Origin: Streptococcus sp. 29887
GTDB lineage: Bacteria; Bacillota; Bacilli; Lactobacillales; Streptococcaceae
Length of the DNA stretch: 64,000 bases
Reading direction: 5' to 3'
Assembly (NCBI RefSeq): GCF_032595075.1
Contig: NZ_CP118735.1
Coordinates: 1,950,001 to 2,014,000 of the forward strand
The position numbers were made by a program, and so were the translations under genes. Below, one piece after another: positions 1 through 64,000 of this stretch; the stretch's first letter is position 1; every line of letters starts with the position of its first letter. The notes under the pieces were generated by a model. That model searched no databases and was not told the origin of the DNA. It saw nothing but the letters and a program-made list of their open reading frames with translations.

Positions 1-262
1 TCAAGGGACGTTCCAGACCTGGACTGGTTACCTCAAGCATATACTGCTCTGGGAAAGGATCCGGATGAATGGTGTCCAAGAGTGGACTAATGACTTCTGA
101 TAAATCTGCCGTATCTTGAAGGGAAATCCCCCCTTCCTTATCAATGAAAATAGACAGGACATAGTCACCACCCATTTTGCCATATTCCACATCTACCAAC
201 TCATAGGGAGCCTGGATAGCTGGTGCAATGGTAGCCGTGACTAAATCAACAATTGATGACAT
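1..262 (-). CDS. rimP: Ribosome maturation factor RimP (3' part missing)
   Basis: RimP assists assembly of the 30S ribosomal subunit. Reading the minus strand from an ATG at 262, the frame is open to the window edge and gives about 87 residues of the N-terminal domain, beginning [16 protein letters not shown] and ending with the family motif [12 protein letters not shown], which is typical of RimP. The upstream AGGTGCC-like stretch and the promoter at 358-386 support this start. It lies after trmB in the same direction, but a terminator and its own promoter separate the two. In streptococci rimP usually leads the nusA-infB operon, which would continue outside the window. Truncation is only from the window edge. 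Confidence 0.93.
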
Positions 263-316
263 AGGCACCTCCTTTTACAATTCTAATCTGCAACAATTTG
301 CATACAGGGAAAGGGT

Positions 317-336
317 TGACTGACGTCAACCCCCTT
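317..336 (-). promoter_or_regulatory. Palindromic hairpin in the rimP leader
   Basis: An 8-bp perfect stem, GGGTTGAC / GTCAACCC with a TGAC loop, lies between the rimP promoter and its start codon. On the minus strand only three T follow it, so it is a poor intrinsic terminator. A leader hairpin with a role in attenuation or RNA stability is possible, but this is inference. Confidence 0.45.
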
Positions 337-357
337 TTCTCTTTATTTCTACTCTGT

Positions 358-386
358 ATTCTACCACAATTTCGAACTCCTGTAAA
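358..386 (-). promoter_or_regulatory. Promoter for rimP
   Basis: On the minus strand a -35 box TTTACA (386-381) and a -10 box TAGAAT (363-358) are separated by exactly 17 bp, and the rimP start is about 95 bp downstream. Confidence 0.7.
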
Positions 387-436
387 GGAAAACGATAAGG
401 ATCGAAATTGTAAACGTTACCTATCTCATCACATAA

Positions 437-466
437 AAATAAGGAGCCCAAATGGATTCCTTATTT
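437..466 (-). terminator. Intrinsic terminator after trmB
   Basis: A 9-bp stem AAATAAGGA / TCCTTATTT, 11 bp past the trmB stop, is followed on the minus strand by T-rich sequence. It separates trmB from rimP. Confidence 0.65.
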
Positions 467-476
467 ACTATTCTCA

Positions 477-1112
477 CTAAAATCTTGCTTCCACACGATA
501 GATGACCTGGCCCTTGTTTGAGAATTTCTCCTCGTACTCCGTCATGACATTACCTTCCAAGCCATCTGCATGAAGGTCTAACCAGACCTGCTTCAAGACC
601 ATACCGTATTGGGAAAAACTAGCCAAACTATATTCAAATAGACCACGGTTGTCCGTCTTGAAATGAATTTCACCATTTTCAGGCAGAATTTCCTTATAGG
701 TATCCAAGAAAGACTTGTAGGTCAAGCGACGTTTCTCATGACGTTTCTTGGGCCATGGATCAGAAAAATTTAGATAGAGCTGATCAATTTCTGCTGGGGC
801 AAAATAGTTGGTCAAGCTAGATCCATCAACCTGTAAGAGTTTGATATTTGGTAGACCTGCTTCAAGCACTCGGTCCAAGGCATAGCTCAAGACCGTCATC
901 TGAATATCAATACCAATATAGTTGATATCTGGATTTTGCGCAGCCATACCAGTGACAAATCGACCTTTACCAGATCCAACCTCAATATGAATGGGATTAT
1001 CATTCCCGAAAATTTCTGCCCATTTCCCCTTACACTCCTCTGGATTGGAGATAACATACTGAGGATTATTTGCTAAGAGCTCACTGGCTCCCTTACGATT
1101 TCTAACTCTCAT
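477..1112 (-). CDS. trmB: tRNA (guanine-N7-)-methyltransferase TrmB
   Basis: This 211-residue cytoplasmic enzyme methylates G46 of tRNAs using S-adenosylmethionine. The SAM-binding motif [10 protein letters not shown] is near residue 46, an acidic strand YIGIDIQ follows, and the family signature [15 protein letters not shown] is near residue 115. Length is normal for the family. The ATG overlaps the stop codon of the upstream ccrZ gene (ATGA), so the two genes are translationally coupled. The same ccrZ-trmB pair is found in pneumococcus. No anomaly is visible. Confidence 0.97.
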
Positions 1113-1903
1113 ACTTCCCTATAAAAACTCTGACGGAATTGACGCAGAGCGTAAATTTCTCTATTAGCTGCCAAGGTGTTGTAACTTTCAACATGCTTGG
1201 CAATTTGATTGAGGTAGGCCAATTGACCATACCAATAAATCTTATTCAAGACGGTTTGATTATACTTGTAGCCATAAGCACGAAGCCACTCTTCCCAAGC
1301 CTGACGTGGAATGTAGTGGGTCAAAATATAGGCCACATCAACCATACGATCGGTCACACAGGCTGTTTCCCAGTCCGTCAAATAAATGAAACCTGAAGTT
1401 GTTTCAACCCAGTTGCTGTGGTGCAAATCACCATGCACAAAGGTTGCTAGCTCCTGACGGAACCTCGGCAGATTGTTCAACAAATCCTGACAAACCGATT
1501 GTAAGTAAGAATTTTGAAGTAAAATAGGTGGTACTTCATCCTGCCAACGACGAACCAAATCCTTAGGCTCTAGATAGGTATAATTCATTTGCAAGGCCTG
1601 ATTGAGCAAGATGCGCGAAAAATGCATCCGCACTAAAATTTGGCGAACCTGCTTACTGGTCATATCCTGACGCTCCAAGGTACGACCATTGAGCCATTCC
1701 TGCTCCACACGGTGACCCATTCCTACCTCCCGATTTGCCGACAAAACAGGCGGTGTAATTTGTTCGCGAGCCAGTGCAGACACGATAGGAGGCATTTCAT
1801 ACTTTACAAAGACTTGCGTTCCGTCTGACCGTAGGCCCTTAAACGCTTTGCCACTATTTCCTGCAATAGACTGTAACTGTAGCCCACTGGTATCAAACTG
1901 CAT
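1109..1903 (-). CDS. ccrZ: CcrZ, cell-cycle regulator of the phosphotransferase-kinase family
   Basis: This 264-residue protein has the fold of aminoglycoside/choline kinases. The catalytic Brenner motif HGDLHHSN is near residue 157, and the metal-binding DWE is near 177. In Streptococcus pneumoniae the homologue CcrZ binds FtsZ and controls DnaA-driven replication initiation; it is encoded directly before trmB, as here. That function is transferred from the family and from gene order, not seen in the sequence. The start at 1903 sits just after an AGGTAAGG-type Shine-Dalgarno site. The gene is followed at a 4-bp overlap by trmB, and a 50-bp gap separates it from ecsB. Confidence 0.9.
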
Positions 1904-1956
1904 GCCTTACCTCCATTAAAAATTCCTTACTATTTTACTAATTTTCATCTATTTAG

Positions 1957-2994
1957 TCAATCAATTTTTTTCAATTTTGCAGGTAAATAGACTTCATGTA
2001 AGAAAAGACAGACGATAGGGAGAATCACAATCAGCATTTTTTCTTGGATAAATAGCAGAGCGACCAGCATTTCCACCAACAAGAGCCCGTATAAAATGAC
2101 CCGAAGCAAGCGCTGAAAATCTCTTATTTTACCTTTTTTGTCCAAGGGATAGAGTTGGGTCAAATACTGGTAATCATAGTGCTTGTAGAGCCCCAAAAGT
2201 TGAAAGAGGAGCAGATAATGAAAGACCAATACCAGACCAAGAGAGAGCCAAGCTTCTTCAATGGCTATCAAGGACAAAAGGATGAGCAAGAAGAGGCGCA
2301 AACTGAGACCAAAATAATCCCCAGCCCGTAAAAATGCTCTCAAGTAGAGATAGAACCAGGTTTGGCGAGAATGAAGCAAACGTAAAATCCCATTGAGATA
2401 CTTTCTTGGCTTGACGGTCGTACTAATTCCTTTAACGGTTGTAAAGAGAGCAAAGAAGCGCAGGATAGTCTGTTTTCTCTTCTGCTCATCCTGAATGGCT
2501 GTAGACCAGTTCAAAACACCTTGTTGCTGGTAGCCTGCTAGCTGGTATTTTACTAGAAAATATTTGGCAACAAGCAAGGCCACTATATAAACAACCACCA
2601 TCCAAACGGCCAAACCCAACTTCAGATAAATGGGCAAGAGCAGGAGCTGGACTAAGACCTGTAGTCCAGACCAGAGCAGGTAAGAACGTCGACTTGCAAC
2701 AGCCAGTTCTTCTAAGACTTCCTTTTCTTTTGTCAGTAGAAATACCTGATCTGCTTCCTCCAAATAGGTGGCAATGCTGCCAGAAAACAAGAGCAAGAAA
2801 CTGATAGCAAGAGCAATCAGAATAATGGGCCAGGTATTTTCAGGAAAAGCTATCAAGAGTTGTCGATACTGCAAACTCAAGAAGCCCAAGAAGACCATGA
2901 GAACCAAGACAAAATGGTCATTCAGAACATAGCGCAGGTACTTGGAACACCGTTCTAGAAAATCACGTCTGCGTTTTTGGAACAATGCTTTCAT
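1957..2994 (-). CDS. ecsB: ABC transporter permease, EcsB family
   Basis: This 345-residue integral membrane protein has several hydrophobic segments, including clusters near residues 28-46, 53-72, 105-145 and 225-330. It matches the EcsB-type permease partner of EcsA by context: its start overlaps the end of the EcsA-like ATPase by 4 bp. EcsAB in Bacillus affects secretion, intramembrane proteolysis and peptide export; the substrate in streptococci is not shown by the sequence. No ecsC homologue follows, as is usual in streptococci. Confidence 0.87.
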   Translation of the reverse strand: MKALFQKRRRDFLERCSKYLRYVLNDHFVLVLMVFLGFLSLQYRQLLIAFPENTWPIILIALAISFLLLFSGSIATYLEEADQVFLLTKEKEVLEELAVASRRSYLLWSGLQVLVQLLLLPIYLKLGLAVWMVVVYIVALLVAKYFLVKYQLAGYQQQGVLNWSTAIQDEQKRKQTILRFFALFTTVKGISTTVKPRKYLNGILRLLHSRQTWFYLYLRAFLRAGDYFGLSLRLFLLILLSLIAIEEAWLSLGLVLVFHYLLLFQLLGLYKHYDYQYLTQLYPLDKKGKIRDFQRLLRVILYGLLLVEMLVALLFIQEKMLIVILPIVCLFLHEVYLPAKLKKID

Positions 2995-3725
2995 CCAACT
3001 GCTCCTTCTTGGGTCAAGGCTAGGTAAATATCATTCAAACTAGCCCCTGCCATGCCAAATTGGGTCTGTAAGTCCGCCAAATTCCCTGTCGCTCGCACCT
3101 GTCCTTGGTGCAAAATCACAAAAGAATCACACATTTTTTCCGCCGAATCCAAGACATGAGTAGACATGAGAATAGAAGTTCCCCTTGCCTTTTCCTCCTC
3201 CAAGAGAGCAATCAAATCCGCAATAGCTACTGGATCCAAGCCCAAAAAAGGCTCATCAACAATCAATAAACTTGGCTCCACCATAAAAGCACAGATAATC
3301 ATGACCTTCTGCTTCATTCCTTTTGAAAAATTGACTGGATACCAGTCTAACTTCTCGTCCAACCGGAAGATTTTCAGCAATCTCTCGATTCTCTCCCAAG
3401 CAGCTTCCCGTGGCAAATCGTAAGCCATTGCCACCACTTCCAAGTGCTCTTTTAGCGTCAACTCCTCGTATAAACTAGGTGTTTCCGGGATAAAGCCAAT
3501 CTTTTTCCGATAGCTTTCTGCTCCCTGAGAAAGACCTTGGCCATCAATCAAAATTTGACCTTGGTAAGGAGTTAAGAGACCGATAATTTCCTTGATAGTG
3601 GTTGATTTCCCGGCACCATTCAAACCAATTAGACCGACCAGTTCTCCATCTTTAACCGTAAAAGATACATCTTTCAAAACAGGGATATTGACATAGCCCC
3701 CTGTGACATTTTTAACTTCTAACAT
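2991..3725 (-). CDS. ecsA: ABC transporter ATP-binding protein, EcsA family
   Basis: This 244-residue ATPase energises the EcsB permease. Walker A GLNGAGKST is near residue 37, the signature region NFSKGMKQK near 134 (a variant of LSGGQ), and Walker B LLIVDEPFLGLD near 152, with the H-loop STHVLDSAEK. The start at 3725 (MLEVKNVTGGY) is chosen because upstream in-frame codons do not resemble the family and would run into the divergent hit promoter region. The gene is divergent from hit, with about 60 bp between the starts containing several TATAAT-like boxes. Confidence 0.93.
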   Translation of the reverse strand: MLEVKNVTGGYVNIPVLKDVSFTVKDGELVGLIGLNGAGKSTTIKEIIGLLTPYQGQILIDGQGLSQGAESYRKKIGFIPETPSLYEELTLKEHLEVVAMAYDLPREAAWERIERLLKIFRLDEKLDWYPVNFSKGMKQKVMIICAFMVEPSLLIVDEPFLGLDPVAIADLIALLEEEKARGTSILMSTHVLDSAEKMCDSFVILHQGQVRATGNLADLQTQFGMAGASLNDIYLALTQEGAVG

Positions 3726-3786
3726 ACACTTATTCCTATAATTTGATATAATTATTATAACAGAAATCCTAGAAAGAGGGCGTATT

Positions 3787-4200
3787 ATGTCAGATTGTAT
3801 TTTTTGTAAAATTGTAGCTGGAGAAATCCCAGCTTCCAAGGTCTATGAAGATGACCAAGTTCTTGCCTTTTTAGACATTACTCAGGTCACCAAGGGACAT
3901 ACCCTAGTCATTCCAAAAAAACACTATCGTAATGTCTTAGATATGGACGCGGAGGCCGCTGGACAACTCTTTACTGCCGTTCCAGCTATTGCCCGTCAAC
4001 TGAAGGAAAAATTGGGCGCTAGTGGTTTAAATATTGTCAACAACAATGAAGAAGCAGCTGGACAAACAGTTTTTCACACCCATATCCACCTCCTACCACG
4101 CTTTGACCAGAACGATGGTCTGGATATTCAATTTAAGGTCAATGAACCTGATTTTCCTGCCCTAGCCAATTTGGCTCAAGAAGTCTATCTAGGAGAATAA
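3787..4200 (+). CDS. hit: HIT-family nucleotide-binding hydrolase
   Basis: This 137-residue protein belongs to the histidine-triad superfamily, which hydrolyses nucleoside phosphoramidates and related AMP conjugates. The N-terminal CIFCKIVAGEIPASKVYEDD is typical of bacterial HIT proteins with a zinc pair, and the triad HTHIHLLPR is near residue 98. Shine-Dalgarno AGAAAGAGGG lies just upstream. It is divergent from ecsAB, a conserved arrangement in Gram-positives, and is followed after 1 bp by a small gene, which suggests cotranscription. Confidence 0.95.
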   Translation: MSDCIFCKIVAGEIPASKVYEDDQVLAFLDITQVTKGHTLVIPKKHYRNVLDMDAEAAGQLFTAVPAIARQLKEKLGASGLNIVNNNEEAAGQTVFHTHIHLLPRFDQNDGLDIQFKVNEPDFPALANLAQEVYLGE

Positions 4201-4201
4201 G

Positions 4202-4495
4202 ATGAAACTTCGCAACCTCCTCTTAGCCCTATCTGCTGCTAGTGCCACCTATTTGGCCATCTCCAACCGAGAAAAAATTGCAAAAGAAGTCAAGGATACC
4301 AAGCAAATTATGACTGATATGGAAACAAGCAAAGCCAATATCCAGGAACAACTTGCCATCATCCAAAGTTTCAAAGAGCCACTAGAAAGCCTAGCAAATG
4401 ATTTACAGTACAAAAGCCGCGTCTATCAGCAAAGTATTACAGGAAATCTGGAAGAAATCCAAAAAGTAATGGCAAAATATAAAAAAGAAGACTAA
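4202..4495 (+). CDS. Small membrane-anchored coiled-coil protein (YtxH-like)
   Basis: This 97-residue protein of unknown function starts one base after the hit stop codon. An N-terminal hydrophobic stretch (LLLALSAASATYLAI) may anchor it to the membrane. The rest is charged, rich in K, E and Q, and likely helical or coiled-coil. Similar small proteins follow hit in other streptococci. YtxH-like is an impression from the layout, not a proven relation. Confidence 0.8.
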   Translation: MKLRNLLLALSAASATYLAISNREKIAKEVKDTKQIMTDMETSKANIQEQLAIIQSFKEPLESLANDLQYKSRVYQQSITGNLEEIQKVMAKYKKED

Positions 4496-4510
4496 AGTTA
4501 GGACAAAGAA

Positions 4511-4542
4511 AATGAGATTGGAAATCCAACCTCATTTTTTAT
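4511..4542. terminator. Bidirectional intrinsic terminator
   Basis: The hairpin AATGAG-A-TTGGA / TCCAA-C-CTCATT, with a T-run on the plus strand, lies between the convergent hit operon and the LCP gene. It overlaps the LCP stop codon at 4539. Confidence 0.85.
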
Positions 4543-5774
4543 TGTCCTTCTTCTGTTTGTGTTTCTATTCCAACTTCAGTCGTTTCAGTTCCTTCTAGTT
4601 CAGAAGAATTTGATGGTAGGTTTGACGAACTTGCAGTCCCTTCTGGCAAATCGCTGGCAGATGTCCCTGTAAAAGCCTCAATATCAACCGCTTCCGCCAA
4701 CGGATCTGCTTCAATCTCCAAAAGTTCGGTATAAGCATTATACACATCGATGGTGCTAGGCAGACCGACCTGTCCCTCATATACCTTGACATTGGTTGTA
4801 AGATCTGTCTTAGCGTCCAAACCAATAGAAGTTCTCAAGACATTTTGCATTTCCAATAAATGCTGGGTCGGAGGCAACTGGTAGTAAACCTCCTCAACTA
4901 ACTCATCCAGACCCCTCAATTGATAGGAATGCAAATTCTTGATCGAATCCTTATAGCCCAACAACTCTGGAATGGTTGCTGTGCTGATTTCAATATTGGT
5001 CCGCATATTGTTGGAAATAGCTGTTAAAATCTTCTTATACTGGGTAAAGCCATCTAGTTGCAAGAGTTTCTTGACAATAGCAGTAATAACCTCACGCTGA
5101 CGGCGTTGGCGACCGATATCTCCTTCTGGATCATCATAGCGCATGCGAGCATAGACCAGAGCCTGGTCCCCATTTACCAGACGTTTACCAGTTGGTACAA
5201 TGGATGTATAAGCGGGTTCATACTCTGAAATGGAAATCGGGAAACCTAGTGTATTATTGACTTCAATCCCACCTACTGCATCAACTAGCTCGACTAGACC
5301 ATCCATATTGATTTCAATGTAACGATCAATGTTGATGTCCATCATTTTTTCAATAGTAGCAATAGCCATGGGAGCCTGCCCGTAGCTATAGGAGTGGTTA
5401 AGTTTTTCTACCGTTCCTGTCGATTCCCCATTGGCTTCAGCAATCTCCACCATGATATCACGCGTCAAACTCATCATCGTGGTTTCCTTAGTTTTGGGAT
5501 TGACCGTCACCAAAATCATGGAGTCACTTCGACCTTCCTCCCAAACGCCACCACGAGTAGCCTGGTCCATATCCACCCCCATCAAGAGAATGGTTAGGGG
5601 CTCCGTCGCATCAATAGGAGTGATTTCATCTTGGCCATCTAACTGCCTAAAGGTTTTTGAAATCGCATCTGTCGAAAAGTTTAATAAACTAATCCCATAG
5701 GCAAATCCAGCTCCAAGTGTCAGAACTATAATCGCCAAAGACATTAAGACTATTTTTTTTCCAATTGTCATCAT
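4539..5774 (-). CDS. LytR-CpsA-Psr (LCP) family cell-wall glycopolymer ligase
   Basis: LCP proteins transfer lipid-linked teichoic acids, capsule or other glycopolymers to peptidoglycan outside the membrane. This 411-residue protein has an N-terminal membrane anchor (IVLMSLAIIVLTLGAGFAYG), then the LCP core with LLMGVDMD, DSMILVTVNP, SLTRDIMV and the arginine motif GRQRRQREV near residue 220. The tail is acidic and Ser/Thr/Glu-rich, likely disordered. It overlaps the GNAT gene by 4 bp, giving an operon tsaE-GNAT-LCP like the pneumococcal lytR locus. Older databases call such genes LytR or BrpA. Which polymer it attaches cannot be read from the sequence. Confidence 0.93.
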   Translation of the reverse strand: MMTIGKKIVLMSLAIIVLTLGAGFAYGISLLNFSTDAISKTFRQLDGQDEITPIDATEPLTILLMGVDMDQATRGGVWEEGRSDSMILVTVNPKTKETTMMSLTRDIMVEIAEANGESTGTVEKLNHSYSYGQAPMAIATIEKMMDINIDRYIEINMDGLVELVDAVGGIEVNNTLGFPISISEYEPAYTSIVPTGKRLVNGDQALVYARMRYDDPEGDIGRQRRQREVITAIVKKLLQLDGFTQYKKILTAISNNMRTNIEISTATIPELLGYKDSIKNLHSYQLRGLDELVEEVYYQLPPTQHLLEMQNVLRTSIGLDAKTDLTTNVKVYEGQVGLPSTIDVYNAYTELLEIEADPLAEAVDIEAFTGTSASDLPEGTASSSNLPSNSSELEGTETTEVGIETQTEEGQ

Positions 5775-6295
5775 TCACCAATTAGCCTGCCCATGTAATA
5801 GAGGTCAAGCCATTCCCCTTCATCTGTTCTAGCCCCTCTCACCTGGGTCCCTTCAATCACAAAGCCCATCTTCTGATAGAGGTGGACTGCCGCTTGATTG
5901 CGCACCTGAACAGTTAATTCCAGACGCTTGAGGACCTCCATTTCCTGAGCCCACTCGATGACCTCTTCCAGTAAAATGGCCCCCAAACCATGTCCCCAGT
6001 AATCTTTTTTTATCGCAATGAAAATATTCCCGATATGGCTGATCCGAAACTGCTTAGAAGACTTGACTGAGATGGCACCGATAACCTCCGAACCAACTTT
6101 TGCCAGCAAACAAAGTTCGCCAGGATTTTCAATGCCAGCTTCAAAAATCCTTTCCATCTCTTCAGGACTAAACCGAAAGCCTGATTCATCCATGACCAGA
6201 TAATCCGATTCTCTAGCCACTTGGTTCATAAAATCAATAAAGGCCACCGCATCAGCTGGCTCAGCCTCGCTAAAATATACTTCTTTTTCAGCCAT
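5771..6295 (-). CDS. GNAT-family N-acetyltransferase
   Basis: This acetyl-CoA-dependent acetyltransferase has about 174 residues. The acetyl-CoA loop is KDYWGHGLGAILLEE near residue 100, and the C-terminal strand pattern RNQAAVHLYQKMGF is typical of the RimI-like branch. The start at 6295 (MAEKEVYFSEAEP) overlaps the tsaE stop by 8 bp; an in-frame ATG at 6343 would add 16 basic residues inside tsaE and is less likely. The substrate is unknown. It is embedded between tsaE and the LCP gene. Confidence 0.9.
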   Translation of the reverse strand: MAEKEVYFSEAEPADAVAFIDFMNQVARESDYLVMDESGFRFSPEEMERIFEAGIENPGELCLLAKVGSEVIGAISVKSSKQFRISHIGNIFIAIKKDYWGHGLGAILLEEVIEWAQEMEVLKRLELTVQVRNQAAVHLYQKMGFVIEGTQVRGARTDEGEWLDLYYMGRLIGE

Positions 6296-6728
6296 TCTGT
6301 ATTTCCTCAGCCAATACTTGACTTTTAGCCCCATGAGCCTCAAAAGTCAGGCGACGACCGTCTTCTTCCTTCTCGATACGAACGAGCAAATAGTCATCCA
6401 ATAGACTAGCATCCAACAATTCTCCCCATTCGATAACTGTCACACCACCACCATAGAGAAAATCATCTAAATCAATAGAATCCGGATCGTCACCAATCCG
6501 ATAGACATCCAAGTGATAGAGAGGCATTCGACCTTCATACTCACGGACAATGGTATAAGTCGGACTTTTAATCATCTGGTCAATATCCAACCCCTTAGCC
6601 AAACCCTTGGTCAAAGTGGTCTTGCCTGCACCTAAATCGCCCGACAGGACTAGCACTTGATTGGCCTTACAAGCCCTACCAATTCGCTCGCCAATGGCAA
6701 TCAATTCATTTTCATTTTGACTATACAT
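6288..6728 (-). CDS. tsaE: tRNA threonylcarbamoyladenosine biosynthesis ATPase TsaE
   Basis: TsaE is the small ATPase needed with TsaB, TsaC and TsaD to make t6A37 in ANN-decoding tRNAs. The 146-residue protein has a Walker A motif GDLGAGKTTLTKG near residue 32, the conserved SPTYTIVREYEG segment, LYHLDVYRI, and a Walker-B-like VTVIEWGELL. The start at 6728 (MYSQNENELIAIG) aligns with family N-termini; an ATG at 6788 would add 20 atypical residues. It is the first gene of tsaE-GNAT-LCP, downstream of fakA and its terminator. Confidence 0.95.
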   Translation of the reverse strand: MYSQNENELIAIGERIGRACKANQVLVLSGDLGAGKTTLTKGLAKGLDIDQMIKSPTYTIVREYEGRMPLYHLDVYRIGDDPDSIDLDDFLYGGGVTVIEWGELLDASLLDDYLLVRIEKEEDGRRLTFEAHGAKSQVLAEEIQNG

Positions 6729-6796
6729 ACTTGTTATTATACCATAGCCATTCGGCTTTGTCATAGGTCTACTGGAAATTGTAGACAAATCTACAG

Positions 6797-6828
6797 AAAA
6801 AATCGCAAGCCTAGGCCTGCGATTTTGT
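6797..6828 (-). terminator. Intrinsic terminator after fakA
   Basis: A 9-bp stem AAAATCGCA / TGCGATTTT encloses a CCTAGG-centred loop right after the fakA stop codon (6829) and is followed on the minus strand by a T-run. Confidence 0.85.
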
Positions 6829-8493
6829 TTATTCTACGCTGAAAAGATATGGATAAACCGGTTGATTTCCTTGATGGATTTCAACCTCGACATCTTCAAA
6901 GTTTTCTTCTAATTGGTCTGCAAGTGCCTGAGCCAATTCCTCATCTCCATCTTCACCGATATAGATCGTTACGATTTCGCTATCTTCGTCCAGCATTTTC
7001 TCAAAGGTAGCAACAAGTGTCTCCATCATATCTGGATTGGACACTACAATCTTGCCATCAACCATACCAAGGTTATCATTCTCATGGATTTCAAGACCGT
7101 CAATGGTTGTATCGCGGACTGCAGTTGTTACACTACCACTTTTCACCTCTGTAAGAGATGCCGTCATAGCCTCAAAGTTGCTGTCCAAATCACGACTTGG
7201 ATCAAAGGCAAGCAAACTAGTGAAGCCTTGTGGTAGAGTCTTGGTTTCTACAACCTTAACCGCCACTTCAGCAACCTCAGCAGCCGTCTGAGCAGCCATC
7301 AAGATGTTCTTGTTGTTTGGCAACAAGATGACATTGCGGGCGTTGACCAATTCAATAGCATTGACAAAGTCTTCTGTTGATGGGTTCATGGTCTGACCAC
7401 CTGAAATCACATAGTCAACCCCTTGTGATTTGAAGATTTCTGTCAATCCCTCACCTGCTGCAACAGCGATAATGCCGTATTCTTTTTGTTCAGCTGGTTT
7501 TTGGAAGGCTTCTTCTTTTTCAACTTGGGCTTCATGTTGTTCACGCATATTGTCCACTTTGACCTTGACCAAGCTACCATATTGAAGGCCTGCCTGCATG
7601 ACCAAACCTGGATCTTCTGTATGGACGTGGACCTTAACAATTTCATCATCGTTGACAACTAGGAGGGAATCCCCAAGGTCGTTGAGGTAGTTACGGAATT
7701 CTTCATAATCAAAGTCTTTAACGTAAGTAGGTCCTTGACGAAGGGCCACCATGATTTCTGTACAGTATCCAAAGGTAATGTCTTCTGTCGCTACATGCCC
7801 GGCTACAGACTTGTGGTGCTCTGCATTGATCATTTCTGTCATAACAGCTGGAGTTGCTTCAAAATCCTCAGAAGCAATGTATTCACCAGTCAAAGCTGAC
7901 AAGAAACCTTCGTAGATATAAACCAGACCTTGACCACCTGAATCGACAACTCCAACCTCTTTCAAGACTGGCAACATTTCAGGTGTTTTCTTGAGGGCAC
8001 GGTTGGCACCTTCAAGGGTTGCGCGCATAACTTCTACCGCATCATCAGTTTCTTCTGCTTTTTTAAGAGCTGCTGTAGCTGCCCCACGAGAAACCGTCAA
8101 AATGGTACCTTCAACTGGTTTCATTACAGCCTTATAGGCCACTTCTACACCATGTTGGAAGGCCTGCGCCAAGTCTTTACCGTCCAATTCAACCTTGCCT
8201 TTAACAGACTGACCGAAACCACGGAACAATTGTGACGTAATAACACCAGAGTTTCCGCGAGCACCCATAAGTAAACCTTTTGACAAGATTTGAGCGACTT
8301 CACCAACCGTATTTGCAGGCTTGTCTGCCACTTCTTTGGCACCATTGGTGATGGTCATGCCCATGTTGGTTCCCGTGTCGCCATCTGGAACAGGAAAGAC
8401 GTTTAATGAGTTTACATATTCGGCTTGTTTATTCAGACGAGTAGATGCTGCCTGCACCATTTCTTGAAATAAACTTGTTGTAATTTTAGACAC
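6829..8493 (-). CDS. fakA: Fatty acid kinase catalytic subunit FakA (DhaL/DAK domain)
   Basis: FakA phosphorylates fatty acids bound to FakB, feeding exogenous fatty acids into phospholipid synthesis. The 554-residue protein has an N-terminal DhaL kinase domain with the metal/ATP motif NVFPVPDGDTGTNMG (residues 28-42) and GARGNSGVI near 77, a middle region and a C-terminal DegV-like/FakB-interacting domain. Length matches the YloV/FakA family. It follows an Asp23-like gene after 2 bp, the same pair as yloU-yloV in Bacillus. No FakB is encoded in the window. Confidence 0.94.
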   Translation of the reverse strand: MSKITTSLFQEMVQAASTRLNKQAEYVNSLNVFPVPDGDTGTNMGMTITNGAKEVADKPANTVGEVAQILSKGLLMGARGNSGVITSQLFRGFGQSVKGKVELDGKDLAQAFQHGVEVAYKAVMKPVEGTILTVSRGAATAALKKAEETDDAVEVMRATLEGANRALKKTPEMLPVLKEVGVVDSGGQGLVYIYEGFLSALTGEYIASEDFEATPAVMTEMINAEHHKSVAGHVATEDITFGYCTEIMVALRQGPTYVKDFDYEEFRNYLNDLGDSLLVVNDDEIVKVHVHTEDPGLVMQAGLQYGSLVKVKVDNMREQHEAQVEKEEAFQKPAEQKEYGIIAVAAGEGLTEIFKSQGVDYVISGGQTMNPSTEDFVNAIELVNARNVILLPNNKNILMAAQTAAEVAEVAVKVVETKTLPQGFTSLLAFDPSRDLDSNFEAMTASLTEVKSGSVTTAVRDTTIDGLEIHENDNLGMVDGKIVVSNPDMMETLVATFEKMLDEDSEIVTIYIGEDGDEELAQALADQLEENFEDVEVEIHQGNQPVYPYLFSVE

Positions 8494-8495
8494 AA

Positions 8496-8861
8496 TTATT
8501 CTCCTACGACTTTAATATTTTGGATAAAAACATTAACGGCATCAACAGAGATACCCAATTGATTTTCCAAGTTGAATTTCACACGTTCTTGGATATTGCG
8601 AGATACTTCACTGATTTTCACACCGTAACTCATAACAGTGTAAACATCGACTGCAATGCGACCATCTTCCAAGGTCTTAATAACAACACCTTTGGAGTAA
8701 TTTTCCTTGCGTAAAAGGGCCTGAAAATTATCCTTAATCGCAGACTTACTAGCCATACCAACAACACCGAAAATCTCAGTCGTAGCACCACCGACAACTG
8801 TGGCAATCACGTCATCAGTTAATTCAATCTGGCCGTCTTTTGTATTGATTTTTACAGTCAT
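8496..8861 (-). CDS. Asp23/Gls24-family envelope-stress protein (YloU-like)
   Basis: This 121-residue protein has the Asp23/Gls24 core: DDVIATVVGGATTEIFGVVGM near residue 17, then a DGRIAVDVYTVMSYGVKI strand, NIQERVKFNLE and the final VNVFIQNIKV. Family members affect envelope stress, but the YloU-type protein paired with FakA is usually linked to fatty-acid metabolism; its role is not established by sequence. It is the first gene of an operon with fakA and has a strong promoter upstream. Confidence 0.92.
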   Translation of the reverse strand: MTVKINTKDGQIELTDDVIATVVGGATTEIFGVVGMASKSAIKDNFQALLRKENYSKGVVIKTLEDGRIAVDVYTVMSYGVKISEVSRNIQERVKFNLENQLGISVDAVNVFIQNIKVVGE

Positions 8862-8892
8862 AATTCCTTACCTCAAATAGTTTTATCACTCC

Positions 8893-8921
8893 ATTTTACC
8901 ACATTTTCTGTATTCTGTAAA
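8893..8921 (-). promoter_or_regulatory. Promoter for the asp23-like/fakA operon
   Basis: On the minus strand TTTACA (921-916) and TAAAAT (898-893) are separated by 17 bp, about 30 bp before the start codon. Confidence 0.7.
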
Positions 8922-8952
8922 AGACAAGCTTGTAACAGCTGAAAGGATGAGA

Positions 8953-8977
8953 AAAAGAGTTCCCGAAGGAACCCTTA
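8953..8977 (-). terminator. Intrinsic terminator after oppC
   Basis: On the minus strand a GGGTTCC / GGAACTC stem closed by a stable TTCG tetraloop is followed by TTTTTC. It lies 9 bp past the oppC stop. Confidence 0.85.
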
Positions 8978-8985
8978 TATGTTTG

Positions 8986-9888
8986 TTAACCCAAACGTTG
9001 TTTTGCATCGGCAGCACGTTGGAAGGCTTGACCGACATAGTTGATACAAAGCATCATAACAAGGATAAAGATAGCTGCTGGCAACCAAATCCAAGTCTTG
9101 TTTTCCAAGATGTCTGCATTACGGGCATTTGAAATCAAGGTACCCAAACTTGGAACTGTCGATGGAAGACCGAAGCCTAGATAAGTCAATGATGTTTCGA
9201 TACCAATATTTCCTGCAAAGTTGAGGGTCAAGTTGACAATAATCAAAGAACTCAAGTTAGGCAAAATCTCACGGAACATGATCATAAAGTCACTTGTTCC
9301 AAGTGTTTTCGATGCATTGACATAATCCAAGCTCGCCTCTGATAAGGTTCTTGTACGGAAAAGGCGGGCCTTAGCTGTCCAATAGAAGGCACTCATGATT
9401 AGGATAAAGTGATAAATGGTATAGTTTTTGATAACCGTTACGAAAACGATAATGAGCATCGTAACAGGTAGAATCATAATGAAGTCTACAATCCGCATCA
9501 AGAAACCATCCAAACGACCTCCATAATAGCCTGAAATCAATCCGACCGAGATACCAACAATACTTGTAATAATGGTAATAGTAAAACCGATAACAATGGA
9601 GTTTCGAGCACCAATAATCAACTGACCAAAGATATCTTTACCACCTTCATCCGTTCCTAAGATATAACCATCAACTCCAGGTTCCAAGTAACGTCCCAAA
9701 AGATTGACTTTCATCACTTGCTCTTGATCCAAGACCAGGGCACCGATGAACACAGTCAAAAGAACTGTCACCAAAATGACCAAGGAAGCTAAAGCTAATC
9801 TATCCTTCAAAAACTCCCGCGCGATGACGCGAAAACCACCTGGAGGAGTTGAAGCTGATTGTACTTGTTTTTTATTTTCTTTACTCAC
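8986..9888 (-). CDS. oppC: Oligopeptide ABC transporter permease OppC
   Basis: This 300-residue inner permease of the oligopeptide importer has an N-terminal segment, a transmembrane helix near residues 35-55, a BPD_transp_1 core of about five helices and the EAA-type loop DYVNASKTLGTSDFMIMFREILPN near 188-211. It pairs with OppB, whose stop lies 13 bp upstream. In streptococci this importer takes up nutritional peptides and also signalling peptides such as ComR- or Rgg-type pheromones. It is the last gene of the operon and is followed by a terminator. Confidence 0.93.
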   Translation of the reverse strand: MSKENKKQVQSASTPPGGFRVIAREFLKDRLALASLVILVTVLLTVFIGALVLDQEQVMKVNLLGRYLEPGVDGYILGTDEGGKDIFGQLIIGARNSIVIGFTITIITSIVGISVGLISGYYGGRLDGFLMRIVDFIMILPVTMLIIVFVTVIKNYTIYHFILIMSAFYWTAKARLFRTRTLSEASLDYVNASKTLGTSDFMIMFREILPNLSSLIIVNLTLNFAGNIGIETSLTYLGFGLPSTVPSLGTLISNARNADILENKTWIWLPAAIFILVMMLCINYVGQAFQRAADAKQRLG

Positions 9889-9901
9889 CTTACTCCTCCT
9901 T

Positions 9902-10858
9902 CTATTTCACACGGATACGTGGATCTACAATACTCATGATAATATCTGAAATCAAGGTTCCCAAGAGAGTTCCCATACCAAATATCAACAAGAGGGCCAA
10001 GATAACACTATAATCACGACTAGAAATCGAGTTATAGAACAACTGACCAATACCTGGATAGGTGAAAATATTTTCGATGAAAATAGAACCACCAATCAAA
10101 CCTGTCAATTCATATCCCAAGAAGGATGCAATTGGCAAAATTGAGTTACGGAAGATATGACGGTTGTAAACCACACGCTCAGGAACACCCTTAGCACGCG
10201 CCGTACGGACATAATCTTGGCTCTTAGCATCGATAATCCCTGTACGGAGGTACTGGATGGTTACTGTTGTAGATAAGATAGCCATGGTAATCGCCGGTAA
10301 AATCATATGATGAAGACGGCTGAGTACTGCCGCAAAACCTTCAACGCCACCCCCGATTGAACCACGAGTTGGGAACCAGCCCAAGCTAAAACCAAACAAC
10401 CACAACATAAGAATGGCAAAAACGAAGGTTGGTGTTGAGAAGGTCAGGAAGTTATAAACCCCAATCACCTTATCAGCTAGGGAGTTTTGGTAGCGACCAG
10501 CAATCATCCCCAAAGGAAGAGCGATGGCATAGGTCAAAATCATGGTCAAGAGCGACAACCAAATAGTGTTGTTCAAGCGTTGCATGATAACATCCAAAAC
10601 AGGTTGCTTAAAGAGAAAACTCTGACCAAAATCACCCTGCAAGAGATTACCAACCCAGCGGAAGTATTGAATATGAATTGGGTCATAGTACCCTGCTGCA
10701 ATCCGTTTTTGTTCGATAATGGCTGGATCGATATTGGGATCAATCATACCTGTAAAGGGATCCCCCGGCATCATCTTAGCCACGAAGAAAGCGATGACAC
10801 TCAAAATGATAATTTGAGGAATCATCATGAGCAAACGACGTAAAACTGTTTTCCACAT
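9902..10858 (-). CDS. oppB: Oligopeptide ABC transporter permease OppB
   Basis: This 318-residue membrane permease starts with MWKTVLRRLLMMIPQIIILS, an OppB/DppB-type N-terminus with the first helix. The motif GDFGQSFLFKQPV (near 94), the EAA loop DYVRTARAKGVPERVVYNRHI (near 215) and the C-terminal helix ending VDPRIRVK are characteristic. At 318 residues it is an OppB-type, not the roughly 500-residue AmiC-type, permease. It follows oppF with no gap. Confidence 0.94.
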   Translation of the reverse strand: MWKTVLRRLLMMIPQIIILSVIAFFVAKMMPGDPFTGMIDPNIDPAIIEQKRIAAGYYDPIHIQYFRWVGNLLQGDFGQSFLFKQPVLDVIMQRLNNTIWLSLLTMILTYAIALPLGMIAGRYQNSLADKVIGVYNFLTFSTPTFVFAILMLWLFGFSLGWFPTRGSIGGGVEGFAAVLSRLHHMILPAITMAILSTTVTIQYLRTGIIDAKSQDYVRTARAKGVPERVVYNRHIFRNSILPIASFLGYELTGLIGGSIFIENIFTYPGIGQLFYNSISSRDYSVILALLLIFGMGTLLGTLISDIIMSIVDPRIRVK

Positions 10859-10859
10859 C

Positions 10860-11801
10860 TTAGTTCTGACCTCCTTTTGGAAGGGCTACCTGATGAGTTG
10901 CTGAGAAGGTTTGTAAATCGTAAACTCGACCCTTTTCATCATAGTATTGACCTTGTTTTTCTTGATACTCTTTTTCAGCAACCAAGCGTTTTTCCTTGTT
11001 CTTCAAACGATTAACTGGATCAATCGATGGAATAGCTGACAAAAGACGTTTGGTATAGATATGCTGTGGATTGTTATAGATGTCCTGCTTGTTACCCGTT
11101 TCTACGAAGCGACCACGGTACATGATAAACAATTCGTCACACATATGTTGCACAACACCAAGATCATGAGAAATAAAGAGGTAGCTGAGTTTAAACTCAT
11201 CTTGGATACGTTTCATATAGTTCAAAACCTGAGCTTGAACAGACAAGTCCAAGGCAGAAACAGGCTCATCAGCAATAATCAGACGCGGATTACTTGCTAG
11301 GGCACGGGCAACGCCGATACGTTGACGCTGACCACCTGAAAATTCATGTGGATACTTGATCAAGGCTTCTTCGTTGAGACCGATGGTATCCAAAAGTTGA
11401 AGGACTTTTTTCTTCTCCTCATCTGGAGAAAGACGGTCAAAGTTACGAATAGGCTCAGCAATAATGTCTAAAATACGTTTTTTAGGGTTGAAACTAGAAA
11501 GCGAATCTTGGAAAATCATTTGGACATCACGATTAAAGTTACCTTTTTTACTGCGTGATTTGTTGGTCACATCCTGACCCTCATAGATGATTTGACCAGA
11601 TGTAGCCCGCTCCAAACCAATAATTGCCTTACCAATTGTTGACTTACCAGAACCTGACTCGCCTACCAAACCATAGGTTTTTCCCTCTTCAAACTCGAGA
11701 TTGACACCATCCACGGCATAAACATGGTCTGTGACACGGTTAAAGAAGCCACTTCGAATTGGATAATGGACTTTTAAATCTTTTACTTCAATAAATCCCA
11801 C
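10860..11801 (-). CDS. oppF: Oligopeptide ABC transporter ATP-binding protein OppF
   Basis: This 313-residue ATPase has Walker A GESGSGKST (near 47), Q-loop QMIFQDSLSSFNPKK, signature EFSGGQRQRIGVARAL (near 155), Walker B RLIIADEPVSALD and H-loop ISHDLG. The C-terminal extension after PQHIYTKRLLSAIPSIDP is the peptide-transporter specific region. It forms the ATPase heterodimer with OppD, encoded 3 bp upstream. Confidence 0.95.
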   Translation of the reverse strand: MGFIEVKDLKVHYPIRSGFFNRVTDHVYAVDGVNLEFEEGKTYGLVGESGSGKSTIGKAIIGLERATSGQIIYEGQDVTNKSRSKKGNFNRDVQMIFQDSLSSFNPKKRILDIIAEPIRNFDRLSPDEEKKKVLQLLDTIGLNEEALIKYPHEFSGGQRQRIGVARALASNPRLIIADEPVSALDLSVQAQVLNYMKRIQDEFKLSYLFISHDLGVVQHMCDELFIMYRGRFVETGNKQDIYNNPQHIYTKRLLSAIPSIDPVNRLKNKEKRLVAEKEYQEKQGQYYDEKGRVYDLQTFSATHQVALPKGGQN

Positions 11802-11804
11802 TAT

Positions 11805-12803
11805 TTAGGCCTCCTCTTCAAAATAGAATGTTTCGTGACAAGTACAACGCACAAAGTGATTTGGTCCTACTTCGTGCATACCTGGATTTTCCTCGTGAGC
11901 ACTTGCTTCAATCCAAGGAATACGTGGTGCAAAACGGCAACCTTGACGCAACATTTTGGTAATCGGTGGTACGATACCTTCGATAACGTGAAGATCCCCA
12001 CCTTCGCCACCTGATTGCGGATTTGACTTCAAGAGCGAACGTGTATAGGGATGTTTTGGATTGGTAAAGAGTTCCTCAACAGGAGCCACCTCAACAAACT
12101 GACCACCATACATAACGGCTACACGGTCAGCCGTTTCTGCCACCACACCCAAGTCGTGGGTAATCAAGATAATACCAGAACCCGTTTCCGCCTGAATATC
12201 ATTCAAGAGATCCAAAATCTGCGCCTGAATGGTCACATCCAAGGCTGTTGTAGGCTCATCGGCAATAATAATTGGTGGCTTACAAGAAAGGGCCATGGCA
12301 ATAATAATACGCTGACGCATACCACCTGACAATTCATGTGGATACTGTTTAAAAGTCCGCTTAGGATTTGGAATACCAACTTGGGCAAGGAGTTCCAATA
12401 CACGCTCCGTACGAGCCGCTGCATCTAAATCAGTATGATAGAAGAGAGCTTCATCAATCTGCGCACCTATCGTCATCAAGGGATTCAAAGAAGCCAATGG
12501 GTCTTGGAAAATCATCCCAATATCATTTCCACGTACAGTATTGTACTTGGCTTCATCCATCCCAATCAACTCCATATCGTTGTACTGGATGCTTCCTGTG
12601 ATTTTTGTATTTAATGGATTGTGCAAGCCCATAATGGTCGTTGCCAAAGTTGATTTACCACATCCTGATTCTCCAACGATTGCAAGAATCTCATTCTTCT
12701 GCAATGAAATATCAACGCCATCAACAGCATCAAAATAATCATCAGCAATACGGAATCCGACGTGTAAATCTTTAATATCTAAAAGCGGTTTTTCAGTAGC
12801 CAC
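11805..12803 (-). CDS. oppD: Oligopeptide ABC transporter ATP-binding protein OppD
   Basis: This 332-residue ATPase has Walker A GESGCGKST (near 44), QDPLASLNPLMTIG, signature ELSGGMRQRIIIAMAL, Walker B IIIADEPTTALD and H-loop ITHDLG. The C-terminal region has the cysteine pattern CRFAPRIPW...CTCHE, which resembles the iron-sulfur or metal-binding tail found in many Opp/Dpp ATPases. It is the first gene after oppA, from which an intergenic hairpin separates it. Confidence 0.95.
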   Translation of the reverse strand: MATEKPLLDIKDLHVGFRIADDYFDAVDGVDISLQKNEILAIVGESGCGKSTLATTIMGLHNPLNTKITGSIQYNDMELIGMDEAKYNTVRGNDIGMIFQDPLASLNPLMTIGAQIDEALFYHTDLDAAARTERVLELLAQVGIPNPKRTFKQYPHELSGGMRQRIIIAMALSCKPPIIIADEPTTALDVTIQAQILDLLNDIQAETGSGIILITHDLGVVAETADRVAVMYGGQFVEVAPVEELFTNPKHPYTRSLLKSNPQSGGEGGDLHVIEGIVPPITKMLRQGCRFAPRIPWIEASAHEENPGMHEVGPNHFVRCTCHETFYFEEEA

Positions 12804-12938
12804 GCTTCGTCCTCCTTTGTCTATTAGCTAATTGGAGTCAATCAAGTGAAACTCTCTAATATCAACATCATCACATTTTCAATCAGCTAATTCTAAATAA
12901 ACATGCATGCAGCATTTTTTTGTGTACTGGTTCTACTA

Positions 12939-12944
12939 TACCAT
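12939..12944 (-). promoter_or_regulatory. Possible -10 box before oppD
   Basis: On the minus strand TATAGT occurs in GGTATAGTAG about 135 bp upstream of oppD and just after the hairpin that follows oppA. No convincing -35 box is visible, so this internal promoter is tentative. Confidence 0.35.
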
Positions 12945-12970
12945 AATTATCTGAAAATTCCAATAGCCAT

Positions 12971-13002
12971 CTGAAAAAAGCCAAGCAAGTTGGCTTTTTC
13001 AG
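12971..13002 (-). terminator. Hairpin between oppA and oppD
   Basis: A long stem CTGAAAAA-GCCAA / TTGGC-TTTTTCAG lies 23 bp past the oppA stop. As in other opp operons, a partial terminator here would keep the binding protein in excess over the transporter subunits. Confidence 0.85.
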
Positions 13003-13024
13003 ACACTATTCAAATTAAATAGAA

Positions 13025-14815
13025 TTATTCTGCTGCTACACCTTTGTCAGCTGTCAATTCGATATTTTCAAGCGCAATACCTTTGCCTGAAGCTGAACCG
13101 TAGTTAGAATCGTAGTTCTTCACACGTTTGTTAAGTGCTGTAATTTCTTCAGATTCAAATGTTGGGATAGCAAATGCTTGTTCAGCAGCATATTTTTGCC
13201 ATGCCTTGTAGCTTTCAAGGTTTTTCTTCTCATCAAATGATTCAACTGAGCCGATTGCATCCAACAATTTAGTGTTTTCTTCAGATACGAAACGTGACAT
13301 GTTGAATGGAGCAACTTCTCCCCAAAGTCCGTTAGGGTTTGGATCGAAACCTGTTGACCATCCACCAGCATACATATCAATTGCAGGGTCATTTGCTTGA
13401 ACTGCATCGTAGAATGTATTTACTTCAACAGTACGACCTGTGTACAATTCAACATTCAAGCCAACTTCTTTCCACCAAGCGATGTATTGTTGTACAAGGG
13501 CTTCGTTAGCTTCTGTACGTTTACGAGCTGCGAAAGTGATCTTGAATTCTTTACCGTCTTTGCCTTCACGGATACCGTCGCCGTTTGTATCTTTGTAGCC
13601 AGCTTCATCCAAGAGTTTTTTAGCTTTTTCTGGATCGTATGTATAACCTGCTAATTCAGAATCATGAAGATCGCCAAAGAATGAGATAATCAATGATTTT
13701 GCTGGGTGGTACAAACCGTTGTACAATTTCTCACCAGCTGTCTTGGTATCAATTGCATAGGCAATCGCTTGACGAAGTTTCACATCGTTCATCTTAGCGT
13801 TTTCGTTCATAATGTTTTTGCCCGCTGCTTCATCAAATTTACCAAGGTTGAATGAAATATATTCGTAAGCTGAGTTAAGTGAACCAACGATGTTCAAGTT
13901 AGACAAGTCTTTGTATGAGTCCAATTGGTCAACCGGCATATCTGCGATATCGTAGTTACCAGCTTTCATCTCAGAAACGATAGTATCAGGTGATACGATA
14001 TCGATCTTCAATGAGCTTGTTTTTGGAGTTGTTCCCTTGAAGAAGTGTTCGTTTGGAACGTAAGTGATAGACTCACCGTTAACGATTTCTTTAATCTTCC
14101 ATGGACCCATACCTACAAGTTTAGCAGTACGTGAGTACTCGCTCTTTTCCCAATCAGCCACAGGAATATCTTTATAGATGTGTTCTGGCTGGATATAGGC
14201 AGGTACATCACCACCAGCATACATCATAGAAGGTGACATTTCTTTCACAGTCAATTCTACTGTGTAGTCGTCAACTTTCTTGATACCAGAAATATCAGAT
14301 GCTGTTCCAGCCACAAATTCTTCCATACCAACGATGTTCAAGAATTTATCATCAAAACGCACACCTGTGTAGTCTTTGCTTGCCAATGACTTGATTGTGA
14401 AGATGTAATCATTGATTGTGAATGGCTGACCATCAGACCACTTGTAGTCTTTACCTGTCAAGCTAACAGTGATTTTTTTGTTTTCGATATCAAATTCAGC
14501 CTTAGCAAGACCTGAATCGTCCAATTTACGATTTCCATCATAACCGAACATTGAGATATCGACCATACCACCAAAAGTTGAGTCTGTTGTATTCTCAGTC
14601 AATTCATCGATCAAAAGACCTGAAGAAGTTGTTGGTGATACCCAAGCGTATTTCAACTGTGCATCAGCTACAGCAGTTCCATCTTGTTTCACTTCTGAAG
14701 GGAATGACAAGTTTTGTTCTGTTGAGCTTGATGATTTAGAGCCACAAGCAGCAAGTACAGATGCAGAGAGAAGCGTTACACCTGCAAGTGCAAAGAGTTT
14801 TGTTGTCTTTTTCAT
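13025..14815 (-). CDS. oppA: Oligopeptide-binding lipoprotein OppA
   Basis: This 596-residue peptide-binding protein is anchored to the outer face of the membrane. The start at 14815 gives a lysine-rich signal MKKTTKLFALAGVTLLSAS and a lipobox LAACG with the lipidated cysteine near residue 24. The SBP_bac_5 body has EYSRTAKLVGMGPWKI, RQAIAYAIDT and LLDEAGYKDTNGDG repeats typical of OppA. It leads the order oppA-D-F-B-C. A CodY-like box lies over the expected -35 region, fitting known nutritional control of opp by CodY. The last residues before the stop, DKGVAAE, follow a normal-length core. Confidence 0.95.
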   Translation of the reverse strand: MKKTTKLFALAGVTLLSASVLAACGSKSSSSTEQNLSFPSEVKQDGTAVADAQLKYAWVSPTTSSGLLIDELTENTTDSTFGGMVDISMFGYDGNRKLDDSGLAKAEFDIENKKITVSLTGKDYKWSDGQPFTINDYIFTIKSLASKDYTGVRFDDKFLNIVGMEEFVAGTASDISGIKKVDDYTVELTVKEMSPSMMYAGGDVPAYIQPEHIYKDIPVADWEKSEYSRTAKLVGMGPWKIKEIVNGESITYVPNEHFFKGTTPKTSSLKIDIVSPDTIVSEMKAGNYDIADMPVDQLDSYKDLSNLNIVGSLNSAYEYISFNLGKFDEAAGKNIMNENAKMNDVKLRQAIAYAIDTKTAGEKLYNGLYHPAKSLIISFFGDLHDSELAGYTYDPEKAKKLLDEAGYKDTNGDGIREGKDGKEFKITFAARKRTEANEALVQQYIAWWKEVGLNVELYTGRTVEVNTFYDAVQANDPAIDMYAGGWSTGFDPNPNGLWGEVAPFNMSRFVSEENTKLLDAIGSVESFDEKKNLESYKAWQKYAAEQAFAIPTFESEEITALNKRVKNYDSNYGSASGKGIALENIELTADKGVAAE

Positions 14816-14869
14816 AAAACACCTCTGTTTTCTTTTGTTTGACACATAATTGTATGCCTTATAAAATTC

Positions 14870-14875
14870 ATTATA
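14870..14875 (-). promoter_or_regulatory. -10 box for oppA
   Basis: On the minus strand TATAAT occurs in ATGATATAATGAA, about 55 bp before the oppA start. The -35 region is weak and overlaps or lies beside the CodY-like box at 14902-14916. Confidence 0.55.
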
Positions 14876-14901
14876 TCATAAATTTTTCTTAAATAAAGTC
14901 T

Positions 14902-14916
14902 TTTTGTCAGAAAATT
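14902..14916 (-). promoter_or_regulatory. CodY-like box upstream of oppA
   Basis: The minus strand reads AATTTTCTGACAAAA, which matches the CodY consensus AATTTTCWGAAAATT at 12 of 15 positions. It sits just upstream of the oppA promoter, a position suited to repression when branched-chain amino acids and GTP are plentiful. Confidence 0.6.
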
Positions 14917-14991
14917 TTGTAAAAACATAAATTTTCATTATTTTCTATCATTTTTCATGTTTTTTCCTTATTTTTCTTACAATCCATGTGA

Positions 14992-14997
14992 TATAAT
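14992..14997 (+). promoter_or_regulatory. -10 box for the D,D-carboxypeptidase gene
   Basis: TATAAT lies 28 bp before the ATG at 15026, preceded by TGTGA, which resembles an extended -10. No good -35 box is seen. Confidence 0.5.
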
Positions 14998-15025
14998 GGA
15001 AGAAATATCAGATAAAGGAATGTTT

Positions 15026-16267
15026 ATGCGTAAGTTTATACTACTACTATTCGCCATCTTTGGTTTGCTTATCGGAAGTCCCTCTGTCCTAGCGGAAGAT
15101 TTTTCGGTAGCAGCCAAACACGCTATCGCCGTTGAGGTTGAATCAGGAAAAATTCTTTTTCAACAAGATGCCGAAACCAAGGCTAGCGTTGCTTCCATCA
15201 GTAAGCTCTTAAGTGTTTATATGGTTTATGAAGCCATGGACAAGGGAGAAATCAATTTGCATACCATGGTGGATATTTCTGACTATGCCTATGGTTTAAC
15301 AGCCAATACTGAACTCAGCAATGTCAATTTGGATGAGCGCACTTATTCTGTCCGTGATCTATTGAATGCCTCTCTCATCACTTCATCCAACAGCGCCATC
15401 ATTGCTCTGGCTGAAAAAATAGCGGGTAGCGAAGCCGCTTTTGTAGATCGAATGAAGGCAAAAGTTCAGGAATGGGGCATTACAGATGCTAAAATCGTTA
15501 ACGTTTCTGGATTGGATAATGCTGATTTAGGAGGGAATATCTATCCCGGTTCTAGCTCCGAAGATGCCAATATGTTTTCAGCCCTTGACATGGCTATCAT
15601 TGCACGGCGACTCATTCTTGACTATCCCCAAGTCCTCGAAATCACCTCGCTCAATGCCTATGATTTTGGAGGCTACACCTACTACAGTACCAACCAAATG
15701 CTGAGCGAGGGAACCCATGCTCGCGGTGGAGTAGATGGGCTAAAGACAGGTACATCCAACTCGGCTGGTTCAGGTTTCCTGGCAACAACCCAACAAGCAG
15801 GTATGCGTATTATTACAGTAGTTCTCAATGCTACTGAAGGTCTAGCCATGCCTGAAAATCGATTTGTCGCAACCAATGATTTGATGAACTATGTCTATGC
15901 CAATTTTTCACGGGTTGCAATTGCCGAAAAAGGAAAAGCCTACAACAATAGTAAAATTAAGGTCTTTAACGGAGAAAAGGAAACCAGTCCCGTCGTTGCT
16001 GCTGCAGACCTATACATCGTTCAGCGCAATCAGACAGAATTGACTGCGTCTGCAAACTTTATCCCTACTACAAATGAAATCGATGCACCATTGACTGCTG
16101 GTAGCGTTGTTGGAAAACTACAATTAAAAGACCAAGACTTGATTGGGAAAGGTTATATTGGAGAGCAAGCCAGTGTAGAAATGGTCCTCCCAAATGATAT
16201 AAAGAAAGCCCCTTGGCCAGTTTCATGGTGGAATAACTTTGTCCGATATGTGAACGAGAAATTATAA
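15026..16267 (+). CDS. dacA: D-alanyl-D-alanine carboxypeptidase (low-molecular-weight PBP, DacA/PBP3 type)
   Basis: This enzyme trims the terminal D-Ala of peptidoglycan pentapeptides at the cell surface. From the ATG at 15026 the product is 413 residues, with a signal peptide ending near VLAEDF, the active-site SxxK as SISK (SVASISKLLS), SxN as SSNSA and KTG as GLKTGTSNSAG. The C-terminal part after residue 290 is the usual beta-rich PBP5_C domain, and the tail WPVSWWNNFVRYVNEKL is an amphipathic membrane anchor. Shine-Dalgarno AAAGGA lies 6 bp before this ATG; an ATG at 15020 is an alternative. It is transcribed alone and followed by a terminator. Confidence 0.94.
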   Translation: MRKFILLLFAIFGLLIGSPSVLAEDFSVAAKHAIAVEVESGKILFQQDAETKASVASISKLLSVYMVYEAMDKGEINLHTMVDISDYAYGLTANTELSNVNLDERTYSVRDLLNASLITSSNSAIIALAEKIAGSEAAFVDRMKAKVQEWGITDAKIVNVSGLDNADLGGNIYPGSSSEDANMFSALDMAIIARRLILDYPQVLEITSLNAYDFGGYTYYSTNQMLSEGTHARGGVDGLKTGTSNSAGSGFLATTQQAGMRIITVVLNATEGLAMPENRFVATNDLMNYVYANFSRVAIAEKGKAYNNSKIKVFNGEKETSPVVAAADLYIVQRNQTELTASANFIPTTNEIDAPLTAGSVVGKLQLKDQDLIGKGYIGEQASVEMVLPNDIKKAPWPVSWWNNFVRYVNEKL

Positions 16268-16272
16268 TACAA

Positions 16273-16310
16273 AAATACTATGCCGGATAAGCACTCGGCA
16301 TAGTATTTTT
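16273..16310 (+). terminator. Intrinsic terminator after dacA
   Basis: A 12-bp perfect stem AAATACTATGCC / GGCATAGTATTT is followed by TTTT, 6 bp past the stop codon. Confidence 0.9.
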
Positions 16311-16393
16311 ATGTTATAGGCTTGTAAAGTTCCTGCAGGGAGCAACATCAGTGAGGTAATCTAATCTCCCAGACTAGTTTGCTAAATTTACAT

Positions 16394-16502
16394 AGTAGAG
16401 CGACTGCCATCGCTCCTCATCTCCCACCTCGGTTGGTGAGAGCTCCTGCGGAACTCCTCACTACATATCGTTTTCTTACAGAAAACGACGAGCGTGGAAG
16501 GA
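16394..16502. repeat. Imperfect direct repeat, copy A
   Basis: First of two roughly 108-bp intergenic copies between dacA and sufB. It contains small hairpins in order: GAGCGA/TCGCTC, CACC/GGTG, an AGCTCC/GGAACT stem with one mismatch, and CGTTTTC-TTACA-GAAAACG. Copy B is at 16578-16684. The first stems differ between the copies but still pair. No coding function is supported. Confidence 0.85.
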
Positions 16503-16528
16503 ATAGGATGTTTATAAGATTACAAAGA

Positions 16529-16548
16529 AGAGCGACTGCCGTCGCTCT
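16529..16548. repeat. Perfect 8-bp hairpin between the two repeat copies
   Basis: AGAGCGAC-TGCC-GTCGCTCT lies in the spacer between copies A and B and is an extended form of the first hairpin of copy A. Confidence 0.75.
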
Positions 16549-16577
16549 CAATTTCCAACGAGCGTTGGCATTGCAAT

Positions 16578-16684
16578 GTAGAGTAGCATTCGCTACTCCT
16601 CATCTCCCACCTCGGTTGGAGAGAGTTTCTACGAAACTCCTAGCTACATATCGTTTTCTTACAGAAAACGACGAGCGTGGAAGG
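16578..16684. repeat. Imperfect direct repeat, copy B
   Basis: Second copy of the repeat at 16394-16502. Here the first stem is GAGTAGC/GCTACTC and the third AGTTTC/GAAACT, both perfectly paired, while the loop-side text (CCTCATCTCCCACCTCGGTTGG, and the CGTTTTC hairpin) is conserved. It ends 23 bp before the sufB stop codon, so it could lie in the 3' end of the suf transcript. Confidence 0.85.
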
Positions 16685-16707
16685 TAACAATTCCCCTAAT
16701 TGTTACC

Positions 16708-18123
16708 TTAACCCACGCTCCCCTCCATCTCATAGGCAATCAGTCTGTTGAGTTCGACTGCGTATTCCATTGGGAGTTCTTTTGTGAATGGTTCGACAAA
16801 GCCCATGACAATCATTTCTGTGGCTTCGGATTCAGATAGGCCACGGCTCATAAGATAGTAGAGCTGTTCTTCTGAGATTTTTGATACTTTGGCTTCGTGT
16901 TCGAGGGCCACTTGTGAGTTGTGGATTTCATTAAATGGAATGGTGTCTGACTTGGAAATATCATCCATAATAATGGTGTCACACTCGATGTGGCTGATTG
17001 ACTTGGCTGAGTTTTTAGCAAAAGTTACTTGTCCACGGTAGTTGACTTCTCCACCGCCACGAGCAATGGATTTGGATACGATAGAGGATGAAGTGCGTGG
17101 TGCATTGTGAATCATCTTAGCACCGGTATCTTGGACTTGTCCTTTATTGGCAAAAGCTATTGACAACATAGTTCCGCGGGCTCCTTCGCCTTCCAAGTAA
17201 ACCGCAGGGTATTTCATGGTCGTCTTAGCACCCAGGTTTCCGTCAATCCACTCGACTGTGGCATTTTTCTCGGCACGAGCCCGCTTGGTTACCAAGTTAT
17301 AAACGTTGTCAGACCAGTTTTGAATGGTCGTGTACCGCATATAGGCACCTTCATGGGCAATGATTTCCACAATGGCAGCGTGGAGGCTGGCCGTTGAGTA
17401 AGTCGGAGCGGTACAGCCTTCCACGTAGTGAACGCTTGCACCTTCATCTACGATGATGAGGGTACGTTCAAACTGACCTGTTCCTTCATTGTTAATACGG
17501 AAGTAGGTTTGGAGTGGAATATCTAACTTAACCCCTTTTGGTACATAGATGAAGGTCCCGCCTGACCAAACCGCTGAGTTGAGGGCGGCTAGTTTATTGT
17601 CTGACGGTGGAACGAGTTTTCCAAAGTATTTTTTGAAAAGTTCAGGGTGTTCCTTAAGCGCTGTATCTGTATCTGTAAAGATAATGCCGTGCTTGTCGTA
17701 CTCTTCCTTCATGTTGTGGTAAACCACTTCTGATTCATACTGGGCAGAAGCACCTGCCAGGTAAGCACGCTCAGCTTCTGGAATACCGATGCGTTCAAAG
17801 GTTTCCTTGATTTTGTCTGGGACATCATCCCAGCTACGTGCTGGCTTATCCGACGGTTTTTGATAGTAAACGATATCATCAAAATCTAGTTCGGATAGGT
17901 CGGCTCCCCAAGTCTGCATCGGCATTTTCTTGAAGGTTTCATAGGATTTCAAACGGAATTCCAACATCCATTCAGGCTCGCCTTTGATACGGGACATTTC
18001 ACGAATAACTTCTTCGTTCAACCCCTTACCAGTCGAAGCCACCAGTTCCACGTTTTCATCATGGAATCCAAATTTGTATTCCCCAAGATCAATCGGGGTT
18101 GGTTCAATTCTTTCTTCTGACAT
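16708..18123 (-). CDS. sufB: Fe-S cluster scaffold protein SufB
   Basis: SufB, with SufC and SufD, forms the scaffold on which Fe-S clusters are built. The 471-residue protein starts at 18123 ([18 protein letters not shown]) and has the SufBD fold with [19 protein letters not shown] near residue 183, YVEGCTAP near 235, and the C-terminal [16 protein letters not shown] with the conserved cysteine. An in-frame ATG at 18192 lies inside the repeat spacer and is unlikely. It is the last gene of sufCDSUB, separated from sufU by about 394 bp of repeats, an unusual gap in this operon. Confidence 0.96.
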
Positions 18124-18307
18124 AATATAAGATACTAAGCCCGTTATGAAAGCAAATGAAAAATAGAGAATCGATTTCGTGTGCAAACACACGAGGAGAT
18201 TTATCTTTTTTCAAAAGCTTTTAGGGCGAGTTCAATTTCAATTCCAATCAGAAACTGAACAATCCTTTCTGTATGATTTTCGTTTTTGTTATTTTTTTGG
18301 TTTTCAG

Positions 18308-18339
18308 TCAGCACTCTCACTGCGTTCCAGTGCTTTCTT
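18308..18339 (-). pseudogene. Duplicated fragment of the sufU 3' end
   Basis: On the minus strand this segment encodes KKALERSESAD followed by TGA, nearly the same as the last residues of SufU (KKAIERSESAE, TGA). The two 32-nt DNA segments differ at 4 positions and lie 214 bp apart. It has no start codon and is a remnant, not a gene. Confidence 0.6.
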
Positions 18340-18435
18340 CAAGACACTAAACTTGGTTGGGACTTGATATTCGTATTTCGCAAAACGAAATCAATTTCTA
18401 CCAATGACACGAACTTCGTTCGCTTCATTTCCAAC

Positions 18436-18462
18436 CTCCAAAGGTTTCCCAAACCTTTGGAG
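18436..18462. repeat. 27-nt hairpin, 11-bp perfect stem, TCCCA loop
   Basis: CTCCAAAGGTT / AACCTTTGGAG with a 5-nt loop. It shares geometry and loop type with hairpins at 32104, 32259, 44154 and 44258. Confidence 0.8.
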
Positions 18463-18517
18463 CTAATTCGCTGATTTTGGTATTATCGACCAAAATCGCT
18501 CATGTCGCAGTTGCCCT

Positions 18518-20171
<1,654 letters not shown>

Positions 20172-21434
20172 TTATCTCTTTGTTAGTTTTTCTTCAATGA
20201 CGGCAATCAACTCATCACGGACTTCCTTGACAGGGATTTCTGTGATGACGGCACCAAGGAAGCCACGAATGACCAATCGTTCAGCTGTTGCTCGGTCCAG
20301 GCCACGACTCATAAGGTAGTACATGTCTTCTGGATCCACCTGACCGATAGAGGCTGCGTGTCCAGCTGTGACTTCGTTCTCATCGATGAGAAGGATTGGG
20401 TTGGCATCCGAACGTGCCTTATCGGATAGCATGAGAACACGGCTTTCCTGCTGGGCATCTGCACCCTTGGCACCGCGGACAATGTGTCCGATGCCATTGA
20501 AGGTCAAGGTTCCACTTTCTAAGATAACCCCATGTTGCAGGATGTGACCGACCGAATTATGACCGTAGTTGGTCACGCGCGTATCCACACCTTGGACCTG
20601 ACGACCTGATGACAGACCGACAACTTTGAGGTTGGCATGGCTACCATTTCCTTTTAATTCGCTGTCCAAATCGGCAACCACATTTCCTTCGTTAAGCAGA
20701 CCAATCGCCCAGTCAATCGTTGCATCGTTTCCGAGATAGCCGCGACGGTTGAGGTAGGTATCCAGATGCTTGCCAAGGCGGTCAATGGCCGCAAACTTGA
20801 TTTGGCTACCAGCGAGGGCAATTACTTCTACAACAATATTGGCTGAAGTCGCTACTGCTCCATCACCTAGACTTTCAAAACGTTCTAGGTAATTAAACTT
20901 AGCATTTTTGCCAGCGATGATGAGAACACGTTTGTTAAAGGCAATCGGGCTAGTGCTATCTTGGTAGAAAAGGGCCTCAACTGGCTGGTCAATTTCAACG
21001 TTGTCAGGAACATAGAGAACCGCGGTTGCGTTGAAAAAGGCTGTGTTGTAGGCTGCCAATTTGTGCTCATCATAGGCTACAGCTAATCCAAGATATTTCT
21101 CGATAACATCAGGAATGACATCCATAGCTGAGGCGAAGTCTGTAAAGACTACACCTTTTTCTACTAGGTCAGCGGGCAGTTGTTCTAAAACAGTTTGGCT
21201 GCCAATCTGGACCAACATAGGATTGTCACCGATAGCTGTAAAATCTGGAACGGCTCCGATTTCATCATTTGTGGCTAGGCTTCCGTCACCAAGGTTCCAA
21301 CGGTGAAATTTGACACGCTCAATAACCGGCAAGTCCAGCTCTGCTATTTTGTCAAAAGCCTTAAGACGCAGGTCTGTCAACCAAGTTGGCTCTGCCTGCA
21401 AGGCTGAAAATTCTTGAATCTTTTCTTTGGTCAT
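20172..21434 (-). CDS. sufD: Fe-S cluster assembly protein SufD
   Basis: SufD is the SufB paralogue in the SufBCD scaffold. The 420-residue protein starts at 21434 (MTKEKIQEFSALQ), 16 bp after the sufC stop; longer in-frame starts would overlap sufC. The SufBD repeat core ends with GHAASIGQVDPEDMYYLMSR, containing the conserved histidine, and SRGLDRATAERLVIRGF, matching the same segment of SufB. Confidence 0.95.
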   Translation of the reverse strand: MTKEKIQEFSALQAEPTWLTDLRLKAFDKIAELDLPVIERVKFHRWNLGDGSLATNDEIGAVPDFTAIGDNPMLVQIGSQTVLEQLPADLVEKGVVFTDFASAMDVIPDVIEKYLGLAVAYDEHKLAAYNTAFFNATAVLYVPDNVEIDQPVEALFYQDSTSPIAFNKRVLIIAGKNAKFNYLERFESLGDGAVATSANIVVEVIALAGSQIKFAAIDRLGKHLDTYLNRRGYLGNDATIDWAIGLLNEGNVVADLDSELKGNGSHANLKVVGLSSGRQVQGVDTRVTNYGHNSVGHILQHGVILESGTLTFNGIGHIVRGAKGADAQQESRVLMLSDKARSDANPILLIDENEVTAGHAASIGQVDPEDMYYLMSRGLDRATAERLVIRGFLGAVITEIPVKEVRDELIAVIEEKLTKR

Positions 21435-21450
21435 AACTTCCTCCAAAGAC

Positions 21451-22224
21451 TTAAATGTCATCTTCTTTGTAGTCGATGCCAAGCTCTGCTGCAACTTGGA
21501 CATAGCCTTCTTTTTCCAAGCGTTGCGCCAATTCTGGTCCACCTGAAAGCACGACACGGCCTTCCATCATGACATGGACAACATCAGGAGTGATGTAGTT
21601 GAGCAAGCGTTGGTAGTGGGTGATAATCATGGCACCGAAGCCTTCACCACGCATGGCATTGATACCTTTTGATACAACTTTAAGGGCATCAATATCCAAA
21701 CCTGAGTCAATCTCGTCAAGAAGAGCGAAAGTTGGCTCTAACATGAGCAACTGCAGAATTTCATTGCGTTTTTTCTCACCACCTGAGAAGCCTTCGTTGA
21801 GGTAACGCTCTGCCATTTCCTCTTTCATGTTGAGGAGTTCCATCTTTTCATCCAACTTGGTGATGAAATCGCGGACAGAAATCTTGTCTTCATCTTCCTT
21901 GCCAGCGTTCATTGCGGCACGGAGGAACTCTGCATTAGTAATACCCGGGATTTCTGATGGATATTGCATGGCCAAGAAAAGTCCCATACGAGCACGCTCG
22001 TCCACTTCCAACTCCAAAATATTAACACCGTCAAAGAGCACTTCCCCTTGTGTTACTTCGTAGCTTGGATTACCCATGATAGCTGCGGAAAGGGTGGACT
22101 TGCCTGTTCCGTTCGGTCCCATGATGGCTGCAATTTCACCTGTTTTGAGGGTCAAATTGACACCTTTGAGGATTTCTTTACCTTCGATTTCAACATGAAG
22201 GTCTTTGATTTCTAATACTGACAT
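21451..22224 (-). CDS. sufC: Fe-S cluster assembly ATPase SufC
   Basis: SufC is the ABC-type ATPase of the SUF scaffold. The 257-residue protein has Walker A GPNGTGKST (near 36), Q-loop AMQYPSEIPG, signature FSGGEKKRNEILQ (near 147), Walker B LLDEIDSGLDIDAL and H-loop ITHYQRLL. It is the first suf gene, with a -10 box at 22253-22258 right after the terminator of the upstream wecA-like gene. Confidence 0.97.
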   Translation of the reverse strand: MSVLEIKDLHVEIEGKEILKGVNLTLKTGEIAAIMGPNGTGKSTLSAAIMGNPSYEVTQGEVLFDGVNILELEVDERARMGLFLAMQYPSEIPGITNAEFLRAAMNAGKEDEDKISVRDFITKLDEKMELLNMKEEMAERYLNEGFSGGEKKRNEILQLLMLEPTFALLDEIDSGLDIDALKVVSKGINAMRGEGFGAMIITHYQRLLNYITPDVVHVMMEGRVVLSGGPELAQRLEKEGYVQVAAELGIDYKEDDI

Positions 22225-22252
22225 CGTATACTCCTTTATTTATTATCTTTCT

Positions 22253-22258
22253 CATTAT
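22253..22258 (-). promoter_or_regulatory. -10 box for the suf operon
   Basis: On the minus strand TGATATAATGAG gives TATAAT about 30 bp before sufC. The -35 region falls within the upstream terminator hairpin and is weak. Confidence 0.55.
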
Positions 22259-22261
22259 ATC

Positions 22262-22283
22262 AAAAAAAGAGCCTAAGAGCTCT
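22262..22283 (-). terminator. Intrinsic terminator after the wecA-like gene
   Basis: On the minus strand AGAGC-TCTTAG-GCTCT is followed by a run of seven T. Confidence 0.75.
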
Positions 22284-22303
22284 CTTCTTGTTTAGAAAGA
22301 TTC

Positions 22304-23491
22304 TTATTTTCTTTTCTTGGTCTGCTGTTTACGAAGACAGCGCTTTTCCTTACAATCCGCTATGCGTTCCTGACGATAACTGCTATTTCCAATGAAACGA
22401 AGGAGATTGAGTAGGGGCATGCGATTTTCACCAAAAATACCTATCAACTCACATAAGACCTCTACACCCAGTCCCATGGTTAGAACCAAGAGAACACCAC
22501 CTAGACGACTGGAAACATTGAGCAAGAGCGAAGTCAAAGAAAATAGGAAGGAAATGGCATAGATAACTAAAACTGTACCACGATGGGTCAAGCCTAGAGA
22601 TAGCAAACGATGGTGTAAATGCATCTTATCCGCCTCTGAAATTTTTTTTCCAGACAATTTTCGACGGATGATGGCTACAACAGTATCTGTAATTGGAACC
22701 CCCAAAATAATCATGGGAGTAACTACCGCAACAGCTGTTGAGTTTTTCAAACCTTGCAGAGATAGCACCCCAATCATGAAACCAATAAAGAGAGCTCCAG
22801 TATCACCTAGATAAATAATAGCTGGATTATAATTATAAGGTAGAAAGCCTATAATAGCCGCTACCAGAATAAAAATAGTCAGGGTCAAAAAGATATTGCT
22901 ATCATGTAAGAAAAAGTAGGAAACAATTCCCATGGTCGTCAATGAAATGATAGACACCCCTGACACCAAACCATCCAGACCATCGATCAAGTTGACCGCA
23001 TTAGTTATAGCAACAATCCACAGAACAGTTAGAAAAAAGGAGAGCCATTCCGGAAAGATGATAAAGGGACCACCAAACGGAATTTTAAAACTATCAAAAT
23101 GGAATTCCGTAAAAAACCAGATCAGGGTTGCTGCAAGAACAATTCCAAACATCTTTGGAGCTGGACCCAACTCCTTCACATCATCAATATAGCCTGTAAT
23201 GATGATAATAAGCGAGGATACAATCAAGGGCCAAATATAATGCAGGTAGGTTCCGTGATAATTGATGTGGGTGACAATTCTCGGCAAAAAGACCAGGGTA
23301 GCCAAGGAAAAAGCTATGAAGATAGCCAAACCTCCAGCTGATGGCATAGGCACCTTGTTGATTCTACGCGCATTTGGATTATCGACTGCTCCAACCTTGA
23401 AGGATAGAAAACGCACCAAAGGAGTTGCTATCGCTGCTACAACCATGGTCGAAATGATAACCATTATATATTTTAAAGCAAAAGGAATCAT
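22304..23491 (-). CDS. Undecaprenyl-phosphate GlcNAc-1-phosphate transferase (WecA/TagO/RgpG family)
   Basis: This polytopic enzyme moves GlcNAc-1-P from UDP-GlcNAc to undecaprenyl phosphate, the first step of rhamnose-polysaccharide or teichoic-acid synthesis. The 395-residue protein has DNPNARRIN (near 37), YIDDVKELG (near 102), NLIDGLDGLVSGV (near 166), GDTGALFIGF (near 224) and HLHHRLLSLG (near 292), the active-site motifs of the family. Its start overlaps the mecA stop by 4 bp. In streptococci the homologue is RgpG, which also sits between mecA and suf. The C-terminal tail is basic. Confidence 0.93.
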   Translation of the reverse strand: MIPFALKYIMVIISTMVVAAIATPLVRFLSFKVGAVDNPNARRINKVPMPSAGGLAIFIAFSLATLVFLPRIVTHINYHGTYLHYIWPLIVSSLIIIITGYIDDVKELGPAPKMFGIVLAATLIWFFTEFHFDSFKIPFGGPFIIFPEWLSFFLTVLWIVAITNAVNLIDGLDGLVSGVSIISLTTMGIVSYFFLHDSNIFLTLTIFILVAAIIGFLPYNYNPAIIYLGDTGALFIGFMIGVLSLQGLKNSTAVAVVTPMIILGVPITDTVVAIIRRKLSGKKISEADKMHLHHRLLSLGLTHRGTVLVIYAISFLFSLTSLLLNVSSRLGGVLLVLTMGLGVEVLCELIGIFGENRMPLLNLLRFIGNSSYRQERIADCKEKRCLRKQQTKKRK

Positions 23492-24210
23492 AGCAAGGAA
23501 ACCTTCCTAAGTTCCTCTAGGGCTGCAACTGGCAAGAGGGTCACCCCATGTTCCTGCAAGACAGGTCTAGTCAACTTAGTATCATTGGCAAATTCCAACA
23601 TACGCGCTAGAAGATAGTCAGGGTAACGCTTAGAACGTTCCTCGATATTGATCAAGACAGTCATATAGTAATGGCCGTCCATCTTATAGAGCTCTGACTC
23701 TTCGATAGGGTAATCTACTGTTCCTACAAAAGCCATCAGTTCATCCATGTTAGGAAAATCAAGGATGTAGTAGATGTAGTCTTCTGGCTCACTCTCTTCA
23801 GCTTCTTCTGCTTTCTCAACTTCTTCCAAATGACGAACAGCATCCATATCCTTACTGCTTCGCTCTCGAGCAGTCTGCTCCAAATTCTTGAAAAATTCAT
23901 CCGGGCTCATGCTGGAAATATCACCAAAATCCGACAAGTCAGAAAACTCATCAAAATTCAAATTCTGATCTAAGTCAGACTTGGTTACAAAAATATCCAC
24001 CCGATCTGGTTTAGGAGTGACACGAAAACTTAACATTCCGCTTTCACGGAAGGTTAAAGGCAATTCTAATTCGTCCAAGACGGTATAGAAAAATTCTTCT
24101 GTCTTTTCTTGAGGAATGAGGAAGTCAGCCAGCTCCATCCCTCTTTCTTCTAAATCATCCATTTTTATAGTGATTTTCAAGGTCGAATCACTAATTTGTT
24201 TTACTTTCAT
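23488..24210 (-). CDS. mecA: Adaptor protein MecA
   Basis: MecA delivers substrates such as ComX/ComW-type or other regulators to the ClpCP protease. The 240-residue protein has an N-terminal domain starting MKVKQISDSTLKITIKMDDL, an acidic linker (about residues 95-145, rich in E, S and D) and a C-terminal ClpC-binding domain with YYILDFPNMDELMAF and SELYKMDGHYYMTVL. It is followed by the wecA-like gene with a 4-bp overlap. Confidence 0.95.
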   Translation of the reverse strand: MKVKQISDSTLKITIKMDDLEERGMELADFLIPQEKTEEFFYTVLDELELPLTFRESGMLSFRVTPKPDRVDIFVTKSDLDQNLNFDEFSDLSDFGDISSMSPDEFFKNLEQTARERSSKDMDAVRHLEEVEKAEEAEESEPEDYIYYILDFPNMDELMAFVGTVDYPIEESELYKMDGHYYMTVLINIEERSKRYPDYLLARMLEFANDTKLTRPVLQEHGVTLLPVAALEELRKVSLL

Positions 24211-24313
24211 ACTTACCTCATACTAATGAATAGATGCCGAAAAATATAGCATTCATTTTCAATTCTCATACATATCTCTTTCCATTATACTAAATGACTG
24301 CTTGAAAGACAAA

Positions 24314-24338
24314 AGAAAAGCAGGTTGCCCTGCTCTTA
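24314..24338 (-). terminator. Intrinsic terminator after uppP
   Basis: AGCAGG-TTGC-CCTGCT stem at the uppP stop codon, followed on the minus strand by TTTTCTTTTG. Confidence 0.75.
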
Positions 24339-25172
24339 AAATAAGAATGTGATAAAAGAATAGACTAACAAAATTACTCCCAAGATAATACGGTAATATC
24401 CAAAAACTGTAAAATCATTTTTCTTCACAAAGTCGGTCAAGAAGCGTATAACAACTAAGGAAACAAGATAAGCAGTCAAACTAGCAACCAAGAGAATGAG
24501 ACCTTGCTCCAGGTTTAAACTGTTTCCATCCAAGAAATACTTGACCGCTTTTAGACCACTGTAACCAAACATTGTCGGGATTCCAAGGAAAAAGGTAAAG
24601 TCAGCAGCAACTGTCCGACTGGTCCCCAGGATAATCGCACCTAGAATAGTCGCACCAGAACGACTAGTTCCTGGAACAATACTCAAAACCTGAAAGCAAC
24701 CGATTAAGAGAGCTGTCTTATAGGACATTTTCGCCAAATCTGTCACCTGTGGCTCTACATCCCGATTACGATTTTCAATCCAGATAAATGCAATACCATA
24801 AACAATCAAGGCAATGGCAATGGGCACCATAAAGTTAAAATGGGCTTCGAACCAACTGTCCAATGGCACCGCAATCAGAATAGACGGAATGCAGGCAAGA
24901 ACAACCTTGGCCCACAACTGCCAGGTCAACTGAATCTCACGCTTGGTCTTGCCAGGCTGGAAAGGATTTAACTTTTTGAAGTAGATGGTCATAACCGCAA
25001 GGATGGCTCCCAACTGGATGACAATATTGAACATCTCTACAAAGCTAGCACTTTGGTTGAGTTTCATAAATTCTTGAACCAAGATCAAATGCCCTGTAGA
25101 TGACACTGGCAACCACTCGGTCACACCTTCGATAATCCCTAATAAGATGGCTTTTAGTAATTCGAGTAACAT
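24336..25172 (-). CDS. uppP: Undecaprenyl-diphosphatase UppP (BacA)
   Basis: UppP dephosphorylates undecaprenyl pyrophosphate, recycling the lipid carrier for peptidoglycan and other polymers; it also gives bacitracin tolerance. The 278-residue membrane protein has the two family motifs [15 protein letters not shown] (residues 15-29) and [13 protein letters not shown] (near 168), and about eight hydrophobic helices. It is transcribed away from the IS110 element and has a TATAAT-like -10 box in GATATAATAAAA about 30 bp upstream. Confidence 0.96.
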
Positions 25173-25261
25173 ATTACACTCCTTTATTGTAAGTCTTTTT
25201 ATTATATCATAAACATACTAAGATTAGTAGTGAAGAAATCTCCGACGGGAGAGAGTACTCA

Positions 25262-25424
25262 CTACTTTTTCTTTATGATAAAGTAGAGGTGTCTTGTTAA
25301 GTCGTGGGGCTTTTTGACGCTAGACGTCGCATCAAAAACTGGCAAGACACCTGTTTTAGAAAGAATGTTATCAAAGTATGTGGGACGCCAGACGTCGAGT
25401 ATTGAAAATGACATCACTAAAACA
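25262..25424 (+). ncRNA. Candidate IS110 bridge RNA (seekRNA)
   Basis: Three stem-loops stand in tandem. SL1: CTACTTT (25262-25268) with AAAGTAG (25280-25286). SL2: AGGTGTCTTG (25287-25296) with CAAGACACCT (25343-25352), inside it TTTTTGA (25311-25317) with TCAAAAA (25332-25338), and innermost GACG-CTAGA-CGTC (25316-25328). SL3: TGTTTTAG (25352-25359) with CTAAAACA (25417-25424), inside it ATGTTAT (25365-25371) with ATGACAT (25408-25414), and innermost GACG-CCAGA-CGTC (25384-25396). Both large loops therefore share the same inner hairpin and have internal loops. This is the layout known for IS110 bridge RNAs, 5' stem-loop then two binding loops, and it ends 30 bp before the recombinase gene. 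Guide assignment is uncertain. Confidence 0.65.
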
Positions 25425-25454
25425 AGGAATCATTCAAGACAAAGAGGTAATATC

Positions 25455-26657
25455 ATGCGTGCAGTTTTTGGGATTGATGTGAGTAAGGCAAGTTCAGAAG
25501 TGGCCATTCTAGTCAATGGTGAGAAAGTTCATGGCTATACCATGTCCAATGATGCCATCGGCTTTGCTCGGCTACTTGGCGATTTGAAAACCGTTCATAA
25601 GCCAGAAATCATCTTTGAAGCAACAGGTGTCTACTCTCGTCGTCTTCAAGCTTTTCTGGATGAACATAGCTACGCTTATACACGGCTTAATCCCTTAGAA
25701 GCTAAGAAGCAACTGGATAGCTTGCGTGTGCGGAAAACAGATCAAATTGACGCCGAAAAACTGGCTCAATCTCAATTTGTACTGAATCGTAAACCCACTT
25801 ATGTCCAAGAAGAAGTCTACCAAAACTTGCGGGATCTCAGCCGTTTCTATCAGAATCTGACCGAGGATATTGTTCGAGCTAAAAACCGTCTGCACAAGGT
25901 CTTACAAGTCACTTTTCCTGAATTGGAAACTATCTTATCAACACCATCTGGCGAGCAATACTGGAACCTGGTCATAGCTTTTCCTTGCAAGGACTTCGTT
26001 CTTGAGTTAAGCAAGGATAAACTCTCAGAAATCATTCGTCAGTCCACCTCAAAACGGATTTCGGACAAGCGTGTGGCGTATTTAGCTGAGAAGTTGATAG
26101 CACTAGCTAATCAATCTTACTGTGCCGTCAAGAAAACCTCTCCAATACTAGAAGAGGTGCGTTACTATGCAAAAGAATTGCTTCGGCTTTCTGAACAGAG
26201 ACAAGCTGTCCTAGACCAAATGGTGGAACTAGCTCAGCCATTACCTGAATATGACATTCTGCTCTCTATTCCTGGAATAGCTGAGACTACTGCAACAAGT
26301 ATTATTGGTGAACTGGGAGATATTCGCCGTTTTCAGTCTGCCAATCAAATCAATGCCTTTATCGGTATTGACCTGAGACACTATGAATCGGGTAACTTTT
26401 TAGCTAAGGAACACATTACCAAGCGTGGCAATCCCTACGCTAGAAAGATTCTGTTCAAATGTATTCACAATATCGCTTCAGCTAGTCACACCAATCCTTG
26501 CCATATCGCCGACTTTTATGAGAAACGAAAAAGACAATCGCAAACGACTTCTACAAAGCCGCACACGATTGCCTCCATACATCGTCTCATTCGGACAATG
26601 TATTACCTCATAACGCATAACAAACTTTACGATTACACTTTAACTCAAAATCAGTAA
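25455..26657 (+). CDS. IS110-family RNA-guided recombinase (DEDD transposase)
   Basis: This 400-residue enzyme starts at 25455 (MRAVFGIDVSK) after an AGAGGTAA Shine-Dalgarno site; the open frame upstream overlaps the structured RNA region and is not coding-like. The RuvC-like N-terminal domain has D8 (FGIDVSK), E55 (EATGVY), D96 and D99 (KTDQIDAEKLA). A coiled-coil segment spans the middle. The C-terminal Transposase_20 domain has LLSIPGIAETTATSIIGELG and a likely catalytic serine near 312 in HYESGNFLAKEH. The frame is intact, so the element may be active. Confidence 0.93.
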   Translation: MRAVFGIDVSKASSEVAILVNGEKVHGYTMSNDAIGFARLLGDLKTVHKPEIIFEATGVYSRRLQAFLDEHSYAYTRLNPLEAKKQLDSLRVRKTDQIDAEKLAQSQFVLNRKPTYVQEEVYQNLRDLSRFYQNLTEDIVRAKNRLHKVLQVTFPELETILSTPSGEQYWNLVIAFPCKDFVLELSKDKLSEIIRQSTSKRISDKRVAYLAEKLIALANQSYCAVKKTSPILEEVRYYAKELLRLSEQRQAVLDQMVELAQPLPEYDILLSIPGIAETTATSIIGELGDIRRFQSANQINAFIGIDLRHYESGNFLAKEHITKRGNPYARKILFKCIHNIASASHTNPCHIADFYEKRKRQSQTTSTKPHTIASIHRLIRTMYYLITHNKLYDYTLTQNQ

Positions 26658-26680
26658 GATTGTTTATGCAATATTATTGT

Positions 26681-26714
26681 AACACCTTATCAAAAATTTT
26701 CAACATAAGGTGTT
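26681..26714. repeat. Perfect 10-bp hairpin in the 3' part of the IS110 element
   Basis: AACACCTTAT / ATAAGGTGTT encloses a 14-nt loop. No T-run follows. It may be a structural end feature or may block readthrough. Confidence 0.6.
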
Positions 26715-26718
26715 AATT

Positions 26719-26745
26719 TCGTGTACTCTTTTTTACACGAAACTT
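26719..26745. repeat. Second hairpin in the 3' part of the IS110 element
   Basis: TTTCGTGTA / TACACGAAA, 9 bp perfect, with a T-rich loop, directly after the hairpin at 26681-26714. Confidence 0.6.
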
Positions 26746-26872
26746 TAGTCCAAAAGAAAACAATTTCCTTATTTTGACTATTGAACTCAAAATATTTTTC
26801 ATCAAATACCTTGATAGGCTTGACAAATGGTAGAAAAAAAAGTTCCTTTCATAGTACAAGGATATTGAAATT

Positions 26873-26902
26873 TGTCAGAATTTTTAATAAAATGGTGTAA
26901 TA
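26873..26902 (+). promoter_or_regulatory. Promoter for the glutamine-type ABC transporter
   Basis: TTGTCA at 26873-26878 and TGTAAT at 26897-26902 are separated by 18 bp and lie about 20 bp before the ATG at 26923. Confidence 0.55.
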
Positions 26903-26922
26903 CCATTTAATAAGGAGAAATC

Positions 26923-28488
26923 ATGAAACATAAATTTAGTATCTTTCTGCTGACACTGGTTGCTATTTTTTCTATGGCAACAGGTGTAAAAGCAGATGAA
27001 TACCTCCGAGTCGGTATGGAGGCTGCTTATGCCCCTTTTAACTGGACTCAAGAGGACAACAGTAACGGAGCTGTTCCGATCGAAGGAACCAACCAGTATG
27101 CCAATGGCTACGATGTCCAAATCGCTAAAAAAATTGCCGAATCCCTGGACAAGGAACTCTTGGTGGTTAAAACCAAGTGGGAAGGTCTGGTGCCTGCTCT
27201 TACTTCTGGCAAGATTGACATGATTATCGCTGGTATGAGTCCGACCGAAGAACGTAAGAAAGAAATTGCTTTCTCAGACAGCTACTATACATCTATTCCA
27301 ACCTTGGTCGTGCGTTCAGATAGCCAGTATGCTAAGGCGACTAGTTTGGCTGAATTTGCTGGTGCCAAGATCACTGCCCAGCAGGGTGTCTACCTCTACG
27401 ATTTGATTGACCAAATCCAAGGAGCAGACAAACAAACAGCTATGGGTGATTTCTCTCAAATCCGTCAAGCACTGGAAGCTGGTGTTATTGATGCCTACGT
27501 TTCGGAGCGTCCAGAAGGTCGTACAGCCGAAGCAGCCAACAAGGCATTCAAGATGGTCGAACTAACGGATAATTTTGAAACCAATGCTGAGGACGTGACT
27601 ATTGCTGTCGGTATGCGTAAAGACGATACTCGCATCAGCCAGGTCAATGAAGTACTAGCTACTCTTTCGGAGAACGACCAAATTGCCCTTATGGACACTA
27701 TGATTGAAAACCAGCCTGTTGAAGAAGCCAGTGAAGGCGAAACTCCTAGCTTCTTTGCTCAAGTGTGGAATATCATTGTCAACAACTGGCAGCAGTTGCT
27801 TCGTGGCACTGGAATGACCTTGCTCATTTCCATCCTTGGAACCATTATCGGTACCCTTATCGGTCTTTTGATTGGTGTTTTCCGTACTGCTCCAAAAGCA
27901 GCCAACAAGGCTCTTGCTATTGGTCAAAAAATTCTCGGTTGGTTTATCAATATCTACATCGAAGTTTTCCGTGGCACGCCAATGATTGTACAATCTATGG
28001 TTATCTACTACGGTACTGCCCAAGCCTTCGGTCTTAACCTTGACCGCACCCTAGCTGCTATCTTCATCGTATCCATCAATACCGGTGCCTACATGAGTGA
28101 GATTGTCCGCGGTGGTATTTTCGCAGTAGACAAGGGGCAATTCGAAGCCGCAACGGCTCTTGGATTTACCCACAACCAGACCATGCGCAAGATTGTTTTG
28201 CCGCAGGTTATCCGCAATATCTTGCCAGCAACTGGTAACGAGTTTGTCATCAACATCAAGGATACATCTGTATTGAACGTTATCTCCGTTGTGGAATTGT
28301 ACTTCTCAGGAAATACTGTAGCAACACAAACCTACCAGTACTTCCAAACCTTTACCGTCATTGCCATCATTTACTTTATCTTGACCTTCACTGTGACCCG
28401 CATCTTGCGCGCAGTTGAAAAACGCTTTGACACAGACACCTATACAACTGGTGCCAACCAAATGCAAATCGAGGTGCCTCATGACTAA
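26923..28488 (+). CDS. Amino-acid ABC transporter, fused substrate-binding and permease protein (GlnPH type)
   Basis: This 521-residue fusion has a signal peptide ([26 protein letters not shown]), an SBP_bac_3 domain (residues about 27-250, with [14 protein letters not shown] and [20 protein letters not shown]) and a permease domain from about residue 285 with the EAA loop [21 protein letters not shown] near 406. Such fusions are common for glutamine/polar amino-acid importers of Lactobacillales. It is translationally coupled to glnQ, overlapping by 8 bp. Glutamine as substrate is a family-level guess; glutamate, asparagine or arginine are alternatives. Confidence 0.93.
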
Positions 28489-29224
28489 TAATGTAATTCT
28501 TGAAATTAAAAACCTAAAGAAATCCTACGGACAAAACCAGGTCCTCAAGGACATTTCTGTGACAGTTGAAAAAGGAGAAGTGATTTCCATCATCGGTTCT
28601 TCGGGGTCTGGAAAATCAACCTTCCTCCGTTCCATCAACCTCTTGGAAATACCAACCGAAGGACAAATCCTCTACCACGGTCAGGATGTCTTGGCCAAGG
28701 GCTATGATTTGACCACCTATCGTGAAAAACTAGGCATGGTATTCCAGTCTTTCAACCTCTTTAACAACCTCAATGTCTTGGAAAATGCCATCGTAGCCCA
28801 AACCACTGTATTGAAACGCGATCGCGCAGAGGCTGAGAAAATCGCCAAAGAAAATCTCAATAAGGTCGGTATGACTGAGCAATACTGGCAGGCCAAACCA
28901 AGCCAACTCTCTGGTGGTCAAAAACAGCGTGTTGCCATTGCCCGTGCTCTGTCTGTAGATCCCGAAGTTATTCTCTTTGATGAACCAACTTCTGCTCTAG
29001 ACCCAGAAATGGTCGGTGAAGTACTCAAAACCATGCAGGATTTGGCCAAGTCTGGTCTAACCATGGTGATTGTTACTCACGAAATGGAATTTGCCCGCGA
29101 TGTTTCTGATCGTGTTATCTTCATGGATAAGGGTGTCATCGCTGAAGAAGGTACTCCTCAACAAATCTTTGAAAATCCACAAGAAGAGCGGACCCGCGAA
29201 TTCCTCCAGCGTTTTTTAGGATAA
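28481..29224 (+). CDS. glnQ: Amino-acid ABC transporter ATP-binding protein (GlnQ type)
   Basis: This 247-residue ATPase starts at 28481 ([15 protein letters not shown]), within the last codons of the permease gene. Walker [11 protein letters not shown]-loop [18 protein letters not shown], signature [15 protein letters not shown], Walker [21 protein letters not shown] and H-loop [11 protein letters not shown] are all intact and typical of polar amino-acid importers. It is followed by a strong terminator. Confidence 0.95.
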
Positions 29225-29245
29225 GCTTTCTCTCTTATAGATAGT

Positions 29246-29279
29246 AACCTTACCAGTTTCAAAGCTGGTAAGGTTTTTT
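29246..29279 (+). terminator. Intrinsic terminator after glnQ
   Basis: An 11-bp perfect stem AACCTTACCAG / CTGGTAAGGTT is followed by TTTTT. Confidence 0.92.
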
Positions 29280-29284
29280 GACGT

Positions 29285-29312
29285 CAAAAAAGAGGGCTCG
29301 ATGACCCTCTTA
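29285..29312 (-). terminator. Intrinsic terminator after the small HTH gene
   Basis: AGAGGG / CCCTCT stem; on the minus strand it is followed by a T-run (TTTTTTG). It lies 30 bp past the stop of the gene at 29341-29550. Confidence 0.75.
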
Positions 29313-29340
29313 TGTAATCGTCTAAATACTATGATTTAGA

Positions 29341-29550
29341 TTAGTTTTCAAATTTCTTGTGGTTTTTGTCGTAAAAGTCAATCAACCCCAAGGCAGTCGC
29401 AAATGAAATGTTGTCAATTTTAGCGCGTCCTTGTGCAAGAGCGATAACTGACATCTCACGAGCATTTGTTTCCTTGCTGATACGGTAGCCAGTGATTTTC
29501 TTTTCGCGTACCCAGCCGACAACAGCGGCAACTTTTTCGTAACTAGTCAT
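29341..29550 (-). CDS. Small helix-turn-helix-like protein of unknown role
   Basis: This 69-residue protein has a segment GYRISKETNAREMSVIALAQG that looks like an XRE-type helix-turn-helix, followed by SFATALGLIDFYDKNHKK. It has a Shine-Dalgarno GGAAAGGGG and its own terminator, so it is likely a real gene. DNA binding is inferred from the pattern only; no target can be named. It lies downstream of an SPFH gene, 84 bp away. Confidence 0.75.
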   Translation of the reverse strand: MTSYEKVAAVVGWVREKKITGYRISKETNAREMSVIALAQGRAKIDNISFATALGLIDFYDKNHKKFEN

Positions 29551-29633
29551 TAGGAACCCCTTTCCAATTTATTCGTGCAATTAAGTATAATACAAATTGC
29601 TTTGAATTGTCAAGTAAAATGTTCGGATTTTAC

Positions 29634-30539
29634 TCAATTTTTAACCTGGAGAGCAGACAATATTTGTGTACGTACATCCTCCACTCCGCCAGCATTAGCT
29701 GGTAAAAAGATTGTTTGATTACCTCCTTGTGCAAAATTGTTTAATGTATCCAAGTATTGGTTGGTCAATAAGATAGACATAATCTGCTCTTCCGTCATGC
29801 TGATGTTAGACTCTTTCAATTCACGAATAGAGTCTGCTAGTCCGTCTACAATTGCCTTCCTTTGTTGGGCAATCCCCACACCATGTAGGCGGTCTTTTTC
29901 AGCTTCTGCTTCAGCAGCAGTGACTATTTTAATCTTATCGGCTTCTGCCAATTCTTGGGCCGCAACCCGTTTCCGCTGAGCTGCGTTGATTTCATTCATT
30001 GATTGCTTGACCTCGGCATCTGGCTCAACCTTAGTAATCAAGGTTTTAACAATGACATAACCGTAGGTCGACATCTCTTCCGCCACCTGCTTTTGTACTT
30101 CAAGGGCGATTTCATCTTTCTTCTCGAAGAGTTCATCCAAGGTCAATTTCGGAACGGATGACCGCAAGGCATCTTCAATATAGGATTTAATCTGTGCCTC
30201 TGGATGCATGAGTTTGTAGTAGGCATCTGTGACATTATTTTCATTGACACGATACTGCGTAGCCACATTCATAGTCACGAAGACATTGTCCTGGGTCTTA
30301 GTTTCTACCACAATCTCACTCTGTAGCATCCGTAATTGGATACGGGCCGCAATCACATCTACACCAAAGGGGATTTTAAAGTTAATACCAGAGGTAGAAG
30401 TCTTTTGGTACTTCCCAAACCGCTCTACAATGGCAACTGTCTGCTGTTTGACCACATATAGCCCCGACACAACCAAAACCAAGGTAAGCAATACAACAAA
30501 TAAGAAACTAATGATAAAAATAATTGAACCAAGAGCCAT
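29634..30539 (-). CDS. SPFH/Band 7 membrane protein (paraslipin/QmcA type)
   Basis: SPFH proteins assemble into large oligomers in membrane microdomains and often bind proteases. The 301-residue protein has an N-terminal transmembrane helix (IIFIISFLFVVLLTLVLVVSGLYVV), the Band 7 domain with VERFGKYQKT, and a helical region AAQRKRVAAQELAEADKIKIVTAAEAEAEKD that will be coiled. The second ATG at 30539 is better spaced from AGGAGG than the ATG at 30542. It sits 10 bp after ilvA and may be cotranscribed with it. Confidence 0.92.
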   Translation of the reverse strand: MALGSIIFIISFLFVVLLTLVLVVSGLYVVKQQTVAIVERFGKYQKTSTSGINFKIPFGVDVIAARIQLRMLQSEIVVETKTQDNVFVTMNVATQYRVNENNVTDAYYKLMHPEAQIKSYIEDALRSSVPKLTLDELFEKKDEIALEVQKQVAEEMSTYGYVIVKTLITKVEPDAEVKQSMNEINAAQRKRVAAQELAEADKIKIVTAAEAEAEKDRLHGVGIAQQRKAIVDGLADSIRELKESNISMTEEQIMSILLTNQYLDTLNNFAQGGNQTIFLPANAGGVEDVRTQILSALQVKN

Positions 30540-30548
30540 CATTTCCTC

Positions 30549-31799
30549 CTAAACAAGCATCTTATAGAGAGAATCATTCTCATGAAGATTGATATACTGA
30601 GGATCGAAATCTTCTAGGCGAGAAAGGAATTGGACGTAGTCTTCCTTATTGCCCAGGGCGATCCCGATCAAGACTGGACCTGTACCTTTATTGGCACGTT
30701 TGATGTACTCAAAGCGAGTAATATCATCATTTGGACCTAAAATATCATTTACAAATTCACGCAAGGCACCCGGTCGTTGCGGGAAATTCACTACAAAGTA
30801 ATGCTTAATCCCTTCATAAATAAGAGCACGCTCTTCCATCTCCGGCATCCGGTTAATGTCATTATTGCCACCTGAAATAATACAGCAGATAGTCTGCCCC
30901 TTAATCTTATCTTTGATGACTTCTAAAGCTGCCACAGTCGCTGCACCTGCTGGCTCAGCCACAATCCCGAGTTTTGAATAGAGGTCCAAAATGGTACCTG
31001 AAATCCAACCCTCATCAACACCAACCAACTTATCTACATGCTTGCGAGCCACTTCATAAGTTCTAGCACCAACCTTTTGAACGGCAATCCCATCCGCAAA
31101 CTTATCAATGCTCGCCAATTTGATAGGACGTCCCTTATCAAAGGCTGCCTTCATGGAACGGGCACCGTTAGCTTCAACGCCGATAATCTTGATTTCTGGC
31201 GCGTGTTCTTTGAGGTAGGCAGACACACCTGCAATCAAACCGCCTCCCCCCACTGGCACGAGGATCTGATCAAAACTAATGGTTTGTTCCTGGGCTTCTT
31301 CTATTATTTCATAGGCAACCGTTCCTTGACCCGCCTGAACATGGTCATCGTCAAAGGGATCGATAAAGGTCTTGCCACTCTCCGTAGTATAATCCTGTGC
31401 TGCCTGAGCAGATTCATCAAAAGTATCGCCCACTAAACGAATATCTACATAGTCACCGCCAAAGAAACGAACCTGTCCAATCTTTTGCTGTGGTGTTGTA
31501 ATAGGCATAAAGATGGTTGCTGGTATCTGCATTTCTTGACAAGTATAGGCAACACCTTGGGCATGGTTGCCGGCAGAAGCACAGACCACACCTAGCGCCT
31601 TTTTTTCATCTGATAATTGAGAAATGGCATAGTAGGCTCCTCGTATTTTAAATGAACGAACGCGTTGCTCATTCTCACGCTTGATATAGATGGTGGCTCC
31701 GTACTTTTCTGATAAGTAGCGACTGTAATCTAATGGCGTTCGAACGACAACTCTTTTTAAGACTTCGTAGGCCTGCTCTACATTTTTTGCTGTAATCAT
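30549..31799 (-). CDS. ilvA: Threonine ammonia-lyase (threonine dehydratase) IlvA
   Basis: IlvA turns threonine into 2-oxobutanoate, the entry step of isoleucine synthesis. The 416-residue PLP enzyme has the lysine motif RSFKIRGAYYA (near 48), the glycine-rich PVGGGGLIAGVSAYL, and a C-terminal ACT-like regulatory domain starting near YFVVNFPQRPGALREF. With one ACT-like domain it is the shorter Gram-positive type. It works with the ilvB, ilvN, ilvC and ilvD genes elsewhere in this window but is separated from them by repeats and a terminator. Confidence 0.96.
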   Translation of the reverse strand: MITAKNVEQAYEVLKRVVVRTPLDYSRYLSEKYGATIYIKRENEQRVRSFKIRGAYYAISQLSDEKKALGVVCASAGNHAQGVAYTCQEMQIPATIFMPITTPQQKIGQVRFFGGDYVDIRLVGDTFDESAQAAQDYTTESGKTFIDPFDDDHVQAGQGTVAYEIIEEAQEQTISFDQILVPVGGGGLIAGVSAYLKEHAPEIKIIGVEANGARSMKAAFDKGRPIKLASIDKFADGIAVQKVGARTYEVARKHVDKLVGVDEGWISGTILDLYSKLGIVAEPAGAATVAALEVIKDKIKGQTICCIISGGNNDINRMPEMEERALIYEGIKHYFVVNFPQRPGALREFVNDILGPNDDITRFEYIKRANKGTGPVLIGIALGNKEDYVQFLSRLEDFDPQYINLHENDSLYKMLV

Positions 31800-31950
31800 A
31801 TTTGCACTAATTTCTTTCTATACCTATATTGTATCAATATTTTTTTAAAAACACTAACATTTATGCGCATATTTAAAATATTATTGCGCAATCATTTGAC
31901 ATATGATTGTTTGAGAACCCATTTTCTTTAAATTAAGAAGCAAAATGGGT

Positions 31951-31980
31951 AAAAGAGCTGGTTACATCCCAGCTCTTTTA
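31951..31980 (-). terminator. Intrinsic terminator downstream of ilvC
   Basis: An 11-bp stem AAAAGAGCTGG / CCAGCTCTTTT lies between ilvC and ilvA. It is some 560 bp past the ilvC stop, so the hairpin array in between would be in the ilvC 3' untranslated region. Confidence 0.8.
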
Positions 31981-32079
31981 TTCCTGTATGCTTAGTCCCC
32001 TACACTGCTAACAATCATGTTAGAAAATGCCTAAAAGTATTCAAAAGACCTGAATTCCTTGCCTATCACAGGCCTGTCT

Positions 32080-32541
32080 CACTCTCTTGTTGTCAGGCGA
32101 GGGTTCCAACAGTTTGGGGAACTGTTGGAAGCGGGAAATAAAGCTTGCGACAGCAAGTGTCAACTAGTCCAACCCCGGACTTTCCTCGCTCTCTTGTTTC
32201 TAGGCAAGGGCTAAAACAGTCAAATGGACTGCCTTGCTTTCGTATTTCTAGGCAAGGGCTCTGACAGTTTGGGGAACTGTCAGAGGTTGGAGATGAAACT
32301 TGCGATAGCAAGTGTCTCCTAGCCTATCCGTAGGCTGCCTCGCTCTCTTGTTGTCAAGCGAGGGCGTATGGTCGCTTTCACATTGCTAGGCGACCAGCTG
32401 AAAGAGTCTAGCCCCAGACTCTTTCACTCCCCCGGACTTCCTCGCTTTCTCGTTTTTAGGCGAGGGCTAAAACAGTCCACTTCAACTGCCTTGCTTTCGT
32501 ATTTCTGGGCAAGGGCTAGAATAGCCTATCCGTAGGCTATT
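32080..32541. repeat. Dense array of modular hairpins downstream of ilvC
   Basis: About 460 bp without a gene are filled by short hairpins. Five 26-nt modules start at 32184, 32232, 32338, 32440 and 32489. They have a six-base stem, CCTCGC/GCGAGG or CCTTGC/GCAAGG, around a similar 14-nt loop (TTTCGTATTTCTAG type). Two perfect 11-bp hairpins with TGGGG loops lie at 32104-32130 and 32259-32285, and another with an AGCCCC loop at 32399-32426. CTTGCGACAGCAAG and CTTGCGATAGCAAG, and GCCTATCCGTAGGC (twice), add smaller hairpins. Confidence 0.9.
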
Positions 32542-33753
<1,212 letters not shown>

Positions 33754-34230
33754 TTAGTCGCGGCTAAAGCCAGTTGCTCCCGTCCTAGCGATATTCTTAA
33801 TGCCATAGGGCTGAATGACGCGCAAGAGAGCATCAATCTTATCTCCATCGCCTGTCATCTGAATAGTAATGGAATGGGGGGCCACATCGACTACGCTAGC
33901 CCGGAAAGGTTGGATAATGGCTAAAATTTCTGCTCGTTTAGCTGGTGGAGCAACAATCTTAACTAGAATTACTTCCCGTTCCAAGTGTGGAATATCCGTC
34001 AAATCGCGGACACGAACCACATCAATCAAGCGATTGAGTTGCTTGATGATTTGCTCCACTTCATCCATGGTTGCCACATCAACAATAACAGTAACACGTG
34101 AGATACCGTCCACTTCTGTCGGACCGACGGATATGGACTCAATATTGATTTGCCGGCGAGATAGAACACCTGTAAAGCGGTTGAGGACACCTGATGAATT
34201 TCGTAATTTTGCTGTTAACATTCTACGCAT
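33754..34230 (-). CDS. ilvN: Acetolactate synthase regulatory subunit IlvN
   Basis: IlvN gives valine feedback control to the acetolactate synthase IlvB. The 158-residue protein has an ACT domain with NSSGVLNRFTGVLSRRQINIESISVG at residues 12-37 (the first part is the ligand-binding loop), ISRVTVIVD, and a C-terminal domain with VAPHSITIQMTGDGDKIDALL. It overlaps ilvB by 8 bp. Confidence 0.96.
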   Translation of the reverse strand: MRRMLTAKLRNSSGVLNRFTGVLSRRQINIESISVGPTEVDGISRVTVIVDVATMDEVEQIIKQLNRLIDVVRVRDLTDIPHLEREVILVKIVAPPAKRAEILAIIQPFRASVVDVAPHSITIQMTGDGDKIDALLRVIQPYGIKNIARTGATGFSRD

Positions 34231-35926
34231 TGAACTTCACCCCCAACATCTCTGCATTGCTCTTACCAGCTGGCACCATTGGTTGAACGTGTTCTGCTTT
34301 GGAAATATGCACTTCAATCAACATAGGCTTGTCTTCCAAAATAACTTTCATATCTTCAGCCAGGGTCGCTGGATTGTTAAAACTGTAGTGAGCAATTCCG
34401 TAGGCTTCAGCAAGAAGCTGGAAATTTGGCTCCGCATCAAAGACAGACTGGCTACGGCGTTTGTCATAGAAGGACTCCTGCCACTGACGGACCATGCCGA
34501 GCGAGTGGTTGTTAATTAGAACCACCTTAATCGGTACACCATAGCCATTGAGAATAGCTAGTTCCTGGTTGGTCATCTGGAAACCACCGTCCCCAACAAA
34601 GCAGACAACTTCCCTGTCTGGATTGGCTAACTTGGCACCAATGGCTGCTGGAATACCAAAGCCCATGGTTCCCATGCCGCCTGATGTCACCAACTGGCGA
34701 GCATGCTTATATGGATAGAACTGGGCTGTCCACATCTGATGTTGCCCTACGTCAGTAACCACAATAGCATCCCCATTGGTCAACTGACCAATCAGTTCAA
34801 TAGCCTGCTGCGGTTTGATGACAGTTTCATCTTCCTCATACCAGAACGGTGCGCGACGTTTGTTTTCTAAGACCTGAGCAGTCCAGTCAGTATAGTCCGT
34901 TTCGACTGGATCCAGCTTGAGCAGGGCTTGAAGCGTTTCCTTAGCATCTCCCACTACTGGAATAGCTGTTTTCTTAACCTTACCGATTTCAGCTGGGTCG
35001 ATATCAATATGGGCAACGGTTGCGTTCGGTGCATAGGTGAGAGGATTACCTGTCAATCGGTCATCAAAACGGGCACCGATGTTGATAATGTAATCTGCAT
35101 CATTCATGGCCATATTGGCTGCGTAGGAACCGTGCATGCCACCCATACCGAGTGCCAACTCATGCTCAATAGGCATGGCACCTAGACCTAGCAAGGTAGA
35201 CACAACAGGGACCCGATAACGCTCTGCAAAGGCAATCAGCTCTTGATTAGCATCCGCATAGTTGACCCCGCCACCAGCAAGGATAACCGGTTGCTTAGCC
35301 TGACTAAGCTGTTTCAATACTTTCTTGACCTGCAAACCATTTGGCTCAACTGTCGGTTGATAACTTGGGAGTTGAACAGTTGGATCGTGATAAAAATCAA
35401 CTATTCTCTCTTGAATATCTTTTGGAACGTCAATGACAACCGGACCTGGACGACCAGTTGTTGCGATATGAAGCGCCTCTGTAATGACACGAGGAATATC
35501 TGCCGTATCACGAATTTGATAATTGTATTTGGTAATGGGCATGGTCATGCCCAAGACATCGGCCTCTTGAAAGGCATCTTTACCAATCCCCCGTGTAGCT
35601 ACTTGACCTGTAAAGACCAACAAGGGTACGCTATCACCCATAGCATCCGCAATACCTGTAATGGCATTTGTTGCTCCAGGACCAGAGGTCACAATGGCTA
35701 CACCCACCTTTCCTGATGATTTGGCATAACCTTCTGCCTCGTGAACTGCCCCTTGTTCATGTCGCGCCAAAATATGCTGGATACCCTCATACTGATAAAT
35801 AGCATCGTATAACGGCAAAACTGCGCCACCTGGATAACCAAAAATTAGGTCAACCCCCAGTTGATGCAAGGTGTCTAAAATTAGATAAGACCCTGAACGT
35901 GGTTGGTCTAATTGGAATTCTTGCAC
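34223..35926 (-). CDS. ilvB: Acetolactate synthase catalytic subunit IlvB
   Basis: IlvB is a thiamine-diphosphate enzyme that condenses pyruvate with pyruvate or 2-oxobutanoate. The GTG at 35926 (VQEFQLDQPRSG) lies 7 bp after a strong GAGGAGG site and is preferred to the ATG at 35947, which lies upstream of that site. This gives 567 residues with GYPGGAVLPLYDAIYQYEG, the catalytic glutamate in LARHEQGAVHEAEG, and the ThDP motif GDGGFQMTNQELA (near 450). A CodY box and promoter are directly upstream. Confidence 0.95.
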   Translation of the reverse strand: MQEFQLDQPRSGSYLILDTLHQLGVDLIFGYPGGAVLPLYDAIYQYEGIQHILARHEQGAVHEAEGYAKSSGKVGVAIVTSGPGATNAITGIADAMGDSVPLLVFTGQVATRGIGKDAFQEADVLGMTMPITKYNYQIRDTADIPRVITEALHIATTGRPGPVVIDVPKDIQERIVDFYHDPTVQLPSYQPTVEPNGLQVKKVLKQLSQAKQPVILAGGGVNYADANQELIAFAERYRVPVVSTLLGLGAMPIEHELALGMGGMHGSYAANMAMNDADYIINIGARFDDRLTGNPLTYAPNATVAHIDIDPAEIGKVKKTAIPVVGDAKETLQALLKLDPVETDYTDWTAQVLENKRRAPFWYEEDETVIKPQQAIELIGQLTNGDAIVVTDVGQHQMWTAQFYPYKHARQLVTSGGMGTMGFGIPAAIGAKLANPDREVVCFVGDGGFQMTNQELAILNGYGVPIKVVLINNHSLGMVRQWQESFYDKRRSQSVFDAEPNFQLLAEAYGIAHYSFNNPATLAEDMKVILEDKPMLIEVHISKAEHVQPMVPAGKSNAEMLGVKFNA

Positions 35927-35961
35927 GAATATTCCTCCTCTCTGCAAATGTGTTATCTACT

Positions 35962-35989
35962 ATAATATCACAAGGAATTGGAATGTCAA
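35962..35989 (-). promoter_or_regulatory. Promoter for ilvBN(C)
   Basis: On the minus strand TTGACA (35989-35984) and TATTAT (35967-35962) are separated by 16 bp, about 36 bp before the GTG start of ilvB. Confidence 0.7.
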
Positions 35990-35991
35990 GA

Positions 35992-36006
35992 AATTTTCTG
36001 AAAATT
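35992..36006 (-). promoter_or_regulatory. Perfect CodY box upstream of ilvB
   Basis: AATTTTCTGAAAATT is palindromic around the centre and matches the CodY consensus AATTTTCWGAAAATT at all 15 positions. It lies directly upstream of the -35 box of the ilvB promoter. Confidence 0.85.
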
Positions 36007-36151
36007 CCTACATTTGTTCGGATTCTTAAAAATTCCCAAAGAAATTCTTAAAGCAAACTTAAGCTAATCGCAAACCCCCTCTAGTTTTAGCTTGCTTTTA
36101 GGAAAGTCCCGTATAGTAGACTCATCAAGAAAAACAGACGAGGTTTATGAT

Positions 36152-37204
36152 ATGTATTATGTAGTGATACCGGCTTATCAGCCAGATGAAAAATTGATAC
36201 AACTCTTAGAAGTTATGAAGAATAGACTAAACTGCCAGGTCATTGTTGTAGATGATGGTAGTACAGACCAAGCAAGAAATATTCTTGAAATCGCCAAAAC
36301 CTATGCCATTGTTCTCCACCACGATGTCAATAAAGGAAAAGACCAAGCCTTACGGACTGCCTTTAGCTTTATCCAAGATTTGAGAAAGCCTGGTGTCGTT
36401 GTTACCGCTGACGCAGATGGTCAACATGCTGTGAATGACATAGATCGTGTCGCACGCGCAGCCATGAACCTACCCAGTCGCCTCATCCTTGGTGTTCGTC
36501 AATTTACCAAAGATATTCCGCTCCGTAGCCGTTTCGGAAACAAACTGACAAGAGTCTTGTTCCGACTACAAACCGGTGTCAATGTATCCGATACACAAAC
36601 AGGCTTGCGTGGTTTTCATACTGACATGATTCCATTTATGTTGGACATTGAGGGTGACCGCTACGAATATGAAATGAATATGCTGACCCAAGCAAGTCAA
36701 CGTTATAAAATTACGGAAGTGCCCATTCAAACTATTTATATCGATGATAATGCCAGTTCACACTTTCGTCCCATAAAAGATGGACTACTGATTTACAAAA
36801 ATCTCTTCAAATTTGCCTTGGCTTCCTTCGGTGGTTTCCTAGTCGACTACGGTATCTACGCCTTAGCATTGCTGGTGCTGACCGGACTACCAACTGCTGC
36901 ACGCTTGTTAGCTGCTAACACCATTGCTCGCATCTGCAGTGCTAGCTGTAATTTTGTCCTCAATAAGAAATTAGTCTTTAAAAACAAAGAAAGCGTCGCA
37001 CGAACAGGTGCTGGCTACTTTACTCTAGCTCTCATTCTCTTCCTAGCTGATACAGCTCTTCTTTATCTTTTCCATCAAATTCTTGGACTTAACCTCTACC
37101 TTGTCAAACTTGTGGTCGGAGTCTTCCTCTTCCTAGCCTCTTGGCTCATTCAAAAAAATATCATCTTTAAAGAAAGGAAATCATTTTCCCATGAAATTGC
37201 TTAA
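36152..37204 (+). CDS. Family 2 glycosyltransferase fused to a GtrA-like membrane domain
   Basis: This 350-residue protein starts at 36152 (MYYVVIPAYQPDEKL). Residues 1-230 are a GT2 (DPM1/polyprenol-phosphate sugar transferase) domain with VVDDGSTDQ, TADADGQH and DTQTGLRGF. Residues from about 230 carry four hydrophobic helices of the GtrA type, proposed to help move lipid-linked sugars across the membrane, including NFVLNKKLVFKNK. The fusion suggests making and flipping a lipid-linked sugar. It overlaps the next gene by 14 bp. The sugar is not known. Confidence 0.9.
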   Translation: MYYVVIPAYQPDEKLIQLLEVMKNRLNCQVIVVDDGSTDQARNILEIAKTYAIVLHHDVNKGKDQALRTAFSFIQDLRKPGVVVTADADGQHAVNDIDRVARAAMNLPSRLILGVRQFTKDIPLRSRFGNKLTRVLFRLQTGVNVSDTQTGLRGFHTDMIPFMLDIEGDRYEYEMNMLTQASQRYKITEVPIQTIYIDDNASSHFRPIKDGLLIYKNLFKFALASFGGFLVDYGIYALALLVLTGLPTAARLLAANTIARICSASCNFVLNKKLVFKNKESVARTGAGYFTLALILFLADTALLYLFHQILGLNLYLVKLVVGVFLFLASWLIQKNIIFKERKSFSHEIA

Positions 37205-38132
37205 AAAACCCTTTGCCTACGCCACCATATTTGGAATGCTGCTAACGAGTGGATTTTCCTACTCTATGTTGAAAACCTTTGTCCTGTCTGAAGCTATTTC
37301 CACCGTCGCGGCAAACAGCACTACTACAAGTAGTCAACCGACAGCAGAAACGACCGCTTCATCAGCCACAACTGCCTCAACAGCTACCAACGTGACGACA
37401 ACAGATACATCTTACTCTGATGATAATATCCAAGTTAACTTAGAAACCATCACTACCAACAACACAACTGTCTATGTGGCAGATGTCCAGGTCAGCTCTC
37501 CAGAATATCTAAAGACAGCTCTAGCCCAAAATACCTATGGTACGAACGTAACGGCCAAAACTTCTGAAACCGCCGCTGCAAACAACGCTATCCTAGCAGT
37601 CAACGGTGACTATTACGGCGCCAACTCAACTGGTTATGTCATTAAAAACGGCGTCCTCTACCGTGACACTGTCCGCGACAATGCAGCTTACGGCGACTTG
37701 GCAATCTACGCCGACGGCTCATTTGAAGTCATCTATGAAAATGAAATCACTGCTCAAGAATTGATTGACAAGGGTGTCGTCAACCTCTTAGCATTCGGTC
37801 CATCATTGGTAGAAAATGGTGAAATTGTCGTTGATACATCAACAGAAGTTGGTCGTGCCAAGTCATCCAATCCACGCTCTGCAATCGGTATTATTGATGA
37901 AAACCACTACATCATCGTAGTCGCAGACGGACGTACCTCTGAAAGTCAAGGACTTTCTCTCTATCAAATGGCCGAGGTTATGAAGCAGTATGGTGCCAAA
38001 ACAGCCTATAACCTTGACGGTGGGGGTTCATCTACGCTTTACTTCAACGGTCAAGTAATTAACAACCCAACAACAAACGGAAATACTATCTCAGAAAGGG
38101 CGGTGAGTGACATTGTCTACATCGGTTACTAA
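37191..38132 (+). CDS. Secreted phosphodiester glycosidase (NAGPA domain) protein
   Basis: This 313-residue protein has an N-terminal signal anchor, a long Ser/Thr-rich linker (residues about 40-90), and a phosphodiester glycosidase domain with NGDYYGAN (near 143), AFGPSLVENGEIV, NPRSAIGIID and the signature YNLDGGGSSTLYFNG (near 274). Domain relatives cleave sugar-phosphate diesters, as the lysosomal uncovering enzyme does. Databases often call these exopolysaccharide biosynthesis proteins. It probably acts outside the membrane. Its start overlaps the GT2-GtrA gene and its end overlaps the next gene. Confidence 0.9.
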   Translation: MKLLKKPFAYATIFGMLLTSGFSYSMLKTFVLSEAISTVAANSTTTSSQPTAETTASSATTASTATNVTTTDTSYSDDNIQVNLETITTNNTTVYVADVQVSSPEYLKTALAQNTYGTNVTAKTSETAAANNAILAVNGDYYGANSTGYVIKNGVLYRDTVRDNAAYGDLAIYADGSFEVIYENEITAQELIDKGVVNLLAFGPSLVENGEIVVDTSTEVGRAKSSNPRSAIGIIDENHYIIVVADGRTSESQGLSLYQMAEVMKQYGAKTAYNLDGGGSSTLYFNGQVINNPTTNGNTISERAVSDIVYIGY

Positions 38133-38529
38133 TCAAACATCAGGGCGTACTGCACGCACCTTTATCACCTACTTAGCTACAACAGCCTTCCTCTTCATCT
38201 TCAGCCGTATCTATGAAAGCCTTAGTTATGGTGAAGTATCCATCTTCATGCACTACATGTTCTGCGTGACCCTGGTTGGCGGTGGGCTACTCCTTGGCTT
38301 GCTCACTATCAAGCCAAACCTATCACGTCTGACCTTCAATCTCTGGAATTCAGGTGTGGCAACCATCACAGCAGGCTTCCTGCTCCGAGGTATTATTAAC
38401 CTGTCCGGTCGTTCGACCACCTTGGACCAACCCTATTGGTTTGTCGGTGCAGGTTTCCTAATTCTTGCCTTGATAAGCCTCCTCTTTACTGGAAACAAGA
38501 GAGCACAGAGCCGAGCAAGCGCTCAGTAA
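38107..38529 (+). CDS. Small polytopic membrane protein of unknown function
   Basis: This 140-residue protein has about four hydrophobic segments (for example TYLATTAFLFIFSRI, FCVTLVGGGLLLGLLTI and PYWFVGAGFLILALISLLFTG). The likely GTG start at 38107 lies 6 bp after AAAGGG and overlaps the upstream gene by 26 bp. No family is recognised with confidence. Its coupling to the GT2-GtrA and phosphodiester glycosidase genes suggests one membrane-linked glycan pathway. Confidence 0.82.
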   Translation: MTLSTSVTNQTSGRTARTFITYLATTAFLFIFSRIYESLSYGEVSIFMHYMFCVTLVGGGLLLGLLTIKPNLSRLTFNLWNSGVATITAGFLLRGIINLSGRSTTLDQPYWFVGAGFLILALISLLFTGNKRAQSRASAQ

Positions 38530-38547
38530 CAAGAATCAAATTAGAGC

Positions 38548-38580
38548 AGCCTTTGGACAATCCAGGGCTGTTTTAAATTG
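38548..38580 (+). terminator. Likely terminator after the glycan cassette
   Basis: CAGCC-TTTGGA-CAA-TCCAG-GGCTG is an imperfect stem followed by TTTTAAATTGTTTTT. Confidence 0.6.
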
Positions 38581-38587
38581 TTTTTGT

Positions 38588-38602
38588 AAAATTCAGAAAT
38601 TT
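38588..38602 (+). promoter_or_regulatory. CodY-like box upstream of ilvD
   Basis: AAAATTCAGAAATTT matches the CodY consensus at 12 of 15 positions. It lies 45 bp before the TATAAT (38647-38652) of ilvD. Confidence 0.6.
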
Positions 38603-38646
38603 CACATCATTTAACAAATCCTTTTTCATTTCCCTCATAACTATGG

Positions 38647-38652
38647 TATAAT
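38647..38652 (+). promoter_or_regulatory. -10 box for ilvD
   Basis: TATAAT lies 38 bp before the ATG. A -35 box is not clear; TTTTCA about 17 bp upstream is the best match. Confidence 0.55.
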
Positions 38653-38689
38653 AAGGAAACTAAACACCAGAAAGATAGGGAGAAGAGAA

Positions 38690-40408
38690 ATGACAGATAA
38701 AGATACACTCAAAAACCTCCGTCACCGTAGCTCTGTTTACGATTCGATGGTCAAATCGCCCAACCGTGCTATGTTGCGTGCAACCGGCATGACGGATGAT
38801 AGCTTTGAAAAACCGATTATAGGAGTTATTTCGACTTGGGCTGAAAATACACCCTGTAACATCCACCTTCACGACTTCGGAAAGCTAGCCAAAGAAGGTG
38901 TCAAAGAGGCAGGGGGCTGGCCTGTTCAATACGGCACCATCACCGTTGCAGACGGGATTGCCATGGGAACTCCTGGCATGCGTTTCTCCTTGACTTCCCG
39001 TGATATTATCGCTGACTCTATTGAAGCAGCTATGGGCGGTCATAACGTAGATGCCTTTGTCGCAATCGGTGGCTGTGATAAGAACATGCCTGGTTCCATG
39101 ATTGCCATCGCCAACATGGACATCCCTGCTGTATTTGCCTATGGCGGAACCATTGCACCAGGAAATCTCAACGGTAAAGATATCGACCTTGTTTCAGTCT
39201 TTGAGGGAATCGGAAAATGGAACAATGGCGACTTGACGGCTGAAGAAGTTCGCCAGATTGAGTGTAATGCCTGTCCTGGACCTGGTGGTTGCGGTGGTAT
39301 GTACACTGCCAATACCATGGCAACGGCCATTGAGGTCATGGGCATGTCTATTCCTGGCTCTTCCTCTCACCCTGCTGAATCTCCTGAGAAGAAGGCTGAT
39401 ATTGAAGAAGCTGGTCGGGCTGTTGTACGCATGCTAGAACTTGGCATCAAACCATCTGACATTATGACGCGTGAAGCCTTTGAAGATGCCATTACAGTCA
39501 CCATGGCACTCGGTGGCTCAACCAATGCTACCCTCCACCTCTTGGCCATTGCTCACGCTGCCAACGTTGACTTGACCTTGGAAGATTTCAATGATTTCCA
39601 AGAACGCGTGCCCCACTTGGCAGACTTAAAACCATCTGGAAAATATGTTTTCCAAGATCTCTACAATGTCGGCGGTGTTCCTGCGGTTATGAAATACTTG
39701 CTCAAAAATGGCTTTCTTCATGGTGACCGCATCACCTGTACAGGTAAAACCGTTGCTGAAAACCTAGAGAATTTTGCAGACTTGACTCCAGGTCAAGATG
39801 TCATCATGCCACTTGAAAATCCAAAACGTGCAGATGGCCCACTCATCATCCTCAAAGGTAACCTTGCTCCTGAAGGTGCCGTTGCCAAGGTTTCCGGTGT
39901 GAAAGTCCGCAACCATACTGGTCCAGCCAAAGTCTTTGATTCGGAAGAAGAAGCGATTGAAGCAGTCTTGACCGATGAAATCGTAGATGGCGATGTGGTT
40001 GTTGTCCGCTATGTTGGACCAAAAGGTGGTCCTGGTATGCCTGAAATGCTGTCCCTTTCATCTATGATTGTCGGTAAAGGCCAAGGCGACAAGGTAGCCC
40101 TTCTGACAGACGGTCGCTTCTCTGGCGGAACTTATGGTCTAGTTGTTGGTCACATCGCTCCTGAAGCCCAGGACGGCGGTCCAATCGCCTACCTCCGCAC
40201 AGGAGATTTGGTGACGGTTGACCAGGATACCAAAGAAATCACCATGCACGTTTCTGACCAAGAAATTGAAGAACGCAAGAAAACGACGGTCATTCCACCG
40301 CTTTACTCTCGTGGCGTTCTCGGCAAATACGCCCACACCGTATCCTCTGCCTCTAAAGGAGCAGTTACCGACTTCTGGAGACCTGAACGCAGTGGGAAAC
40401 AATCATAA
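38690..40408 (+). CDS. ilvD: Dihydroxy-acid dehydratase IlvD
   Basis: IlvD is an Fe-S enzyme that dehydrates dihydroxy acids to the 2-oxo precursors of valine and isoleucine. The 572-residue protein has cluster-binding cysteines in [19 protein letters not shown] (near 124) and [18 protein letters not shown] (near 193), plus the C-terminal [15 protein letters not shown]. It depends on Fe-S assembly by the SUF system encoded earlier in the window. A CodY-like box precedes it and a strong terminator follows. Confidence 0.97.
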
Positions 40409-40414
40409 CATCAC

Positions 40415-40441
40415 AAAACCCTGTCACTGCGACAGGGTTTT
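40415..40441 (+). terminator. Intrinsic terminator after ilvD
   Basis: An 11-bp perfect stem AAAACCCTGTC / GACAGGGTTTT with a 5-nt loop lies 6 bp past the stop. Confidence 0.92.
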
Positions 40442-40456
40442 CACAAGGAGAAAAAA

Positions 40457-40867
40457 ATGAAACTAAACGTCGAACTATCCCGTTTCCGTGTCAAAGAGGG
40501 GAAGTCAGCTGTCGTTGACCAGTGGATGACCTTTCTCAATGACCACATGGAAGACACCCTTCTCACTCTTGAAGGAGAGAAAATGTATGTCGAAACCATC
40601 TTCCGTGAAGTGCTGGACGGTCGTGAATACCTCTACTGGTATTCCGTCCAAGCAGAAGGCGGGATTGAGGTAGAACATTCCCAATCCTATATTGACAAAA
40701 AACACCTAGAATACTGGAATGAATGCATTGATTCCAGCTACGATATGGTGGATCTTGAACCTCAGGTTGTCATGATTACCAAGCCGATTTATGAAACCAT
40801 GGAAGAACTAAATAGACAATACGATGAAACATTTAAAAAATGGCTCTATAATTTCTGTAGTGGGTAA
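40457..40867 (+). CDS. DUF6176-like protein, 3' end altered by an ISL3 insertion
   Basis: This 136-residue protein of unknown function starts after AAGGAG and has the core MKLNVELSRFRVKEGKS, ETIFREVLDGREYLYWYS and VMITKPIYETMEEL. The ISL3 element begins at 40842, within the final codons. Removing the element and one copy of the target duplication gives ...GAA ACA TTT AAA AAA TGA, so the native protein would end ETFKK. The insertion replaces that stop and adds WLYNFCSG before a stop inside the element. The core is intact. DUF assignment is from overall resemblance. Confidence 0.8.
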   Translation: MKLNVELSRFRVKEGKSAVVDQWMTFLNDHMEDTLLTLEGEKMYVETIFREVLDGREYLYWYSVQAEGGIEVEHSQSYIDKKHLEYWNECIDSSYDMVDLEPQVVMITKPIYETMEELNRQYDETFKKWLYNFCSG

Positions 40868-42256
40868 ATCCACTGTAGAGATTATGGAGCCTTTTTGAGT
40901 ATAGAAAAAAAGTCCCATATGACCTATAATGAAAAGCGACTAAACAACTCATTAGAAAGACTCATATGGAACAACTAAATCTTATCACAAATTTTCTCAG
41001 AATTAAAGATAAAAATATCGTTATCACTGATGAATATGATATGGGAACTCACTTAGAACTCCACGGTCACTTGGATTACACAGCCCCTAAATGCCCTTCC
41101 TGCAAGGGACAAATGGCTAAATACGATTTCCAAAAAGCCTCCAAAATCCCCTATCTAGAAACTGCTGGTTTCCCACTGCTTATTCGTCTTCGAAAGCGTC
41201 GCTTCAAGTGTAAAGATTGCGGAAAAATAGCGGTTGCTGAAACTCCTCTTGTCAAGAAGAACCACCAAATCTCTGTCGCGGTTAACCAGAAAATCGCCCA
41301 ATTACTCATCGAAAAGCAAGCAATGACACATATTGCACACAGGCTATCAATTTCAACATCGTCAGTTCTGAGAAAGCTTAATGAGTTCAAGTTTAAAACA
41401 GATTGGAATACCTTACCTGAGGTAATGAGCTGGGACGAGTATGCCTTCAAGAAGGGGAAAATGAGCTTTATTGCTCAAGATTTCAACTCCCTAAACGTCA
41501 TTGCCATCCTAAACGGAAGAACTCAAGCAACCATCCGAAACCACTTTCTACGCTATCCTAGAAAGGTTAGAAATCGGGTCAAAGTGATTACCATGGATAT
41601 GTTTAGTCCCTATTATCAACTTGCTAAACAGCTTTTTCCGAATGCAAAAATTGTACTCGACCGCTTTCATATTGTTCAACACCTTAGTCGTGCTATGAAC
41701 CGTGTTCGTATTCAAATTATGAATCAATTCGACAGAACATCGCAGGAATACCGGGCCTTGAAACGCTACTGGAAATTGATTCAACAGGATAGTCGTAAAC
41801 TCAGCGATAAACGATTTTATCGCCCTATGTTTCGAATGCATTTGACTAACAAGGAAATACTGGAAAAACTCCTGTCTTTCTCCGAGGAACTACGACAGCA
41901 CTATGAACTCTATCAATTGCTCTTATTCCATTTCCAAGAGAAGAACTCAGACCATTTCTTTGACCTCATCGAACAGGAAATAGCCACTGTTAATCCTATT
42001 TTCCAGACGGTATTTAAGACATTTCTAAAGGATAAAGACAAGGTTTTGAATGCCCTAGAATTGCCTTATTCCAACGCCAAACTGGAAGCTACTAATAATC
42101 TCATCAAAGTCATTAAGAGAAATGCCTTTGGTTTCAGGAACTTTGAAAACTTTAAAAAGCGAATTTTGATTGCTTTGAACATAAAGAAAGAGAGAACGAA
42201 GTTCGTCCTCTCTAGGTGTTAGCTTTTCATCTACCCACTACAGTTGACAAAGAGCC
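40842..42256 (+). mobile_element. ISL3-family insertion sequence, complete
   Basis: The 1415-bp element has imperfect terminal inverted repeats: left GGCTCTATAATTTCTGTAGT at 40842 and right (minus strand) GGCTCTTTGTCAACTGTAGT ending at 42256, matching at 21 of the first 28 positions. An 8-bp target duplication TAAAAAAT flanks it (40834-40841 and 42257-42264). It carries one intact transposase gene. The identical duplication suggests a fairly recent insertion. Confidence 0.95.
40966..42222 (+). CDS. ISL3-family transposase
   Basis: This 418-residue DDE transposase starts with MEQLNLITNFLRIKDKNI. An N-terminal zinc finger has CPSCKG and CKDCGK, followed by a helix-turn-helix (THIAHRLSISTSSVLRKL). 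The DDE domain includes WDEYAFKKGKMSFI, ITMDMFSPYYQLAKQLFPNA and DRFHIVQHLSRAMNRVR, and near the end LPYSNAKLEATNNLIKVIKR. The frame is intact and full-length. Confidence 0.94.
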   Translation: MEQLNLITNFLRIKDKNIVITDEYDMGTHLELHGHLDYTAPKCPSCKGQMAKYDFQKASKIPYLETAGFPLLIRLRKRRFKCKDCGKIAVAETPLVKKNHQISVAVNQKIAQLLIEKQAMTHIAHRLSISTSSVLRKLNEFKFKTDWNTLPEVMSWDEYAFKKGKMSFIAQDFNSLNVIAILNGRTQATIRNHFLRYPRKVRNRVKVITMDMFSPYYQLAKQLFPNAKIVLDRFHIVQHLSRAMNRVRIQIMNQFDRTSQEYRALKRYWKLIQQDSRKLSDKRFYRPMFRMHLTNKEILEKLLSFSEELRQHYELYQLLLFHFQEKNSDHFFDLIEQEIATVNPIFQTVFKTFLKDKDKVLNALELPYSNAKLEATNNLIKVIKRNAFGFRNFENFKKRILIALNIKKERTKFVLSRC

Positions 42257-42259
42257 TAA

Positions 42260-42294
42260 AAAATGAGCTGCTCTATGCAACTCATTTTCTTTTT
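42260..42294. terminator. Terminator of the interrupted DUF6176-like gene, probably bidirectional
   Basis: AAAATGAG / CTCATTTT stem with a T-run. It lies just after the right end of the ISL3 element, and the native stop codon TGA was part of its stem. It also faces the minus-strand gene ending at 42293. Confidence 0.85.
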
Positions 42295-42634
42295 ATTTTG
42301 GACTGATACCTAGCGTAATCCGTCCAAGTCGGCTGATACGGGTCATTTTCCAAGCTGGTGACCAGACGATTTCGACCTGGGCATCCTCAATTCCCTCAAT
42401 GGTTTTCAAGGCTGCAACCAATTCTCCTGGCATGGTATCAGCACAAGAACAACCAGCATCAGTAAAGGTCATGATGACCTTACAAAATCCATTCTCATCC
42501 AAATCAATTTCATAGACCAGGCCTAAATTATAGATATCCAATTCAATTTCCGGGTCATAAATATTCTCTAGGACTTCGATCAATTGACTTGAAAGCGCAG
42601 CTGCTCGGTCATTGATTTTTATATCGTCTCTCAT
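42293..42634 (-). CDS. MIP18/DUF59-family protein (SufT/PaaD-like)
   Basis: This 113-residue protein starts at 42634 (MRDDIKINDRAAALS). It has the family core ENIYDPEIELDIYNLGLVYEIDL and TFTDAGCSCADTMPGEL with the conserved cysteine, and ends IVWSPAWKMTRISRLGRITLG. DUF59 proteins help mature Fe-S proteins, so it may work with the SUF system, although it is not near it. The longer in-frame start at 42691 adds a basic, atypical segment. Confidence 0.9.
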   Translation of the reverse strand: MRDDIKINDRAAALSSQLIEVLENIYDPEIELDIYNLGLVYEIDLDENGFCKVIMTFTDAGCSCADTMPGELVAALKTIEGIEDAQVEIVWSPAWKMTRISRLGRITLGISPK

Positions 42635-42720
42635 TGGAATTCTCAACTTTCTTGTTTTTATTATTTTCTCATATTTTTCATAATTTTTCAAGAAAATGCA
42701 GCTTAATTGTCTGAATATTC

Positions 42721-42748
42721 AAAAAGAAGCTCCAAAGAGCTTCTCAAA
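42721..42748 (-). terminator. Intrinsic terminator after the flavin-binding protein gene
   Basis: AGAAGCTC / GAGCTTCT, 8 bp perfect with a 4-nt loop; on the minus strand it is followed by TTTTTGAA. Confidence 0.85.
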
Positions 42749-42765
42749 GTTTTCTGTCTAGAGAA

Positions 42766-43218
42766 TTAGATTGCTCTCATCTCCTTCGACTGACCTTCTC
42801 CAATCTGGAAGACATATTTGTGACCTTGGGTCAAGCTATGGTAGAAACCTTTCCCCTCATAAAGTTGAAAAATTTGCATGGTCTTCCGACTTTCCTCGTC
42901 CTTATAGACATGTTGGACATAGGGATTGTCCGCAAAGACCTTTTCCAAGAGTTCTTGGCTAGCTGGTCTGGCCTTACCTTCAATCCGAATGACTTGAATA
43001 AGATAATCCTCCTCAGATAAGGCCGTGACGGCTAGGCGCTCATCTCCCATCAATTGATGGTAAAAATGAGTTTCTGATCCTGTCATAAAGAATACACCCT
43101 CTTCCGTCGCAGCTGTAATATGAATCGGTCTGGCATGAGGAGCTCCCGTCTGATCAACTGTCGCAAAGATTCCAACCTTCATTCCCTCTAGAATTTCCAT
43201 AATCTGTTTAAATTCCAT
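42766..43218 (-). CDS. Pyridoxamine 5'-phosphate oxidase-like flavin-binding protein
   Basis: This 150-residue protein starts at 43218 (MEFKQIMEILEGMKVG), 7 bp after AGGAGG. It has the split-barrel pattern GIFATVDQTGAPHARPIHI, EGVFFMTGSETHFYHQL and YLIQVIRIEGKARPAS typical of general-stress PNPOx-like proteins that bind FMN or F420-like cofactors. True PNPOx catalysis is not implied. It is a single gene. Confidence 0.88.
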   Translation of the reverse strand: MEFKQIMEILEGMKVGIFATVDQTGAPHARPIHITAATEEGVFFMTGSETHFYHQLMGDERLAVTALSEEDYLIQVIRIEGKARPASQELLEKVFADNPYVQHVYKDEESRKTMQIFQLYEGKGFYHSLTQGHKYVFQIGEGQSKEMRAI

Positions 43219-43321
43219 AATGCGCCTCCTAGGCATATTTCTCTCTTGATTATAGCAAATTCCACAGTGAAAGTTAAGAAAAAGCTTTTCTATTTTATCA
43301 AACTAAAAAGCTGCAGGTATT

Positions 43322-43353
43322 AAAAAAAGATTGAAGAAGATTTCCTCCAATCT
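43322..43353 (-). terminator. Terminator after the amino-acid permease gene
   Basis: AGATTG / CAATCT stem with an inner AAGAAGATTTCCT region; on the minus strand a run of seven T follows. Confidence 0.65.
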
Positions 43354-43358
43354 ACATC

Positions 43359-44030
43359 TTAATAGGTAGCCAAGCGTTTTTCCAAGTGTACTTGACCGAC
43401 AGCATATAGTGTACAGATAACCCAATAAATGAGGGCTACACAGATATAAACTGTCATGTAGTCAGACTTGGCTCCACCGACTATTTTGGCCTTATTGAAA
43501 ATCTCTGGCACTGTAATCATAGCTGTCAGAGATGTACTTTTAACCATGTCCAAAAGCACATTGCTAAGAGGCGGTAGGGCAATTCGGAAGGCTTGGGGAA
43601 TGATGATTTTTCTGTAAATCACATTGGTCCGCAAGCCCAAGGAACGCGCCGCCTCCCACTGTCCCTTATCAATCGCTGAAAGAGATGCACGAATAATTTC
43701 AGAAATGTAGGCACTGGACATGGAAGTAAAAGCAATTATGGAGGCCGAAATCGCATCTAACTGTAGACCCATAAAGGGCAGACCAAAATAGATGAAAAAG
43801 AGGAGAACCATGAGAGGAACGCCCCTCATGAGAGAAATATGTGTCATAGCCAGCCAACGCAAGGGCGCTAACTTGGACATTCTAAGTAAGGCAACAAAGA
43901 AACCACAAAAGGTACCCAAGGCAAAACCAATTAAAGACAGAGAAAGAGTGTAAGGCAAGCCTTCCAAAATCTGCGGAACGGCTTCCTTCGCAATCTCTGC
44001 ATTAAAAACTGCCTGCCAGTTGATTTCCAT
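43359..44030 (-). CDS. Amino-acid ABC transporter permease
   Basis: This 223-residue HisM/GlnP-type permease has a BPD_transp_1 domain, about five helices, and the EAA loop GQWEAARSLGLRTNVIYRKIIIPQA near residue 131. Together with the binding protein at 44330-45205 it forms an amino-acid importer, probably for cystine or a related compound by resemblance; the substrate is not certain. No ATP-binding gene adjoins it. A MITE-like repeat separates it from the binding-protein gene. Confidence 0.92.
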   Translation of the reverse strand: MEINWQAVFNAEIAKEAVPQILEGLPYTLSLSLIGFALGTFCGFFVALLRMSKLAPLRWLAMTHISLMRGVPLMVLLFFIYFGLPFMGLQLDAISASIIAFTSMSSAYISEIIRASLSAIDKGQWEAARSLGLRTNVIYRKIIIPQAFRIALPPLSNVLLDMVKSTSLTAMITVPEIFNKAKIVGGAKSDYMTVYICVALIYWVICTLYAVGQVHLEKRLATY

Positions 44031-44103
44031 ATCTTCTCCTCTTTCCTAAAAACCAGATAGACCTTGCCAGTCTGTGACTGACAAAGTCTATACAAGATGC
44101 ATT

Positions 44104-44314
44104 TATCGTCATTTATTTTTTCTTTTATTACGTCGTTAACTCGCCTTGCCTGATTGAAACAGTCTGGGGGACTGTTTCAAGTCAATGCCAAGAAACAAGA
44201 AAGCATTGACTTATGCCTGCGGCAATTGAGGCGAAGTTGCTTCGCCCAATCTCCAGTCTTCAAAGGTTCCCCGAACCTTTGAAGCGAGTACTAAAAGTAA
44301 ACTAAAAGACTATA
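44104..44314. mobile_element. MITE-like element, copy 1 (with hairpin insert)
   Basis: The ends are inverted repeats: TATCGTCATTTATTTTTTC at 44104 and, read on the minus strand from 44314, TATAGTCTTTTAGTTTAC. It is an inverted, longer relative of the element at 50860-50965. Between the ends are a 27-nt hairpin at 44154-44180 (loop TGGGG), a 26-nt hairpin at 44183-44208, GGCGAAGTTGCTTCGCC, and a second 27-nt hairpin at 44258-44284. No open reading frame is present. Confidence 0.75.
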
Positions 44315-44329
44315 ATTTCTTACTAAGTC

Positions 44330-45205
44330 TTATTCAACTTCGATAACTGGCAATTTATCAGCATTTTCAACAGGGACTGTCAAGTCTTGTCCTGCATAGT
44401 ATTTCTCAGAAATTGCCTTCAAAGTTCCGTCAGCTTTCATCGCTTCAAGAGCTTCGTCAATTTTTTCTTTCAAGCTTGTGTCAGCCTTGCTCATAACAAT
44501 ACCTTGTTCAGTTGGGTTGTATTTAGCATCACCCATCTTCACTTTGATATCTGGGAAGTTAGCATTTGCCCATTTGATGGCCATGACTTGTGTGTAGTAG
44601 TCGTTTGGAATGAAGTCTGTACGACCTGTTGATACGTCACGCAAATAGACGTCGTTGGTTACGTTGTCATAGATAACTGGCTCTGCGCCTTGCTTTTCAG
44701 CGATTTTCATGTACTGAGTACCTGCGCCACCACCTGCTTTTTTACCAGTCCAGTCGCTCAAGTCAGCCGCTTCAAGTCCTGATGAACCATCTTCACGAAC
44801 GATGTAGCCGCCAACTGAATACTTGTAAGGGATAGAGAAGTTGTACTTTTCCTTACGTGCTTCTGTCATGTCAAAGTTGTTAACAGAAATATCAACTTTT
44901 CCACTATCCACAGCTGTAAAGGCTTCTGCCACACCGATTTCTTGGTATTCGATTTCCAATTTCAAACGTTTACCAATTTCATTGATCATATCAATTTCAT
45001 AACCGACCAATTCTTTAGCATCGTTGTAGTAAGAAGTTGGGAAAAGGGTACCTGGTGTTGCAACCTTCAAGACACCCGCTTCTTGTACTTTTTCCCATTG
45101 AGTCTGTTCAGCAGAAGAACTGCTAGTATTAGAACTTGAGCTAGAACATGCTGCCAAGGTCAAAGTAGAAACCAAGAGAGCTGAGGCCAAAACTTTTTTC
45201 AACAT
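44330..45205 (-). CDS. Amino-acid ABC transporter substrate-binding lipoprotein
   Basis: This 291-residue binding protein starts at 45205 (MLKKVLASALLVSTLTLAAC); the lipobox LAAC gives a lipidated cysteine near residue 20, followed by a Ser-rich linker. The SBP_bac_3 domain has LKVATPGTLFPTSYYND, DISVNNFDMTEARKEKYNFS and VYLRDVSTGRTDFIPNDYYT. It pairs with the permease 300 bp downstream. The relatives are cystine/amino-acid binding proteins. Shine-Dalgarno AAAGGAG precedes the start. Confidence 0.93.
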   Translation of the reverse strand: MLKKVLASALLVSTLTLAACSSSSSNTSSSSAEQTQWEKVQEAGVLKVATPGTLFPTSYYNDAKELVGYEIDMINEIGKRLKLEIEYQEIGVAEAFTAVDSGKVDISVNNFDMTEARKEKYNFSIPYKYSVGGYIVREDGSSGLEAADLSDWTGKKAGGGAGTQYMKIAEKQGAEPVIYDNVTNDVYLRDVSTGRTDFIPNDYYTQVMAIKWANANFPDIKVKMGDAKYNPTEQGIVMSKADTSLKEKIDEALEAMKADGTLKAISEKYYAGQDLTVPVENADKLPVIEVE

Positions 45206-45251
45206 AAAACAATCTCCTTTGGAAGCCATAGCTTCCTTTTTACTTTTTTGG

Positions 45252-45297
45252 TGTTAACCCACCAACTTTTACAGGTTAACATTTCGAAAACGTTTTG
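45252..45297. promoter_or_regulatory. Palindromic sites upstream of the amino-acid transporter
   Basis: TGTTAACC / GGTTAACA is an 8-bp inverted repeat around 45252-45281, and AAAACGTTTT (45287-45296) is a perfect palindrome in CGAAAACGTTTTGG, which resembles a degenerate CcpA cre site but lacks the usual TG and CA ends. They lie between the amidase stop and the binding-protein gene. A regulatory role is inference. Confidence 0.4.
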
Positions 45298-45329
45298 GCA
45301 AATAATTGAACTGAAAAAAATGAATTCCC

Positions 45330-46778
45330 TTACAAGTTGAGTAAACCTGCTGCCTCCATTTGGTCTGCCAACTGCAAGAGTAAATCCTCTCGTCCCTTGG
45401 CTGCTGTCAATTGGATGCCGATTGGTAAGCCGTCAGCCCGCACATAAGTCGGGAGAGAAATGGCTGGCTGACCACAAATATTGGCCTGTTGCGTAAAGGG
45501 AGTTAGGGCTAGGCTGTCCTCGAACATTTGCCAGATCAGATCCTGCTGCTCTTGCATGGAATAGTTCTGGGTGTGCTTGAGGCGGTCCAGCAAATCTGCT
45601 GATAGGTCAAATTGTCCATGCTTGGGCGCTACATCAGCCACTGTCGGCGTCAGGAGCAAGTCGTATTCCTCATGGAAACGCGCCATGCTGGCTCCAAACT
45701 GGTCCCAGTCCAATAGGGCCTTGGAGTGCAATTTGGCTGGAATGGTTTGCCCGCTTTGGTAAATAGCCCAGGACATAACTTCCATGTCATCCAAGGTCAT
45801 CTGACGCCCAAAAACTGCTTCGATTTCGTCAAACATCTGGGCCGTGTCCACGCTGTTCATCAGGTAGAAGGATTTCATCAGAGCAACTCCATCCAGAGGA
45901 TATTCCGACAATTCCACCACTTCATGCCCCAAATCAACCAAGTGATGACAGGCTGTTTGAACTGCTTCTACCGCTTCAGGACTGACCTTGCTCCCTACTG
46001 GCGACTTGGTATAATAGGCGATTTTTAGGGGGCGAGACAATTTTCCAAACACCTCCTCCTCGCTCAGCTTGGCAAGGGGAAAGGGAGCTTCCAGCTGGTA
46101 GTCCTGAAAATGATAGAGCAGACGCTGGGTGTCACGAACAGACTTGGTCAGGGCAAAATTGACAGATGCTCCCTGCCAGCCACGATAAGACTTAGGCCCA
46201 ACTGGAATCCGACCACGACTGGTTTTGAGCCCAATTAAGCCATTGAAGGAGGCAGGGATTCGGATGGAGCCTCCGCCGTCCGATGCAGCGGCAATAGAAA
46301 CCATGCCTGAAGCTAGTGCTGCGGCTGCACCACCACTTGAACCACCAGCATTACGGCTAGGATCAAAGGGAAGATTGACTACTCCATGTATGCTGGCGTC
46401 TGAGATATTTTTGAAGCCGAATTCTGGCGTGTTGGTTCGACCGACAATGATGAAACCCAAGTCCTTCAAGCGTTGGACATAGGTGTCGGTATGGCCTGCT
46501 GGTCGACCAGCAAGCAGGCGAGAACCAGCAGAAGATGGCTGCCCCTTTTCATTTTGCCCCAGATCCTTGAGCAAGAAGGGAACTCCTGCAAATGGCTTGC
46601 CCAGATAGTCTTCTTTTTCCGCCTCTTTCAAGGCCTCTTCATACTGCTTGCTGACAACCGCATTGAGGGTGGGATTAAGATTTTCTATTCTGTCAATGGT
46701 TTCTTGTACCAACTCCTTGGCAGAAACCTGTTTCTGATTGACAGCCTGAGCCATGGCTGTCGCATCTTTCCATTCCAT
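45330..46778 (-). CDS. Amidase signature family protein
   Basis: This 482-residue hydrolase has the Ser-cisSer-Lys triad of the family: K71 in VPFLLKDLG, the serine-rich AGGSSGGAAAALASG near 144 and SDGGGSIRIPASFNGLIGLK near 170. The sequence ends with LPIGIQLTAAKGREDLLL. It is not obviously GatA, because no gatB or gatC adjoin. It starts 20 bp after the lplA stop and is probably the last gene of the lipoate/ADP-ribosylation operon. Its substrate is unknown; an amide of lipoate (lipoamidase-like use) is an attractive but unproven idea. Confidence 0.9.
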   Translation of the reverse strand: MEWKDATAMAQAVNQKQVSAKELVQETIDRIENLNPTLNAVVSKQYEEALKEAEKEDYLGKPFAGVPFLLKDLGQNEKGQPSSAGSRLLAGRPAGHTDTYVQRLKDLGFIIVGRTNTPEFGFKNISDASIHGVVNLPFDPSRNAGGSSGGAAAALASGMVSIAAASDGGGSIRIPASFNGLIGLKTSRGRIPVGPKSYRGWQGASVNFALTKSVRDTQRLLYHFQDYQLEAPFPLAKLSEEEVFGKLSRPLKIAYYTKSPVGSKVSPEAVEAVQTACHHLVDLGHEVVELSEYPLDGVALMKSFYLMNSVDTAQMFDEIEAVFGRQMTLDDMEVMSWAIYQSGQTIPAKLHSKALLDWDQFGASMARFHEEYDLLLTPTVADVAPKHGQFDLSADLLDRLKHTQNYSMQEQQDLIWQMFEDSLALTPFTQQANICGQPAISLPTYVRADGLPIGIQLTAAKGREDLLLQLADQMEAAGLLNL

Positions 46779-46798
46779 AGAGACCTCTATTTCTGTTT

Positions 46799-47824
46799 TT
46801 ATCCTTCGCTCAGCATCAAGCCAACCAACTCTTCCGCACTAATCTTACCAAAATAATGGGCCATATCCAAATCCGCCAAGGCTGCTTGAAGGTCTTCTTC
46901 GAGCAAACGTGTGCCGATTAGCTTGTTTTCGACTTCATCAATATTGCCCTTGGCAAAGAAATCTCCGTAAATACGGCATTTGGCAATGCGACCTTTTTCA
47001 ACTTCGAGGTGAATATCCACAGTTCCCCCAGCAAAACGACCATCACGGTGGTAGCTATACTGTGGCGAATTACCGTAGTTCCATTCCCAGTTCTTATACT
47101 TGTCTGCCACCAACTTGTCAATGGCTGCCCAGTCTTCCTCAGTTAAGACATAGCGTTTTGCTTGGTCAATGGACTCAATACCCAATAACTTGCAAGTAAT
47201 GAGGTTCTTAAATTCCTCTGTTGTGACAGACTGATATTCTTCTGCCAGATATGGACGGATGGTTCCCACACGGCTTTTGACAGACTTGATACCTTTTGAT
47301 TCAATCTTTTTCTTATTGGGATTGAGGACCTTGGACATGGCTTCTTCGTCAATATCCAAAAGAAGAGAGTAGCCACCATAGACACGGTTGTTGCTGATGG
47401 TCATGGCTGCACCTGACACCTTTTTCCCTTCAATCACCAGGTCATTTCGTCCTGTTTGCTCTACCTCAACGGCTCCTAGCTCATGCAGGGCCTTGATGGC
47501 AGGCAGGTAGGCACGTTTGAAATCTCCAAAAATCCCGTTATCTTGAATTAAATAGCAGACATTGACAGAACCCTTGTCTACATAGATAGCACCGCCACCT
47601 GTATCCCGACGAACCAAAAGAATATTGTTCTCTTTGAGGTAGTCTTCATTGATTTCGACCAAGGCATTTTGGAACTTGCCGATTTCTACCTTGGGGTCAC
47701 AGTAATAGGGAAAGAGAATATCATCATCCAAGAAGACATTTTGTTGAACATAGACCTGCATAGCTAGAGCAACTGCTCCATCGCTGACATATTGACCGTT
47801 GCGGATTGGTTCGATTAGGTACAT
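46799..47824 (-). CDS. lplA: Lipoate-protein ligase A (LplA)
   Basis: LplA activates free lipoate with ATP and attaches it to a lysine of carrier domains. The 341-residue protein has [18 protein letters not shown] (near 75), the lysine motif [17 protein letters not shown] (near 123), and a C-terminal accessory domain starting near [10 protein letters not shown]. Its start overlaps the SirTM gene by 10 bp. The target in this operon is probably the GcvH-like protein at 49503-49835, as established for SirTM operons. Confidence 0.94.
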
Positions 47825-48711
47825 GGGGTATCTCCTTTAAAATAAATCCTATGGGTTTCTTTTAATAATTGGGCACTGTCCTCTGCCAGGGTCAAACTTC
47901 GTTCCCTAATAGGCAAAGGCAGGCGATAGTGTTTTTGATTGAGACAGACATAGAGGGCCTGTGGATTTTGCTGAACCCGTGTCTGGAAGGGGGTCTTGAT
48001 AAACTGTGGCGTGGTAAAGCCAATCCCGATTTCCAGATAGAGGACCTTACCTGTTTGATAGCTTTCCAAAAAGGCATCGTAGCGAGCTTTTTGAGCAAAG
48101 AAATCTGGCGATTCGACCATACCTTTTTCAGCATTGCGTTTGTTAATCTCGAAAGGAGCATCACAGACTGGACAACGCGGAATTAGGTCATAAGGAATCT
48201 TCATGTCCTTCTGCTCTGCTATCATCCGACGAATAAGAACATCATCTCGATAGGTCTGGTCATGGCAATGGCGACTGCATTGCCAGAGACCGTATTCCCC
48301 TTGAATGTGGAAAACCTTATCTTTATCATAGTTGGCCACCCAAAAGGCATTGTCTGCATTGGTGGTGATGATATGATAGGGCTTGGTTTCTAAAATCTCC
48401 CGCAAATGAATATAGGAAGCACCGACAGGCTGGTCTAGGTAATTGAGAGCGACAAAGCGACTCTGAAAGGCCCAGTATTCCTCTGTGCTTTCAAAGTCAA
48501 AGAGGCTGGCCTGCAACATATCCAAGAAGCCGTACTTGGCGATGAAATCTGGAAAGGCAGCTTCGAAACGAGGACCGATGTAGGTAAAGCCATCCGCCGC
48601 AGACATGCCTGCTCCAATGCCCACCACCACCGCATCAGCTTCAGCCAGCAAGTCAGCAAGCAGTTCTGCCTGAGTTTTTTCTTCTTGTTTAAGCGTCTGC
48701 CACATGGACAT
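47815..48711 (-). CDS. SirTM, class M sirtuin protein ADP-ribosyltransferase
   Basis: SirTM enzymes add ADP-ribose from NAD+ to lipoylated GcvH-like carriers rather than deacylating. The 298-residue protein has the NAD motif [16 protein letters not shown] (residues 31-46), TTNAD with N118 (116-120), and [11 protein letters not shown], where the general-base histidine of ordinary sirtuins is replaced by Q137, a hallmark of SirTM. Four zinc cysteines appear as WQCSRHC and CPVC. It overlaps the macrodomain gene by 23 bp if the first ATG is used; the ATG at 48705 (MWQTL) is an alternative. Confidence 0.93.
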
Positions 48712-49516
48712 CCTCCTTTTCTCCTAATAAGGCTGTATAGTAGCCCTGGTCTTCCACCGTATAGGTCGAAAAAATGACCTTTAGGGGATAGGCTGTTTCC
48801 ACCAACCACTTGCGGACAGTACGAATTGCCACTTCTGCCGCCTGGTCCTTAGGATAGCCAAATTCCCCTGTTGATAGGGCCGGAAAGGCAAGTGTTCCCA
48901 GTCCACGCGCCATAGCCTCCTCTAAACAGGACAGGTAGCACTGCTCCAAAAGTCCTTTTCGAATAGGTGAAACAGGCTTGCCTTCTGGAATAAAAGGTCC
49001 CACCGTATGGAAGACCAAACCAGCTGACAGATGAAAACCAGGTGTCACCATGACCTTGCCAACTGCTGCTGGAAGACCTTGGTCTTCCATTTTCTTGGCA
49101 CAAAACTGGCGTAACTCCAAACCGGAAAAGGTATGGAGGGCATTGTCCAGACAGGCGTGGTTGGGGATAAAACAGCCCAGCATCTGACTATTGGCAGCGT
49201 TGACCACTGCATCAACCTGCAAATGACACAGATCTCCTGGATAGAGAAAAATCTGAGGGTCGCTCGTCGGCTGGCAGACTGACACATCCTGCATATGTTC
49301 CTCATGATAGGCGGCTAGAAAGGCCTCCTCCGCTACCAGATAGTCCGCCCCAATCGGTCCCGCTGATCGTTGATTGACCAAACCTCTCCAAATCGGAAGA
49401 GCCTCTTCAAGACTAGCCAATTCAAGCTCCTCTGACTGGGGCTCACCCTTCTCAGCCTGCAAGATAGCAATCATAGACCTCAGCAAGTCTAGCATCTCTT
49501 CCTTAAGCATCTTCAA
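48689..49516 (-). CDS. Zinc-dependent macrodomain, protein-ADP-ribose hydrolase
   Basis: This enzyme removes the ADP-ribose that SirTM adds. The 275-residue protein has an N-terminal helical region and a macrodomain from about residue 90 with [19 protein letters not shown]: the Asn of VNAAN (105-109) binds ADP-ribose, and C115, H120 and C122 match the zinc ligands of the SirTM-linked macrodomain class. [10 protein letters not shown] and [12 protein letters not shown] follow, the latter being the phosphate loop. It overlaps the genes on both sides. Confidence 0.93.
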
Positions 49517-49835
49517 GTGCTAAAAAGGCTTCTTCAGACACATCGGTCAAGCGAATCAACCAGTTTTCTTCTGGTTTTTCAGAATTGAGCAGGGTTGGTT
49601 GTTCCAGAGCAGCCGTATTGCGCTCTACCACCCGACCTGCAATAGGGGTCAGGATAGCCATAACTGTTTTTGAGGCTTCGAGATTGAGAATCTCATCATT
49701 GACTTCCAAGACTTCCTTGTCGGAAAAAATAACAAAACCAAGTGTCCCAACATCATCCTGCAACTCTGCTGTCATACGAATAGTGTAAATAGCATCTTCT
49801 TTTTCTACCCAGAGGTAGTTGGCAATTTTTTTCAT
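49503..49835 (-). CDS. GcvH-like lipoyl carrier protein (GcvH-L)
   Basis: This 110-residue protein resembles glycine-cleavage H protein but lies without gcvT or gcvP. The lipoyl lysine is K56 in [16 protein letters not shown]. In other pathogens GcvH-L is the lipoylation-dependent target of SirTM, modified on an acidic residue; here D27 or D28 in ELQDDVG are candidates by position. It overlaps the luciferase-like gene by 4 bp and the macrodomain gene by 14 bp. Confidence 0.93.
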
Positions 49836-50827
49836 AGTGTCTCACTTTCTACAATTTGTGCTAGTAATTCGATGGATTTCAAGCGATTATCAATTCCTGA
49901 AACCAAGGGGATAAAGAGGAGTTCGTCTGGCTGACAAGCTGCAATCAGTCTTTCAAGTTGCTCCTTGACTTCTGCTGGATTACCGATAATCATCCGACTG
50001 CGGTGCTGAGCAATTCTTTCCCTATCCTGCTCCGTCAGCTCATAGGCCTGATAGGTGGCTAGGCTTGGAAAATGGGTAAATTCATTGAAATCTTGCTTGC
50101 CCAACATCCAAATATCTAGCGATTTTGCCAGATTCTCTGCCTCCTGACTGGTTTCTGCAATCACGACAAAGAGGGCCAGGGCAAAATGCGGTTGCACCAT
50201 GATGTCTGACGGCTGGAAGTCCCTGCGGTAATCCTGAGCCAATTTTCCAGCTGTTTCCACAGGATCATGGGGAATGTAAGGGAAACTACCAAAGACATAG
50301 CCCAAGCCCTCCTTAGCAGACAAGGCCATGGACTGCCCACCCATCCCCAAGGTGAAGATTTCTGGGTAGCTTGCCAGCTTGGGCGACAGACCAATGGCTT
50401 CATCTTTTCCTGTCAGATAGCTTGTAAACTGCTGGACCCATTGGTCAAATTGACTAGGTTGAAACTGGCTACACATGTGCTCTTTAACCAGAGCCGTTCC
50501 GGTAGAATTTCCCAAGCCGATGTCCACCCGACCTGGAAAAAGAGTTCCCAAACTGGCTGCCAGCTCTGCTATTTTATAAGGCGAATAATGCAAGCCCATG
50601 ATGCCGCCCGAACCCAGATGAATCCGCTGGGTCTGACTGGCCAAGTAAGGAATCACGACCTCGGGACTGCCGATGGTCAGGGCATGGACATTGTGGTGCT
50701 CCGCCAACCAAAACCGATGGTAGCCCAAGCGTTCTGCCGCCTGCACCAGCGCCAAACTATCCTGCCAGGCCTCCTGGTAGGTCCGCCCCTCATCCAAAAG
50801 CCCATAGTCCAAAAGACTAATTTTCAT
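49832..50827 (-). CDS. Luciferase-like flavin-dependent monooxygenase
   Basis: This 331-residue protein belongs to the bacterial luciferase-like (LLM) superfamily of FMN-dependent TIM-barrel oxidoreductases: [12 protein letters not shown] at the N-terminus, [19 protein letters not shown] (near 38), and [20 protein letters not shown] (near 70). It is translationally coupled to gcvH-L. In related SirTM operons such an enzyme is present with an OYE-type reductase; its substrate is unknown, and a redox role on lipoyl groups is only inference. Confidence 0.92.
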
Positions 50828-50859
50828 ACCTTTCCTCCTCGTAGTGTTTTATAGTGTTT

Positions 50860-50965
50860 TATAGTCTTTTAGTTTACTTTTAGTACTAGGCAACGAGCCG
50901 CAGGCATAACTAGAGTTAGGCAAGGCGAGTTAACGAAGTAATAAAAGAAAAACTAAATGACGATA
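50860..50965. mobile_element. MITE-like element, copy 2
   Basis: A 106-bp element with ends TATAGTCTTTTAGTTTAC (50860) and, on the minus strand from 50965, TATCGTCATTTAGTTTTTC. The inner part has AGGCAAGGCGAGTTAACGAA and AGGCAACGAGCCGCAGGC. It is an inverted, shorter relative of the element at 44104-44314. It lies between the luciferase-like and OYE genes, inside the operon. Confidence 0.75.
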
Positions 50966-50968
50966 TTT

Positions 50969-51071
50969 TTACTCAATGAAAATTAAAGTCATACTAGGCG
51001 ACGATGATGAAGATAGAACTCAAGTTCATCAAATCATGTCAACAACGTCTGGGTTTAATTTTCGAAGAGTA
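50969..51071. repeat. BOX-like repeat, copy 1
   Basis: The ends are inverted repeats, TACTCAATGAAAATTAAA and, on the minus strand, ACTCTTCGAAAATTAAAC, as in pneumococcal BOX elements (boxA start and boxC end). It overlaps the 3' end of the OYE gene (stop at 51039), providing that gene's last codons and stop. Other copies are at 55324 and 59493. Confidence 0.7.
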
Positions 51072-52238
51072 AAGACTGCGGAAAACCTCCCGCGACTCCC
51101 TCGGCAACGACTCCCCATAGTCCATCAAGGGGACAATATCCTTGAAAGAAGCCTGGGGAATAGCCAGCTTAGATAGGTCTTCTGGCTTGATCCGCAGTTG
51201 GATGTCTTCTGGCTTGCCGGCCGCGATCTTGTGGACAAACTCAGGATCGGTGATAAAAGGTGTTGACAGACCAACCATATCCGCATGCTCCAAGGCCTCA
51301 ATAGCCTTCTCCGCCGAATTGATACCCCCTGTCGCCATAACCACCAGCCTATCCTTTAAGGCGTCGTGGACCACCTGATTAACCAAGCGCCCCTGATGAC
51401 GCCCAGCTCCTCGAACCTGATTACGAAAGACATCATGCCCCCATGAAGCGATGGCTAGGTAGTCAATCCTTGCGACATCCAAAGCCATGTCCATGAACTG
51501 TAAAAATTCCTCGATAGAATAGCCTATACTGGCTCCTCTTGTTTCCTCAGGCGTTGCCCGAAAACCAAGGATAAAGTCAGCTGGCGCCAACTGGTCAATC
51601 ATTTCCTGAACCTTCCGCAAGACTTCTAAACCAAAACGGGAACGATTTTCCAAGTTTTGACAGCCATAGCGGTCCTGACGTTGATTGGAAAAGGTCGAAA
51701 AGAAGGTCTGAATCAGCAAGCGCTGGGCAGAAGAGATCTCCACTCCTGCAAAACCCGCCTCAATAGCCCGTCGCGTCGCCTGACCATAGGCCTCTACCAG
51801 CTCTTCCAGCTCTGCTATGGTCAACTCCTTGACCTCATGGGGAAAGGGAGCATGGAGTTTCATGGGACTGGGACCATAGACCAGCTTGTCCCGCTGAAGG
51901 GTGTGGCTGGAAAAACGACCAGCATGGGTCAGTTGCAAGATTGCCTTTGCCCCCTTGGACTGCATGACCTGGGCCAGTTTTCGCAAACCATCAACATCCT
52001 CATCCTTGGCCACGCTAAAGCCAAACTCGAACAATTGTCCCTTGGGGTCCACATAAGCCGCCCCTGTGATTTGCAAGGGAGCCGCATCCGCCCGCCGCTC
52101 CGCATAGTCCAAATCATCCTGGGTCACCAAGCCATCTGCTGTGGAGGAATTGGTCACCATGGGCGACAGGACAAAACGATTGGCTAGGACGGTTTGGTGC
52201 AATGGCAGAGCTTCAAATAATGCTTGATAGGTTTCCAT
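51039..52238 (-). CDS. NADH:flavin oxidoreductase, Old Yellow Enzyme family
   Basis: This 399-residue FMN enzyme has a TIM barrel with NRFVLSPMVTNSS (near 20), ILQLTHAGRFSS (near 98), EISSAQRLLIQTFFS (near 165), and a C-terminal MATGGINS. The last residues, SSKIKPRRC, are encoded inside a BOX-like repeat, so the C-terminus is probably not ancestral. It follows lipL after 8 bp and precedes the luciferase-like gene across about 210 bp of repeats. Substrate unknown; OYE and LLM enzymes recur in SirTM operons. Confidence 0.92.
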   Translation of the reverse strand: METYQALFEALPLHQTVLANRFVLSPMVTNSSTADGLVTQDDLDYAERRADAAPLQITGAAYVDPKGQLFEFGFSVAKDEDVDGLRKLAQVMQSKGAKAILQLTHAGRFSSHTLQRDKLVYGPSPMKLHAPFPHEVKELTIAELEELVEAYGQATRRAIEAGFAGVEISSAQRLLIQTFFSTFSNQRQDRYGCQNLENRSRFGLEVLRKVQEMIDQLAPADFILGFRATPEETRGASIGYSIEEFLQFMDMALDVARIDYLAIASWGHDVFRNQVRGAGRHQGRLVNQVVHDALKDRLVVMATGGINSAEKAIEALEHADMVGLSTPFITDPEFVHKIAAGKPEDIQLRIKPEDLSKLAIPQASFKDIVPLMDYGESLPRESREVFRSLYSSKIKPRRC

Positions 52239-52246
52239 ATTTCCTC

Positions 52247-53074
52247 CTAGATACCATATTTTTCCATAGACTGCTTGATGGTCTTTCCGAGCGCCATAAA
52301 ATCAGCCATGTTGTCCGACGAAGGATAAAAGGTGGTCAGAAAAGCCCCATTTTCAATCAAGACACGCTCGATTCGTGTTTTCATCTCCTCCACCGTCACA
52401 TCCTGACCGACCAAGTCTGACAGATTGGCCATCGAATTCGGATTTACTTGCGGAAATCTGTCAGATACTTCTTGCGGAGCAAAACTTTCCGCATAAAAAT
52501 CAGCCACTACTTGCCCACGTTTGACTTGATTGCCTGATACACTGATATAGGCAGAAATGGCAATAGCTTCTTGGTAAATCCGCTGGGCCAAACCTGCAAA
52601 CTTCCGCCCCTTGATACTAAGGTCGTAGGTCCCTGGACAGTAGGAAGTTGCCACCTCACCACTGACCACATCTAAGGGAAAATCCGAAAGCGCCTGAGCA
52701 ATCAAATCCACCATGACCTGATAGGATTCCCTCAAATCAACCTTGTGACCAGCAGGATTGGGCAAAATCAGAGTGACATTTAAAATCCCCTCGTCTGCTA
52801 CCACAGCCAGACCACCCAAACTCCGAATAATAGGACTGTAGCCTGCCTGACCAATACTGGCTAAGCCCTTGTCCAGCTGGGCCACCTGACTGTCCATCAT
52901 CCCCAGAATGACCGTTTTATCCATGGGCCAAAAATGCAAAATGCCTGTATCGGTCTGACGATTGACCTCGCGCAAAAAGACCTCTGTCCACACCAACGGC
53001 CCCTGTTTCAAACCAGTCAAACCAGACCGATCTTCGTATTTTTTTATGGTCACATTCTCAACCCAAGATTTCAT
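52247..53074 (-). CDS. lipL: Octanoyl/lipoyl-[GcvH]:protein N-transferase, LipL-like
   Basis: LipL moves an octanoyl or lipoyl group from GcvH to E2 subunits by a thioester on a cysteine. The 275-residue protein has RSLGGLAVVADEGILNVTLI (residues 84-103) and the signature SYCPGTYDLSIKGRKFAG with C146, close to the catalytic cysteine position of Bacillus LipL. This fits LipL better than a ligase, because the LplA GGG motif is replaced. It is first in the operon with gcvH-L, which could be its donor. Databases may call it lipoate-protein ligase A. Confidence 0.82.
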   Translation of the reverse strand: MKSWVENVTIKKYEDRSGLTGLKQGPLVWTEVFLREVNRQTDTGILHFWPMDKTVILGMMDSQVAQLDKGLASIGQAGYSPIIRSLGGLAVVADEGILNVTLILPNPAGHKVDLRESYQVMVDLIAQALSDFPLDVVSGEVATSYCPGTYDLSIKGRKFAGLAQRIYQEAIAISAYISVSGNQVKRGQVVADFYAESFAPQEVSDRFPQVNPNSMANLSDLVGQDVTVEEMKTRIERVLIENGAFLTTFYPSSDNMADFMALGKTIKQSMEKYGI

Positions 53075-53166
53075 CCGTAAGCGTTCTCTTTCAATTTGCT
53101 ATCCCTATTTTAACACAAAGCGATTTGATACAACCGAAAAAATGTTATTTCTTTTATGAAAAATAG

Positions 53167-53196
53167 AAAAAGACTAGATAAAATCCAGTCTTTTTC
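53167..53196 (-). terminator. Intrinsic terminator after dnaJ
   Basis: AAAAAGACT / AGTCTTTTT, 9 bp perfect, directly past the dnaJ stop. Confidence 0.88.
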
Positions 53197-53201
53197 TCGA
53201 T

Positions 53202-54338
53202 TTACAATTCTTCAAAAGCATCTTTTACCTTGTCAAAGAAGCCTTTTTTATGGGGTTTGATATCAATGTTTCCTGCTGCTGCAAATTCTTTAAGAGCTGC
53301 ACGTTGACGGTCGTTCAGACCTGTAGGGGTAACAATATTCACCGTCACATACTGATCACCGATAGCCCCGCCACGAACACTTGGAGCTCCCTTGCCTTTC
53401 AGACGGAAGGTCTTACCTGTCTGTGTTCCTTCAGGGATCACCATATCCACATCACCGTGAACGGTTGGCACATGGACTGTATCACCCAAGGCTGCCTGAA
53501 CAAAGTTGAGGTCTAATTTATAATAAATTGTTGTCCCCTCACGCTCAAACTTATCTGAAGCCTGGACTTGAATGACCACATAGAGATCTCCGTAAGGACC
53601 TCCATTAAAACCTGCTTCCCCCTGACCTGCCAGACGGATTTTCTGACCAGTTTCCACACCAGCTGGCACCTTCACTGTTACTGTATGGGCTTGTTTTTCA
53701 TGACCGGTTCCGCGACAAGTTGTACATGGATCCTTAATTTGTTTACCACGACCATGACAGACATCACAGGTCATTTGACGGCGCATGGTGCCAAGTGGTG
53801 TTTGCGTGTCCACATTGATAATCCCTGAACCGTGACAGCGTCCACAAGTTACTGGGCTAGTACCAGGTTTAGCACCTGAACCCGTACAGGTCCGACAAGT
53901 CGCTTCACGGTGATAGGAAACTTCTTTCTCTGCACCGAAAATTGCCTCTTCAAACTTGAGGTTGACACGGTATTGAAGGTCATCCCCTTGACGAGGAGCA
54001 TTCGGATTGCGGGTCGCACCGCCGCCACCAAAGAAGCTTGAAAAGATGTCTTCAAAGCCACCGAAACCAGCTCCATCGAAACCACCAAAGCCACCAGCTC
54101 CACCGCCGAAGCCACCATTGGCACCAGCAGGACCAAACTGGTCATAGGCAGAACGCTTCTGCGGATCACTCAAGGTTTCATAAGCCTCTTGAACTTCTTT
54201 GTATTTATCCTCCGCACCCGGATCCTTGTTAATATCTGGATGGTATTTCTTTGAAAGCTTCCGATAAGCCTTCTTAATCTCGTCTGGCGAAGCATTCTTG
54301 GAAACCCCCAGACGATCGTAAAATTCAGTGTTGTTCAT
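53202..54338 (-). CDS. dnaJ: Chaperone DnaJ
   Basis: DnaJ is the Hsp40 co-chaperone that stimulates DnaK. The 378-residue protein has a J domain with YHPDINKD (HPD near 33), a Gly/Phe-rich linker (about 75-110), four zinc-finger repeats [24 protein letters not shown] and CTTCRGTG (about 148-210), and a C-terminal peptide-binding region. It is downstream of dnaK in the heat-shock cluster, separated by a PfpI-like gene and repeats. Confidence 0.97.
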
Positions 54339-54530
54339 AGTTTATGATACAAAAGGCGTTAAGAAAACCGTATGAAAATAGGAAACTGACGCAGTGTGCC
54401 TAACACACTAGGAAGTTTATCTTTTTCACTAGGTTTTTAGCCTGTGTTCGAATAAACGAACTTGTATTCCTTTCTTTGAAAATTAGAAAGTAGCCCGTGT
54501 TCGATTACGAACACTTTCCTTTCTGTAAAA
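54339..54530. repeat. Repeat-rich leader of dnaJ
   Basis: The spacer has no gene. It holds CAGTGTG-CCTAA-CACACTA, which with GAAGTTTATCTTTTTCA resembles the leader of sufB near 18150-18210. It also holds two tandem units starting TAGCCTGTGTTCGAA (54439) and TAGCCCGTGTTCGAT (54491), each with a TTCG-centred hairpin and ending AAAATTAG; the second runs into the stop of the PfpI-like gene. Confidence 0.7.
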
Positions 54531-55166
54531 TTAGTTAGGATCTTTCTCAAATGTTGCTTTGAACTCTTCAAATTCTTCGTCAGACAACTCAAAAATAAAG
54601 TCTTCCGTAGAGTAATCATCATTTTCTTTGAAGTACATAGTCGCATCTTCAACCAATCTTAGACTGGTAAGAACCTGACGCGAAAAGGCATTGACTGTAA
54701 AGCCAGTTCCTGTAATGATATTGCCATCTTCACAGACTGGTAAGGGACGAAAATTTTCTCCAGGTAGAAAGTCAAAATAGTCCATGAAATTTTGCCAAAT
54801 ACCACCTGTATATAAGGTATTCTCCAATAATCCAGCCTTAGCAAGCAGGATCGGAGCAGAGGAAATCGCTGCAATTTTGATTGGTTTACCACCTAAGCCA
54901 GCCAGAAATCGAATGAGGTGCTCATCTCTCAAAGCCGGAGTGAAGTCAATCGTCCCTGGACAAAGAATACAATCATATTCCTCTATATTTACCTCTTCTA
55001 AGATCTTGTTAGCATGACAAGGTAGACCGTCCTCCGAATAAATCGTTTCCGTAGTGGAAGCAATAAAATCAATCTTTCTCCCAAAATTCAACACCAATGT
55101 GCTAGTCAAAGGAGCTATCTCATAGAGAGAAAAATTAGGATAGAGCAAACAAGCAACTTTTTTCAT
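54531..55166 (-). CDS. DJ-1/PfpI-family protein with altered nucleophile
   Basis: This 211-residue protein starts at 55166 (MKKVACLLYPNFSLYE) and has the DJ-1/PfpI flavodoxin-like fold: YDCILCPGTIDF (near 64) and the elbow AAISSAPILLAKAGLL near residue 99. In most family members the elbow is A-[IV]-C-x-G/A-P; here the nucleophile position is serine (S102), so cysteine chemistry is unlikely. The C-terminal 50 residues are acidic. It lies between dnaK and dnaJ. Confidence 0.88.
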   Translation of the reverse strand: MKKVACLLYPNFSLYEIAPLTSTLVLNFGRKIDFIASTTETIYSEDGLPCHANKILEEVNIEEYDCILCPGTIDFTPALRDEHLIRFLAGLGGKPIKIAAISSAPILLAKAGLLENTLYTGGIWQNFMDYFDFLPGENFRPLPVCEDGNIITGTGFTVNAFSRQVLTSLRLVEDATMYFKENDDYSTEDFIFELSDEEFEEFKATFEKDPN

Positions 55167-55198
55167 GAAAAGCCTCCTCATCAGTTATTTACCCAAAA

Positions 55199-55223
55199 AC
55201 AGAGGCTGGGTTGCAACCTCTGT
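55199..55223 (-). terminator. Intrinsic terminator between dnaK and the PfpI-like gene
   Basis: ACAGAGG / CCTCTGT, 7 bp perfect, followed on the minus strand by TTTTTGGG. It is about 200 bp past the dnaK stop. Confidence 0.7.
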
Positions 55224-55323
55224 GATTGGAATTTTGACTTAATAATGATTTCTATTCTCGGGGAGATGAGAACTGAGTTCGAACTAAGAACTTCGGAAAA
55301 AAGATAACTTTCCATGTTCTAGA

Positions 55324-55424
55324 TACTCAAAGAAATTCAAGACTAGGCTAGGCAACTGGACGAAGATTGAACTGGAGTTCATCGAGGAGAGTTAACGAAG
55401 CCTAGTGAAGAATTTCGAAGAGTA
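55324..55424. repeat. BOX-like repeat, copy 2
   Basis: The ends are TACTCAAAGAAATTCAAGAC and, on the minus strand, TACTCTTCGAAATTCTTCAC, both reaching ACTAGGC. It abuts the dnaK stop codon (55425). It is in the likely 3' untranslated region of dnaK. Confidence 0.7.
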
Positions 55425-57260
<1,836 letters not shown>

Positions 57261-57278
57261 TTATTAATTTCTTTTAGT

Positions 57279-57391
57279 GATACTCTCCTTAAGTGGCGAC
57301 GCCGTCAGAGCCCGCTTTTGCGGTCTCTTTGACTAAAGTTTGAGCCTCTAGTCTCAAACTGTGCGTATTTACCGCCACGGCGGAGAGTATC
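57279..57391. mobile_element. MITE-like element, second family
   Basis: A 113-bp segment between the GNAT gene and dnaK has inverted ends: GATACTCTCC-TTAA-GTGGCG at 57279 and, on the minus strand from 57391, GATACTCTCC-GCC-GTGGCGG. Inside are smaller inverted repeats such as GTTTGAG-CCTCTAG-TCTCAAAC. No open reading frame. It sits in the dnaK leader. Confidence 0.65.
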
Positions 57392-57470
57392 GAATGGGCT
57401 CACGATGTTCGCCAGCCCGCAAGCACAAGGCTTGTCTTTTTTTCAATTTCATAGTTTTGTGACATTTCGG

Positions 57471-57902
57471 TCAGGTTGTTCGACGCATGAAGATATAATC
57501 ATCTTCAATGTTATTTGATTCTTGAAAGCCTAACTTCTTCCAGAATTTTCTAGCTTCCAAATGTTTTTCATGAACTGGTAGCGAAATTCGAGTCACGCTG
57601 TGCTCTGTTTGCAGATAGTCTATACAGACTTCTACTGCTTTTCTCCCAAGTCCTTTTCCTTGATACCTCTTATCAATTAAGAAATTGATGATTTCACCAT
57701 TGCTGTCTTTGCAGTAAAGCGAAACGTAGCCTATCAATTCACCTTCATTGTAAATAGCTTTCGGATGTGAGAATGGTCGAAGGCTCCAAGCCTCTGCCAA
57801 TGAAAACTCAACTGAATCAACATAATCTTCTTTAGATATACCAGAATCAATATGTAAGCAATCGTGAAAATTTTCATCGCCAATTTCGTGTAGCTCTATC
57901 AT
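57471..57902 (-). CDS. GNAT-family N-acetyltransferase within the heat-shock cluster
   Basis: This 143-residue acetyltransferase has IDKRYQGKGLGRKAVEV (near 75; the acetyl-CoA loop) and HLEARKFWKKLGFQESN. Its start is directly after the grpE stop, so it is probably cotranscribed with hrcA-grpE. Substrate unknown. Its presence between grpE and dnaK is not typical of streptococcal dnaK operons and suggests insertion of an accessory gene. Confidence 0.9.
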   Translation of the reverse strand: MIELHEIGDENFHDCLHIDSGISKEDYVDSVEFSLAEAWSLRPFSHPKAIYNEGELIGYVSLYCKDSNGEIINFLIDKRYQGKGLGRKAVEVCIDYLQTEHSVTRISLPVHEKHLEARKFWKKLGFQESNNIEDDYIFMRRTT

Positions 57903-58415
57903 TTATTCCGACACCACCACCATAGCCGGTCTCAGCAAGCGTTCATGCAGCTTGTAGCCTTTTTGGAAGACTTGTGCAATGTGTTCTGCTGGGCAATCGT
58001 CTGTGGCTGGAACAGTTTGAATAGCCATGTGAAGATTTGGGTCAAAGACATCTGTTGCGACTTCCTCCACCCCTTCTTCTTTGAGGGCTTGAATCAAGCT
58101 TTCCTGTACCATTTCCAAGCCTTTTTTGACATCCTCTGTCAAACCTTCAACTTGAAGGGCACGCTCCAAGTTATCCAAGCTCGGCAAGATTTTCTTGGCC
58201 AAGTCTTGCGAACGGTAACGCTGAATGGTTTGGCGTTCCTCATTGGCACGGCGTTGGATATTTTGCATTTCAGCGTGGGCACGGAGGTACTTGTTTTCAA
58301 ATTCCTCTGCACGCTCATTTGCCAAATCCAATTCTGATTTTTCAGGTGTCTCCACAACTTCTTCTGTTGCTTCAACCTCTTCTACGATTTCTTCGTTTTT
58401 GATTTCTTCTGACAA
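57903..58415 (-). CDS. grpE: Nucleotide exchange factor GrpE
   Basis: GrpE releases ADP from DnaK. The 170-residue protein has an acidic N-terminus, a long coiled-coil (about 25-80, with [20 protein letters not shown]), and the C-terminal beta domain with [12 protein letters not shown] and [18 protein letters not shown]. It follows hrcA after 12 bp. Confidence 0.97.
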
Positions 58416-58427
58416 AGCATTCTCCTT

Positions 58428-59462
58428 CTAATTGACTTCGTAATGATTACTGCTCAGATAACGATAGTAATCGGTTAATTTCATAAATAGGACGCGGCTG
58501 ATGATGTTGATCAAACTCATCTGCCTGCGGTAGTCCATGTCAACAGGACCAAGCAAACTCATCTGGGCCATGCCCCGATAGGGGATTGGAAAGCGATGAT
58601 GAATGATAGTCACATCTGCAAGGGCAGGATCACTGTGTTCCGCCACAGAAATGCTGGTCTGCTGGTTTGGCGCCAAGCCCTGCCGCAACTCTGGTGCCAA
58701 TAGCTGAGGACTATCCAAGAGTTGGTAGGTGGCGAGGTTGCCGTAGGTCAGCGATGCGACCTTTCCACTGATAAAGACTGATTCTCGGAAGAGATTAGCA
58801 AAGATATAGTCCATCAAATCCAAGACATTGTCCGTCGTGGTAAAGTAACGCTGCACCACTTGGGGAATCTCCGTCCGTAGCTTGTAGTGAATGGACAAGA
58901 CTGTCTGTCCAACGAAGCGTTCATCCACCAGGCGTTTGAGCACTTCCAAGTCCCTAGTCAAAAAGTTCTTGGGAATGGCAAACTGGACGGTGACTGGTTT
59001 GGACTGGTCCAGGGTCAAGACCGCCAGAGCATCGTGGCTACTGAGCTGCACGATGTCAAAGGAAGTCAGCTGCTGACTGGTTGGCTCCACATCTAAAATG
59101 ACCGAGGTGTAGCCTGTCAAATCCGCTAGGACTGTACTGGCCCGCTCCAAGATGTCCTCCAGCTTGAAGGCTTCAAAGTCGAAGGCCTTGACCACCTGAT
59201 AAACATCTTCTTCATTGATGTGTTCCAGATTGAGCGAGTGGTTGACAAAGTATTGAAAACCAGCCCGACTGGGCATCCGACCACTTGACGTGTGAGCCTT
59301 TTCTAGCAAGCCCAACTGCTCCAGCTTGGCCATATCATTGCGAATGGTAGCAGAGCTAGAAGCAATCATCTCCTGCAAGGCCTTAGAACCAACTGGCTCA
59401 TGATGGCGCGTAAACAATTCAACAATCAGATTCAAAATATCATTTTGACGTTGGGTAATCAT
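58428..59462 (-). CDS. hrcA: Heat-inducible transcription repressor HrcA
   Basis: HrcA represses chaperone operons by binding CIRCE. From the ATG at 59462 ([17 protein letters not shown]) the protein has 344 residues with a winged helix ([25 protein letters not shown]) and the HrcA core; an ATG at 59501 would overlap repeat DNA and lacks the good AGGAGCGGAG site before 59462. It leads hrcA-grpE-GNAT-dnaK and has two CIRCE operators upstream, indicating autoregulation. Confidence 0.96.
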
Positions 59463-59492
59463 CTCCGCTCCTTTCATGAACACTGTTTTAGT

Positions 59493-59599
59493 TACGCTCA
59501 ATGAAAATCGACAGTAGCCTAGGAAGCGAGGCCGAATGTAGAACTATGGTTCACAAAGGCAAGCTGACAACGGATAGTGTTGATTTTTGAAGAGCGTTA
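59493..59599. repeat. BOX-like repeat, copy 3
   Basis: The ends are TTACGCTCAATGAAAATCGACA and, on the minus strand, CTAACGCTCTTCAAAAATCAACA. It occupies the whole leader between the downstream CIRCE and hrcA and overlaps the first CIRCE by 3 bp. It would be transcribed in the hrcA leader. Confidence 0.7.
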
Positions 59600-59623
59600 G
59601 CACTCTATGATGTCGAGTGCTAA
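59597..59623 (-). promoter_or_regulatory. CIRCE operator, proximal
   Basis: TTAGCACTC-N9-GAGTGCTAA, a perfect match to the CIRCE consensus. It lies just downstream of the hrcA -10 box. Confidence 0.95.
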
Positions 59624-59636
59624 CCTATATACTCCC

Positions 59637-59664
59637 ATTATACGCCGAAAAAATGGATTGTCAA
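59637..59664 (-). promoter_or_regulatory. Promoter for the hrcA operon
   Basis: On the minus strand TTGACA (59664-59659) and TATAAT (59642-59637) are separated by 16 bp, flanked by CIRCE operators on both sides. Confidence 0.85.
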
Positions 59665-59681
59665 GAGAAAAAGACACAAAA

Positions 59682-59708
59682 TTAGCACTCTTTTGCCTAG
59701 AGTGCTAA
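59682..59708 (-). promoter_or_regulatory. CIRCE operator, distal
   Basis: A second perfect TTAGCACTC-N9-GAGTGCTAA, upstream of the -35 box. Confidence 0.95.
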
Positions 59709-59744
59709 AAATCAGTCTGAAGACCTAGAGCAATAACCTATCAA

Positions 59745-59772
59745 TAAAAAATCAGAGAATATCCCTGATTTC
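59745..59772 (-). terminator. Intrinsic terminator after the histidine phosphatase gene
   Basis: AAATCAG / CTGATTT stem followed on the minus strand by TTTTTATTG, just past the stop at 59779. Confidence 0.75.
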
Positions 59773-59778
59773 ATTTCT

Positions 59779-60474
59779 TTATTTCCCTTGGGCAATCAAT
59801 TCTGCTCCGCGTTTGCGGTAGGATAGGTCGCCAACTGCTTCAATTAATAGCTTGCCATGTTCATATTTGAGAACGGTGATTGAGCCGTTATCGAGAAAGA
59901 CATTGGCACCACGCTCTGGCTCCAACAGATGAGCCAGGGTTGCAATGGTCATACCGTGGCTGACCACCAGGGCATTGCCTCCGCCTTGTTTTTCCAAGTC
60001 CTGGGCGATGGATTCAAAACCTGTTAAGATACGATTGCTCAAGACCTCCCAAGATTCCGCCCAGCCAGCGGTGTCTGCTTCTTGGATACCTGCTGCAATT
60101 TCCGCAAAGGACATGCCTGTTGCATCTACTGTCCCTTTCAAACGAGGCAGGACACCTTGGAAAAGCTCGGCATCATACATGCCCTCAAAACTACCGAAAC
60201 ACCATTCACGGATACGCTTGTCTTGGTAATAAGGAATTTTTCCCAAAATCCCCAACTCACGCTGGGCGATGGTCATGGTCTGAACGGTCCGCCCCAGGTC
60301 ACTGGACACAGCTAGTTTAAAATCAATACCCGCATCCTTTAGCCCCAAGCCCAGTTCACGAATTCCTTCCTCACCAGCCTTGGTCAGCGGTGTGTCACAC
60401 CAGCCCTGCACGCGCCCAATGGTATTAAACATGGTTTTCCCGTGACGAGAAATATATAATCTTACATCTGCCAT
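59779..60474 (-). CDS. Histidine phosphatase family protein (phosphoglycerate mutase-like)
   Basis: This 231-residue enzyme has the phosphorylated histidine in ISRHGKTMFN (near 9), the arginine-containing SSDLGRTVQTM (near 58), the glutamate IREWCFGSFEGMYD (near 88) and the second histidine in VVSHGMTIATLAHL. It is a cofactor-dependent PGM-like phosphatase, not the main glycolytic mutase, given the divergent middle. Substrate unknown. It is transcribed alone, after a terminator. Confidence 0.92.
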   Translation of the reverse strand: MADVRLYISRHGKTMFNTIGRVQGWCDTPLTKAGEEGIRELGLGLKDAGIDFKLAVSSDLGRTVQTMTIAQRELGILGKIPYYQDKRIREWCFGSFEGMYDAELFQGVLPRLKGTVDATGMSFAEIAAGIQEADTAGWAESWEVLSNRILTGFESIAQDLEKQGGGNALVVSHGMTIATLAHLLEPERGANVFLDNGSITVLKYEHGKLLIEAVGDLSYRKRGAELIAQGK

Positions 60475-60511
60475 TCGTTTTTCTCCTTGTCATTTCTTAC
60501 TATTAGTATAA

Positions 60512-60541
60512 CAAAAAACCGACTGCTTGTGGCAATCGGTC
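60512..60541 (-). terminator. Intrinsic terminator after the PFL-family gene
   Basis: On the minus strand ACCGATTGCC / GCAGTCGGT with TTTTTT after it, just past the stop at 60550. Confidence 0.75.
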
Positions 60542-60549
60542 TACGTTTT

Positions 60550-61887
60550 TTAGTTCTTAAAGCTATGAATCGGTGCTGGAATTTGTCCACCACGGTTGAT
60601 AAAGTCCACAGACGAAGCTTGATTGACCTTCATAACAGGAGCTGTTCCCAGCAGTCCACCGAATTCGATCATATCCCCTTCTTTTCCAAGTGGAATGATG
60701 CGGACCGCAGTCGTTTTCTGATTGATAACCCCAATCGCCGCTTCATCCGCAATCATAGCTGCAATGGTTTCAGCAGGCGTTGTTTCGGGAATAGCAATCA
60801 TATCCAAACCTACAGAACAGATGGCCGTCATGGCTTCCAATTTTTCAAGGTTAAGAGAGCCATTTTGCACCGCCGCAATCATGCCCTCGTCCTCAGAAAC
60901 AGGGATAAAGGCACCTGACAAGCCACCGACTTGGTTGCAGGCCATGACTCCACCCTTTTTCACTGCGTCATTGAGCAGAGCAAGGGCAGCAGTCGTTCCG
61001 TGCGTACCAACGGTTTCTAAGCCCATTTCCTCCAAAACCCGTGCCACTGAGTCGCCAACCGCTGGCGTTGGAGCAAGCGACAGGTCTACGATACCGAACT
61101 TGACACCCAGGCGTTCACTAGCCATATTGCCGACCAACTGACCGATACGGGTAATCTTGAAGGCGGTCTTCTTGACGGTCTCCGCCACCACATCAAAGCT
61201 CTCACCACGCACTTTTTCAAGGGCACGCTTGACCACACCAGGTCCAGACACACCGACATTGATGACCACATCCGCCTCGCCGACACCATGGAAGGCACCC
61301 GCCATGAAGGGATTGTCCTCGACCGCATTGGCAAAGACCACCAGCTTGGCCACACCCATATCAGAAGCTTCCGCCGTCTCCTTGATGATCCGCCCCATGT
61401 CCCGCACAGCCGTCATATTGATACCCGTCTTGGTCGAGCCGATATTGACTGACGAGCAGACCTTTGTCGTTTGGGCCAATGCCTGCGGTATAGAGTTGAT
61501 GAGGATTTCATCCCCTTTTTGGTAGCCCTTTTGAACAAGAGCTGAAAAACCCCCGATAAAATCGATACCTATCTCATGAGCCGCCTTGTCCAAGGCATGA
61601 GCCAGGGGAAGATAATCCGTGGCATCTGTCGCCGCACCAATCAAAGCAATAGGCGTCACCGATACCCGTTTGTTGACAATGGGAATGCCTAGCTCTGCCG
61701 CAATTTCATCGCCGACTGCTACCAAGTTCTTGGCCTTGGTGACAATCTTGGTATAAACTTTCTCAGCAGCTTTCTCAATATCCGCATCAATACAGTCCAA
61801 GAGGGAAATCCCCATGGTGATAGTCCGAATATCGAAGTGCTGCTCCTCAATCATCTCAATGGTTTCTCTAACCTGTCTAATATCCAT
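60550..61887 (-). CDS. PFL-family protein (DUF711/UPF0210)
   Basis: This 445-residue conserved protein begins [29 protein letters not shown] and has motifs [50 protein letters not shown] and [19 protein letters not shown]. The family is widespread in Firmicutes and structurally related to formate-lyase-like barrels, but no reaction is proven. It is coupled to a small ACT-domain gene 11 bp upstream, a pair that is conserved. Confidence 0.93.
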
Positions 61888-61898
61888 GAAACCTCTCC

Positions 61899-62165
61899 TT
61901 ACAAGTTGTGCATGGCATCAAAAATGGCTGCACTTTGAATGTTGATTTTCACGTTCAAGGACTGACCAAAGTCATCCAATTCCGCACGAAGTTGCGTGAA
62001 ATCTTTCTTTTCATCTGATGACACCACTGCCATCATGGTAAAATACTCATCCAAAACAGTTTGTGAAATATCATCAATATTCAAACCCAATTCCGCAATC
62101 TTGGTCGCAACACCCGCAACAATTCCTGACTTGTCCTTACCGACAACTGTAACAATAGCTTTCAT
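61899..62165 (-). CDS. ACT-domain protein (UPF0237)
   Basis: This 88-residue protein is one ACT domain: [31 protein letters not shown] (residues 1-31, including the ligand-binding GKDKSGIVA), [20 protein letters not shown] domains bind amino acids; here it probably regulates or partners the adjacent PFL-family protein. Ligand unknown. Confidence 0.94.
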
Positions 62166-62212
62166 CTGAATACCTCTTCAAAATTTTCATTTATTTTATC
62201 ATAAAAAAACAG

Positions 62213-62241
62213 AAAAAGGTAGAAATCGTCAAGATTCTACC
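62213..62241 (-). terminator. Intrinsic terminator after fni
   Basis: On the minus strand GGTAGAA-TCTTGACGAT-TTCTACC is followed by TTTTTC. Confidence 0.8.
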
Positions 62242-62255
62242 CGAATTGTACGTGT

Positions 62256-63353
62256 TTACTTTACAGATTGCGATCGACGGGCATAGGCTTTCCAATCAAT
62301 CCCACGCGCCTCACACCAGTTTTGGACATTTGGAGCCAAGACCACATCTTTCTTGCGGAGTTCCGCAATATTCTTAGCACCTAGCATGGTCATGATTTCA
62401 GCCATCTGCCATTGATAGGTCTTGATAGCCTGCAAGCCGTCGTCAAAACGATGCCCCTTACCATCCTTGACATACTGGAGGAAATGGTTGGACATACCGA
62501 CAAGGTCTGCACCAAGAGCTAAGGATTTGACAATATCTAGCGGTGTTTTAATGCCACCTGAAGCAATCAAACTTGGACGGACATCCTCAGAAACAGACAT
62601 AGCTTCCACCAAGGAAGTCACGGTAGACTGGCCCCAACCTTCTAGATAAGTATAATCATTGAAGGTTCGACGGGCATTTTCAATTTTGGCGAAGTCTGTT
62701 CCCCCAGTACCAGACACATCTATAGTTTGCACACCGACAGAAGCCAGCTGGGCTACTGTTTCACGGCTCATGCCAAAACCAACTTCCTTGACAATGACAG
62801 GCACTTCCATCTCCCGTACCAAAGTTTCAATATTCTTCAACCACATAGTGAAATCACGATCTCCCTCAGGCATGACAATCTCCTGAGGTGCATTGACATG
62901 GATCTGAATGGCATTGGCCTCCAACAAATCCACCGCTCGCTTGGCATTCTCCACACTATGATGGGCACCTAGGTTGGCAAAGATTATCCCGTAAGGATTT
63001 TCCCGACGCATCACGGAGAAAGTTTCCGCAACAGACGGATCCTTGATTGCCGCACTGACCGAACCAGAAGCCAGGGCAATCTTGCCAAAATGCCCCATAA
63101 TCCCCAATAGGCGATTGATTTCCCGCGTCTTCTTGCTTCCACCGGTCATAGCATTGATGAAGAAAGGAAAGGCAAAGTCCAAACCAGCTACACTGGTCGA
63201 AATATCCACTTCATCCACCTTGGTCTGTGGCAGGGAATGATGGACAAACAGGGTTTCTGTGAAGTCCTTGGCCGGCGTGGTACTATATTGCTGGTTGGCC
63301 AAGCCAACGTGTTGATCCTTGCGGTCTAAACCAAATTCTCCTAGATAAAACAT
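62256..63353 (-). CDS. fni: Type 2 isopentenyl-diphosphate delta-isomerase
   Basis: This FMN enzyme converts isopentenyl to dimethylallyl diphosphate at the end of the mevalonate pathway, feeding the undecaprenyl carrier used by UppP and the wecA-like enzyme. The 365-residue protein starts MFYLGEFGLDRKDQHVGLA and has FFINAMTGGSKKTREIN (near 74), SVSAAIKDP, IIFANLGAHHS, NAPQEIVMPEGDRDF, and the phosphate motif ASGGIKTPLDIVKSLALGADL. It lies 10 bp after mvaK2. Confidence 0.96.
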   Translation of the reverse strand: MFYLGEFGLDRKDQHVGLANQQYSTTPAKDFTETLFVHHSLPQTKVDEVDISTSVAGLDFAFPFFINAMTGGSKKTREINRLLGIMGHFGKIALASGSVSAAIKDPSVAETFSVMRRENPYGIIFANLGAHHSVENAKRAVDLLEANAIQIHVNAPQEIVMPEGDRDFTMWLKNIETLVREMEVPVIVKEVGFGMSRETVAQLASVGVQTIDVSGTGGTDFAKIENARRTFNDYTYLEGWGQSTVTSLVEAMSVSEDVRPSLIASGGIKTPLDIVKSLALGADLVGMSNHFLQYVKDGKGHRFDDGLQAIKTYQWQMAEIMTMLGAKNIAELRKKDVVLAPNVQNWCEARGIDWKAYARRSQSVK

Positions 63354-63363
63354 AGGGTTCTCC

Positions 63364-64000
63364 TTATTCTCTACTTGTGATCTTTAGTTGGAGTGGAAGA
63401 ATGCCGGCTTCTTGCCAAGCCGTCTCTATCGCTGCTTTTTGTTCCTTACTGTCAACCAGGCAAATGCCGCAGTCACCACCACCTGCACCAGATGACTTGG
63501 CCACCGCTCCATAAGTCTGAGCCAGGTCACAGAGTTGGCTCAGTTGAGGGGTTTCAATGACCAAGCCCATTCCTCTCGCAAAATCTTGTAAGAGCTTACG
63601 GTTTTGAGTAATAGCCTGTCTAGCTAATACTATGTCATTTGTCTGACAAGCTGCTATCAACTGTTCTACACAGGTCTTGGAGTCGGCTAGAAACTGGCTG
63701 TGAATTTGCTCTTTTTCTGTCTGACTTTTTTGGCTTTCCATCTGGGAAACTAGACTATCCGTTGAAGCCGCCGACCCTGTCCAGCCCACCAAGAGGTCTA
63801 GACCTTGGGGTAACTGGATAGGGCTGATAGATAAACCCTGCCAATCACTTTCCACCAAATCAAGCAGGGACAGCTCTGCCATTTTCCCTAAAAGCCAAGA
63901 ACGGTCTAGGGAATGATAGGCGATCAAGCCACCGAAACTGGAGGCTGCCAAATCGCCAAAGGAACCTGTCATGCCTAGCTTGGTCTGGGTCAGAGCTGCC
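63364..64000 (-). CDS. mvaK2: Phosphomevalonate kinase (C-terminal part; start outside window)
   Basis: This GHMP kinase phosphorylates phosphomevalonate. The window holds about 211 C-terminal residues, open through 64000, beginning within ALTQTKLGMTGSFGDLAASSFGG, a substrate-site motif of streptococcal MvaK2. Further on are LPQGLDLLVGWTGSAASTDSLV and the GHMP C-terminal motif VAKSSGAGGGDCGICLV near the end. The missing N-terminus is due only to the window edge. It precedes fni in a mevalonate operon. Confidence 0.95.
   Translation of the reverse strand, partial: AALTQTKLGMTGSFGDLAASSFGGLIAYHSLDRSWLLGKMAELSLLDLVESDWQGLSISPIQLPQGLDLLVGWTGSAASTDSLVSQMESQKSQTEKEQIHSQFLADSKTCVEQLIAACQTNDIVLARQAITQNRKLLQDFARGMGLVIETPQLSQLCDLAQTYGAVAKSSGAGGGDCGICLVDSKEQKAAIETAWQEAGILPLQLKITSRE

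Follow-up and report, generated by a model that had tools for sequence, protein, structure and literature searches.

The window (the whole 64,000-nt stretch of DNA analysed here) can be assigned to the Streptococcus suis complex on the basis of its IlvC, which is 100% identical to the IlvC of S. suis strain 614. The gap between its ilvC and ilvA genes holds an array of seven hairpins of one type (H, 32077-32514), of which one further copy lies at 44183. On the ilvC-sense strand, the H module consists of a 6-bp stem and a 14-nt purine-rich loop. The structures, given here as read on the window's minus strand (the sense strand of ilvC), comprise, together with palindromes (P) and the two flanking genes:

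32542-33564, minus strand: ilvC, named by NCBIfam
32516..32545, minus strand: first palindrome P of the ilvC array, 13-nt arms, 100% complementary
32489..32514, minus strand: H hairpin 1, CCTTGC/GCAAGG
32440..32465, minus strand: H hairpin 2, CCTCGC/GCGAGG
32400..32425, minus strand: spacer palindrome GAAAGAGTCT/AGACTCTTTC beside H hairpin 3, read from the sequence, paired in the predicted RNA fold
32370..32395, minus strand: H hairpin 3, GGTCGC/GCGACC, absent from the initial annotation
32338..32363, minus strand: H hairpin 4, CCTCGC/GCGAGG
32259..32285, minus strand: spacer palindrome CTCTGACAGTT/AACTGTCAGAG, read from the sequence, paired in the predicted RNA fold
32232..32257, minus strand: H hairpin 5, CCTTGC/GCAAGG
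32184..32209, minus strand: H hairpin 6, CCTTGC/GCGAGG, one U.G pair
32104..32130, minus strand: spacer palindrome TTCCAACAGTT/AACTGTTGGAA, read from the sequence, paired in the predicted RNA fold
32077..32102, minus strand: H hairpin 7, CCTCGC/GTGAGA, 5/6 standard pairs, absent from the initial annotation
31950..31980, minus strand: separate terminator-like hairpin between the array and ilvA, 12-nt arms, not picked by the terminator scan
30549-31799, minus strand: ilvA, named by NCBIfam

The five 26-nt modules reported by the initial annotation were all present at their given starts, and the modules at 32077 and 32370 bring the count to seven. The degree of pairing differs among them: the stem of module 32370-32395 is unrelated to the other stems in the array, and module 32077-32102 is the weakest paired of the seven. 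The single mismatch that had been reported at 32184 is seen on the pyrimidine-loop strand, and reads as a T.G (U.G) pair on the ilvC-sense strand. A degenerate 26-nt pattern (≤3 mismatches) found six matches in the window, every one within 32077-32514, where 0.21 were expected by chance and none of 100 shuffles gave six; these shuffles, together with reversed-pattern controls, ruled out chance as the origin of the hairpins.

The first P includes the ilvC stop codon (TAG, 32542-32544) in its outer arm, where TAG pairs with CTA. This stop codon and the spacer palindromes are parts of the same structures as the H hairpins, as are, for the copy at 44183, BOX-type ends. The predicted RNA fold of the whole array reached -191.9 kcal/mol (z = -7.9; 0/100 shuffles as low). 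Across 13 S. suis-complex loci compared, the ilvC-ilvA gap ranged from 294 to 986 bp and held from none to ten hairpins, and the arrays, where present, started at the ilvC stop. A terminator-like hairpin preceded ilvA in most loci read, with the array present or absent, and pneumococcus and mitis loci without an array retained the IlvC protein end KIYN. A BOX element was considered, and rejected, as the content of the larger ilvC-ilvA gap in some pneumococcus/mitis genomes, the 490-bp gap containing something else. No TATAGTC-type end was seen by eye in the ilvC array, a comparison limited to ends of that type, whereas bounding modules may be boxA/boxC or boxE/boxF.

We then characterised stem variation with a loop-only pattern that left the outer four stem positions free, since a scan demanding 5/6 Watson-Crick pairs misses one class of stem described below (tandem-GA) and a looser stem scan admits chance hits. 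Stretches of the source genome and 14 relatives, rather than whole genomes, yielded 137 distinct 26-mers. Forty-three of these, diverse in sequence, were paired at each of the four outer positions, against a mean of 10.9 and a maximum of 19 when arms were randomly re-paired (2000 shuffles, which overstate independence because the copies are related). A further 66 carried a tandem G-A/A-G mismatch at the central two positions, with both outer pairs kept in 62 and co-varying flanking bases; the remainder paired at three positions (14 copies), at two (8), or at one or none (6).

A larger set comprised 218 copies and was in part selected for the GA form. In it, a pyrimidine stood 5' of the tandem GA in 129/129 copies (fully paired class, 32/43), single departures from pairing were G.T in 28 cases versus A.C in 7, and non-GA copies paired in register in 250/316 cells versus 108–131 when the arms were slid. 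Sheared tandem G-A pairs follow a pyrimidine-G-A-purine rule. The pyrimidine preference at the tandem GA and the excess of G.T over A.C departures thus suggest that the purine-loop strand is the one that folds. Predicted energies do not show this polarity, because lone tandem-GA hairpins were weak as RNA (mean -2.22 kcal/mol; complement -1.77) and the complement was slightly more stable in the fully paired class (-8.58 versus -7.83 kcal/mol); predicted DNA folds likewise did not favour the GA stem. The mismatch class holds a geometry that would be able to pair on one strand only, and together the co-variation and the tandem-GA class suggest that selection acts on how one strand folds, in the window the minus strand, sense to ilvC. 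The initial annotation's proposal of selection on structure is thereby supported: stems change wholly while staying paired, and the opposite outcome, change with loss of pairing, did not occur.

Nor did the other refuting outcome, a search yielding these copies alone, occur: pattern searches found copies genome-wide and genus-wide. The loop pattern had 37 matches in the source genome (reversed control, 0). Of 12 genomes from S. suis or near it, 11 had 21–50 matches and one had 4 (controls, 0–2). A 22-nt tandem-GA pattern was present in 220/284 Streptococcus species genomes (control, a single hit overall) and in 33/41 genomes reached via named loci. The latter included S. azizii with 102 hits, S. 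hillyeri with 28, S. varani with 16, S. acidominimus with 15, and two S. pneumoniae with 5 and 3. Within the order, in a sample without other genera of the same family, the pattern occurred in 64/71 Streptococcus versus 19/324 other genomes; these 19 had one or two hits each, with control hits in 8. The tandem-GA form is therefore genus-wide in Streptococcus; elsewhere in the order it stays close to background. The S. azizii hairpins, over a hundred genome-wide, sit inside composite repeats (loci L373-L392).

In many loci, the first P starts at the stop codon of the upstream gene. Here P was defined by its inner arms only, as requiring paired outer bases would be circular. A P-type palindrome was carried by 134/2109 long-ORF ends, a share that differs from a genome rate as the ends were drawn from loci fetched for such repeats, and was followed by an H-type loop in 47, spanning 22 C-terminal octapeptides. 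Where H followed, 44/47 stop codons paired with the far end of the palindrome, versus 30/87 where it did not. Pair types in the 44 were TAA/TTA (33), TGA/TCA (6), TAG/CTA (4) and TGA/TTA (1); two of the three unpaired cases look like chance. Many arrays, judged from sequence, thus open with a stop codon, which makes up the outer arm of a palindrome (TAA/TTA, TGA/TCA or TAG/CTA). NCBIfam names four of the anchored genes as RpoD, Era, DapA and ObgE, and further ones are presumably LepA, HU and Upp, named from peptides. The upstream gene was on the same strand as the array in 29/70 cases and on the opposite strand in 4, with no callable gene in 37; among arrays lying between co-directional genes, the two orientations stood at 13 versus 2 (p = 0.007). 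Most stop-anchored arrays read had no visible inverted-repeat BOX-type ends.

One anchored gene allowed comparison across the genus. It encodes a 105-aa protein (NCBIfam PRK13678, hypothetical), which we take to be DUF1292, and was found in 279/279 genomes. Among 70 DUF1292-like loci read (the best 30 of 279 and 40 picked for spread), P stood at the stop codon in 42 by test, or in 41 after one locus (L340) was discounted by eye. Five inner stems of this P were seen (AAAGGTCC, AAACGTCC, AATAGCCC, AAACATCC and TACAGTCT), all matched on the far side. A strict H loop followed within 40 nt in 25 of the 42, with variants visible by eye in several more, and in some loci P was repeated in place of H. 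The sequence was different in the other 28/70 loci and by eye often looked like an ordinary terminator. One and the same gene can carry a TTTTGC-type H in some lineages and an ATGAGC-type H in others. Loci L305 and L311 carry P in tandem after the stop codon, with a period of ~22 nt, ahead of any H hairpin.

Outside the array, two elements of the window have bounding modules of ~50 nt with inverted-repeat ends:

44104..44314, plus strand: BOX-type element with one P-H unit, inverted-repeat ends, TA on both sides
44183..44208, plus strand: H hairpin of this element, CAATGC/GCATTG, 10-bp stem including flanks (DNA fold)
50860..50965, minus strand: minimal BOX-type element of 106 bp, ends as in 44104-44314, no H hairpin

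The copy at 44183-44208 had been noticed initially and is real, its stem extending to 10 bp in the DNA fold rather than the 8 first given. The 3' end motif of these elements occurs at 10 places in the source genome (control, 1). The flanks of 44104-44314 were adjacent, leaving an empty site, in 4/14 genomes searched (G059, G060, G062 and G065); in G059 and G065 the window's left flank runs through one TA and then directly into the right flank. Since exact empty sites have one TA and two TAs flank the element in the window, 44104-44314 is an insertion of ~209 bp with TA target duplication.

A DDE_3 domain (PF13358) was found at 22 loci in 7/12 genomes searched, with no match in the source genome. 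In three of the 22 (L421, L426 and L429), inward ends 895–898 bp apart match the BOX ends at 13–16 of 18 positions, a likeness whose lower value (13/18) also arises singly by chance. Both ORFs of L426 hit NF033545, the model for the IS630 transposase, each as a part and below the whole-protein cut-off. From these ends and domains we infer that an IS630-type transposase probably moved the short end-bearing BOX forms. At L426 (1070-1964), the IS630-type copy seems to split a gene, whose two parts lie one on each side of it. Separately, S. azizii locus L384 has a TATAGTCTTTTAGTT end resembling that of the S. suis BOX, and a BOX element of the source genome near 941500 (L051) is an apparent chimera with exchange points in the P loop and the H loop. 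Two other sequences were encountered: GCTTTCACATTGTGCAGC recurs at ~10 places in the source genome (e.g. C1:289244, 433287 and 768268) and is probably another repeat or insertion sequence, and the gap in L057 and L065 shares a common ~200-nt insert (GGGAGTGGGAAAGAACTC...), perhaps a further module, which lies next to P-H sequence.

We favour, with moderate confidence, the interpretation that the H hairpins are modules of genus-wide BOX-type composite repeats built of two alternating hairpins, P and H, whose fold is selected, likely at the mRNA 3' end. P is a palindrome with a conserved tip, and H a hairpin with a conserved 14-nt purine-rich loop. Pairing kept with free stems, a mismatch geometry suited to one strand and the sense 3' position favour selection on the transcript 3' end, and suggest that the folded strand is of use to the cell; most simply, the sense strand would be kept folded as an mRNA 3' end. 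At a stop codon, P may terminate transcription intrinsically, in full or in part, or act as a 3' barrier. The terminator scan picked P at the DUF1292-like gene in L044 and did not pick it at ilvC, so termination by P would not be general. Conservation of the loop suggests that H is recognised, presumably as a further structured element read through that loop. Short end-bearing elements would probably have been moved by an IS630-type transposase, and recombination between copies would spread and homogenise units. Because units recombine (the L051 exchange, the switches of H type), concerted evolution could account for part of their uniformity.

Three other explanations were weighed against selection on the transcript. 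Palindromes evolving neutrally, their arms held complementary by arm-templated repair or copying with no selection, would explain why perfect arms are common and stems vary freely between loci, and the initial annotation had likewise offered copying through the hairpin as an option. Such copying would, however, turn a tandem G-A/A-G into matched pairs; the persistence of this large class (66/137), whose neighbours co-vary and obey the pyrimidine rule, makes arm-to-arm copying very improbable. Hairpins of single-stranded DNA, serving replication or recombination and not RNA, appear improbable. Sheared G-A pairs form in DNA too, and most source-genome arrays point along replication if the origin is near the contig start (judged by eye), whereas the stop-codon position and the sense 3' flank point to a transcript.

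It is also somewhat unlikely that these are purely parasitic MITE-like repeats, with hairpins needed as DNA by a transposition or recombination machinery and no use to the host. The TA-duplicating insertion, the IS630-type copies with like ends and the near-identical copies at many S. azizii places all speak for parasites, and Croucher 2011 (PMC3049150) argues, in the parts consulted, for parasitic elements without a host role. Yet most stop-anchored arrays read show no transposon-like ends, and neither exact stop-codon pairing over 22 C-termini nor long persistence at one orthologous (DUF1292-like) gene would be expected of parasites alone.

A more specific version of the 3'-end reading is speculative and, taken as a whole, unlikely. 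The genus-wide 3'-end RNA module would comprise a hairpin with the stop codon as one arm, able to fold (and so to terminate the transcript or protect its 3' end) only while no ribosome occupies that codon and thus reporting on transcription-translation coupling, and H, with its conserved purine loop and tandem sheared G-A stem, as a candidate protein or RNA binding site, with mobile BOX units co-opted at the ends of housekeeping genes. That a stop-codon hairpin may sense the ribosome is our own idea; the consulted part of Dierksheide 2026 concerns runaway transcription in Bacilli. If the co-variation, genus-wide spread and anchoring hold, BOX-type repeats, so far treated as parasites found in little beyond pneumococcus, S. 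mitis and S. suis, would include a 3'-end module common to most streptococci, and the end-bearing forms of S. suis would gain a candidate mobiliser of IS630 type. The initial annotation read the less telling strand and missed both the BOX-type identity and the stop-codon anchoring.

No known Rfam family accounts for the hairpins. The only match at gathering score in the window was Srn266 (RF02822; 40842-40953, minus strand, 129 bits), away from them. Two P-H loci match SSRC8_2 (RF02616) below its cut-off (45.3 and 32.2 bits versus 72), and there the P-H unit is an insert in a 56–57-nt loop for which the model has 7 positions; in L246 and L248 the unit lies inside the tip of an SSRC8_2-like hairpin. 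Titles and abstracts of the literature searched, whose coverage left out many subscription journals, held no description of a tandem-GA stem or a stop-codon palindrome. Petrillo 2006 (PMC1590033), in the parts consulted, describes stem-loops of low-GC Firmicutes that are AT-rich, resemble terminators and lie close to stop codons; P resembles these in its A-run/T-run palindromes just past stop codons and differs in having the stop codon inside the stem, a conserved tip and H next to it. Pneumococcal RUP and IS630-Spn1, noted with TA in the consulted part of Delihas 2007 (PMC2229807), share with 44104-44314 a short element, inverted-repeat ends, a TA target and an IS630-type partner; unlike RUP, a simple 107-bp repeat, 44104-44314 carries P-H modules.

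The closest likeness is to the BOX-type elements of S. suis. As far as the consulted parts of Croucher 2011 (PMC3049150) describe them, these consist of bounding modules A/C or E/F around inner modules B and D; their smallest form is RepSU1, and 11 boxC are reported in S. suis genomes; such repeats are called almost absent from other streptococci, and pneumococcal BOX arrays are noted as supplying stop codons. Our elements share with this description the species complex, a composite module array between bounding modules of ~50 nt and small end-bearing forms, and both 44104-44314 and 50860-50965 have the S. suis BOX-type build when matched by anatomy rather than by box HMMs. They depart from it in the tandem-GA stem, the pairing of the stop codon and the genus-wide spread found here. 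Beyond Croucher 2011, then, the present analysis adds the co-variation with its tandem-GA class, the distribution across the genus, the anchoring at stop codons, and the TA insertion with IS630-type ends.
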